DNA of 34,150 nucleotides from an uncultured Oscillospiraceae bacterium (GTDB taxonomy: Bacteria; Bacillota; Clostridia; Oscillospirales; Ruminococcaceae): positions 1-34,150 of the forward strand of contig CASDQY010000005.1 in assembly GCA_949282975.1 (NCBI GenBank), written 5' to 3'. The notes beneath the pieces are model-generated. The model was given only the letters and a program-made list of their open reading frames with translations, ran no database searches and was not told the DNA's origin. The translations under genes and the position numbers were made by a program. Below, in pieces: positions 1 through 34,150 of the stretch; the first letter of the stretch is position 1, and every line of letters starts with the position of its first letter.

Positions 1-523
1 CGGCCGCCATCTCCCGCAGCCGGGTGGAACTGATCTCCACCGGTGAAAAATCCACCAGATGGATCCCGAGGTATTCCGGCAACACCCGGCGGCGATACTC
101 TTCCAGCTCCCGGCGCTGGGCCAGGGTTCTGGCTCCCGCCAACAGGGTAACCTTTTCCAAGATCGCCCGGTATTCTTTCCAGCGGTGAAAACAGAGCAGC
201 ATATCCCCGCCCACAATCAAAAACAGGGGCTGGTCCGGGTACTGCTCCTTAAGCGCCTGCACCGTTCGGATGGTGTAATTGATTCCCCCCAGCCGCTGTT
301 CCAAATCGCTGGCCTCTGCCCCTGGGATTTCCCGAGCGGCAATTCGGCAGAGGGCCAGGCGGTGGGCAAAAGGGGTTTTGCCGGCGTTGTCCCGATGGGG
401 GGATTCCCCGGTGGGAAGCAGCAGCAGCCGGTCCGCCCGGCAGAATTCCATGCAGGCCCGGCAAAGGGCCAGATGCCCGTTGTGGATGGGGTCAAAGCTG
501 CCGCCGTAAAGAGCGATGCTCAT
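1..523 (-). CDS. nadD: Nicotinate-nucleotide adenylyltransferase NadD (partial, 3' end beyond window)
   Basis: Transfers AMP from ATP to nicotinate mononucleotide, giving deamido-NAD in NAD synthesis. The reading frame starts with MSIALYGGSFDPIHNGHL, the nucleotidyltransferase GGxFDPxHxGH motif, and continues through LLLLPTGESPHR, FLIVGGDML and SPVEISSTRLRE, all typical of NadD. About 174 residues are visible; only the C-terminal end is missing because the gene runs off the left edge. Its ATG overlaps the TGA of yhbY (ATGA), so the pair is probably translationally coupled. The yhbY-nadD order is common in Firmicutes. The paralogous fold is also used by coaD at about 20 kb, but the substrate-side residues and the yhbY neighbour favour NadD. 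Confidence 0.95.
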   Translation of the reverse strand, partial: MSIALYGGSFDPIHNGHLALCRACMEFCRADRLLLLPTGESPHRDNAGKTPFAHRLALCRIAAREIPGAEASDLEQRLGGINYTIRTVQALKEQYPDQPLFLIVGGDMLLCFHRWKEYRAILEKVTLLAGARTLAQRRELEEYRRRVLPEYLGIHLVDFSPVEISSTRLREMAA

Positions 524-813
524 GGCAGATCGTATTGAATGTTCTGAGGATTGCGCAGAAACAGCACCGCCCGGCTGCCCAGCACCGATACCACCGCCGC
601 TCCGGTGGCTTCGGCCAAAGCCTGGGCTGCTTCCCTGGGGGAAAACGGACAGGTTTCCAAGATCCGAATCTTGATCAGCTCCCTGGCTTTTAAGGCATCC
701 TTCACCTGTGTTACCACAGTATCGGTGATGCCGCTTTTTCCAATCTGCAAAATGGTTTCCATCTGATTGGAGGCGCTTCGCAGAAACGCCCGCTGTTTAC
801 TGGTTAGTTCCAT
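520..813 (-). CDS. yhbY: YhbY/CRM-domain RNA-binding protein
   Basis: A 97-residue single CRM-domain protein that, by family, binds pre-50S ribosomal particles. The start MELTSKQRAFLRSAS and the loop GKSGITDTVV (the GxxG RNA-binding loop, usually GKxGI) are diagnostic, followed by ALKARELIKIRI and the VLGSRAVLFLRNP strand. Length matches the family (about 95-100). It lies 15 bases after rdgB and overlaps nadD by four bases, as part of the same operon. Its exact ribosome-assembly step is not settled for Firmicutes. Confidence 0.93.
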   Translation of the reverse strand: MELTSKQRAFLRSASNQMETILQIGKSGITDTVVTQVKDALKARELIKIRILETCPFSPREAAQALAEATGAAVVSVLGSRAVLFLRNPQNIQYDLP

Positions 814-828
814 AGTTTCCTCCCGGAT

Positions 829-1431
829 TTATTCTTCCCCGCTCTGAGGCAGCTTTTTTAAATATTCTTCCAACTGGGCCATGGCCTTTCCACGGTGGCT
901 GATTTTATCTTTTTCCTCCCCGGAAAGAGTGGCAAAACTGGTGCTTTCATTGAGGTAGAACACCGGATCGTATCCGAATCCATCCTCTCCCAAGGGCCCT
1001 TCGCCGATATAGCCCGGGCACTCTCCGGTAAAGGTCACCGGTTCCTTGCCCGGCAGCGCCAGCACCACAGCGCAGCAGAATTTAGCTGTGCGCTTTTGCC
1101 GGGGAACCTCCTTCAGCTCCCGCAGCAGTTTTTCCCAACGCTGCCGGTCCGTGGCCCCTTCCCCGGCATACCGGGCGGAATAGACGCCGGGAGCGCCGTT
1201 TAAAGCGTCCACCATCAGGCCGGAATCATCGGCAATCACCGGTTTCCCCAGCGCCCTGGCCACCGCAGCGGCTTTCAGCGCCGCATTTTCCGCAAAGGTG
1301 CTGCCCGTTTCCTCCACGTCTCCATCAAATCCCGCTTCTTTTGCGCTGAGGACAGTATGCCCCAAAGGCTCTAAAATCCGGCGCATTTCCTTCAGCTTAC
1401 CTTTATTTTGTGTGGCAATCACAAATTCCAT
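829..1431 (-). CDS. rdgB: RdgB/HAM1-family non-canonical purine NTP pyrophosphatase
   Basis: Hydrolyses dITP, dXTP and ITP to monophosphates, keeping deaminated purines out of DNA and RNA. The 200-residue protein has the family landmarks in order: EFVIATQNKGKLKEM at the N-terminus (SxNxxK nucleotide-binding motif), ADDSGLMVDALNGAPGVYSAR in the middle, then FGYDPVFY and ISHRGKAM near the C-terminus. Length is standard. It sits 18 bases downstream of ftsY and 15 bases upstream of yhbY, so it is almost certainly cotranscribed. With mazG at about 18.6 kb the window carries two house-cleaning NTP pyrophosphatases. Confidence 0.95.
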   Translation of the reverse strand: MEFVIATQNKGKLKEMRRILEPLGHTVLSAKEAGFDGDVEETGSTFAENAALKAAAVARALGKPVIADDSGLMVDALNGAPGVYSARYAGEGATDRQRWEKLLRELKEVPRQKRTAKFCCAVVLALPGKEPVTFTGECPGYIGEGPLGEDGFGYDPVFYLNESTSFATLSGEEKDKISHRGKAMAQLEEYLKKLPQSGEE

Positions 1432-1449
1432 ACGGAAATTCTCCTTTTC

Positions 1450-2367
1450 TTATGCCGGTTCTTCGGTGAAAAGAGCATCCACAAATTGCTGCGGATCAAA
1501 GGGCTGGAGATCGTCAATCTGTTCTCCCACGCCGATATACTTCACCGGCAGGCCCAGTTCTTCCTTAATGGCGATGATGATGCCGCCCCGGGCGGTGCCG
1601 TCCAGCTTGGTGAGGACAATGCCGGTAATGCCGGCGGCCTGCATAAACTCCCGGGCCTGGTTCACTGCGTTCTGTCCGGTGGTAGCGTCCAGTACCAGCA
1701 GCACTTCCTTGGAGGTATCCGGCAGTTCCCGGTCAATCACCCGGTTAATCTTGCTCAGCTCGTCCATGAGATTCTTTTTGTTGTGCAACCGTCCGGCGGT
1801 ATCGCAGATGATCACATCCGCTTTCCTGGCTTTGGCGGCGGAGATGGTATCGAACACCACCGCCGCCGGGTCAGCCCCCTCTTTGTGCTTGATCAGCTCC
1901 ACCCCGGCCCGGTCCGCCCAAATTTGCAGCTGGTCAATGGCGGCGGCCCGGAAGGTATCTGCGGCCCCCAGGATAACCCGGTTGCCCTGTTCTTTCAGCT
2001 GGTAAGCCAGCTTGCCGATGGTGGTGGTCTTTCCCACGCCGTTGACCCCGATCACCAAAATCATAGCCGGTTTCTGTGGCAGATGCAGCTGGCTGTCCCC
2101 CTGCAGCATTTCGGCAATGATCTCCTTGAGCATCCCGGTAAGGAGAGCGGGATCCTTGCACTTTTCTTCCTTTACCTTCCGGCAAAGCTGTTCCACAATC
2201 CGCTCAGAAGTGACGGCCCCGATGTCCGCCATAATTAAGGTCTCTTCCAACTCTTCGTAAAGCTCCTCGTCAATGCTTTGGAAGGAGCGGAACACCTGGC
2301 TGACGCCGCCCACAATGGACTGCCGGGTTTTTTGCAGCCCGGATTTGATTTTTTGAAAAATACCCAT
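1450..2367 (-). CDS. ftsY: Signal recognition particle receptor FtsY
   Basis: SRP-receptor GTPase that docks SRP-ribosome complexes at the membrane for co-translational insertion. The 305-residue protein has a short N-terminal helical region, then the NG domain: P-loop GVNGVGKTTT (about residue 108), AADTFRAAA, DTAGR, TKLDGTARGG and the closing GVGEQIDDLQPFDP typical of FtsY rather than Ffh. It lacks the long acidic A domain of E. coli FtsY, as most Firmicutes versions do. It follows smc by 41 bases; the smc-ftsY pair is conserved from Bacillus to Clostridia. Confidence 0.97.
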   Translation of the reverse strand: MGIFQKIKSGLQKTRQSIVGGVSQVFRSFQSIDEELYEELEETLIMADIGAVTSERIVEQLCRKVKEEKCKDPALLTGMLKEIIAEMLQGDSQLHLPQKPAMILVIGVNGVGKTTTIGKLAYQLKEQGNRVILGAADTFRAAAIDQLQIWADRAGVELIKHKEGADPAAVVFDTISAAKARKADVIICDTAGRLHNKKNLMDELSKINRVIDRELPDTSKEVLLVLDATTGQNAVNQAREFMQAAGITGIVLTKLDGTARGGIIIAIKEELGLPVKYIGVGEQIDDLQPFDPQQFVDALFTEEPA

Positions 2368-2408
2368 AACTCGGTTCCTTTCTGCATCCCGCTGCCGCTG
2401 ATGCGATA

Positions 2409-5400
2409 TCAGGATGCCGTCTCGCTTTGTCCGGCCACTTCGGATACATCCAGCTTCAACAGCTTGGACACACCCTTTTCCTGCATGGTAACGCCATAGA
2501 GCACATCCGCTTCCTCCATGGTGCCCCGGCGGTGGGTGATGGCGATAAACTGCGTCTTATCGCTCATCAGCCGAAGGTATTCGGCATATCGGGTGACGTT
2601 GACGTCGTCCAGCGCCGCTTCGATTTCGTCCAAAATGCAGAAGGGGGCGGGGCGCACCTTCAAAATGGCAAAATAAATGGCAATGGCCACAAAACTTTGT
2701 TCCCCGCCGGAAAGGGCGGAAAGATGGCGGATCACCTTGCCCGGAGGCTGTACGATAATTTCAATGCCGCTGCCCAGCAGATCTTCCGGATCGGTGAGTT
2801 TCAGCTCGCCATGGCCGCCCCCAAAGAGATCTACAAAAATCTTCTGAAAATGGCGGTTGATCTCTTCAAAGCTTTGGCTGAACAGTTCCTCCATCTTTCG
2901 GGTAAGCTGCCCGATCAGATCCTCCAACTCTTTGCGGGACTGTTCCACGTCCTTGAGCTGGGCCGACATAAATTCGTATCGCTGACTGACCTCCTGATAT
3001 TCCTCGATGGCGGAAAGGTTCACGCTGCCCAAGCTGCGTATCTCCCCTTTCACGGCCGCCAGCCGTGTCCTGGCTTTGGCGGGATCCTGTAGATCTTCCG
3101 CCTCCTGCCGGGCCTGGGAACGGGTCAGTTCATATTCATCCCACAGCTTGCGGATCACTTCGTCATATTCCTTCTGCAGCGTCTGCCGCCGCTCCTCCAA
3201 CTGGGCCAGACGGCGGCTGACCTCCTCCCGGCTGCGGCTGAGGCTGCGTTCTTCCTCCCGCAGCTTGGTAGCCTGCTGTTCCAGCTGGGTGCGCTGCTGT
3301 AAAATGATCTTCACCTGTTCCTCCAGCTTTTCCTGAAGCAGGCGGTTTGCTTCCCGTTTTTGGGCGCAGCCTTCGATTTCTTTTTGCTGCTGTGCCTGCC
3401 GCCGGCGAACCTGCTGAATCTGCTGGGCAAGCTGCGCCTGGAGCTGCTTGGATTCCCGGCTCTGCCCCAAAAGCTGCTCTATGGTTTCGGAAAGGGAATC
3501 CACATCCTTTTGCTGAGCCAGCTGTTCCAGCTGGAGCTGCTGAATGGAATCGTTTACCTCCTGACGCTGCTTTCGCAACAAATCCCCCCGGCCCCGAAGG
3601 GATTCCAGCGTTTTCTGGGATTGTTCCAGTTCCCGCTGGGTTTCGTCCTGACGGCGGCGCAGGGCGGCGATCTTCTGATTCTTCTCCTGAAGCTTTTCCA
3701 GAAAGCCTTCCAGTTCCTGCTCCATTTCCTCCACTCGCCGGGAGTACTCTGCCTGCAATGCTTCCAGTCGTTTTTGTTCCCCCTCGCAGCGAATCTGATC
3801 TTCTTTCACGGTGATCTGTTCGCTGTCCAAGGCGCTTAACTGGGCTTTGAGGGTATTGACTTCCTGTTCCAGCTTTTTGCTGTTTTGGGATTGTTCCCGG
3901 GCCTTTTGGGTCAAAACCTCCGCCTGCCGGGTCAGCTGGGCAATCTCCCCCGCCCGGGAAAGCAGCCCGGCGCTGCGGCTTTTGCTGCCGCCGGAAAAGG
4001 AACCGCCGGCATTTACCACCTGGCCGTCCAGGGTCACAATCTTAAAGCGGTAACCGAACCGTTTGCCCATCAGGGCGGCGGTGTCCAGATCTTCCGCCAC
4101 CACGATCCGGCCCAGCAGAGAATCCACAATGCCCTGATATTGGGGCTTGGTCTTGACCAGATGGCTGGCCAGGTCAATATACCCCTCCTGCTCCTCCAGA
4201 TCAAAGCCGGAAAGTTCCCGCCCCTTCACCGATGTCAGGGGAAGGAAGGTGGCCCGGCCTGCATTTTGCTGCTTTAAAAATCGGATGGCGCTTTTGGCGG
4301 CGGTTTCATCCGCCACCACAATGTTCTGCATGCTGCCGCCCAATGCGGTTTCAATGGCCAAGGCATACTCTTCCGGCACTTCCAGCAGCCGGGCCACCGT
4401 GCCGTGAATGCCCGAAAGCCTTCCGATGCGGGCCTGTTTCATCACGGCTTTTACCGACTGGGCAAAGCCTTCCAAATTTTCTTCCAGATCCCGAAGCAGT
4501 TTGGCCTTTTGGTTCATCTGTCCCGCCTGGCCCAGCAGTTCTTCCGCCATCGCCTGCTGCTGCTCTAATTTTTTCTGCCGTCCCTCCAGCTTAAAGCGGT
4601 ATCCCGCCTTTTGGTTTTCCAGAGTGTCCATCCGCTGAACCAGCAATTTGGCCAATTCTTCTGCCTGGTCCAGTTCCCGCCGGGTGCCCTGGGCGTTCTC
4701 CTTCATCTGGGAAAGCATCAGCTGGTTGTTTTCATAGGTGTTGGCGTCCTCTTCGGTCTGCCCGGTAAGCTGGAGAACCGTGAGCTTGTCCTCGTTTTCC
4801 AACAGCAGCAATTCGTTAATCCGGGCGCTGAGCCGGGCGGACTGCTGATCCGCTCCTTCGTCCTGCTCGGCCAGTTGGGCCAGCTGCTGCCGGGCGGCGT
4901 CCAACTTGGACCGGGTCTCTTCCAGCGCCCCTTTTAAGGAATCCATCTGTGTTTGCCGCTCTTGCAGCAGGCGGCCGGTTTGAAGATGGTTTTGCCGGAA
5001 GTCCTCCAACTGTCCGGTTAACCGGGCCGCTTCCTGATCAAAGTGTTCCAGATTGTTTTTGCCCACCGCTTCCTCGCTGAGAAGGGCGCTGTTTTGCTGT
5101 TCTAAATCTTCTTTTTCCCGGCGGCAGTCCTCCGCCCGGGACAGGCAGTGCTGCATTTGTTCATAGCTTTGGTTGATCTTTTCTTCCAGGGCCTGGCTGT
5201 TCTGCTGAAGATCCTCGTGTTCTACCTGACAGGCCAGGATCCGGTCATCCTGCTCCTTCAGCTTTTGGGCAAACTGATCCAGGCTGAGGTTCCACAGGGC
5301 CACCTCCAGCTGCCGCTTTTCCCCGCTGAGCTGCAAAAAGGCTTTGGCCTTTTCGCTCTGTTTTTTCAGCGGCTCCACCCGCTGCTGCAATTCCGACAAA

Positions 5401-5981
5401 ATATCCTGAAGCCGCAGCAGGTTTTCTTCACTGGCTTCCAGCTTGTGCACCGCCTCGTTTTTCCGGTACCGGAATTTGGAGATGCCGGCGGCTTCTTCAA
5501 AGATTTCCCGGCGCTGATCGCTTTTGGATTGGACGATTTCGGCGATGCGGCCCTGCCCCACCAGGGCATATCCATCCCGGCCAAGGCCGGTATCCATCAA
5601 AAGCTCGTTGATGTCTTTCAGGCGCACGGCGGTGTGGTTGATCTTATATTCGCTGTCCCCGCTGCGGTTCAGCCGCCGGGTGATAATCACTTCATCGCTG
5701 TCCACCGCCAAAGAACGGTCGGAATTGTCGATGGTCAGGCTGACCTGGGCAAATCCCTGGCTTTTGCGCTGCTGGGTGCCGGTAAAGATCACATCTTCCA
5801 TCTTGCTGCCCCGCAGGGTTTTGGTGGATTGTTCCCCCATCACCCAGCGCATGGCGTCGGAGAGGTTGGATTTTCCGCTTCCGTTTGGCCCCACCACAGC
5901 AGTAAGCCCCTTTCCGAATTCAATCTTGGTTTTATCCGGAAAAGATTTAAACCCCTGCAGCTCCAATGACTTTAACAGCAA
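2409..5981 (-). CDS. smc: Chromosome segregation protein SMC
   Basis: 1190-residue condensin ATPase that compacts and helps segregate the chromosome with ScpA/ScpB (not in this window). Walker A GPNGSGKSN lies at residues 31-39, followed by a long Gln/Glu-rich coiled coil, a hinge around residues 500-660 (LSGIHGTVARLLEVPEEYALA onwards), a second coiled coil, the signature LSGGEQSF and Walker B FCILDEIEAALDD near the C-terminus. Full family length. The start is TTG, 9 bases after a GGAGG site, and lies inside the 3' end of the radical SAM gene (35-base overlap), so translation is probably coupled. The signature has LSGGEQSF where LSGGE(K/R)AL is more usual; likely a clade variant. Confidence 0.97.
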   Translation of the reverse strand: MLLKSLELQGFKSFPDKTKIEFGKGLTAVVGPNGSGKSNLSDAMRWVMGEQSTKTLRGSKMEDVIFTGTQQRKSQGFAQVSLTIDNSDRSLAVDSDEVIITRRLNRSGDSEYKINHTAVRLKDINELLMDTGLGRDGYALVGQGRIAEIVQSKSDQRREIFEEAAGISKFRYRKNEAVHKLEASEENLLRLQDILSELQQRVEPLKKQSEKAKAFLQLSGEKRQLEVALWNLSLDQFAQKLKEQDDRILACQVEHEDLQQNSQALEEKINQSYEQMQHCLSRAEDCRREKEDLEQQNSALLSEEAVGKNNLEHFDQEAARLTGQLEDFRQNHLQTGRLLQERQTQMDSLKGALEETRSKLDAARQQLAQLAEQDEGADQQSARLSARINELLLLENEDKLTVLQLTGQTEEDANTYENNQLMLSQMKENAQGTRRELDQAEELAKLLVQRMDTLENQKAGYRFKLEGRQKKLEQQQAMAEELLGQAGQMNQKAKLLRDLEENLEGFAQSVKAVMKQARIGRLSGIHGTVARLLEVPEEYALAIETALGGSMQNIVVADETAAKSAIRFLKQQNAGRATFLPLTSVKGRELSGFDLEEQEGYIDLASHLVKTKPQYQGIVDSLLGRIVVAEDLDTAALMGKRFGYRFKIVTLDGQVVNAGGSFSGGSKSRSAGLLSRAGEIAQLTRQAEVLTQKAREQSQNSKKLEQEVNTLKAQLSALDSEQITVKEDQIRCEGEQKRLEALQAEYSRRVEEMEQELEGFLEKLQEKNQKIAALRRRQDETQRELEQSQKTLESLRGRGDLLRKQRQEVNDSIQQLQLEQLAQQKDVDSLSETIEQLLGQSRESKQLQAQLAQQIQQVRRRQAQQQKEIEGCAQKREANRLLQEKLEEQVKIILQQRTQLEQQATKLREEERSLSRSREEVSRRLAQLEERRQTLQKEYDEVIRKLWDEYELTRSQARQEAEDLQDPAKARTRLAAVKGEIRSLGSVNLSAIEEYQEVSQRYEFMSAQLKDVEQSRKELEDLIGQLTRKMEELFSQSFEEINRHFQKIFVDLFGGGHGELKLTDPEDLLGSGIEIIVQPPGKVIRHLSALSGGEQSFVAIAIYFAILKVRPAPFCILDEIEAALDDVNVTRYAEYLRLMSDKTQFIAITHRRGTMEEADVLYGVTMQEKGVSKLLKLDVSEVAGQSETAS

Positions 5982-7002
5982 TTCCCTGCTCCTCCTTCTC
6001 GCATCCTTCGGGGCAGAGCAGAAGCTTCCCCCGGCTTATGGTTTCCTTTGGCTTGACCCGGACTTCCATTCCCTGCCGGTGCAGCCAGATGATATTTTCC
6101 CTCTTCTGCCCAATACAGGCGGACAACCCTTTGGGATGGACGTACACCGTGGCCCGTTTTACCTCCCATCGGGATATTTGCGAAAACATACCCTGGCGGT
6201 ACAATCTGCTTTCGCAAAGCTCCCGAAAGGCGGAGTGGTACAGCCCCGCCGCAAACCGCTCCTCCACATCCCGGGAGGCATGCAGCCCCAGCTTGATTAC
6301 CCGGATCCCCTGCCCCTGGAAGAATTCCAGCAGCCCGGCGCAGAGCGCAATTCCCTCTTCCAGAGAAAAGATGGGGTATTCCCCCCTTTGCCACACGGCA
6401 AACGCCGGGGTTCCCCGCAGGATCACCATGGGATAAATCCGCACCGCAGCGGGCTTTAACGCCGCCAACTGCCGGGCTGTGTCCCACACGGTGCTTTCGG
6501 TATCCCCCAGCAGGCCCACCATCATCTGCAGCCCCAGTTCAAGCCCTGCCTGCCGGATCAGCCCGGCAGCACAGGCCGTTTGTGCGGCGGTATGTCCCCG
6601 GCGATTTTTCAGCAGCACCTCGTCGGACATACTCTGGGCGCCCAGTTCCACCGCCCGCACCGGATACCGGCGCAGAAGGCGGATCGCCTCCGGGGAAATG
6701 CCGTCGGGGCGGGTGGAAAGGCGGATTCCCTTCAGTTTGTAGCGGGCCGTCAGTTCCCCGGCGATTTCCAGCAGCCGGTTTTGGTAGCCTGGGTCCATAC
6801 AGGTAAAGCTGCCGCCGAAATAGGCAATTTCGGTTTGTGCGGGATCGTGGGGATAATCCTTCAGGCTCTGCTCCAAAAATTCCCGCACCTCACCGGGCGA
6901 AGGGGTACGCACGGCCCCGGAAATGCTGTTCTGGTCGCAGAACAGGCAGCGGTGGGGGCAGCCGGCATGGGGCAGAAATACCGGGATGTTATGACAGCTC
7001 AT
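5947..7002 (-). CDS. Radical SAM protein, Elp3-like/YhcC-type, lacking an acetyltransferase domain
   Basis: 351-residue radical SAM enzyme. The cluster-binding motif CxxxCxxC is at C15, C19 and C22 (AGCPHRCLFCDQ), followed by AYFGGSFTCMD, RLSTRPDGIS and a run VELGAQSMSDEVLLKNRRGH typical of the Elp3/YhcC-like branch. True Elp3 has about 500 residues with a C-terminal GNAT domain that is absent here. The substrate is unknown. The gene is wedged between rnc and smc with overlaps on both sides (14 bases with rnc, 35 with smc), so it is produced with RNase III and SMC. Annotations as coproporphyrinogen oxidase-like would be over-specific. Confidence 0.9.
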   Translation of the reverse strand: MSCHNIPVFLPHAGCPHRCLFCDQNSISGAVRTPSPGEVREFLEQSLKDYPHDPAQTEIAYFGGSFTCMDPGYQNRLLEIAGELTARYKLKGIRLSTRPDGISPEAIRLLRRYPVRAVELGAQSMSDEVLLKNRRGHTAAQTACAAGLIRQAGLELGLQMMVGLLGDTESTVWDTARQLAALKPAAVRIYPMVILRGTPAFAVWQRGEYPIFSLEEGIALCAGLLEFFQGQGIRVIKLGLHASRDVEERFAAGLYHSAFRELCESRLYRQGMFSQISRWEVKRATVYVHPKGLSACIGQKRENIIWLHRQGMEVRVKPKETISRGKLLLCPEGCEKEEQGIAVKVIGAAGV

Positions 7003-7681
7003 AGCCCATCAATTTCAGCGCTTCCTTGGCGGCCTGCTGTTCCGCCTGTTTTTTGCTGTGCCCTTCCCCAGTGCCGATCACGTTGGAATTCAGGTGCACC
7101 TCCACCACAAAGGTTTTGTTGTGGTCCGGGCCCCGTTCTTCCACCGTCTGGTAATCCAGGGTTTCCTGCTTGTTGCGCTGGACAAATTCCTGCAGGGCGG
7201 TTTTGTAGTCAAAGTTGACTTCCACCTGGCGGACATTCAAATGCTTGGGGATAAACCGCAGCACAAATTTCCGGGCTTCCTCCAGCCCGCCGTCCAGATA
7301 GATGGAGGCAATCACCGCTTCAAAAGCGTCCGCCAGAATGGAGGGGCGTTGCCGCCCGCCGGTGTTTTCTTCTCCCCGGCCCAGCAGCAGAAAATCCCCC
7401 AGGCCGATTTGCAGGGCAAATTGGTGGAGCGCTTTTTCGCAGACCAAACTGGCCCGAAGTTTGGTGAGTTCTCCTTCGGGCAGGCTGGTGTAATGTTCAA
7501 AGAGGTACTGGGCCACCACAATGGACAGCACCGAATCCCCCAAAAATTCCAGGCGCTGATTGTTTTTCAGCCCCTTGCGGTTTTCGTTGACATAGCTGGG
7601 GTGGGTCAGCGCCGTTTGCAGCAGCCCTAAATCCCGGTAGCTGTGCTCCAAACGCTGTTCCAGCAGATGCAGATCTTTCAT
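6989..7681 (-). CDS. rnc: Ribonuclease III
   Basis: Double-strand-specific endoribonuclease that processes rRNA precursors and structured mRNAs. The 230-residue protein has the signature NQRLEFLGDSVLS with its catalytic acidic residues in the N-terminal domain, a second acidic cluster at ILADAFEAVIASIYLDGG, and a C-terminal dsRNA-binding domain (DYKTALQEFVQ to KKQAEQQAAKEAL). Standard length. Its ATG directly abuts the stop of plsX (TAAATG). In Bacillus fabD, fabG and acpP lie between plsX and rnc; here none does. Confidence 0.97.
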   Translation of the reverse strand: MKDLHLLEQRLEHSYRDLGLLQTALTHPSYVNENRKGLKNNQRLEFLGDSVLSIVVAQYLFEHYTSLPEGELTKLRASLVCEKALHQFALQIGLGDFLLLGRGEENTGGRQRPSILADAFEAVIASIYLDGGLEEARKFVLRFIPKHLNVRQVEVNFDYKTALQEFVQRNKQETLDYQTVEERGPDHNKTFVVEVHLNSNVIGTGEGHSKKQAEQQAAKEALKLMGYELS

Positions 7682-8686
7682 TTACCCCTCTTCCTTCTGG
7701 TCGGCCAATGCCTTGGTGATGCGGGCAATCATCTGCTGCTCCACCACCAGCTTAGCCTGATAGATGGCCTTGGAAATGGCCAATTTATCGGAGGAGCCAT
7801 GGGCTTTGATCACCGGTTTGGTCACGCCCAGCAGCGGCGCTCCGCCGTATTCCTTATAGTTCATCCGCTTGCGCAGCCCACGGATCTTTTTCAGCAGCAG
7901 CGCAGCGCTGAATTTGCCGGTAAAGCCGGTGAGGAACAGATCCTTCAGGGTGTTGTTTAAAAACTTCCCCCAGCCCTCGCTGAGCTTCAGGATCACATTG
8001 CCGGTAAAGCCGTCGCAGACCACCACGTCCGCTTCCCCCAAAGGAATGCCCCTGGCTTCCAGATTTCCGGTGAAGTTCAGGTTTTTGTCCTCCATCAGCA
8101 AATGATAGGTATCCTTTTGCAGCTGGCCGCCTTTGGTTTCCTCGGCGCCGATGTTCACCAGTCCCACCCGGGGGCGGTGAATCCCACGCACCGATTCCAT
8201 ATACATGGTGCCCATAATGGCAAACTGATGGAGCATTTCGGGACGGCAGTCGGTATTGGCGCCGGCATCCACCAACAGATAACTTCCATTTTGGCAGGGA
8301 ACCATGGAGGCAATGGCCGCCCGCTTGATGCCCTTGATGCGCTTGATCAAAAAGGTGCCGCCCACCACAATGGCCCCGGTGGAACCGGCGCTGACCAACG
8401 CATCCACTTCGCCCTGGGCCAACAGGGAAAACGCCCGTCCCAGGGAAGAATCCCGATGCTCATGGAGCAAAGTCGTAGGTTCCTCACAGATGCCGATTAC
8501 ATCTTTGGTGTCGGAAAATTCCAATCCGGCCAGGGAAATATCGTGCTCCAAAGCGGTTTTCCGCAGCACCGATTCATCCCCGGTGATCACCACTTCCACA
8601 CCATATTCCGCCACTGCCAAGGCTGCGCCTTCCAACATTGCCAGGGGAGCATGATCTCCTCCAAAGCCGTCCAATGCAATTTTCAT
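7682..8686 (-). CDS. plsX: Phosphate acyltransferase PlsX
   Basis: Makes acyl-phosphate from acyl-ACP for the PlsY route of phospholipid synthesis; peripheral membrane enzyme. N-terminal MKIALDGFGGDHAP corresponds to the family DxxGGDxxP motif (usually DAMGGD); SAGSTGAIVVGG, VDAGAN, NIGAEETKG and VVCDGFTGNVILKLSEG are all family blocks. About 334 residues, normal. I chose the ATG at 8686, which has GAGG nine bases upstream; a TTG two codons earlier is only three bases from that site. A hairpin with a T-run lies 20-45 bases upstream, between trmFO and this gene, leaving no room for a separate promoter. Confidence 0.96.
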   Translation of the reverse strand: MKIALDGFGGDHAPLAMLEGAALAVAEYGVEVVITGDESVLRKTALEHDISLAGLEFSDTKDVIGICEEPTTLLHEHRDSSLGRAFSLLAQGEVDALVSAGSTGAIVVGGTFLIKRIKGIKRAAIASMVPCQNGSYLLVDAGANTDCRPEMLHQFAIMGTMYMESVRGIHRPRVGLVNIGAEETKGGQLQKDTYHLLMEDKNLNFTGNLEARGIPLGEADVVVCDGFTGNVILKLSEGWGKFLNNTLKDLFLTGFTGKFSAALLLKKIRGLRKRMNYKEYGGAPLLGVTKPVIKAHGSSDKLAISKAIYQAKLVVEQQMIARITKALADQKEEG

Positions 8687-8706
8687 AGTCAACTTCCTCT
8701 CTCAAA

Positions 8707-8730
8707 TCAAAAATGGGGACTCCTCCCCAT
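8707..8730 (-). terminator. Intrinsic terminator/attenuator between trmFO and plsX
   Basis: On the minus strand a perfect 7-bp stem (ATGGGGA / TCCCCAT) with a GGAG loop is followed directly by five T. It ends about 20 bases before the plsX start codon. With no space for a new promoter it probably acts as a partial terminator. Confidence 0.7.
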
Positions 8731-8770
8731 GGGGGAACAACGATAAAAGATAGAAAAGCCAAAAACCAGT

Positions 8771-10108
8771 TTAAAATCCTTCCGTCTGTGGGGGAAGGAT
8801 CCCGTTTTCTTCCATCCAGGCCGCCAGATCTGCCAAACTGCGGTTGGACAAAGCTTCATAGCGCAGCCGCTTATCCCGCACAGGATTTTCCAGAGAAGGC
8901 AGGATTCCCATATTGCTGCCCATGGGCTGAAAATCCTTTCCAGGATACCGGCTGACATACCGGCTCAACGCCCCCAGCATGGTGGTTTCTGGGGGAAGGG
9001 CCGGGCTCTTTTCCTGGAGCCGCCGGGCCAGGTGCAGCCCGGCAAGCAAGCCGGACGCAGCACTTTCCATATAGCCCTCTACCCCGGTGATCTGCCCGGC
9101 AAAGAAGATCCGGGGATCTTTTCGCAGGGAAAAATCCCCTTCCAGCAGCCGTGGGCTGTCCAAAAAGGTGTTGCGGTGCATCACTCCATAGCGGTAAAAC
9201 TCCGCATGCTCCAAACCGGGGATCATAGAGAAGATCCGCTTTTGTTCCGGAAATTTCAGGTTGGTCTGAAACCCCACCAGATTATACAATTTCCCCTGGG
9301 GATCTTCCCGGCGGAGCTGAAGCACCGCCCAGGGACGGTGGCCGGTGCGGGGATCGGTAAGGCCCACCGGCTTCATGGGGCCGAACCGGATGGTGTCCTT
9401 GCCCCGCCGGGCCATGACTTCAATGGGCATACAGCCTTCATACACCGTAAACTGCTTCTGGTCCTCTTCGCTTAAGGGGGCACGTTCCCCTTCCACCAAA
9501 GCCTGGTAAAAAGCTTCGTATTCCTCCTTGTTCATGGGGCAGTTCAGGTAATCCTCTCCCTCCCCCTTCCCATAGCGGGAGGCAAAGAAGGCAATGGAGG
9601 TGTCTATGCTCTCCCCGCTGACAATGGGGGCGGCCGCATCAAAAAAAGCCAGCCGCTTCTGCTCCACCAACCGGCCGATGGACTGGGCCAGTTTCCCCTG
9701 GGTCAGCGGGCCGGTGGCCAGAATCACCCTTCCCTCAGGGATCTCCTCCACCATTTTTTCTTCCACGGTAATCAACGGATGGGCCTTGATGGCCCGGGTT
9801 ACTTCATCGGAAAAGCCCGCCCGTTCCACAGCCAGGGCCCCTCCCGCCGGAACCCGGTGCCGGTCCGCCGCCATCAGGCAGATGGAGCCCAGCCGGCGCA
9901 TCTCCTCTTTCAGCAGCCCGGCGGCGGAATCCAGCCGCTGGGCCTTCAGGGAGTTGGAGCAGACCAGTTCTGCAAATCCGGGATAGCGGTGTGCCGGGGA
10001 AAAGGCGGCGGGTTTCATTTCCAGAAGGGTCACCGGGATTCCCCGGCCGGCCAGCTGCCAGGCCGCTTCACAGCCCGCCAGTCCGGCTCCTACCACCGTT
10101 ACTCTCAT
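8771..10108 (-). CDS. trmFO: Methylenetetrahydrofolate-tRNA (uracil-54-C5) methyltransferase TrmFO
   Basis: FAD- and folate-dependent enzyme forming m5U54 in the T-loop of tRNAs. The 445-residue protein begins with the dinucleotide-binding motif VVGAGLAGCEAAWQLA and contains ELVCSNSLKA, ATGPLT, NCPMNKEEYEAFY and FAGQITGVEGYMESAASGL, the diagnostic blocks of TrmFO that separate it from GidA/MnmG. It overlaps topA by four bases (ATGA). The dprA-topA-trmFO order is conserved in Firmicutes. It draws on the same one-carbon pool as fhs at 22 kb. Confidence 0.97.
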   Translation of the reverse strand: MRVTVVGAGLAGCEAAWQLAGRGIPVTLLEMKPAAFSPAHRYPGFAELVCSNSLKAQRLDSAAGLLKEEMRRLGSICLMAADRHRVPAGGALAVERAGFSDEVTRAIKAHPLITVEEKMVEEIPEGRVILATGPLTQGKLAQSIGRLVEQKRLAFFDAAAPIVSGESIDTSIAFFASRYGKGEGEDYLNCPMNKEEYEAFYQALVEGERAPLSEEDQKQFTVYEGCMPIEVMARRGKDTIRFGPMKPVGLTDPRTGHRPWAVLQLRREDPQGKLYNLVGFQTNLKFPEQKRIFSMIPGLEHAEFYRYGVMHRNTFLDSPRLLEGDFSLRKDPRIFFAGQITGVEGYMESAASGLLAGLHLARRLQEKSPALPPETTMLGALSRYVSRYPGKDFQPMGSNMGILPSLENPVRDKRLRYEALSNRSLADLAAWMEENGILPPQTEGF

Positions 10109-12309
10109 ACTTCGTCCAATCCTTTTTCAAAATCGCAGTGCTCGTTTGAGCAGTAAATCTTTCCGTTTTTGCCGTTTTTGCGCAGCAGGGTTTTGCCGCA
10201 CACCGGGCAGGTGTCCTTTAGCGGCGTGTCCCAGGTCATAAAATCACAATCCGGATAGCCGGAGCAGCCGAAAAACTTTTTGCCTTTTTTGGAGGTCTTT
10301 TCCTCCAGTTCCCGACCGCAGCGGGGGCAGGTCCCCTCTGCTTTGGTGACCAGCCGCTTGGTGTTCTTGCACTCCGGATAGCCCGGGCAGGCCAAAAACT
10401 TGCCGAACCGGCCATGCTTGACCACCATGTTCCGACCGCACTTTTCACAGATCACATCGGTGACTTCATCCTGAAGCAGGATCTTTTCGCCGGTGATGTT
10501 TTGGTCGGCGGCCTCCAGCTCCCTTTCAAATTCCCCGTAAAAATCACGGATCACCTGTTTCCAGGGAAGCTTCCCCGCCTCCACCAGGTCCAACTGAGAC
10601 TCCATATTGGCGGTAAAGTCCACATCCACGATTTCGTGGAAGTTATCCGTAATCAGCTGGTTGGTCACCCGGCCCAGCTCGGTGGGCTTAAGCTGACGGC
10701 CCTCCCGCTCCACATAACGGCGGCTGAGCACCGTGCCGATGGTGGGGGCATAGGTGGAAGGACGGCCGATTCCGTTTTCTTCCAATGTCTTAATCAGGCT
10801 GGCTTCGGTGTACCGGGGAGGGGGTGCGGTAAAATGCTGGTTGCCCTGCAAATCCTGGAGCACCAGTTCCTCCCCCTCTTCCAAAGGCGGCAGCATTCCC
10901 TGCTGGGCCTTTTCCTCGTCCTTGGCTTCGTCGTAAAGCACGGTGTAGCCGTCAAATTCCACCCGATAACCGGAAGCCCCGAAGGCATAGCCGTTGGCGT
11001 CGATCAGCGCCCGCACCGTTTTCATGACGCAGCTTTCCATCTGGCTGGCCATAAACCGCTCCCACACCAATTTGTAGATCTTAAACTGATCGGCCGTCAG
11101 GCTGGACTTTGCCATGGCCGGCGTCAGCGAAGGGGTGGTGGGGCGGATGGCTTCGTGGCCGTCCTGGGCATTTTTGCTCTTATAGATCCGGGGGGTTTGG
11201 GGATAATACCCTTCCCCATAGGTGGAGAGGATATACTCTTTGGCCCCCTGCCGGGCTTCTTCGGAAAGCCGGAGAGAGTCCGTTCTCATATAAGTAATGA
11301 GACCCAGGGTGCCGAATCCCTCCACATCCATACCTTCGTACAGCTCCTGCGCCGCCTGCATGGTGCGGCGGGACTGAAACCCAAAGCGCCGGGAGGCTTC
11401 CTGCTGCAGGGTAGAGGTGATAAAGGGGGGCGGCGGAGATTTCTTCCGGGTGCCCAGTTTCACTTCCTGCACCACATAATGCGCCCCTTCCAACTGCCGG
11501 AGGATCCCATCGGCCTCCTCTTTGTTGTGCAGGGCGATCTTCTCCCCGTTTCTGCCCAGGAACTTGGCGGTAAATTCCTTGAAATGATCCTGTTTGTGGA
11601 GCACCGCTTCGATGGACCAGTATTCCTCCGGCACAAAGCTGAGGATCTCGTCCTCCCGCTTCACAATCAGGCTTACCACCACGCTCTGCACCCGCCCGGC
11701 GGACAAACCGCTGCGGATCTTTCGCCAAAGCAGGGGGCTGATTTTATAACCCACCAGCCGGTCCAGCACACGGCGGGCCTGCTGGGCATCCACCAGATCC
11801 ATATCAATGGTCCGGGGCGCAGCCATGCCGTTTTTCACCCCGGTTTTGGTGATCTCGTTGAAGGTCACCCGGTTTTGAAGCCCCTCCGGCAGTCCCAGCA
11901 AAGTGGTCAAATGCCAGCTGATGGCTTCCCCTTCCCGGTCCGGGTCGGTGGCCAGGTACACCATGCTGCTCTGCTTGGCCTGGGCCTTCAGCTCTTTGAT
12001 GGTGGCAGACTGGCTGCGGATATTGATATACTGGGGGGTAAAATCGTTTTCAATATCTACCCCCAGCTTGCTTTTGGGCAGATCCCGAATGTGCCCCATG
12101 GAGGCCACCACTTCGTATCCCCGCCCTAAATATTTTTTAATGGTCTTACCCTTGGCCGGGCTTTCCACGATCACCAGTTTTTTCCCGGCGCCCTTTTTTG
12201 CCGCCGGTTTTTTGGCAGTTTTGCGCTTAGGCTTTTCTGCCGCTTTCTGCACCGTGCTTCCTTCGGCGGAGGAAATATCCGCCGGTTGATGCTGCAGAGT
12301 ATCTGTCAT
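10105..12309 (-). CDS. topA: DNA topoisomerase I (type IA)
   Basis: Relaxes negative supercoils. 734 residues: a Lys/Ala-rich N-terminal extension of about 43 residues, then the TOPRIM domain starting KLVIVESPAKGKTI with the metal triad D122, D124, E126 in TDPDREGEAI, and the active-site tyrosine Y340 in LITYMRTDS. Three C-terminal four-cysteine zinc ribbons follow (starting CEKCGRNM, CPRCGREL and CPVCGKTL). The basic extension ahead of TOPRIM is unusual for the family core and probably adds non-specific DNA contact. The gene lies 23 bases after dprA and overlaps trmFO. Confidence 0.97.
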   Translation of the reverse strand: MTDTLQHQPADISSAEGSTVQKAAEKPKRKTAKKPAAKKGAGKKLVIVESPAKGKTIKKYLGRGYEVVASMGHIRDLPKSKLGVDIENDFTPQYINIRSQSATIKELKAQAKQSSMVYLATDPDREGEAISWHLTTLLGLPEGLQNRVTFNEITKTGVKNGMAAPRTIDMDLVDAQQARRVLDRLVGYKISPLLWRKIRSGLSAGRVQSVVVSLIVKREDEILSFVPEEYWSIEAVLHKQDHFKEFTAKFLGRNGEKIALHNKEEADGILRQLEGAHYVVQEVKLGTRKKSPPPPFITSTLQQEASRRFGFQSRRTMQAAQELYEGMDVEGFGTLGLITYMRTDSLRLSEEARQGAKEYILSTYGEGYYPQTPRIYKSKNAQDGHEAIRPTTPSLTPAMAKSSLTADQFKIYKLVWERFMASQMESCVMKTVRALIDANGYAFGASGYRVEFDGYTVLYDEAKDEEKAQQGMLPPLEEGEELVLQDLQGNQHFTAPPPRYTEASLIKTLEENGIGRPSTYAPTIGTVLSRRYVEREGRQLKPTELGRVTNQLITDNFHEIVDVDFTANMESQLDLVEAGKLPWKQVIRDFYGEFERELEAADQNITGEKILLQDEVTDVICEKCGRNMVVKHGRFGKFLACPGYPECKNTKRLVTKAEGTCPRCGRELEEKTSKKGKKFFGCSGYPDCDFMTWDTPLKDTCPVCGKTLLRKNGKNGKIYCSNEHCDFEKGLDEV

Positions 12310-12332
12310 AATCTCTATTCTCCTACTTATTG

Positions 12333-13514
12333 TTACCGTTTTTCATAGCGCCCGCCGCCCAGATTCCGCACCAGATCGTCCAATTCCAACTCTGTCAGAG
12401 CGGCGTTGACCTTTCCGGCGTCCTCCCCGGTGAGTTCGGCCAGTTCATTGGCCTGCATCACGCCGTTCAAGCTCTGATACACCTTAAGGGGGATACCGGA
12501 AAGCGGTGGCAATGCTTTCTGCAAATCAGCATCCGGTTGGGCCAAAGGCGAAGCAGGCCGGGCCTTTTCCTTCGCCGCCGAAACCGGCTCAACCGGTCGG
12601 CTGCCGGCCGGCGGTGTTGGAATCCGCAGATCGGCTCCCTCCAAGCGTTCCCGGTATTCGTTTAAGATATCCTCCACGCCGAACACCGGCTTGGCGCCAT
12701 CCCGAAGAAGGCCCACCACCCCGGAATACTGCCGGCTGAAGATATCCCTGGGCGGAACGCAGAACAGGTCCCGGCTCTGCTCTAACGTAGAGCGGGCGGT
12801 AAGCAGGCAGCCGCTGCGCTGGGGCGCTTCCACAATCACGACGCCGTCGCTCAAACCGCTGATCAAACGGTTCCGCACCGAAAAATAATGCTTGTTCACC
12901 GGATGGCCGGGCTCCAATTCGCTGAGCAGCAGTCCCTTCCGGGCAATGGCCCGGCGGAGCCTGGTGTTCTGGGTGGGATAATTGACATCCAAGCCGCAGG
13001 CTTCTACGCCGATGGTCATGCCGCCGGCCCGCAATGCGCCGTGATGGGCACGGCTGTCTCCTCCCACGGCACAGCCGCTGACAACCACAATCCCCTGTAA
13101 CGCCAGCTGATAGGCAAGCACACCGGCGGTATTGATCCCGTAATCGGAGCTGCTCCGGCTGCCCACCACGCCGATGGAAACGGGTTGATTGAGCAAACTC
13201 ACATCTCCCAGATAATACAGCACCACCGGCGGATTGTAGATGTGCCGCAGCCGCTGGGGATAATCAGGATCCTGCCAGGTCAAAATGCCGATGCCCAAAG
13301 CCCGGCACTGTTCCAGCACCCGCCGGGCGGAGGACAGGTCTTTCTTGCCCAACACGGCCAAATGATTGGGATGCAGGCCGGTAACTTCCGGAAAATCTTC
13401 CGGTTTGGTGCGGTATACCGCTTCTGCTCCACCCATAGCCTGCCCCAATGCCGCCGCCAGATGATCTCCCACATGAAAACATTGACTCAGCCAAATCCAA
13501 TACAGCGCTTCCAT
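12333..13514 (-). CDS. dprA: DNA-processing protein DprA (Smf)
   Basis: Single-strand DNA binding, RecA-loading protein of natural transformation. 393 residues: N-terminal helical domain, Rossmann-like core from about residue 100 with VGSRSSSDYG, TIGVEACGLDVNYP, SVRNRLISGLS, VEAPQRSGCLLTA and LFCVPP, a Pro/Ala-rich linker, and a C-terminal winged-helix of about 60 residues. The usual SGxARGID block reads SGCAVGGDSRAHHGAL, so the arginine is lost. Competence in this organism is not shown by anything in the window. Strong Shine-Dalgarno AGGAG precedes the ATG. Confidence 0.95.
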   Translation of the reverse strand: MEALYWIWLSQCFHVGDHLAAALGQAMGGAEAVYRTKPEDFPEVTGLHPNHLAVLGKKDLSSARRVLEQCRALGIGILTWQDPDYPQRLRHIYNPPVVLYYLGDVSLLNQPVSIGVVGSRSSSDYGINTAGVLAYQLALQGIVVVSGCAVGGDSRAHHGALRAGGMTIGVEACGLDVNYPTQNTRLRRAIARKGLLLSELEPGHPVNKHYFSVRNRLISGLSDGVVIVEAPQRSGCLLTARSTLEQSRDLFCVPPRDIFSRQYSGVVGLLRDGAKPVFGVEDILNEYRERLEGADLRIPTPPAGSRPVEPVSAAKEKARPASPLAQPDADLQKALPPLSGIPLKVYQSLNGVMQANELAELTGEDAGKVNAALTELELDDLVRNLGGGRYEKR

Positions 13515-13546
13515 AACGGTCTCCTTCCAGACGGAATCATAGGGAG

Positions 13547-14350
13547 TCAGAGCGATTGAGCAGGACGGCGCAGCATCTCCCAGGTGAGGATCCCGGCCGC
13601 CATGGCAGCGTTGAGTGATTCCGCTTTTCCCGCCATGGGAATGGTAATCCGAAGCCGGCAGCAGGAAGAAATCTCCTCCGGCAGGCCGTTCCCTTCATTC
13701 CCGATGACTAAAATCACATTGGGGCCAAACGGCACCTCGGTGACCGGGCGGGCATCCCCGCCCACCACAGCGGCACAGGTCAGAAAGCGTTCCCCCAAGC
13801 GAAGCAGGTCCGCCCGAGGATCTTCCGAGCGGTAGACCGGAATGCGAAATGCGCTGCCCATGGCTGCCCGAAGGGTTTTCAGCGCAAACAGATCGCAGCA
13901 ATCCCTGGAAAGGATCACCCCATCCACCCCCAAAGCTTCGGCGGTGCGGAGAATGGTCCCCACATTGCCGTTATCCTGTAAGCCGTTGAGGAACAGAAAC
14001 CGCCCTTTCTTCCCTATTGTATCCATATGGTGGAGTTTGTCAAGCCTTTTGCAAACGGCAAAACAGCCCCGGCTGTTGCCGGTTTGGGTCATTTTCTCCT
14101 CCAGCTCCGGCGAAATCAGATTGATTTCCGTCCCAAGTTCCCGGGCCTGTTCCAGCAAATCGGGGCGGTTTTTTTGCAGTTCCGGCCCGGCATACAGCCG
14201 CAAAATGTTCACGCCGCTGTCCAGCGCCTCCTGCACCAGCTTTACCGTTTCCAGGGCAAAACAGCCGGTCTCTTCCCGGTAGGAACGGGAGCGGGCCAGC
14301 TTGATGTATTCCTTGATTCCTTTGTTATCTTTGGAGGTAATGTGATTCAA
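13547..14350 (-). CDS. SpoU/TrmH-family RNA 2'-O-methyltransferase
   Basis: About 267-residue SPOUT methyltransferase, probably acting on 23S rRNA or tRNA ribose; exact target unknown. An N-terminal substrate-binding domain (LARSRSYREETGCFALETVKLV) precedes the catalytic SPOUT knot with NGLQDNGNVGTILRTAEALG, VILVIGNEGNGLPEEI and IPMAGKAESLNAAMAAGI. A longer open frame exists upstream, but it runs through the rplT terminator, so I place the start at TTG 14350, ten bases after AAGGA. The gene follows infC-rpmI-rplT, a frequent Clostridia arrangement. Reading must pass the terminator unless another promoter exists. Confidence 0.92.
   Translation of the reverse strand: MNHITSKDNKGIKEYIKLARSRSYREETGCFALETVKLVQEALDSGVNILRLYAGPELQKNRPDLLEQARELGTEINLISPELEEKMTQTGNSRGCFAVCKRLDKLHHMDTIGKKGRFLFLNGLQDNGNVGTILRTAEALGVDGVILSRDCCDLFALKTLRAAMGSAFRIPVYRSEDPRADLLRLGERFLTCAAVVGGDARPVTEVPFGPNVILVIGNEGNGLPEEISSCCRLRITIPMAGKAESLNAAMAAGILTWEMLRRPAQSL
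14016..14043 (-). promoter_or_regulatory. Possible sigma-A promoter inside the SpoU methyltransferase gene
   Basis: Minus strand: TTGACA (14043-14038), 16-base spacer, TACAAT (14021-14016). It would start transcription within the methyltransferase gene and could feed dprA-topA-trmFO. Very close to consensus, but coding sequence can produce such a match by chance. Confidence 0.5.
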
Positions 14351-14376
14351 TCCAAACCCATCCTTACTTTTGCTTA

Positions 14377-14412
14377 CAAAAAACACCCATGGGCAGCGTC
14401 CCACAGGTGTTT
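14377..14412 (-). terminator. Intrinsic terminator after rplT
   Basis: Minus strand: a 13-bp stem (AAACACC…GGG with CCC…GGTGTTT, two G·T pairs), six-base loop ACGCTG, then six T. It begins ten bases after the rplT stop and ends about 27 bases before the start of the SpoU gene. Confidence 0.9.
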
Positions 14413-14421
14413 GAGTGTTTC

Positions 14422-14778
14422 TTATTTCAATGCAGCCTTGGCGGTTTCGCACAGGGCAGTGAAAGCAGCCTCATCGTGGATAGCGATCTCAGAAAGCATC
14501 TTCCGGTTCATGGCTACGCCAGCCTTTTTCAGACCATTCATAAAGGTGGAGTAGTTCATGCCGTTGAGCTTGCAGGCGGCAGAGATCCGGGTGATCCACA
14601 GCCGACGGAAATCACGCTTCTTCAGACGGCGGCCGATGTATGCGTACTGGCCGGATTTCATCACCGCTTCCTTTGCGGTTTTAAACAGCTTGGATTTACC
14701 GCCCCAGTAGCCCTTGGCCAGCTTCAGGGTCTTTTTTCTTCTTTTACGGGTCGCCAAAGCGCCTTTTACTCGTGCCAT
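14422..14778 (-). CDS. rplT: 50S ribosomal protein L20
   Basis: 118-residue primary binding protein of 23S rRNA, needed early in 50S assembly, and by family the translational or transcriptional repressor of its own operon through an mRNA leader. Starts [24 protein letters not shown] (N-terminal basic extension) and contains [18 protein letters not shown], a diagnostic block. Last gene of the infC-rpmI-rplT operon, followed at once by a strong terminator. Confidence 0.98.
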
Positions 14779-14835
14779 ATCGGTTTACCTCCCATAGTCC
14801 ATACAAAATTGAATTGTGGTTCTCCCCATGGGTTC

Positions 14836-15033
14836 TTATTTATAGGGGATCATCTTTTTGATAGCGGCTACATTGCTCTTATCGGCATAACCGCCTTTGC
14901 GCAGGCCTCTTTTGCGCTTGGTGCTCTTCTTATTCAGAATGTGAGACTTATAAGCGTGCGCACGCTTGACTTTCCCGTTTTTGGTCAGGTTGAAACGCTT
15001 TTTAGCACCGCTGTGAGTCTTTTGTTTAGGCAT
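14836..15033 (-). CDS. rpmI: 50S ribosomal protein L35
   Basis: 65-residue, strongly basic protein of the large subunit: [24 protein letters not shown] and the C-terminal [11 protein letters not shown] with IKKMIPYK match L35 throughout. Middle gene of the operon, 46 bases after infC and 57 bases before rplT, with GGAGG-like sequence just before its ATG. Confidence 0.98.
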
Positions 15034-15079
15034 AACTAGGTTCCTCCTTCATATTGCTTTGCTTTCTAACGCATAGGGC

Positions 15080-15604
15080 TTATTTTTTCGCCTTGTCCAC
15101 CATAAACATGGACAGGCTGCGCCCTTCCATCTTCGCCGGCTTATCCACCGTTCCGTATTCGGCGCAGGCCTGCTGAAAGCGTTCCAGCAACGCCCGGCCC
15201 AATTCCTGGTGAGCCATTTCTCTGCCCCGAAAACGCACCGAAACCTTCACCTTGTTCCCCGCCTTCAAAAACTTGATGGCGTTGTTGATCTTGGTATTGA
15301 GGTCGTGATCGTCGATGTTGAGATTCATCCGCACTTCTTTAACCTCGATGGTTTTCTGGTTTTTGCGGGCTTCCTTTTCCCGCTTGGCCTGCTCGTAACG
15401 GTACTTTCCGTAATCCATGATCCGGCAGACCGGGGGCTTTGCGTGAGGCGCAATGTTAACCAGATCTAGTCCCTTCTGCTGGGCCAGTTCCAGCGCCTGC
15501 CGGGAAGACATAATCCCAAGCTGCTGTCCGGCAGCATCCACAACCCGAACTTCCTTTTCCCGGATTGCTTCGTTGATGAGCACCTCTTTGCTGTTGTTAG
15601 CGAT
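15080..15604 (-). CDS. infC: Translation initiation factor IF-3, probable ATC start
   Basis: Binds the 30S subunit, prevents subunit joining and checks start codons. Two-domain IF-3: N-domain with EVLINEAIREKEVRVVDAAGQQLGIM, linker APHAKPPVCRIMDYGKYRYEQAK, C-domain with VRMNLNIDDHDLNTKINNA and VSVRFRGREMAHQELG. The ATG at 15619 would open the frame MEVFF, but the Shine-Dalgarno GGAGG lies within those first codons; it is eight bases before an in-frame ATC at 15604, from where the protein aligns with normal IF-3 N-termini. I therefore choose ATC (about 174 residues). Non-AUG infC starts with autoregulation are known from E. coli (AUU). First gene of the rpmI-rplT operon. Confidence 0.95.
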   Translation of the reverse strand: MANNSKEVLINEAIREKEVRVVDAAGQQLGIMSSRQALELAQQKGLDLVNIAPHAKPPVCRIMDYGKYRYEQAKREKEARKNQKTIEVKEVRMNLNIDDHDLNTKINNAIKFLKAGNKVKVSVRFRGREMAHQELGRALLERFQQACAEYGTVDKPAKMEGRSLSMFMVDKAKK

Positions 15605-15789
15605 GAAAAACACCTCCATGCGTTATTTGCGGTTCGCAAAAACAAAACGCAGACCTCTGCGTCTGCGCTCTCAACCGTTCCAAAGCAGCCGAAACCACGC
15701 CGGTTCGGCCTTTTCAGAGGAGATTGACCTGTGTTAAGCATCTTTCAGCCCACAGGTGAGAACGAAGATGGGTTCTGCTTTGTTTTCGA
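15605..15789 (-). promoter_or_regulatory. infC leader RNA, probable L20 autoregulatory leader
   Basis: About 185 untranslated bases between the promoter and infC. Visible on the minus strand are a short stem AGAAC/GTTCT, a stem ACCTGTG/CACAGGT, a GC-rich hairpin near GGCCGAACC, and an intrinsic terminator at 15641-15662. Low-GC Gram-positive infC operons carry an L20-binding leader that terminates early when L20 is in excess; position, length and built-in terminator fit that class. The assignment rests on architecture, not on a covariance match. Confidence 0.7.
15641..15662 (-). terminator. Regulatory terminator in the infC leader
   Basis: Minus strand: ACGCAG, loop AGGT, CTGCGT, then TTTGTTTTT. 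A second copy of CGCAGA lies just upstream, giving an alternative partner for the 3' arm and hence a possible antiterminator. It ends 37 bases before the ATC start of infC. Confidence 0.75.
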
Positions 15790-15795
15790 TTTAGT

Positions 15796-15824
15796 ATTGT
15801 ACCACAGCGGCAAAAATCTGTCAA
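15796..15824 (-). promoter_or_regulatory. Sigma-A promoter of infC-rpmI-rplT
   Basis: Minus strand: perfect TTGACA (15824-15819), 17-base spacer, TACAAT (15801-15796). It lies directly after the yabR-like gene; the -35 overlaps the end of an AT-rich palindrome (AAGCAAAA/TTTTGCTT) at that gene's stop. Predicted start of transcription is about 15789. Confidence 0.9.
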
Positions 15825-15837
15825 GCAAAATTTTTGC

Positions 15838-16344
15838 TTACCGCCTGCGGCCTCCGCCGCCCCGGCGGGATACCTCGTGGTTTTTCTTAATGCCGCTGAG
15901 TTTTTCGTCGCTGCTGGCCATAAACCGGCTGAGCATATCGTCGAAACTCTGGTTTCCGGTGGGTGTTTTATCAAACCCGCCGCTGTAATACTGGGCCTTG
16001 GGCCGGCTGTTCTGGGAAGGACGGGGCTTGGAAGCACCGGAACGGCCTTCCCGAGGGGCGCCGCCCTCTCGATGGCCGCCCTCCCGGCGGGAATCCCTCT
16101 TTTGGGGAGGGGGAAGGGTTTTTTTGATGGAAAGGGCAATCTTTCCGTCCTCAGACACGTTGAGGATTTTTACCTTCACCGTCTGCCCTTCCTGCAAAAA
16201 ATCATTGATGTCATTGACATAGCTGTTGGCCACTTCGGAAATGTGCACCATGCCGGTCTTGCCCGGCTCCAGCTCTACAAATGCCCCAAATTTGGTAATA
16301 CGGTTGACCTTTCCTTCTACGATGGACCCTACCTCAAACTGCAT
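15838..16344 (-). CDS. S1-domain RNA-binding protein, YabR/GSP13-like
   Basis: About 168 residues. One S1 domain occupies the first 75 (FEVGSIVEGKVNRITKFGAF, KTGMVHISEVAN, VKVKILNVSEDGKIALSIKK), followed by a low-complexity Arg/Gly/Ser/Pro tail ending in RRGGGGRRR that resembles RGG-type RNA-binding tails. B. subtilis YabR, in the same place after divIC, is about 40 residues shorter. I chose the ATG at 16344, preceded by AGGAGG at 11 bases, rather than the TTG nine codons earlier that would place that site inside the gene. A ribosome- or mRNA-associated role is inferred from the family. Confidence 0.9.
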   Translation of the reverse strand: MQFEVGSIVEGKVNRITKFGAFVELEPGKTGMVHISEVANSYVNDINDFLQEGQTVKVKILNVSEDGKIALSIKKTLPPPQKRDSRREGGHREGGAPREGRSGASKPRPSQNSRPKAQYYSGGFDKTPTGNQSFDDMLSRFMASSDEKLSGIKKNHEVSRRGGGGRRR

Positions 16345-16404
16345 GAAAACGGTTTCCTCCTGCTTCGGCAATCTCTTTCTCTCAAAAATTTATCGGTTCG
16401 GCTG

Positions 16405-16692
16405 TCAGCCGCCAATATCAATATAAACCCGCTCGTCGGGATACACCAGGCCCAGCTTCTCCCTGGCCAGCTTCTGGATATACTCGTCGTCCACGCCCCG
16501 ATCAATCATTTCCTGGTATTCCTGGTTCAGCACAGTCTGCTCGTCAATCTGCTGCTGCACCTGCTGGATCTCCCGGTTCTTTTCCCGATAGGAATTGGTG
16601 ATGAAAATCATCATGATCCCCACATAGATGGTTAGCGCAACCACCGCCACAATGACGACGATCCGGCGTTTACGTTTTTTTGTGGCCGCCAT
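16405..16692 (-). CDS. divIC: Septum formation initiator, DivIC/FtsB family
   Basis: 95-residue bitopic cell-division protein of the DivIB-FtsL-DivIC (FtsQLB) complex. A basic cytoplasmic N-terminus (MAATKKRKRR), one membrane helix (IVVIVAVVALTIYVGIMMIF), an extracellular coiled coil (EKNREIQQVQQQIDEQ) and the family tail DDEYIQKLAREKLGLVYPDE. Its start lies within yabQ (23-base overlap). Because DivIC is needed in growing cells while yabP/yabQ are sporulation genes, it needs its own expression; a promoter in yabQ (16754-16783) would supply it. Confidence 0.93.
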   Translation of the reverse strand: MAATKKRKRRIVVIVAVVALTIYVGIMMIFITNSYREKNREIQQVQQQIDEQTVLNQEYQEMIDRGVDDEYIQKLAREKLGLVYPDERVYIDIGG

Positions 16693-17206
16693 GGGAACCT
16701 CCTTTTACTCGCTTGGAAGAGCCGCAAAACGACTCAAAGTGACTTACTGCCTTATTATACATCAATCCGGCTGTCTTTTTCAAGGGGATTCCCAAATTTT
16801 TTTCCAATATTTTTTTCTTTTTTTCTCTTTTTGCCGCTGCTTGTCGCTTTTCCTTCCACCATCTCCCGGCTTTGCGCAAAGGAAAAGAAACCCCAAGGCA
16901 GATCGGCCGCCAAAACTTTTGCAGCAGCCGGCCGAATGTGTACCTCCAGCACACCGCCCCCAGCAGCACCGTCAACGCCAAAAAAAGGCGGAGCCTTCCC
17001 TGATACAACGCCAGTGAAAGCAGGAAAAAGCCCACTGCCGGAAGCAGCCACAACAACACATCCAGCACCCCCTGCCACAGCCGGCAGGCGGGCCACCGCA
17101 GTCCCTTTAAAATCCCCGCCCAGATCCCCACCAATACCCCATAGAGGAAAAAGCGGGCCAGCAGGGAAAGCTGCTGGGGCAGATCGGTGATAAAATAATA
17201 ATCCAC
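16670..17206 (-). CDS. yabQ: Spore cortex biosynthesis protein YabQ
   Basis: 178-residue membrane protein needed for spore cortex formation in Bacillus. Several hydrophobic segments fill the first 110 residues (LLARFFLYGVLVGIWAGIL, VLLWLLPAVGFFLLSLAL, LFLALTVLLGAVCW), then a charged Lys-rich cytoplasmic tail. Start is GTG, sharing one base with the TAG stop of yabP (TAGTG). The tail is longer and more basic than in B. subtilis; its 3' coding region also carries the divIC promoter. Neighbours rqcP, yabP and divIC make the assignment firm. Confidence 0.88.
   Translation of the reverse strand: MDYYFITDLPQQLSLLARFFLYGVLVGIWAGILKGLRWPACRLWQGVLDVLLWLLPAVGFFLLSLALYQGRLRLFLALTVLLGAVCWRYTFGRLLQKFWRPICLGVSFPLRKAGRWWKEKRQAAAKREKKKKILEKNLGIPLKKTAGLMYNKAVSHFESFCGSSKRVKGGSHGGHKKT
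16754..16783 (-). promoter_or_regulatory. Sigma-A promoter inside yabQ, for divIC
   Basis: Minus strand: TTGAAA (16783-16778), 18-base spacer, perfect TATAAT (16759-16754). Start of transcription near 16747 gives a leader of about 55 bases to divIC. Confidence 0.7.
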
Positions 17207-17481
17207 TATTTCAAAAGCCGGGTGAGCAGCCCGTCGCTTCCCTTTTTCAGGGGCTTATAGCTCAGGGCGTTGACCTGCCCGTCCATCACCAGATCCCCCG
17301 TTTCCACATCGCTTTTCTGGATGTGGAGGCGCTGCCCTTCCACCGTAAGCTGGCCCAGGGTGGTCTCTACCACGGCGCAGGCTTCATCAAAGCTGAGGAT
17401 ACCGGTCACTCCCGTCAGGGAAAGGCGGCTCTTTTCCTCCAGGATCAGCTGATGGGGCATCATGGATTTGGGTTCGGCCAT
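17206..17481 (-). CDS. yabP: Sporulation protein YabP
   Basis: About 91 residues of the YabP/YqfC family, required at the spore-coat/cortex stage in Bacillus. LILEEKSRLSLTGVTGILSFDEACAVVETTLG and LHIQKSDVETGDLVMDGQVNALSY are the family blocks. The ATG at 17481 is chosen (AAGGAAG eight bases upstream) over an in-frame TTG 12 codons earlier. The 88 bases upstream contain a perfect 14-bp palindrome and a CATACCCT element that resembles a sigma-E -10. Confidence 0.9.
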   Translation of the reverse strand: MAEPKSMMPHQLILEEKSRLSLTGVTGILSFDEACAVVETTLGQLTVEGQRLHIQKSDVETGDLVMDGQVNALSYKPLKKGSDGLLTRLLK

Positions 17482-17551
17482 AGTGCATTCTTCCTTTCCT
17501 GCTGTTTTTTGCGGCAATACAAGGGTATGCCCCCGCAGGGAAAATTAGAAC

Positions 17552-17565
17552 GGTTTGGCCAAACC
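17552..17565. repeat. Perfect 14-bp palindrome between rqcP and yabP
   Basis: GGTTTGGCCAAACC, directly after the rqcP stop. Its 10-base core TTTGGCCAAA recurs in the spacer of the putative sir2 promoter at 27814-27823. A protein-binding site is possible; a hairpin would have no loop. Confidence 0.5.
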
Positions 17566-17569
17566 TGCT

Positions 17570-17815
17570 TTATTCTTCCAAAATTCGATACTGCTCCCCG
17601 GCGGTTTCCCGGGTGACGTGTTCCTCCAGGCCGGTAACCTGGGCCTTAATGGTGCGGGTTCCCAACGTGATCTCCAAAATGTCCCCCACCTTAACCTGAT
17701 AGGACGCCTTGGCCACATTGCCGTTTACGGTGATTTTGCCGGCGTCACAGGCGTCGTTGGCTACGGTGCGCCGTTTGATCAGCCGGGTCAGCTTTAAATA
17801 TTTATCCAAACGCAT
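17570..17815 (-). CDS. rqcP: S4-domain RNA-binding protein RqcP (YabO, Hsp15-like)
   Basis: 81-residue protein made almost only of an S4 RNA-binding domain (MRLDKYLKLTRLIKRRTVAND, GKITVNGNVAKASYQVKVGD). In B. subtilis RqcP works with RqcH on stalled 50S subunits to add C-terminal alanine tails that mark incomplete proteins for decay. Length and synteny with mazG, yabP, yabQ and divIC match yabO. A terminator for hup ends only about 17 bases upstream, followed at once by the site GAGGAGG. Confidence 0.93.
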   Translation of the reverse strand: MRLDKYLKLTRLIKRRTVANDACDAGKITVNGNVAKASYQVKVGDILEITLGTRTIKAQVTGLEEHVTRETAGEQYRILEE

Positions 17816-17831
17816 CTTTTTTCCTCCTCAC

Positions 17832-17871
17832 AAAAATAAAAATTGCCGCCCGCAACTACTGTGGGCGGCAA
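17832..17871 (-). terminator. Intrinsic terminator between hup and rqcP
   Basis: Minus strand: nine perfect base pairs TTGCCGCCC/GGGCGGCAA around an 11-base loop, then TTTTATTTTTG. It follows the hup stop by about 30 bases and ends 17 bases before the rqcP start codon. Confidence 0.9.
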
Positions 17872-17899
17872 CCCTCGTCTGTCAAGGGGCAGCAGAAAA

Positions 17900-18172
17900 T
17901 CAGTTCAACCGATTCTTCATCGCCTGTCCGGGCTTGAAAGCGGGCACTTTGCTGGCTGCGATCTCGATGGTTTCACCGGTGCGGGGGTTCTTACCGGTGC
18001 GAGCCGCACGTTCCCGTACTTCGAAGGTGCCAAAGCCCACGAGCTGAACCTTCTCGCCTTTTTCCAGGGCGTCAACGATCACGTCCAGAACAGAAGACAC
18101 CGCTTTTTCGGCGTCTTTCTTGGTCAGGCCGGCCTGCTCTGCGACTGCTGCGCACAATTCTGTTTTCGTCAT
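17900..18172 (-). CDS. hup: HU-family DNA-binding protein
   Basis: 90-residue histone-like protein that bends and compacts [28 protein letters not shown] forms the helical dimer core; [26 protein letters not shown] includes the beta-arm with the intercalating-proline region (KNPRTGE). Starts 13 bases after mazG, but a consensus-like promoter inside mazG and a terminator after hup suggest it is mostly a monocistronic, abundant transcript. The Bacillus mazG-yabO arrangement lacks this gene. Confidence 0.97.
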
Positions 18173-18185
18173 ACTGTTTACCTCC

Positions 18186-19013
18186 CTAATCTGTTGATTT
18201 GTCAGACAAATGACGTTTGCTTTGCTGATAAAGCGACTCTAGGGTCTCATGATCGGTCTGCTTGAGATCTAATTGCTGCTGAACTGCCAAAAATTCGACC
18301 TTAGCAAATCTATTTATAAACTTTTCTACTGCATTTGTCAAGCATTTTTCCGAATCCAATCCCAAAAACCGGGAAATATTCACCACAGAGAAGAGAACGT
18401 CCCCCAATTCTTCTTCCATGGCTGACAAATCCCCGGTTTGGACTGCCTGCTGCAATTCCTGGATTTCTTCCTGCAAAGCGTCCCAGGTTTCCTGTTGATC
18501 CTGAAAATCAAAGCCCACTTTGGCCGCACGTTTCTGCACCTTTTGGGCCCGCATCAAAGCGGGAAAGGTTTTCGGCACCGCCCGAAGGGTGTCGGCGTAA
18601 GATTCTTGATTCTTTTCCTCTTTTTTGATTTCGTCCCAGTTTTGCAGCACCTGATCCACTGTATCCGCCTGTGTAGTACTGAACACATGGGGGTGGCGGT
18701 GGATCAATTTAGCGGTAATGTCGTGAATGACGTCTGCCAAATCAAACCTGCCCTGCTCCGCTTCGATCTGGGCGTGGAACACCACCTGGAACAACACATC
18801 CCCCAGCTCTTCCCGCAGCAGGACGGGGTCCTGATTGTCAATGGCTTCCAGCGCTTCCAGCGTCTCTTCCAGAAAATCCCGGCGGATGGACTGGTGTGTC
18901 TGCACCTTATCCCAGGGGCAGCCGTTTTCGCTGCGTAAAATCCGAGTGACCTGCTTTAAATCCTCCAGATCATACCGCTCTTTCTGTTGAAATTCCAATT
19001 CCTTTTCTTCCAT
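18186..19013 (-). CDS. mazG: Nucleoside triphosphate pyrophosphohydrolase MazG
   Basis: 275 residues with two tandem MazG helical domains. The first has [26 protein letters not shown] and [16 protein letters not shown] (EExxE…ExxD Mg-binding), the second EEIQELQQA with [16 protein letters not shown]. Removes damaged or excess NTPs/dNTPs; in E. coli it also tempers ppGpp. Length matches the full two-domain type. Located upstream of hup and the rqcP-yabP-yabQ-divIC group as in Bacillus. Its last third is AT-richer and contains a sigma-A promoter. Confidence 0.95.
18313..18341 (-). promoter_or_regulatory. Sigma-A promoter inside mazG, for hup
   Basis: Minus strand: perfect TTGACA (18341-18336), 17-base spacer, TATAAA (18318-18313). 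Start near 18306 would give a hup leader of about 134 bases within the mazG 3' coding region. Confidence 0.78.
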
Positions 19014-19027
19014 GCTCTCCCGATCCC

Positions 19028-19495
19028 TTACTTGTTATGGGCGCTGTTCTGGGGGGTGTGGAGGGCCGCTCTGGCCCGCTTCACCTGATTGGCGGCTTCC
19101 AGAAGCTGTCTTTCATTCTTCCCCAACAATTCGTCCACATACTCATTCGCCGCTTTTTTCAGGCTTCTTGCCTGGGCCTGGGCGTTTTGGACCATCTCGG
19201 TGGCGTTTTGTTTTGCCACCTTGGTGATTTCGCTCTGGTCCACCAGCCGCCGGGCCTTTTCCTCCGCCGCCTTCACCAGCTGATCCGCTTCCTTGCGGGC
19301 GTCGCTCAAAATATCGGCACGGTCCTGCACGATCAGCCGGGCCTGTTTGATTTCCTGGGGCAGGTTGCGCTTGATGTCGTCGATCAGCTCCCGCATCCGG
19401 TCCGCATTGATGACACATTTGCCGTTGGACATGGGCATATTCCAGGCTTTATCCAACATTTCATCCATCAGATCTAAAATTTCAATCGCATTCAT
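19028..19495 (-). CDS. Coiled-coil protein, V/F-type ATPase stalk-like (subunit H/E/b-like)
   Basis: About 155 residues, nearly all helical with a heptad-like, Ala/Gln/Lys/Glu-rich pattern (DARKEADQLVKAAEEKARRL, ATEMVQNAQAQARSLKKAAN). No signal peptide, membrane helix or catalytic motif. Similar small proteins next to coaD in Clostridia are labelled ATPase or ATP synthase subunit-like from coiled-coil resemblance only; function unknown. ATG at 19495 (AGGAG nine bases before) is chosen over a frame start 32 codons earlier that would run deep into coaD. It overlaps coaD by 14 bases. A DivIVA-like or membrane-adjacent scaffold role is possible. Confidence 0.85.
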   Translation of the reverse strand: MNAIEILDLMDEMLDKAWNMPMSNGKCVINADRMRELIDDIKRNLPQEIKQARLIVQDRADILSDARKEADQLVKAAEEKARRLVDQSEITKVAKQNATEMVQNAQAQARSLKKAANEYVDELLGKNERQLLEAANQVKRARAALHTPQNSAHNK

Positions 19496-20024
19496 TGTTT
19501 GCGTCTCCTTCCGAAATTGCGGCGGCATCCGGCGTTTGGCCGGACAAACACAGCCGCTTCTGAATCCGCCCCACAATGCAGGCAGGGACAAACTCTTGAA
19601 TCGCTCCTCCGAATTGGGCGATCTGTTTTACCAGACTGGAACTTAAAAACATATTTTCCGACGCAGTGGTCAAAAACACCGTGTCCGCTTTTGGGTTCAA
19701 CCGCTTATTCGCCATGGCCTGCTGAAACTCATATTCAAAATCGCTTACCGCCCGCAGGCCTTTGACAATGGCGCAGCCCCCCACCTGTTCCAGATAGTCG
19801 GCCACCAGGCCGGGATAGCTGTCGCTTCGCACGTTATCCAGCCCCTGGATGCAGGCATCGATCATTTCCAGCCGCTCCTTTACGGTAAACGCCCGGTTGT
19901 TTTTCTGTGGATTATAGGCCACCAGCACCACCACCTGGTCAAACATCCGGGAAGCCCGCTGGATAATATCCAGATGGCCGTTGGTGATGGGATCAAAGCT
20001 GCCGGGACAGACTGCCAGTTTCAT
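19482..20024 (-). CDS. coaD: Phosphopantetheine adenylyltransferase CoaD
   Basis: Penultimate step of coenzyme A synthesis. MKLAVCPGSFDPITNGHLDII carries the TxGH motif; AIVKGLRAVSDFEYEFQQAMANKRL and FLSSSLVKQIAQFGG are family blocks. 180 residues, about 20 longer than typical because of an extra polar C-terminal tail (SGQTPDAAAISEGDANNECD) whose coding sequence holds the ribosome site and start of the next gene. rsmD-coaD adjacency is widespread in Firmicutes. Confidence 0.97.
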   Translation of the reverse strand: MKLAVCPGSFDPITNGHLDIIQRASRMFDQVVVLVAYNPQKNNRAFTVKERLEMIDACIQGLDNVRSDSYPGLVADYLEQVGGCAIVKGLRAVSDFEYEFQQAMANKRLNPKADTVFLTTASENMFLSSSLVKQIAQFGGAIQEFVPACIVGRIQKRLCLSGQTPDAAAISEGDANNECD

Positions 20025-20045
20025 GGTGGATCCTTCCCTTCCTTC

Positions 20046-20588
20046 CTATTTTTCCGTCCTGCTGTAAAGGCTGACCTGGATTTTGCCGTAGCGGTATTGG
20101 CGCTGCAAAGAAAAATCCCCCACCTGTTCGGGCATATTTGCGCCAAACGGATGCTCACAGAGGATTTTGCCCCTCTCCTTCATCCGCACCGCTACGCCTT
20201 CCAGGGCAGAAAGCAAAAGATCGGAGCGATAAGGCGGATCCAGATAAGCCAGATCAAATAAGGTTTTATCGGTGCGAAGGAACCCCTCCAAAGAAAGGTT
20301 CAGCACCCTGGCCTGGCGGGAAAAACCGGTGGCCAGCAGATTGTCCCGCACCACCTGGACGGCTTTGGGGTTCAGATCATTGAACACCGCCTGTTTTGCT
20401 CCCCGGCTGAGGGCTTCGATCCCCATCTGGCCGGAACCGGCAAACAGGTCTAAAAACACACTGCCGGGCAGGTCGAACTGGATGGCGCTGAATACAGCCT
20501 CCTTCACCCGATCCGAAGTCGGCCGGGTATCCATTCCCTCCAGGGTTTTGAGTTTCCGCCCTCGGGCGGAACCGGTGATTACCCGCAT
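20046..20588 (-). CDS. rsmD: 16S rRNA (guanine966-N2)-methyltransferase RsmD
   Basis: 180-residue Rossmann methyltransferase that forms m2G966 in 16S rRNA. MRVITGSARGRKL at the start, SAM-binding VFLDLFAGSGQMGIEALSRG (residues 44-63) and the N6/N2-type catalytic motif DPPY at 117-120 identify it. RPTSDRVKEAVFSAI is a family block. Next to coaD (21 bases), downstream of the rodA-like gene. Confidence 0.96.
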   Translation of the reverse strand: MRVITGSARGRKLKTLEGMDTRPTSDRVKEAVFSAIQFDLPGSVFLDLFAGSGQMGIEALSRGAKQAVFNDLNPKAVQVVRDNLLATGFSRQARVLNLSLEGFLRTDKTLFDLAYLDPPYRSDLLLSALEGVAVRMKERGKILCEHPFGANMPEQVGDFSLQRQYRYGKIQVSLYSRTEK

Positions 20589-20613
20589 AAAACGGTCACC
20601 TCATTTCTAAAAT

Positions 20614-21816
20614 TTATCGCAGGGGCGATCCGGCCCTGGCTTCAAACATGGATTCCTGCCGGGCCTGACGGTGCACGCTCATCACCAGTCCGATGGACAA
20701 ATAGGAGATCATCACCGACGTCCCCCCGTAGCTCACCAGGGGTAAAGTTACCCCGATCACCGGCAGCACGCAGATCACCATCCCGATGTTCAGAATGGTC
20801 TGGAACAGCCAGATGGCAAACACGCCGCAGCAGATATAAAGGCCCATGTCGTCGTTGCTCTTCTTGGCGATAAACAACATTTTGACACAAATAATGGTAA
20901 TCGTCAAGGCAACCGCAATGCAGCCTACAAACCCCAGGGTCTGGCCGATATAGGCGAAAATCATATCGTTGTGCCGGGCGGGAAAATCGTAAAGCCCCTC
21001 CGCAAACAGTCCCCGACCGAAAAGCTGGCCGGAACCCAGGGCGATCTGCCCCCGGTATTGCTGCATCCCGGCGCCCAAAGGATCCATCGAGGGGTTCCAG
21101 GCCACCATAAACCGTTCCTGAAGATAATCCGGCAGCAAAAACCAGATGATGGGCGCAAGAACTACAATCAAGCCCCCGGCAATGGCCAATAACTTCCAGC
21201 TCAGCCCCGCCGCAATCAGCATCACCACATAGATGAACACAAACACCAGCATCGAACCCAAATCACCCTGAAGGGCAATCAAACCGATGGGCACCAAAGC
21301 GTGCGCCAGCAGCCCCAAAAAGGTAGAAAGAAAATTCACCCGGTTTTTCACCATGGTCAGATGAAAGCCAAAGGAAAATATAAATGCCAGCTTCAACGCC
21401 TCCGACGGCTGGAACCAGATAAACCCCAGATCCAGCCAGGCCTGGTCGTCGCTTCCCGGGGGAGTTTCACCGATGACAAAGGTCAGCAGCACCAAAATCA
21501 GGGACACCGCCATATAAAGGGGCCAGAACCTGGCGATGGTCTGATAGTCGATAAAGGAAATGACCACCGCCACCACAATCCCCAAAATGGAGGCAAAAAG
21601 CTGCGTATAAAACATGGAGCTGCTGATAAACCCATGATAACAAATGGAATAGATCACCACGCAGCTCAAGGCGCTCAGACCTATGCAAAGCAGCAGCAGA
21701 AGTTTATCCGTACCCTGAAATCCCTCCTTCACCGACCGCATGAACCGTTCAAAACGGCTCTGGTTTTTGGTCTTGATGGAGGACTTTAAAGTAGACTTCA
21801 AAGTTGATTGTGCCAT
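20614..21816 (-). CDS. FtsW/RodA/SpoVE-family peptidoglycan polymerase, probably RodA
   Basis: 400-residue polytopic SEDS glycosyltransferase that polymerises lipid II. About ten hydrophobic segments after a cytoplasmic N-terminus with a short repeat (STLKSTLKS). Family landmarks: WLDLGFIWFQPSE, ALQGDLGSMLVF, RHNDMIFAYIGQTLGF and the signature VLPVIGVTLPLVSYGGTS. Lack of ftsZ/mur neighbours favours RodA (elongation) over FtsW; SpoVE cannot be excluded. Its ATG shares one base with the fhs stop (TAATG). Confidence 0.93.
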   Translation of the reverse strand: MAQSTLKSTLKSSIKTKNQSRFERFMRSVKEGFQGTDKLLLLLCIGLSALSCVVIYSICYHGFISSSMFYTQLFASILGIVVAVVISFIDYQTIARFWPLYMAVSLILVLLTFVIGETPPGSDDQAWLDLGFIWFQPSEALKLAFIFSFGFHLTMVKNRVNFLSTFLGLLAHALVPIGLIALQGDLGSMLVFVFIYVVMLIAAGLSWKLLAIAGGLIVVLAPIIWFLLPDYLQERFMVAWNPSMDPLGAGMQQYRGQIALGSGQLFGRGLFAEGLYDFPARHNDMIFAYIGQTLGFVGCIAVALTITIICVKMLFIAKKSNDDMGLYICCGVFAIWLFQTILNIGMVICVLPVIGVTLPLVSYGGTSVMISYLSIGLVMSVHRQARQESMFEARAGSPLR

Positions 21817-23486
21817 TAGAACAACCCTACAATCTCTCCACGCTCATCAATATCGATGTTCAGCGCACTGGGGGCCTTGGGCAGCCCCGGCATAGTCATA
21901 ATATTTCCAGTGTAAATGACAATAAACCCGGCTCCGGCGCTTACCTTCACATCCCGCACCGTAATCCGGAAATTCCGGGGTGCACCCAGCTTTGAAGCGT
22001 CGTCGCTGAAGGAATACTGGGTTTTGGCCACACAGATGGGCAGCTTGTCCATGCCGATGCGCTGAATATCCGCCAGAGATTTCTTGGCCTGGGGGGTAAA
22101 GTCCACTCCATCCGCCCGATAAATCTCCTTCGCCAAAATCTCCACCTTTTCTTCCACCGGCAGAGAAGCGTCATAAAGGGGATGAAAATCAGCGGGCTTG
22201 GCGGCGATGGTGTCCATTACCTGACGGGCCAGATCCAAACCGCCTTCCCCGCCCTTGGCGAACACCTCCGCCAGACAGACCGGAGCATCCAGCTCCCGGC
22301 AGATCTCATCCAGCAGGGCCAGTTCTTCCGGGGAATCGGTGGCAAACCGGTTGAGGGCCACCACCACCGGCAGACCGAATTTTTGCAGATTTTCGATGTG
22401 CTGCTTCAGGTTTACGCTGCCCCGGCGCAGGGCCTCCACATCGGGCACGGTGAGGTCTTCTTTCTTCACCCCGCCGTTATATTTCAACGCCCGAACCGTA
22501 GCCACCAGCACCACGCAGTCCGGTTTCAGGCCGGCAGCCCGGCATTTGATGTCAAAGAACTTTTCAGCGCCCAAATCCGAGCCGAATCCGGCTTCGGTCA
22601 CAGCGTATTCGCCCAGTTTCAAAGCCATTTTAGTTGCCTTGACCGAGTTGCAGCCATGGGCGATGTTGGCAAAGGGGCCGCCGTGAATCAGGGCGGGGGT
22701 GTTTTCCAGGGTCTGAACCAGATTGGGCTGGATGGCGTCCTTCATCACCGCCGCCATGGCGCCGTGCACCCCCAGATCCCGGCAGTACACCGGTTCCCCG
22801 GAATAAGTATAGGCCACCAGAATGTTCCCCAATCGCTCTTTCAGATCAAAGATATCGCCGGCCAGGCAGAGAATGGCCATAATTTCGCTGGCCACGGTGA
22901 TCTGGAAACCATCTTCCCGGGGCACACCGTTGACTTTTCCCCCCAGGCCCACCACCACATTGCGCAGGGCACGGTCATTCATATCCACACAGCGCTTAAA
23001 AAGAATGCGGCGGGGATCGATGCCAAGCTGGTTGCCCTGCTGAAGATGATTGTCGATCACAGCGCAGAGCAGGGCGTTGGCGGTGGTAATGGCGTGCATG
23101 TCTCCGGTAAAGTGAAGGTTGATATCCTCCATGGGGACCACCTGGGAGTATCCTCCCCCGGCGGCGCCGCCCTTAATGCCGAACACCGGGCCCAGGCTGG
23201 GTTCCCGCAAAGCCAGCACCGTCTTTTTCCCCAAACGGTTCATGGCCTGGGCCAAGCCCACCGACACTGTGGTTTTTCCCTCTCCGGCAGGAGTGGGGTT
23301 GACGGCAGTCACCAGAATCAGTTTGCCTTCCGGCTTTTCTGCCAGACGCTGTTCCAGTTCTTTGGACAGCTTTGCTTTATAGCGGCCGTAAAGCACCAGT
23401 TCTTCCGGCCGGATCCCCAATTCCTCCCCGATTTCCTGAATGGGGCGCAGAGTGGCTTCCTGTGCAATTTGAATATCCGATTTCAA
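21816..23486 (-). CDS. fhs: Formate-tetrahydrofolate ligase
   Basis: ATP-dependent charging of formate onto tetrahydrofolate, entry to the one-carbon pool for purines, fMet and, in acetogens, the methyl branch of the Wood-Ljungdahl route. From TTG 23486 the protein reads [25 protein letters not shown], as in known family N-termini, giving 556 residues, the usual length; AAGGAAG is eight bases upstream. An earlier in-frame TTG (23522) would add 12 residues covering that site. ATP-binding loop [11 protein letters not shown], then [15 protein letters not shown] and KIYRADGV-like C-terminal blocks. Served by its own promoter, divergent from tsaE. Confidence 0.95.
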
Positions 23487-23566
23487 AGGACTCTCTTCCT
23501 TTCCCATGGTAAAATAGTACAAACAGCGTGCTGCTTTTTGTAAAATCAGCAGAAATGATTGTTTTG

Positions 23567-23595
23567 ATTATAGCATATTTTCGAAAATGTGGAAA
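23567..23595 (-). promoter_or_regulatory. Promoter of fhs
   Basis: Minus strand: TTTCCA (23595-23590), 17-base spacer, perfect TATAAT (23572-23567). Leader of about 75 bases to the TTG start. The -35 is only five bases from that of the divergent tsaE promoter. Confidence 0.75.
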
Positions 23596-23600
23596 GCCTC

Positions 23601-23629
23601 TTGCAATGATTTATGAAAAACACTATAAT
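23601..23629 (+). promoter_or_regulatory. Promoter of tsaE-tsaB-rpiB
   Basis: Plus strand: TTGCAA (23601-23606), 17-base spacer, perfect TATAAT (23624-23629). Leader of about 75 bases, which contains a hairpin AGAGCCG/CGGCTCT followed by a short T-run (23659-23694). Confidence 0.8.
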
Positions 23630-23709
23630 AGGAGTAGTGATTTCCCAGAAAAACTGTTAGAGCCGCCAGCGAAAGAGTTCTTCCCGGCTCTTTTGGTAAG
23701 GAGGATTGT

Positions 23710-24207
23710 ATGGAACAGTATACCTCCCACTCCCCGGAAGAGACCCGATCCATTGCCCGAAACCTGGGCGGGACCATTGCGCCGGGAACGGTGGTTGCCT
23801 ATTTAGGGGGCCTTGGCGCAGGCAAAACCGCCTTTACCGCCGGGTTGGCCCAGGGGATGGGCATTGAGGAACCTGTTTCCAGCCCAACCTTTTCGCTGGT
23901 CAACGTCTATTACGGCCATCCGGCGGATTTGGTGCACTTTGATATGTATCGCATCAGCTCCCCTTCCGATTTGGAGGCCACCGGCTTTTTTGATTATCTG
24001 GACACCAAAGCCGTGCTGGCGGTGGAATGGAGCGAAAACATCCTGGACCAACTTCCTGAAAACAGCCTGTTTGTCCACCTGAGGCCCGCAGAAGGGGAAA
24101 ACCAACGGATAATCACCCTGTGCCACGGAGCAAAAGAGCTGAAGGAATTTTTTCGCTCCTCTTCAGAATACTCCAATCCCCCTTTGAACACAATCACAAA
24201 TTTCTGA
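23710..24207 (+). CDS. tsaE: tRNA threonylcarbamoyladenosine synthesis ATPase TsaE
   Basis: P-loop ATPase that with TsaB and TsaD makes t6A37 on ANN-decoding tRNAs. 165 residues: Walker A GGLGAGKTAF at about 33-42, VSSPTFSLVNVY, LVHFDMYRIS and AVEWSENI are the TsaE blocks. Shine-Dalgarno AAGGAGG lies just before the ATG. First gene of a plus-strand operon with tsaB 18 bases downstream; tsaD is not in the window. The last ~15 residues are unconserved tail. Confidence 0.96.
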   Translation: MEQYTSHSPEETRSIARNLGGTIAPGTVVAYLGGLGAGKTAFTAGLAQGMGIEEPVSSPTFSLVNVYYGHPADLVHFDMYRISSPSDLEATGFFDYLDTKAVLAVEWSENILDQLPENSLFVHLRPAEGENQRIITLCHGAKELKEFFRSSSEYSNPPLNTITNF

Positions 24208-24225
24208 AATAAATAAGGCTATTGT

Positions 24226-24945
24226 ATGAAGATTCTCGCCGTTGACACCTCCGCCAAAGCAGCCAGCGCCGCTTTGCTGGAGGACGAAAAGCTGCTGGGG
24301 GAGTTTTACACCCACAGCGGCTTAACCCATTCCCAAACCCTGATGCCCATGGTGGAGCAGCTTCTCCACTGCTGCCGGATCACTCTGCCGGAGATTGACG
24401 TCATGGCCCTTTCCGGCGGGCCCGGTTCCTTTACCGGACTGCGCATCGGCATGGCGGCGGTAAAGGGCATGGCGTTTGCCCAAAACACCCCCTGTGTAAA
24501 AGTATCCACGCTGGAAGGGCTTTGCTATAATCTGCCGGAATTTTCCGGCTTGCTCTGCCCGGTGATGGACGCCCGCTGCGGGCAGGTATACAACGCCCTG
24601 TTCCGGTGGGAAAACGGGGTTTTGCACCGCTTGACCCCCGACCGTGCCATTACGATCTCTGACCTGAAAGCAGAACTGCAATCCCATTCCCAGCCCATCC
24701 TGCTTTTAGGGGACGGCAGCCCCCTCTGCCATCAAACCATGCAACTCCATCAGCTTTCCCTGGCGGGAGCAGCCAACCGCTATCAGCGGGCTTCCGGCAT
24801 AGGGCTGTGCGCTTATCGGGCCGCCCTGCGGGGCGAGACCCTTCCCCCAAAACAGCTCCAACCGGACTATCTGCGGCTGCCGCAGGCCCAACGGGAACTG
24901 ATGATGAAAAAAAATCTGGAATTTAACGGAGGTAAACCACTATGA
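24226..24945 (+). CDS. tsaB: tRNA threonylcarbamoyladenosine complex protein TsaB
   Basis: 239-residue ASKHA-fold partner of TsaD and TsaE in t6A synthesis. MKILAVDTSAKAASAAL, SGGPGSFTGLRIGMAAVKGMA and VMDARCGQVYNALF are diagnostic; the C-terminal half (YLRLPQAQRE) is typical. The frequent third partner rimI is missing; instead rpiB follows with a four-base ATGA overlap. The site ahead is weak (AAGG, seven bases), consistent with coupling to tsaE. Confidence 0.95.
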   Translation: MKILAVDTSAKAASAALLEDEKLLGEFYTHSGLTHSQTLMPMVEQLLHCCRITLPEIDVMALSGGPGSFTGLRIGMAAVKGMAFAQNTPCVKVSTLEGLCYNLPEFSGLLCPVMDARCGQVYNALFRWENGVLHRLTPDRAITISDLKAELQSHSQPILLLGDGSPLCHQTMQLHQLSLAGAANRYQRASGIGLCAYRAALRGETLPPKQLQPDYLRLPQAQRELMMKKNLEFNGGKPL

Positions 24946-25382
24946 TCGCTGTTTGCTGTGACCACGGCGGCCTTTCCCTGAAAGCGGAAGTGCTGCGCCA
25001 TTTGGAAGAGAAAGGCCTGGAATATAAGGACTTCGGCACCAATTCCCCGGAAAGCTGCGACTATCCCGACATTGTCAAGCCCCTGTGTCAGGCCATCCAG
25101 CGGGGTGAATGTGAAAAAGGGGTGATCATCTGCGGCACCGGCATCGGCATTTCCATGGCCGCCAACAAGATGAAGGGCATTCGGGCCGCCCTCTGCCACG
25201 ACAGCTTTTCCGCTGAATTCACCCGCCGCCACAACGATTCCAACATCATCGCTTTCGGCGCCCGGGTCATCGGTCCAGGGCTTGCCTTGCAGCTTTTGGA
25301 CATCTTCCTGAACACCCCCTTCGAAGGCGGCCGCCATGCCGTCCGGGTGGAAAAGATGATGGCCCTGGAGCAGTTGGACTAA
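24942..25382 (+). CDS. rpiB: Ribose 5-phosphate isomerase B (RpiB/LacAB family)
   Basis: Interconverts ribose 5-phosphate and ribulose 5-phosphate. 146 residues: [42 protein letters not shown] (catalytic Cys in CGTG) and [11 protein letters not shown]. It links to upp, since ribose 5-phosphate is the source of PRPP. GGAGG lies just upstream of ATG, within the tsaB 3' end. Allose or galactose phosphate isomerase relatives are less likely in this context. Confidence 0.95.
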
Positions 25383-25397
25383 TTTACTATTACGCAA

Positions 25398-25437
25398 GAA
25401 AGGAACGGCCGGTTCAGCCGGCCCGGCAAACTCTATG
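25398..25437 (+). promoter_or_regulatory. Ribosome-binding site of upp, split from the start by a hairpin
   Basis: AAAGGAA (25399-25405) is followed by a hairpin GGCCGG, loop TTCAG, CCGGCC (25407-25423), and the ATG is at 25435. No other purine-rich site lies near the ATG. The linear distance of 29 bases is too long for normal initiation; folding the hairpin shortens it to about 12. Confidence 0.55.
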
Positions 25438-26064
25438 GAAAACGTATTTGTATTGGATCATCCTCTTCTGCAGCACAAAATCTCCCTGCTGCGGGACAAA
25501 AACACCGGCCCCAAGGAATTCCGGGAACTGGTGGAAGAAATCGCCCTGCTGGAAGGCTATGAGGCCACCCGGGATCTGCCCTTAAAGCAGGTGCAGGTGG
25601 AAACTCCCCTGGGAGTAGCGGACACCAACGTCATCGCCGGCAGCAAGCTGGCCGTGGTGCCCATCCTTCGGGCAGGACTGGGCATGGTGGACGGCATTTT
25701 GAAGCTGGTTCCTGCCGCCAAAGTCGGCCATCTGGGCCTGTACCGGGATCCTCAGACCAAGGAACCGGTGGAATACTACGCCAAGCTTCCGGTGGACATT
25801 GACCGCCGTGAGGTACTGGTACTGGATCCCATGCTGGCAACCGGCAACACGGCCTGCGCTGTGGTAGACAACCTGAAAAAACGGGGCGTTAAGAAGATCA
25901 AGATGATGTATATCATCGCCACCCAGGAAGGCCTGGAAAACCTGCACAATCAGCATCCGGATATCAAGGTGTACTGCGGCGCTGTGGACCGCACCTTAAA
26001 CGAGGACGCTTATATCGTTCCCGGCCTGGGAGACGCCGGCGACCGGATCTTCGGTACAAAATAA
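25435..26064 (+). CDS. upp: Uracil phosphoribosyltransferase
   Basis: Salvages uracil with PRPP to UMP. 209 residues; start [24 protein letters not shown] is the normal N-terminus, so the ATG is secure. [14 protein letters not shown], the PRPP loop [14 protein letters not shown] and the C-terminal uracil-binding [15 protein letters not shown] follow. Family length. Lies 52 bases after rpiB and is followed by a strong terminator. Confidence 0.97.
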
Positions 26065-26117
26065 CCGGTTCCACAAGGAACAAACCAAGTCCTCCTTTCA
26101 AAATGAATCCATGAGAG

Positions 26118-26150
26118 AGCGGCTTTCCGAAACGGAAAGCCGCTGTTTTT
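26118..26150 (+). terminator. Intrinsic terminator after upp
   Basis: A perfect 12-bp stem AGCGGCTTTCCG/CGGAAAGCCGCT, three-base loop AAA, then GTTTTTG. Ends the tsaE-tsaB-rpiB-upp operon. Confidence 0.95.
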
Positions 26151-26225
26151 GTCAGGAAATCCATATTTCGCATACCGGGAGTGATCCGGGACAGACTAAG
26201 ATCGTGTTGTGGGAGGTGAGCAGGG

Positions 26226-26573
26226 ATGAAGAAAACCCGTGGAATCTGGGGGGCCGTGGCAGGATTCCTCAATGGTTTGCTGGGTTCCGGCGGCGGGCTG
26301 GCAGCCGTGCCGGCGCTCAAAGCCCAGGGGCTGGAACAGAAGCAGGCACACGCCAATGCCGTGGCCCTGATGCTGCCTTTGTCGGCGGTCAGTGGTGGGG
26401 GGATGCTGCTTCAGGGCGTGTTCCCGGACTGGGAAATGCTGCTTCCCCTTACGTTGGGCGGATTGGGCGGCAGCCTGTTGGGCAGTTTTCTGCTGCCGAA
26501 AATCCCCACCGACCTGCTGCGGCGGCTGTTTGGAATCCTGCTGATTTACGGAGGGGTGCGGATGTTTTGGTAA
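26226..26573 (+). CDS. TauE/SafE (TSUP) family membrane protein, N-terminal half
   Basis: 115 residues with about four membrane segments. WGAVAGFLNGLLGSGGGLAAVPAL is the repeat motif that opens each half of TSUP-family exporters (sulfite, sulfonate or other small anions); ANAVALMLPLSAVSGGGML and LPLTLGGLGGSLLGSFLLPK follow. Full-length TSUP proteins have about 250 residues with two such halves. Here the halves are separate frames overlapping by seven bases. GGGAGGTGAGCAGGG precedes the ATG. Substrate unknown. Confidence 0.88.
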   Translation: MKKTRGIWGAVAGFLNGLLGSGGGLAAVPALKAQGLEQKQAHANAVALMLPLSAVSGGGMLLQGVFPDWEMLLPLTLGGLGGSLLGSFLLPKIPTDLLRRLFGILLIYGGVRMFW

Positions 26574-26974
26574 ACTGGCTGTTTTCCCTGTTGGCAGGAA
26601 CCCTTTCCGGAACGGTGGCCGCCATGGGATTGGGGGGCGGCTTTGTATTGTTTTTATACCTGACGCTCTTCACCGGGTTGGATTTTCTTCAATGCCAGAT
26701 CGTCAATCTGCTGTTTTTTCTGCCCTGCGCCCTGTTGGCCGCCTGGCGGTACCGCAAAGACGGGCTGATTCAATTTCCCATCCTTCTGCCCATGATGCTC
26801 TTTGGCAGCGCCGGGGTGGCGCTGGGGCGGCTGGCCGCCATGTGGATGGGCACCCAGTGGGTCAAATGGTGTTTTGGTGCGGTGCTGATTCCGTTGGGCA
26901 TCAAAGAATTGTTTCATAAAAAGCAGGCCCTTCCCCCAAAAGAGAAAAAAGAATCCCCGGGAAAATTCCTCTGA
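26567..26974 (+). CDS. TauE/SafE (TSUP) family membrane protein, C-terminal half
   Basis: About 135 residues, four or so membrane segments. LLAGTLSGTVAAMGLGGGFVLFLYL repeats the glycine-rich opening motif of the first half; LLFFLPCALLAAWRYRKDGLI and LGRLAAMWMGTQWVKWCFG follow, ending in a Lys/Pro-rich tail. The likely start is TTG 26567, ten bases after GGAGGGG in the end of the first half. Either a natural two-subunit transporter or one gene split by a frameshift; both halves being intact with own ribosome site favours the former. Confidence 0.82.
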   Translation: MVNWLFSLLAGTLSGTVAAMGLGGGFVLFLYLTLFTGLDFLQCQIVNLLFFLPCALLAAWRYRKDGLIQFPILLPMMLFGSAGVALGRLAAMWMGTQWVKWCFGAVLIPLGIKELFHKKQALPPKEKKESPGKFL

Positions 26975-26996
26975 GAAATTCTCCCGGGTGATTTTT
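26956..26996. terminator. Bidirectional terminator between the TauE/SafE pair and sir2
   Basis: Stem CCCGGGA/TCCCGGG with an inner AATT/AATT pairing; followed by TTTTT on the plus strand and TTCTTTTTT on the minus strand. It can end both convergent genes. The plus-strand stop codon TGA is inside the loop. Confidence 0.85.
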
Positions 26997-27008
26997 CCAT
27001 TGCTTTTT

Positions 27009-27040
27009 GCAGCTTCAGCGCAGCCGAAGCTGCTTTTCTT
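27009..27040 (+). terminator. Second hairpin terminator
   Basis: GCAGCTTC, nine-base loop, GAAGCTGC, then TTTTCTT on the plus strand. A backup terminator for the TauE/SafE pair; the minus strand has no T-run here. Confidence 0.7.
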
Positions 27041-27758
27041 ATACCCGAATCTGGGAAAACAGCGCCCCAATATTGCCCCGGAACAAATAGTCCGCCTGGT
27101 TGTCGTATGGAGTGGGGTCCCGGTTGATCAGCACCAGCTTATTTCCCCGATAGCCCGCCACAAACCCGGCGGCGGGATACACCACCAGGGAAGTGCCTCC
27201 CACAATGAAAAGATCCGCCCGATCAATGGCCCGGGCCGCCCCCGCCATCACCCGGCTGTCCAGATTTTCCCCATAAAGCACCACGTCCGGTTTGATGATG
27301 CCCCCGCAGTCACACCGGGGAATCCCCTGGCTCTGCCGCATAAATTGGGCGTCATAAAACTTGCCGCAGAGGGTGCAGTAGTTCCGATGGACGGAGCCGT
27401 GGAGCTCATACACCGTTTTGCTTCCCGCTTTTTGGTGCAGCCCGTCAATATTTTGGGTAATCACCGCCAGCAGCTTCCCCGCCTGCTCCAACTGGGCCAG
27501 CTTTTCATGGGCGGGGTTGGGTTTTGCTTCCAGCGGCAGCATTTTATCCCGGTAAAACCGGAAAAACTCTTCCGGATGACGAACAAAGAAATCGTGGCTC
27601 AGCATGGTTTCCGGGGGATAGTCATACTTTTGATGATAAAGCCCATCCACACTGCGAAAATCCGGAATGCCGCTTTCTGTGGATACCCCCGCTCCGCCGA
27701 AAAAGACGATGCGCCGGCTTTCATCCATCAATTCCTGAAGTTGTTTCACTTCCTCCAT
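27039..27758 (-). CDS. NAD-dependent protein deacylase, Sir2 family
   Basis: About 239-residue sirtuin that removes acyl groups from lysine using NAD. From the chosen ATG (AGGAGG seven bases upstream): FFGGAGVSTESGIPDFRS at about 19-36, ITQNIDGLHQKAGS, catalytic His in YELHGS, a structural zinc site with two Cys pairs (CTLC and CDC), PDVVLYGE and a C-terminal NAD-binding block VGGTSLVVYPAAGF. A longer frame of 31 residues upstream starts at a weak site within the promoter region and is rejected. Substrate specificity cannot be told. Convergent with the TauE/SafE pair. Confidence 0.95.
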   Translation of the reverse strand: MEEVKQLQELMDESRRIVFFGGAGVSTESGIPDFRSVDGLYHQKYDYPPETMLSHDFFVRHPEEFFRFYRDKMLPLEAKPNPAHEKLAQLEQAGKLLAVITQNIDGLHQKAGSKTVYELHGSVHRNYCTLCGKFYDAQFMRQSQGIPRCDCGGIIKPDVVLYGENLDSRVMAGAARAIDRADLFIVGGTSLVVYPAAGFVAGYRGNKLVLINRDPTPYDNQADYLFRGNIGALFSQIRV

Positions 27759-27801
27759 GTTTCTGCCTCCTGGAGTCCGGGACAATTTTCCCTTTTGCTT
27801 C

Positions 27802-27830
27802 ATGGTAGCACAGTTTGGCCAAAAAGTAAA
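27802..27830 (-). promoter_or_regulatory. Promoter of the sir2 gene
   Basis: Minus strand: TTTACT (27830-27825), 17-base spacer, extended -10 TGCTACCAT with TACCAT at 27807-27802. The spacer contains the palindrome TTTGGCCAAA (27814-27823), a classic place for a repressor site. The -35 directly follows the upstream terminator's T-run. Confidence 0.55.
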
Positions 27831-27831
27831 G

Positions 27832-27865
27832 AAAAAACCCGGCAGAACCAAAAGGCTCTGCCGGG
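27832..27865 (-). terminator. Intrinsic terminator of the large glycoside hydrolase gene
   Basis: Minus strand: CCCGGCAGAGCC, loop TTTT, GGTTCTGCCGGG (12-bp stem with one G·T pair), then TTTTTTCTTT. It lies about 28 bases after the stop codon. Confidence 0.93.
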
Positions 27866-27892
27866 CAATAGGAGGTGGAAAACCGGTTGTTC

Positions 27893-30800
27893 TTATAAGG
27901 TCAGGGTGCCATTGACCACCTGGGACAGATACATCACATCCAACAGGTTGACGCTGTTGTCGCCGTTGAAATCAATGGTGATGCCTTCCGGAGCAGTGGC
28001 CTTGCCCACCACGATCTGTGCCAGCGTCATCACATCCAGCACATTCACCACATCGTCGTCGTTGAGGTCGCCGGGAAGGTTTTCGTACACCAGGCCATTC
28101 ACGGCATCTTCCAGATCCGCCAAAGCGCTGCGGTACTGGCTGACGGTGACATCCTGGGCAGTCAACAGTCCGTTCACGGTATCCAGAGCATCGGCCAATG
28201 CCTGGTAAGAAGCTTCGGTGTAGAGGGACTGGTCATAAGATGCCGCTTCGTCCGCCGCCATCTGCAAAGCGCCGGTCCAATATTGGGCGGCAATGGTGGC
28301 GTAGTCCTCTACCTGCCGGCTGATGTACAGCTCGTCAATGGCGCCGTCAAAGGGAGTATCCCAGAAATTCACGCCCAGGTAAACTTCTGCGCCCTCACTG
28401 AGCACCTGCTGCACCGGGCCGTTGGCGATGGCCTGACCATTGACATAGATGGTGCCCACGCCGTTTTCGGCTGTGACCGCCACATGGGTCCATTCGCCGG
28501 TAGTGAAGTGGCCGGCGCCATCGGAGGGCACCAGGTCGCTGTAGACATTGCCGGAGGCCTCGCTGCCGTTATTGCTCCAAACCATGGGGCCGTTGTAGGT
28601 CAGCCAGCCTCTGGGGGCGATGCTCACCCACTTATACCCGTCCACCGTCATAAAGACTGCGGGGGTGTACTGGGTGGCGGTGTCCGCCTTCATCCAGAAG
28701 GAAACGGTATAGGTGTCGCTGTCCATGGTAGTGGGCAGCTTGTAGCCGGTGGAACCATTCAGTTCCACCGCCTGGCCTACCACACCGTCCACATAAGACT
28801 CGGTTCCGCCGGTGTTGTTGGCCCGGTTACCGGTGGTAGTGCCGGTTTCGTCGGTGATATTGTCGGTGAGGTTGCCTTCAAAGGAGTAGCTGCCGATGAC
28901 GCCGGAAGCAGTGGCTGTCAGGTTCAGCATGGCGTCCCGAAGAGCGGCGGCAGCCGCATTTGCTTCAGCCTGATTCGCAGGGTTTTCCTGCACGGTCAAA
29001 GCGGTTTCCAAAGCGACCTGGAAGGCTTCCAGGGCGGAAGAATCGGCGCCCACGGTGGAGGTGTTCTGTGCGGTTTCGATGGTCTGATCCAACAGGGTGG
29101 TGTCCACGCCGCTGGGAGTGGTTCCATTGTAGATCACCAAGGTATAGGCGGAGGTGTTTTCCCCGTCTTCGGAAGTCACCGTGACCTGGAAAACGTTGGT
29201 CCCTTCCATCAAGTCCAGATTCCGAATCTGGGTATCGTCGATGACAATATCATTCACGGTCACCACCGCATTGACATTGTTGGGAGTGAACTTCACGCCC
29301 AAGGTTTCAGCTGCCTCGGTCAGAGTCAGCGTCGCCACATTGTTTTCATCCATCAGCGCCAGAATATCGGTTTCCCCGGCGGCAATGGAAGCGAAGGAAG
29401 CATCGTCGTCGTATTCCTCCACAATGCCGCAGGTGCCGTAAATGGGACCGGCGGTGCCGCCGTCCACGCAGGCGAACTTCAAGGTGACCTGTTCCTTGCC
29501 CTGGGTCAGTTCCAGAGGAATGTCGAAATACTTGGTGAAGAAGCCGGAAGCTTCCGCATCCAGGGTAACGGTCTCCAACAGGGTATCGTCAATATAAATT
29601 GCAAAGGTATTGCCGGCATCCTGGCTGTGGAACTGCACCATCAGCCGGTTGGCTGCTTCGCTGTTCACCGCCAGATCGTAGGAGAAGAAGCCGCCTTCCC
29701 CATCGGCCTGCCGATAGCCCGTGCCGCCGAAATTGCCCACGGAACTGCCGCTGGTCTGCATGTTATGGTTGGTTTCCCGCTGGTCGTCGTTGGCCACAAT
29801 GGAATCCACCAGATGGCTGGAAGCCGCATTGGTTTCCTTGTTTTCCCGGATGGTTTCCTGCATGGCAGGGCTGTCCATCTCGCCGATGGTGAAATAGATG
29901 CCGTAGCGCAGGGAATCGTCCTTGGCGTAATGGGGGGTGAAATCCAAAGTAGCGGCGTCGGTTTCGGTAAGGGTTACATGAACCATACCGTCCTCATCCA
30001 TGGTCACGGTGTAGTGATTGGCCACATCGGCAATAAACTCTTGGGGGGTCTGGCCGTCGGTGGTCATGGAGATGATCTGCCGTTCGGTGCCGGTGGAGGT
30101 GGCATAGTGCACGGCATAGCCCCAGTAGGGCAGAGAGTAGGTGTCCACGCCCACTTCGCCCAAATCAGCGCTGAGCACCCAGGGACCGTATTTCAGGCCC
30201 ATGGTGTCGGAAGCGTCGGGCAGGTCGTAACCCACCAGGGTCATGGGGTATTCTACAGTAATGGTGTCGCCTTCATTCCAATCCCGGTTGAGGATGAGGA
30301 AGCCGCCGGAGGTACCGTAATCGCTGATTTCTTCGCCGTTGACCATCACCACAGGATCCCCTGCGCTCCAATCGGGAACCCGGATGCGCAGATCAAAGTC
30401 GCCGAAGGCCTGGGCGTCGTCCAGTTTATTCACGGTGAAGGTGGCGGTGTAGATTTCTTCGGGGTCCACGGAGGCGGAGTCGGTCTGGCTCAGCACCAGG
30501 TTCTTGTCCGCCCAGGTCACGTCGGAGCCGTAAAGCAGCACTGCATAAATGCTGTTGTCGTTGTGGTAATAAATGCTGTCGTTGAGCTTGGTGAAGCTTT
30601 CCATGCTGGTGCAGGTGCAGCACCAGAAGTCCTCGGTAGGCTCGCAGTAAACCTTGAAGTAACCGGTACCCATGGCCTGCCAATAGGTGGACATGCCGGT
30701 GGTGTGGTTCTGGGCGGAGAGGATGGAGTTGGTGTAGGTGTTGTCGTAGAAGTCGGCATATTTCTGGTTGCCGGTGACTTCAAACAGCATCCGGGTCAGC

Positions 30801-32932
30801 TTCAGCATATTGTACACGTTGCATGTTTCGTTGGTGTAGCCGTCCCGGTAAGAATCCAGAACATCTGCATCGTGGAAGTGCTCCTGCCAGCTGTTGCCGC
30901 CGGTAATGTAGCTGTGGTGGTTCACCACAATATCCCAGAAGTTTTCCGCCACGGTGAGGTAGTAGCTCATATCTCCGGCAGCGGCGTTATCCGCAAAGTC
31001 ATCGGTGTAAGCGGTATTGCCGTTTAAGGTCATATACCGGTTCATGGCGCCGATGATCTTGGGGATGGTGGTGTTGGCGTGCCGCCCGCTGAGGCAGTCA
31101 ATGCCCTGATAAAGCTGGTCAAACAGGCTTTCTTCATCGAAGTAATGAGCCCCGGCGATGAAGTGATCCCGGTTTTCATACCCTTCGCTGATGTGGTAAA
31201 GGTTGTACAGGGCATTGTTCATGCCGCCGTATTCGATGGTAAGGGTTTTATCCCGCTGGGTCTGGGTAAAGCCGTCCATGGTGGAATAGCACCATTCACC
31301 TAGCCACTGAGCCATTTCCCGGGCGGTAGCGGCGGTTTCATTGTCGGCATCCACGGTGCTCAGCTGCTGATAAGTAGTAATCAACCCAGAAAGGATGGCA
31401 TCCATGGTCCACCAGGGCACCAGGATGGACTGGCCGTCTACGCCGGTATCCAGGCCGTTGGCCAGACGGGTGAAGTTGGCTTCCTCAAAGGCGCCCAGAT
31501 AGCCGTTGCCGTAAGCATCCTGGCAAAGCTTCATGTTTTCGATCATGTAGCTCAGTTTTTCCTCAATCTGCTGATGGACGTCCTGCCGATCGGGATCGTT
31601 GACGGTATTGGCCCAGGCATAAGCCAGACCGGAGAGCATATGTCCTGCTGCGTTGCCCCGGAAGTTGGTATCTTCCCAGTTCACCGCACCGGAATGGGTG
31701 CCTGCCGTATAGGGGACGATGGAGGATACCGCCGTACCGTTGGAGGTGGTGGTCACACCGGCCAGATTGTAATAATCCACCAGCATCTTATCCGCATCCA
31801 GGCTCAGCAGGTAGTCGATTTCCAAATCCAAGTCTTCCAACAGCCATTGGTCGGTGAGCTGCACATCGGAAACGGCAAAGTCAGTCAGCTGGGAAAAATC
31901 GGTCTGGGCCGCTACGGTAAAGGTGAATTCCCTGGTCAGGGAAGCCGTTCCGTTCACTGCCGTAGCGGTAAGGGTTACCGTGGCGTCAGGGCTTCCCACC
32001 GCCGGACGGGTCACCACACCGGTGGTGGAGATCACAGCGGGGTCGGAGCTTTCCCAGGTGATGGTGCTGCCGTTGCTGCCCTGGGTGGGGAGATTCAGGT
32101 TGTTGGTGATGCCGCTGGTGTTGGCAAAGGAGATGGCATCCAGATCCGCCTGGGCCAGGGTGGCATAATCCACTGCTCCGCCCTGAGCGGCATACATGGC
32201 CACCACTTCCTCGGGAGTGGCGCATTTGCTCAGCACGTTGAATTCGTCCAGGGCGAAGTTGGCATAAGCGCTATCATAGCCCACGCCATGACTATTAAAG
32301 CCGATATATTTATGTCCGGTAGTTTCATTGATTCCGCTGGAAGCGCCGTTGGTGGTCACGGTCTGGGCCACGCCGTTGCGGTACACCGAACAGGTATTGG
32401 TGGCCCCATCAAAGGTGATCACCAGGTGGGTCCACTCACCCACAGGGAAAAACTCCGCCGCAGTGCCGGCGGCCGTGCTTTCCTGCACGCCGGTACCGGT
32501 GGAGACCCGCACCGAAATATAGCCGTTGGTGTTCAAAGAAACATACCAGCCTTCGCTGGCCCAGTTGCCGTCGTCCTTAAACCAGAGCAGGATATTTTCC
32601 CCGTTCATGGCAGAATCCGGCTTAATCCAGCAGGAGAGGGTCATGTTTTCCGGCTGGAGGTCGCCGGAAGTTCCCAGGTCCAGGTAGGTGGAGCCGTCCA
32701 GGTCCAGGGCCTGTCCCCCCTGAATGCCCTCTACATAGGTCACCGCTTTGTTGGCGGAAACGGTGATCCCGTTTTGAGAGGCATCGGTGAGATCGCCTTC
32801 AAAGGACAAGCTCAACTGGGTGTCGCTTTCCATTCCCTCAAAGGGAGCGGCAAAGACGCCCACAGGGAGCTGGGTCCCCGCCGCAATCATGGCGGCGGAA
32901 AGCAGTCCGGCCAGCAATCGTTTGCACTTCAT
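27893..32932 (-). CDS. Secreted multidomain DUF1680 (GH127/GH146-like) beta-L-arabinofuranosidase with dockerin
   Basis: 1679-residue extracellular enzyme for plant beta-L-arabinofuranosides. Order: signal peptide 1-28 (cut near GVFA-AP); LamG 38-250; bacterial Ig-like 255-342; catalytic helical barrel about 352-800; beta-sandwich to about 1015 (LKYGPWVLSADLG); beta-sandwich resembling DUF6805 1040-1175; cadherin-like 1185-1270; FIVAR-like 1278-1340; second LamG 1345-1555; second FIVAR-like 1556-1616; type I dockerin 1620-1679. Probable zinc/thiolate centre: E702 and C704 (ETCNVYNMLKL) with C771 and C772 (FWCCTCTSMES); E684 is a candidate acid/base. The usual CCxGTGME block has Gly-to-Cys and Gly-to-Ser changes. 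No cell-wall anchor: attachment would be through a cohesin elsewhere. Divergent from an araC-type regulator. Confidence 0.92.
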   Translation of the reverse strand: MKCKRLLAGLLSAAMIAAGTQLPVGVFAAPFEGMESDTQLSLSFEGDLTDASQNGITVSANKAVTYVEGIQGGQALDLDGSTYLDLGTSGDLQPENMTLSCWIKPDSAMNGENILLWFKDDGNWASEGWYVSLNTNGYISVRVSTGTGVQESTAAGTAAEFFPVGEWTHLVITFDGATNTCSVYRNGVAQTVTTNGASSGINETTGHKYIGFNSHGVGYDSAYANFALDEFNVLSKCATPEEVVAMYAAQGGAVDYATLAQADLDAISFANTSGITNNLNLPTQGSNGSTITWESSDPAVISTTGVVTRPAVGSPDATVTLTATAVNGTASLTREFTFTVAAQTDFSQLTDFAVSDVQLTDQWLLEDLDLEIDYLLSLDADKMLVDYYNLAGVTTTSNGTAVSSIVPYTAGTHSGAVNWEDTNFRGNAAGHMLSGLAYAWANTVNDPDRQDVHQQIEEKLSYMIENMKLCQDAYGNGYLGAFEEANFTRLANGLDTGVDGQSILVPWWTMDAILSGLITTYQQLSTVDADNETAATAREMAQWLGEWCYSTMDGFTQTQRDKTLTIEYGGMNNALYNLYHISEGYENRDHFIAGAHYFDEESLFDQLYQGIDCLSGRHANTTIPKIIGAMNRYMTLNGNTAYTDDFADNAAAGDMSYYLTVAENFWDIVVNHHSYITGGNSWQEHFHDADVLDSYRDGYTNETCNVYNMLKLTRMLFEVTGNQKYADFYDNTYTNSILSAQNHTTGMSTYWQAMGTGYFKVYCEPTEDFWCCTCTSMESFTKLNDSIYYHNDNSIYAVLLYGSDVTWADKNLVLSQTDSASVDPEEIYTATFTVNKLDDAQAFGDFDLRIRVPDWSAGDPVVMVNGEEISDYGTSGGFLILNRDWNEGDTITVEYPMTLVGYDLPDASDTMGLKYGPWVLSADLGEVGVDTYSLPYWGYAVHYATSTGTERQIISMTTDGQTPQEFIADVANHYTVTMDEDGMVHVTLTETDAATLDFTPHYAKDDSLRYGIYFTIGEMDSPAMQETIRENKETNAASSHLVDSIVANDDQRETNHNMQTSGSSVGNFGGTGYRQADGEGGFFSYDLAVNSEAANRLMVQFHSQDAGNTFAIYIDDTLLETVTLDAEASGFFTKYFDIPLELTQGKEQVTLKFACVDGGTAGPIYGTCGIVEEYDDDASFASIAAGETDILALMDENNVATLTLTEAAETLGVKFTPNNVNAVVTVNDIVIDDTQIRNLDLMEGTNVFQVTVTSEDGENTSAYTLVIYNGTTPSGVDTTLLDQTIETAQNTSTVGADSSALEAFQVALETALTVQENPANQAEANAAAAALRDAMLNLTATASGVIGSYSFEGNLTDNITDETGTTTGNRANNTGGTESYVDGVVGQAVELNGSTGYKLPTTMDSDTYTVSFWMKADTATQYTPAVFMTVDGYKWVSIAPRGWLTYNGPMVWSNNGSEASGNVYSDLVPSDGAGHFTTGEWTHVAVTAENGVGTIYVNGQAIANGPVQQVLSEGAEVYLGVNFWDTPFDGAIDELYISRQVEDYATIAAQYWTGALQMAADEAASYDQSLYTEASYQALADALDTVNGLLTAQDVTVSQYRSALADLEDAVNGLVYENLPGDLNDDDVVNVLDVMTLAQIVVGKATAPEGITIDFNGDNSVNLLDVMYLSQVVNGTLTL

Positions 32933-32957
32933 GCAATCATCCTTTCTTGCTTTTTTC

Positions 32958-32996
32958 GCCGGAATTCTGTATACTGGATTCAGAAAAAACTCCGGC
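32958..32996 (-). promoter_or_regulatory. Hairpin in the hydrolase mRNA leader
   Basis: GCCGGA/TCCGGC with an inner TTCTG/CAGAA stem, in the ~80-base 5' leader of the large hydrolase, about 25 bases before its ATG. No T-run follows, so it is not a terminator; mRNA stabilisation or a protein site is possible. Confidence 0.5.
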
Positions 32997-33020
32997 AGTC
33001 TGAAATACTTTTGCCTTATT

Positions 33021-33048
33021 ATTATAGCAAAGCCCCCCTTTCAGGCAA
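33021..33048 (-). promoter_or_regulatory. Promoter of the large hydrolase gene
   Basis: Minus strand: TTGCCT (33048-33043), 16-base spacer, extended -10 TGCTATAAT with TATAAT at 33026-33021. The weak -35 fits an activator-dependent promoter. Two GGTTTGA copies (plus strand 33058-33064 and 33067-33073) lie just upstream. Confidence 0.75.
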
Positions 33049-33155
33049 ATACTGTTTGGTTTGAAAGGTTTGATTTTGTCAGGTCTTGGCTGCCAAAAAT
33101 TTCGGCGCTTTTTTGTAGGTTCTAACAAATTATCTATTTTTGGAGGTGATTTCTT

Positions 33156-33989
33156 TTGAAAGTACATCGCATTAACCGTTGTGCGCCGCTTTTGTTCCAT
33201 TGGGCCGGATATTTTTGCTCGCCGGACCCCGACTGGATCCATCTATCCCGTCTGCTCACCGATTACGAATTGATGATTGTGGTAAAAGGCACCCTGCACA
33301 TTGCGGACGGCAAACGGGAGTTTTCGGTAAAAGAAGGAGAGTATCTGCTGCTTGCCCCGGGCAGCGACCAACACGGCTGTCTGCAAAGCCAATGTGAATT
33401 CTTCTGGGTGCATTTTTCCCACAGCAAATTGCTGCTGCCCGAAGAAGTGGACCCCGATTCCGTTTCTTTTTCCGACAAAATCATTGCTGTCCCGGAACAC
33501 GGCGTGCTGTCCGACACCACCGTTGTCTGGAACCAGATGCGGCTTTTACTGAAACATCACCGCCTGTACGACGATCCCCACATCGCCGCAGCGGACACCA
33601 TGGTGGTGCTTTCCCTGTTGCAGCACCAATGCCTGCGGGAACGCCTTTCGGAACAGGCCCCGGTGAAAGACGACCTCCAAGGCAAGATTTTAGATTATCT
33701 CAACTGGCACATTCATGAAAACATCCGGGTCAGCCAGGTGGCCGCCCATTTGGGATACAATGAAAAATACCTCTCCACCCTCTTCACCTCCATGACCGGG
33801 GAAAGCATCAAGCACTATATCCTCTGCCAAAAGATGGAGATCGCCAAGCGCCAGCTGACCAACACCAATGTTCCCATTACCGCCATCGCCGCCAATATGG
33901 GTTTTTCCGACAGCCACAACTTTTCCACGGCCTTTAAAAAGATTGTGGGAATGTCCCCCCGGGAATACCGAAAGGAATACCGGGAGTAA
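33156..33989 (+). CDS. AraC-family transcriptional regulator
   Basis: 277 residues. N-terminal cupin-like sensor (TDYELMIVVKGTLHIADGK, VKEGEYLLLAPGSDQHG) and C-terminal AraC/XylS domain with two helix-turn-helix units: IRVSQVAAHLGYNEKYLSTLF and VPITAIAANMGFSDSHNFSTAFKK, ending MSPREYRKEYRE. Start is TTG with GGAGGTGA seven bases upstream. Divergent from the arabinofuranosidase gene with a 223-base shared upstream region, so it is most likely its sugar-responsive activator; the ligand is unknown. I could not assign a convincing -10/-35 for this gene. Followed by a terminator. Confidence 0.94.
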   Translation: MKVHRINRCAPLLFHWAGYFCSPDPDWIHLSRLLTDYELMIVVKGTLHIADGKREFSVKEGEYLLLAPGSDQHGCLQSQCEFFWVHFSHSKLLLPEEVDPDSVSFSDKIIAVPEHGVLSDTTVVWNQMRLLLKHHRLYDDPHIAAADTMVVLSLLQHQCLRERLSEQAPVKDDLQGKILDYLNWHIHENIRVSQVAAHLGYNEKYLSTLFTSMTGESIKHYILCQKMEIAKRQLTNTNVPITAIAANMGFSDSHNFSTAFKKIVGMSPREYRKEYRE

Positions 33990-34015
33990 GGCAGAAATCA
34001 CAGACACCAATACAA

Positions 34016-34056
34016 AAGGCGTACCGCAATCTATTTTGCAGTACGCCTTGTTTTTA
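34016..34056 (+). terminator. Intrinsic terminator after the araC-type gene
   Basis: AAGGCGTAC/GTACGCCTT (9 bp) with an inner GCAA/TTGC pairing, followed by GTTTTTATT. Confidence 0.92.
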
Positions 34057-34086
34057 TTATAGTAATTCCGAATGGCTTTCCGCTGA

Positions 34087-34129
34087 TTTCCGCCCTCAGG
34101 CGAAATGCCGCCTTTGCTTTTCGGCGGCA
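34087..34129. repeat. Two hairpins at the right edge, no gene
   Basis: CGCC-CTCA-GGCG flanked by TTT/AAA (34087-34105), directly followed by TGCCGCC, ten-base loop, GGCGGCA (34106-34129). No plausible gene covers them. Could be a terminator of a minus-strand gene beyond the edge or a dispersed intergenic repeat. Confidence 0.4.
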
Positions 34130-34150
34130 AAGCGGGAACCGTAATGATTG

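Follow-up and report, generated by a model that had tools for sequence, protein, structure and literature searches.

Bll3HypBA1 (BLLJ_1848) of Bifidobacterium longum, a GH146 enzyme, and the type II dockerin of complex 2Y3N are among the described systems that come closest to the protein presented here. In Bll3HypBA1, the residues E694, E723, C725, C804, C805 and E578 are reported to be essential, and its N-terminal LamG module boosts activity 5.8-fold on larch arabinogalactan, 1.7-fold on sugar beet arabinan and 1.1-fold on gum arabic AGP (PMC10850190). For the arabinanase AbnA of Geobacillus stearothermophilus, domain 4 is proposed to be an arabinan-binding CBM (PMC9110388). For type II dockerins, recognition residues of hydrophobic character have been described (PMC5590126, PMC8063739). 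In complex 2Y3N hydrophobic contacts dominate, Met10, Met14 and Phe20 contribute (17, 21 and 27 in the numbering of that study), and a two-orientation mode of binding has been proposed for the dockerin (PMC8063739). The type II pattern of B. cellulosolvens is made up of Met10 and Ala17 (PMC5590126).

The stretch of DNA analysed in our study (34,150 nucleotides, hereafter the window) belongs to a genome (G000) of Egerieicola, the name given to the GTDB genus UBA1375 of the Ruminococcaceae from chicken faecal metagenomes (PMC8035907). This poultry gut genus is known here from metagenome-assembled genomes only, and G000 was compared with two further genomes of the genus (G001 and G002), the three being 83-86% complete. 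An ORF scan delivered a minus-strand frame from ATG (32932) to stop (27893) that encodes 1679 aa. The features of this gene and its flanks are as follows:

27837..27866, minus strand: terminator-like hairpin just past the stop codon (13 pairs, 9 of them GC, T-rich tail)
27893..32932, minus strand: GH146-like beta-L-arabinofuranosidase with dockerin, 1679 aa (predicted from ORF, Pfam, PDB and orthologues)
27920..28075, minus strand: dockerin, residues 1620-1671, repeats DLNDDDVVNVLDVMTLAQ and DFNGDNSVNLLDVMYLSQ (PF00404; genus profile A4)
28319..28894, minus strand: LamG module 2, residues ~1347-1538 (PDB match 5ho0/5hon)
29129..29332, minus strand: cadherin-like beta sandwich, residues 1201-1268 (PF12733)
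29435..29809, minus strand: DUF6805, residues 1042-1166 (PF20620)
30242..30550, minus strand: GH127/146 middle beta-sandwich (Glyco_hydro127M), residues 795-897 (PF20736)
30581..31867, minus strand: catalytic domain, residues 356-784 (PF07944; alignment to 8k7x and 5opj)
31904..32128, minus strand: aBig_2, residues 269-343 (PF20578)
32204..32698, minus strand: LamG module 1, residues 79-243 (PF13385)
32849..32932, minus strand: signal-peptide-like N terminus, residues 1-28, hydrophobic at 6-28 (hydropathy scan)
33021..33048, minus strand: promoter-like site TTGCCT-16-TATAAT with TG extension (promoter scan; such sites are no more numerous in the region than in shuffles)
33156..33986, plus strand: divergent AraC-family regulator gene (Pfam; 90% and 86% identical to the neighbours in L029 and L030)

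Full-length orthologues are present in Ruminococcaceae bacterium UBA1375 (89% identical) and in Candidatus Egerieicola pullicola (86%). Codon differences to these two are concentrated at the third base (145/93/461 and 203/106/561 at positions 1/2/3). Together with the flanking promoter-like site and the terminator-like hairpin, the orthologues and the codon bias establish the frame as a real gene rather than a chance ORF. The giant multimodular protein proposed by the initial annotation was hence confirmed, and the minus strand, absent from that annotation, can be added. Likewise, its two LamG modules and total of about ten modules were found by Pfam and PDB matches, with helical linkers counted; Laminin_G_3 matched two stretches of the protein, best at 79-243.

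The AraC-family gene is a conserved neighbour of the enzyme gene in each of the three genus genomes and probably controls it, as a plausible local regulator. Downstream of the enzyme gene lies a Sir2-family gene, followed further on by housekeeping genes. These neighbours rule out a local sugar-utilisation cluster, and only the AraC-family gene looks linked.

The catalytic domain was found by Pfam as a single GH127-type match at 356-784 (E 6.1e-67), which agrees with the earlier DUF1680/GH127 label as far as one such domain is concerned. The PDB scores (phmmer) demand that the label should read GH146-like: the best matches were 8k7x (332 bits), 5opj, which we take to be BT0349 (272 bits), and 8k7y, presumably a GH146 enzyme (271 bits), compared to 47, 44 and 35 bits for 4qjy, 5mqo and 6ex6, which were taken as GH127-type chains. 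With the GH146 chains ahead by more than 220 bits, we rejected a classical GH127 enzyme. The chain 8k7x was identified as Bll3HypBA1 from its name and the matching residue spacing. In the alignment with it, the essential residues listed above correspond, in the same order, to E684, E702, C704, C771, C772 and E567 of the window protein. E684 thereby takes the place of the acid/base and C771 that of the nucleophile, with E702, C704, C771 and C772 as zinc ligands, so that the GH146 hallmarks (Cys3-Glu zinc site, cysteine nucleophile and Glu acid/base) are present. The catalytic and zinc residues are unchanged in the orthologues of all three genomes. F448 of Bll3HypBA1 corresponds to F424 in the same alignment (counted by hand), and this hand mapping of F424, together with L504, hints at a Bll3HypBA1-like pocket. 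The enzyme is thus predicted to be a retaining beta-L-arabinofuranosidase of the GH146 kind with a zinc-coordinated cysteine nucleophile.

Cleavage of another sugar by this domain has to be considered, as the GH127/146 group includes the aceric acid hydrolase BT1003 (PMC10850190). The NCBIfam model for aceric acid hydrolase does match the window protein, yet the score of 49 bits lies far below the cut-off of 950, and the nearest solved chains are beta-L-arabinofuranosidases that have the essential residues in common with it. We therefore regard a different sugar as improbable and continue with the beta-L-arabinofuranosidase.

The modules around the catalytic domain point in the same direction. 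LamG module 2 is homologous to a part of AbnA (5ho0 with 149 bits and 5hon with 110 bits in the PDB search), and the LamG modules of the window enzyme probably hold arabinan or arabinogalactan. AbnA itself differs in being a GH43 enzyme, and the passages of PMC9110388 that deal with it name no dockerin. Bll3HypBA1, the closest solved structure by sequence, shares with the window enzyme the GH146 catalytic domain with the same catalytic and zinc residues, and also a signal peptide, putative in the window enzyme, two LamG modules and Ig-like domains (PMC10850190). A transmembrane anchor is described for Bll3HypBA1 in the same source, whereas the window enzyme ends in a C-terminal dockerin instead of an anchor, so that tethering would need a separate cohesin.

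The dockerin was detected by the Pfam model Dockerin_1 at residues 1620-1671 (29.9 bits, E 6.6e-7, above the cut-off of 22.9) and comprises two tandem calcium loops. A script read-out returned the ten calcium ligands D1622, N1624, D1626, N1630, D1633 and D1654, N1656, D1658, N1662, D1665, with V1631-L1632 and L1663-L1664 at positions 10-11 of the two repeats, exactly as stated in the initial annotation. At the other positions of interest the repeats carry M14 twice, A17 and S17, and V20 twice. A structure predicted from three sequences was of poor quality, with a pLDDT of 68.6, and Foldseek with this model gave no match at E <= 0.001, though all ten best hits were dockerin chains.

The hydrophobic pair had been read as a sign of unusual specificity. 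Our comparison shows instead that it is the common dockerin code of the genus, and an unusual dockerin within this organism is ruled out. The Pfam search of the G000 contigs returned 12 dockerin matches, and a genus profile (A4), built from 23 genus modules, the adaptor dockerins and three more having been set aside, found 11 genus-type dockerins, one of which (on C13) is absent from the Pfam matches. About a dozen dockerins of the genome, that of the window enzyme among them, are closely alike and two-fold symmetrical, with VNVLDVMxLAQ in both repeats. Over the three genomes we counted 29 genus-type modules with 58 repeats, a count to which the C61 and C12 dockerins of G000, not recognised by the genus profile at 1e-7, do not contribute. 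Position 10 is Val in 50 repeats and Leu in eight, position 11 is Leu in 45 and position 17 is Ala in 54; Met14 occurs in 58/58, as the script searched for Met14, two per module. Both recognition positions belong to VILMF in 50/58 genus repeats compared to 12/86 in relatives, the latter from 44 modules taken as the best PF00404 matches with at most three per genome. Among another 27 modules from outside the genus, 26 of 56 loops were hydrophobic, a bias that is expected since these modules were picked for likeness to A4. The window dockerin scored 95.4 bits with A4; scores ranged from 51 to 95 bits on genus modules and reached at most 53 elsewhere among 297 sampled family genomes, a gap that arises partly by construction because the profiles were built from sequences of the genus itself.

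In type I dockerins, positions 10-11 are occupied by a polar pair of the Ser/Thr type, as in C. thermocellum, and some other species differ. The window dockerin has VL and LL in place of this polar pair. The term type I, as used earlier, was wrong as a label of specificity and is only the family name in Pfam. Among PDB chains the genus profile matched 2y3n_B best (44.9 bits, the next at 34.4), and the contacts Met10, Met14 and Phe20 of that dockerin correspond to V10 (L10 in repeat 2), M14 and V20 here. With the same profile 4u3s_B, 4wi0_B and 2b59_B, which we take to be type II dockerins, and also 5k39_B scored below type I dockerins. We conclude from the sequence comparison that the dockerin appears type-II-like in its recognition face, a classification that rests on the B. 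cellulosolvens relative, given the lower scores of the remaining type II chains.

A lack of cohesins in the genome had been named as evidence against a partner. This is ruled out, since five G000 contigs yielded seven cohesin matches, in a genome that also has dockerins, and proteins of both kinds occur together in all three genomes of the genus. Two cohesin proteins are orthologous in all three, each carrying one cohesin. The first (C18, 322-326 aa) has an N-terminal hydrophobic segment, the cohesin, a Big_2 domain, a C-terminal membrane segment and a basic tail (Pfam domains read on the G000 copy only) and is called the anchor here. The second (C13, 464-486 aa), the adaptor, combines a LamG-like part, a cohesin and a genus-type dockerin. 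In 294 other sampled genomes of the family, neither cohesin has a close or strong match: the anchor had one match of 27.9 bits compared to 284-291 within the genus, and the adaptor two of 27-28 bits compared to 265-271.

The cohesin matches are modest, which lends some weight to the idea that the dockerin is vestigial or merely calcium-binding, with no cohesin partner, and that the matches represent generic immunoglobulin-like folds. The anchor cohesin reached 26.9 bits in Pfam against a cut-off of 24.1, and its best PDB match (E 0.021) is not clearly type II. For the adaptor cohesin the first seven PDB matches are cellulosomal proteins, including 2y3n_A and 5g5d/5k39, at weak E values of 1.7e-4 to 0.5, and no significant cohesin match came up when the C13, C18 and C86 proteins were searched singly against the PDB. 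Moreover, eight of the 32 dockerin-positive genomes among 61 searched have no cohesin. Profile comparison by hhalign, in turn, revealed that anchor and adaptor resemble the cohesins of relatives (E 6e-7 and 5e-12). Both repeats are symmetrically conserved in 29 modules, and an orthologous protein combining cohesin and dockerin is kept in 3/3 genomes. Cohesins are found in 16/16 genomes with at least four dockerins and in 10/45 others (Fisher p 2.6e-8, relatedness ignored). A vestigial dockerin is thus very improbable, and a partner among the cohesins of the genus is the preferred reading.

Further cohesin-like proteins were seen in single genomes. In G000, three cohesin stretches and several Big_2 domains were detected in a protein of 1336 aa (C86, L017:2466-6473, minus strand), together with VPTTG ahead of its C-terminal membrane segment; from this layout it is a possible multi-cohesin surface scaffoldin, and among the G001/G002 proteins compared it matched through its Big_2 part only. 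The large protein on C61 (L016:7324-12000, plus strand) has its modules in an odd order: a cohesin match at the N terminus is followed by a membrane-like segment, then by a different type of dockerin and a region like the N terminus of M26 peptidases. On C12 (L020:3275-7716, minus strand) a cohesin-like protein that ends in a PQTG-type C terminus adjoins an LRR protein, whose different dockerin has recognition positions of the DN/DD type and perhaps forms a separate pair with its neighbour. For the C61 and C12 proteins, no counterpart was found among the compared proteins of G001 and G002. C61, C12 and C86 were left out of the model as core scaffoldins, lacking matches of their cohesin parts in those proteins, which does not exclude them biologically. 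In G002, a cohesin-SLH protein adjoins an LRR-dockerin gene (C5, L091:2414-3562 and 3788-4891, minus strand).

The dockerin-bearing proteins were surveyed in G002, where profile A4 found 13 genus-type modules. Five of the 13 proteins bear signatures of plant-directed CAZymes: the GH146 orthologue, a GH51-type enzyme (ASD1_dom and Alpha-L-AF_C), a double GH43, a GH2 and a LamG/CBM35 protein whose middle part resembles GH5/39-type enzymes (5u22, 8uwt, 8i0j). One is the adaptor, and the remaining seven are a GH25 protein, a transglutaminase-core protein, the protein encoded next to it, for which Pfam gave no hit, two LRR proteins, an unclassified protein and a short frame. The double GH43, the no-Pfam protein and the transglutaminase-core protein are encoded in a row (C12 of G002, L163:1742-9528, plus strand), and orthologues of the first two adjoin in G000 too (L023). 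G000 encodes complete orthologues of the GH43, GH25 and adaptor proteins, with C-terminal parts of the GH51-type and GH39-like proteins located at contig ends (70-81% identity), and a fragment of 68 aa matches the dockerin end of the GH2 protein. GH9 and GH48 were found in none of the three genus genomes (83-86% complete), the same search for GH48 being positive in 3/6 dockerin-rich relatives. The plant-directed CAZymes with dockerins mostly belong to arabinofuranose-acting or side-chain families, which fits an arabinose-directed, non-cellulolytic complex as far as family assignment can tell.

The composition of this set also allows another reading, in which the enzyme is as described and the dockerins serve general surface display of many secreted proteins, such as lysozyme, LRR, transglutaminase and CAP proteins, with no complex dedicated to a substrate. 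Several dockerin proteins of the genus (GH25, transglutaminase-like, LRR, CAP) are indeed not plant CAZymes, accounting with the short and unclassified ones for seven of the 13 in G002, and both conserved scaffoldin-like proteins carry a single cohesin. Against this, the plant-directed CAZymes cluster in families that act on arabinofuranose, and a C-terminal LamG-linker-dockerin tail is common to three of them, the GH146, GH51-type and GH39-like proteins. General display is in our view unlikely.

We favour, with a probability of roughly two in three, a secreted GH146-kind enzyme whose dockerin joins a small surface-tethered, arabinose-releasing complex. Most likely, the window dockerin would plug into the genus's own cohesins by a hydrophobic face, as in type II, and in either orientation. 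Candidate partners are the membrane-anchored single-cohesin protein and the LamG-cohesin-dockerin adaptor, and in one relative the cohesin-SLH protein. The outcome would be a small complex at the surface made up of GH146, GH43, GH51 and GH2 enzymes and the GH39-like protein, not a cellulose-degrading cellulosome. What the initial annotation had guessed at, a non-classical gut cellulosome acting on arabinose-rich plant material, thus became the best-supported reading, given the cohesins and the arabinofuranose-acting CAZymes with dockerins, as far as sequences allow. More tentative, and at slightly less than even odds, is the specific proposal of an 'arabinosome' for arabinan and arabinogalactan that is private to the genus, in which type-II-like, hydrophobic dockerins of dual orientation would sit on single-cohesin anchors and LamG adaptors and use a code evolutionarily separate from that of other dockerin-rich members of the family. 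In the open-licence literature we found neither this term nor a paper on cohesins or dockerins of Egerieicola. If the complex exists, arabinose-rich pectin side chains and plant glycoproteins would join cellulose, starch and mucin as substrates of cohesin-dockerin systems in the gut. The compact set of like dockerins and two cohesins would be a convenient system in which to study the origin of hydrophobic type-II-like recognition, and might become useful for the design of an orthogonal cohesin-dockerin pair.

In comparison with known systems, the dockerin of Cel48 from Bacteroides (Pseudobacteroides) cellulosolvens (2Y3N) is, like the window dockerin, enzyme-borne and symmetrical with a DVMxLAQ helix, and it shares a hydrophobic position 10, Met14 and Ala17 with the dockerins of the genus. 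The genus differs by Val/Leu for Met10, Leu as the usual residue at 11 and Val/Ile for Phe20, and further by scaffoldin-like proteins with few cohesins and by the lack of a detected GH48. The amylosome of Ruminococcus bromii resembles the genus system as that of a gut bacterium in which rather few proteins with cohesins or dockerins serve one non-cellulosic substrate. The same likeness is seen to the Limousia mucinolysome (PMC12997984). What sets the genus apart from both is that its two conserved cohesins stay without strong match outside the genus among the sampled family genomes, and that its enzyme set points to arabinan and arabinogalactan, instead of starch as for the amylosome or mucin as for the mucinolysome.
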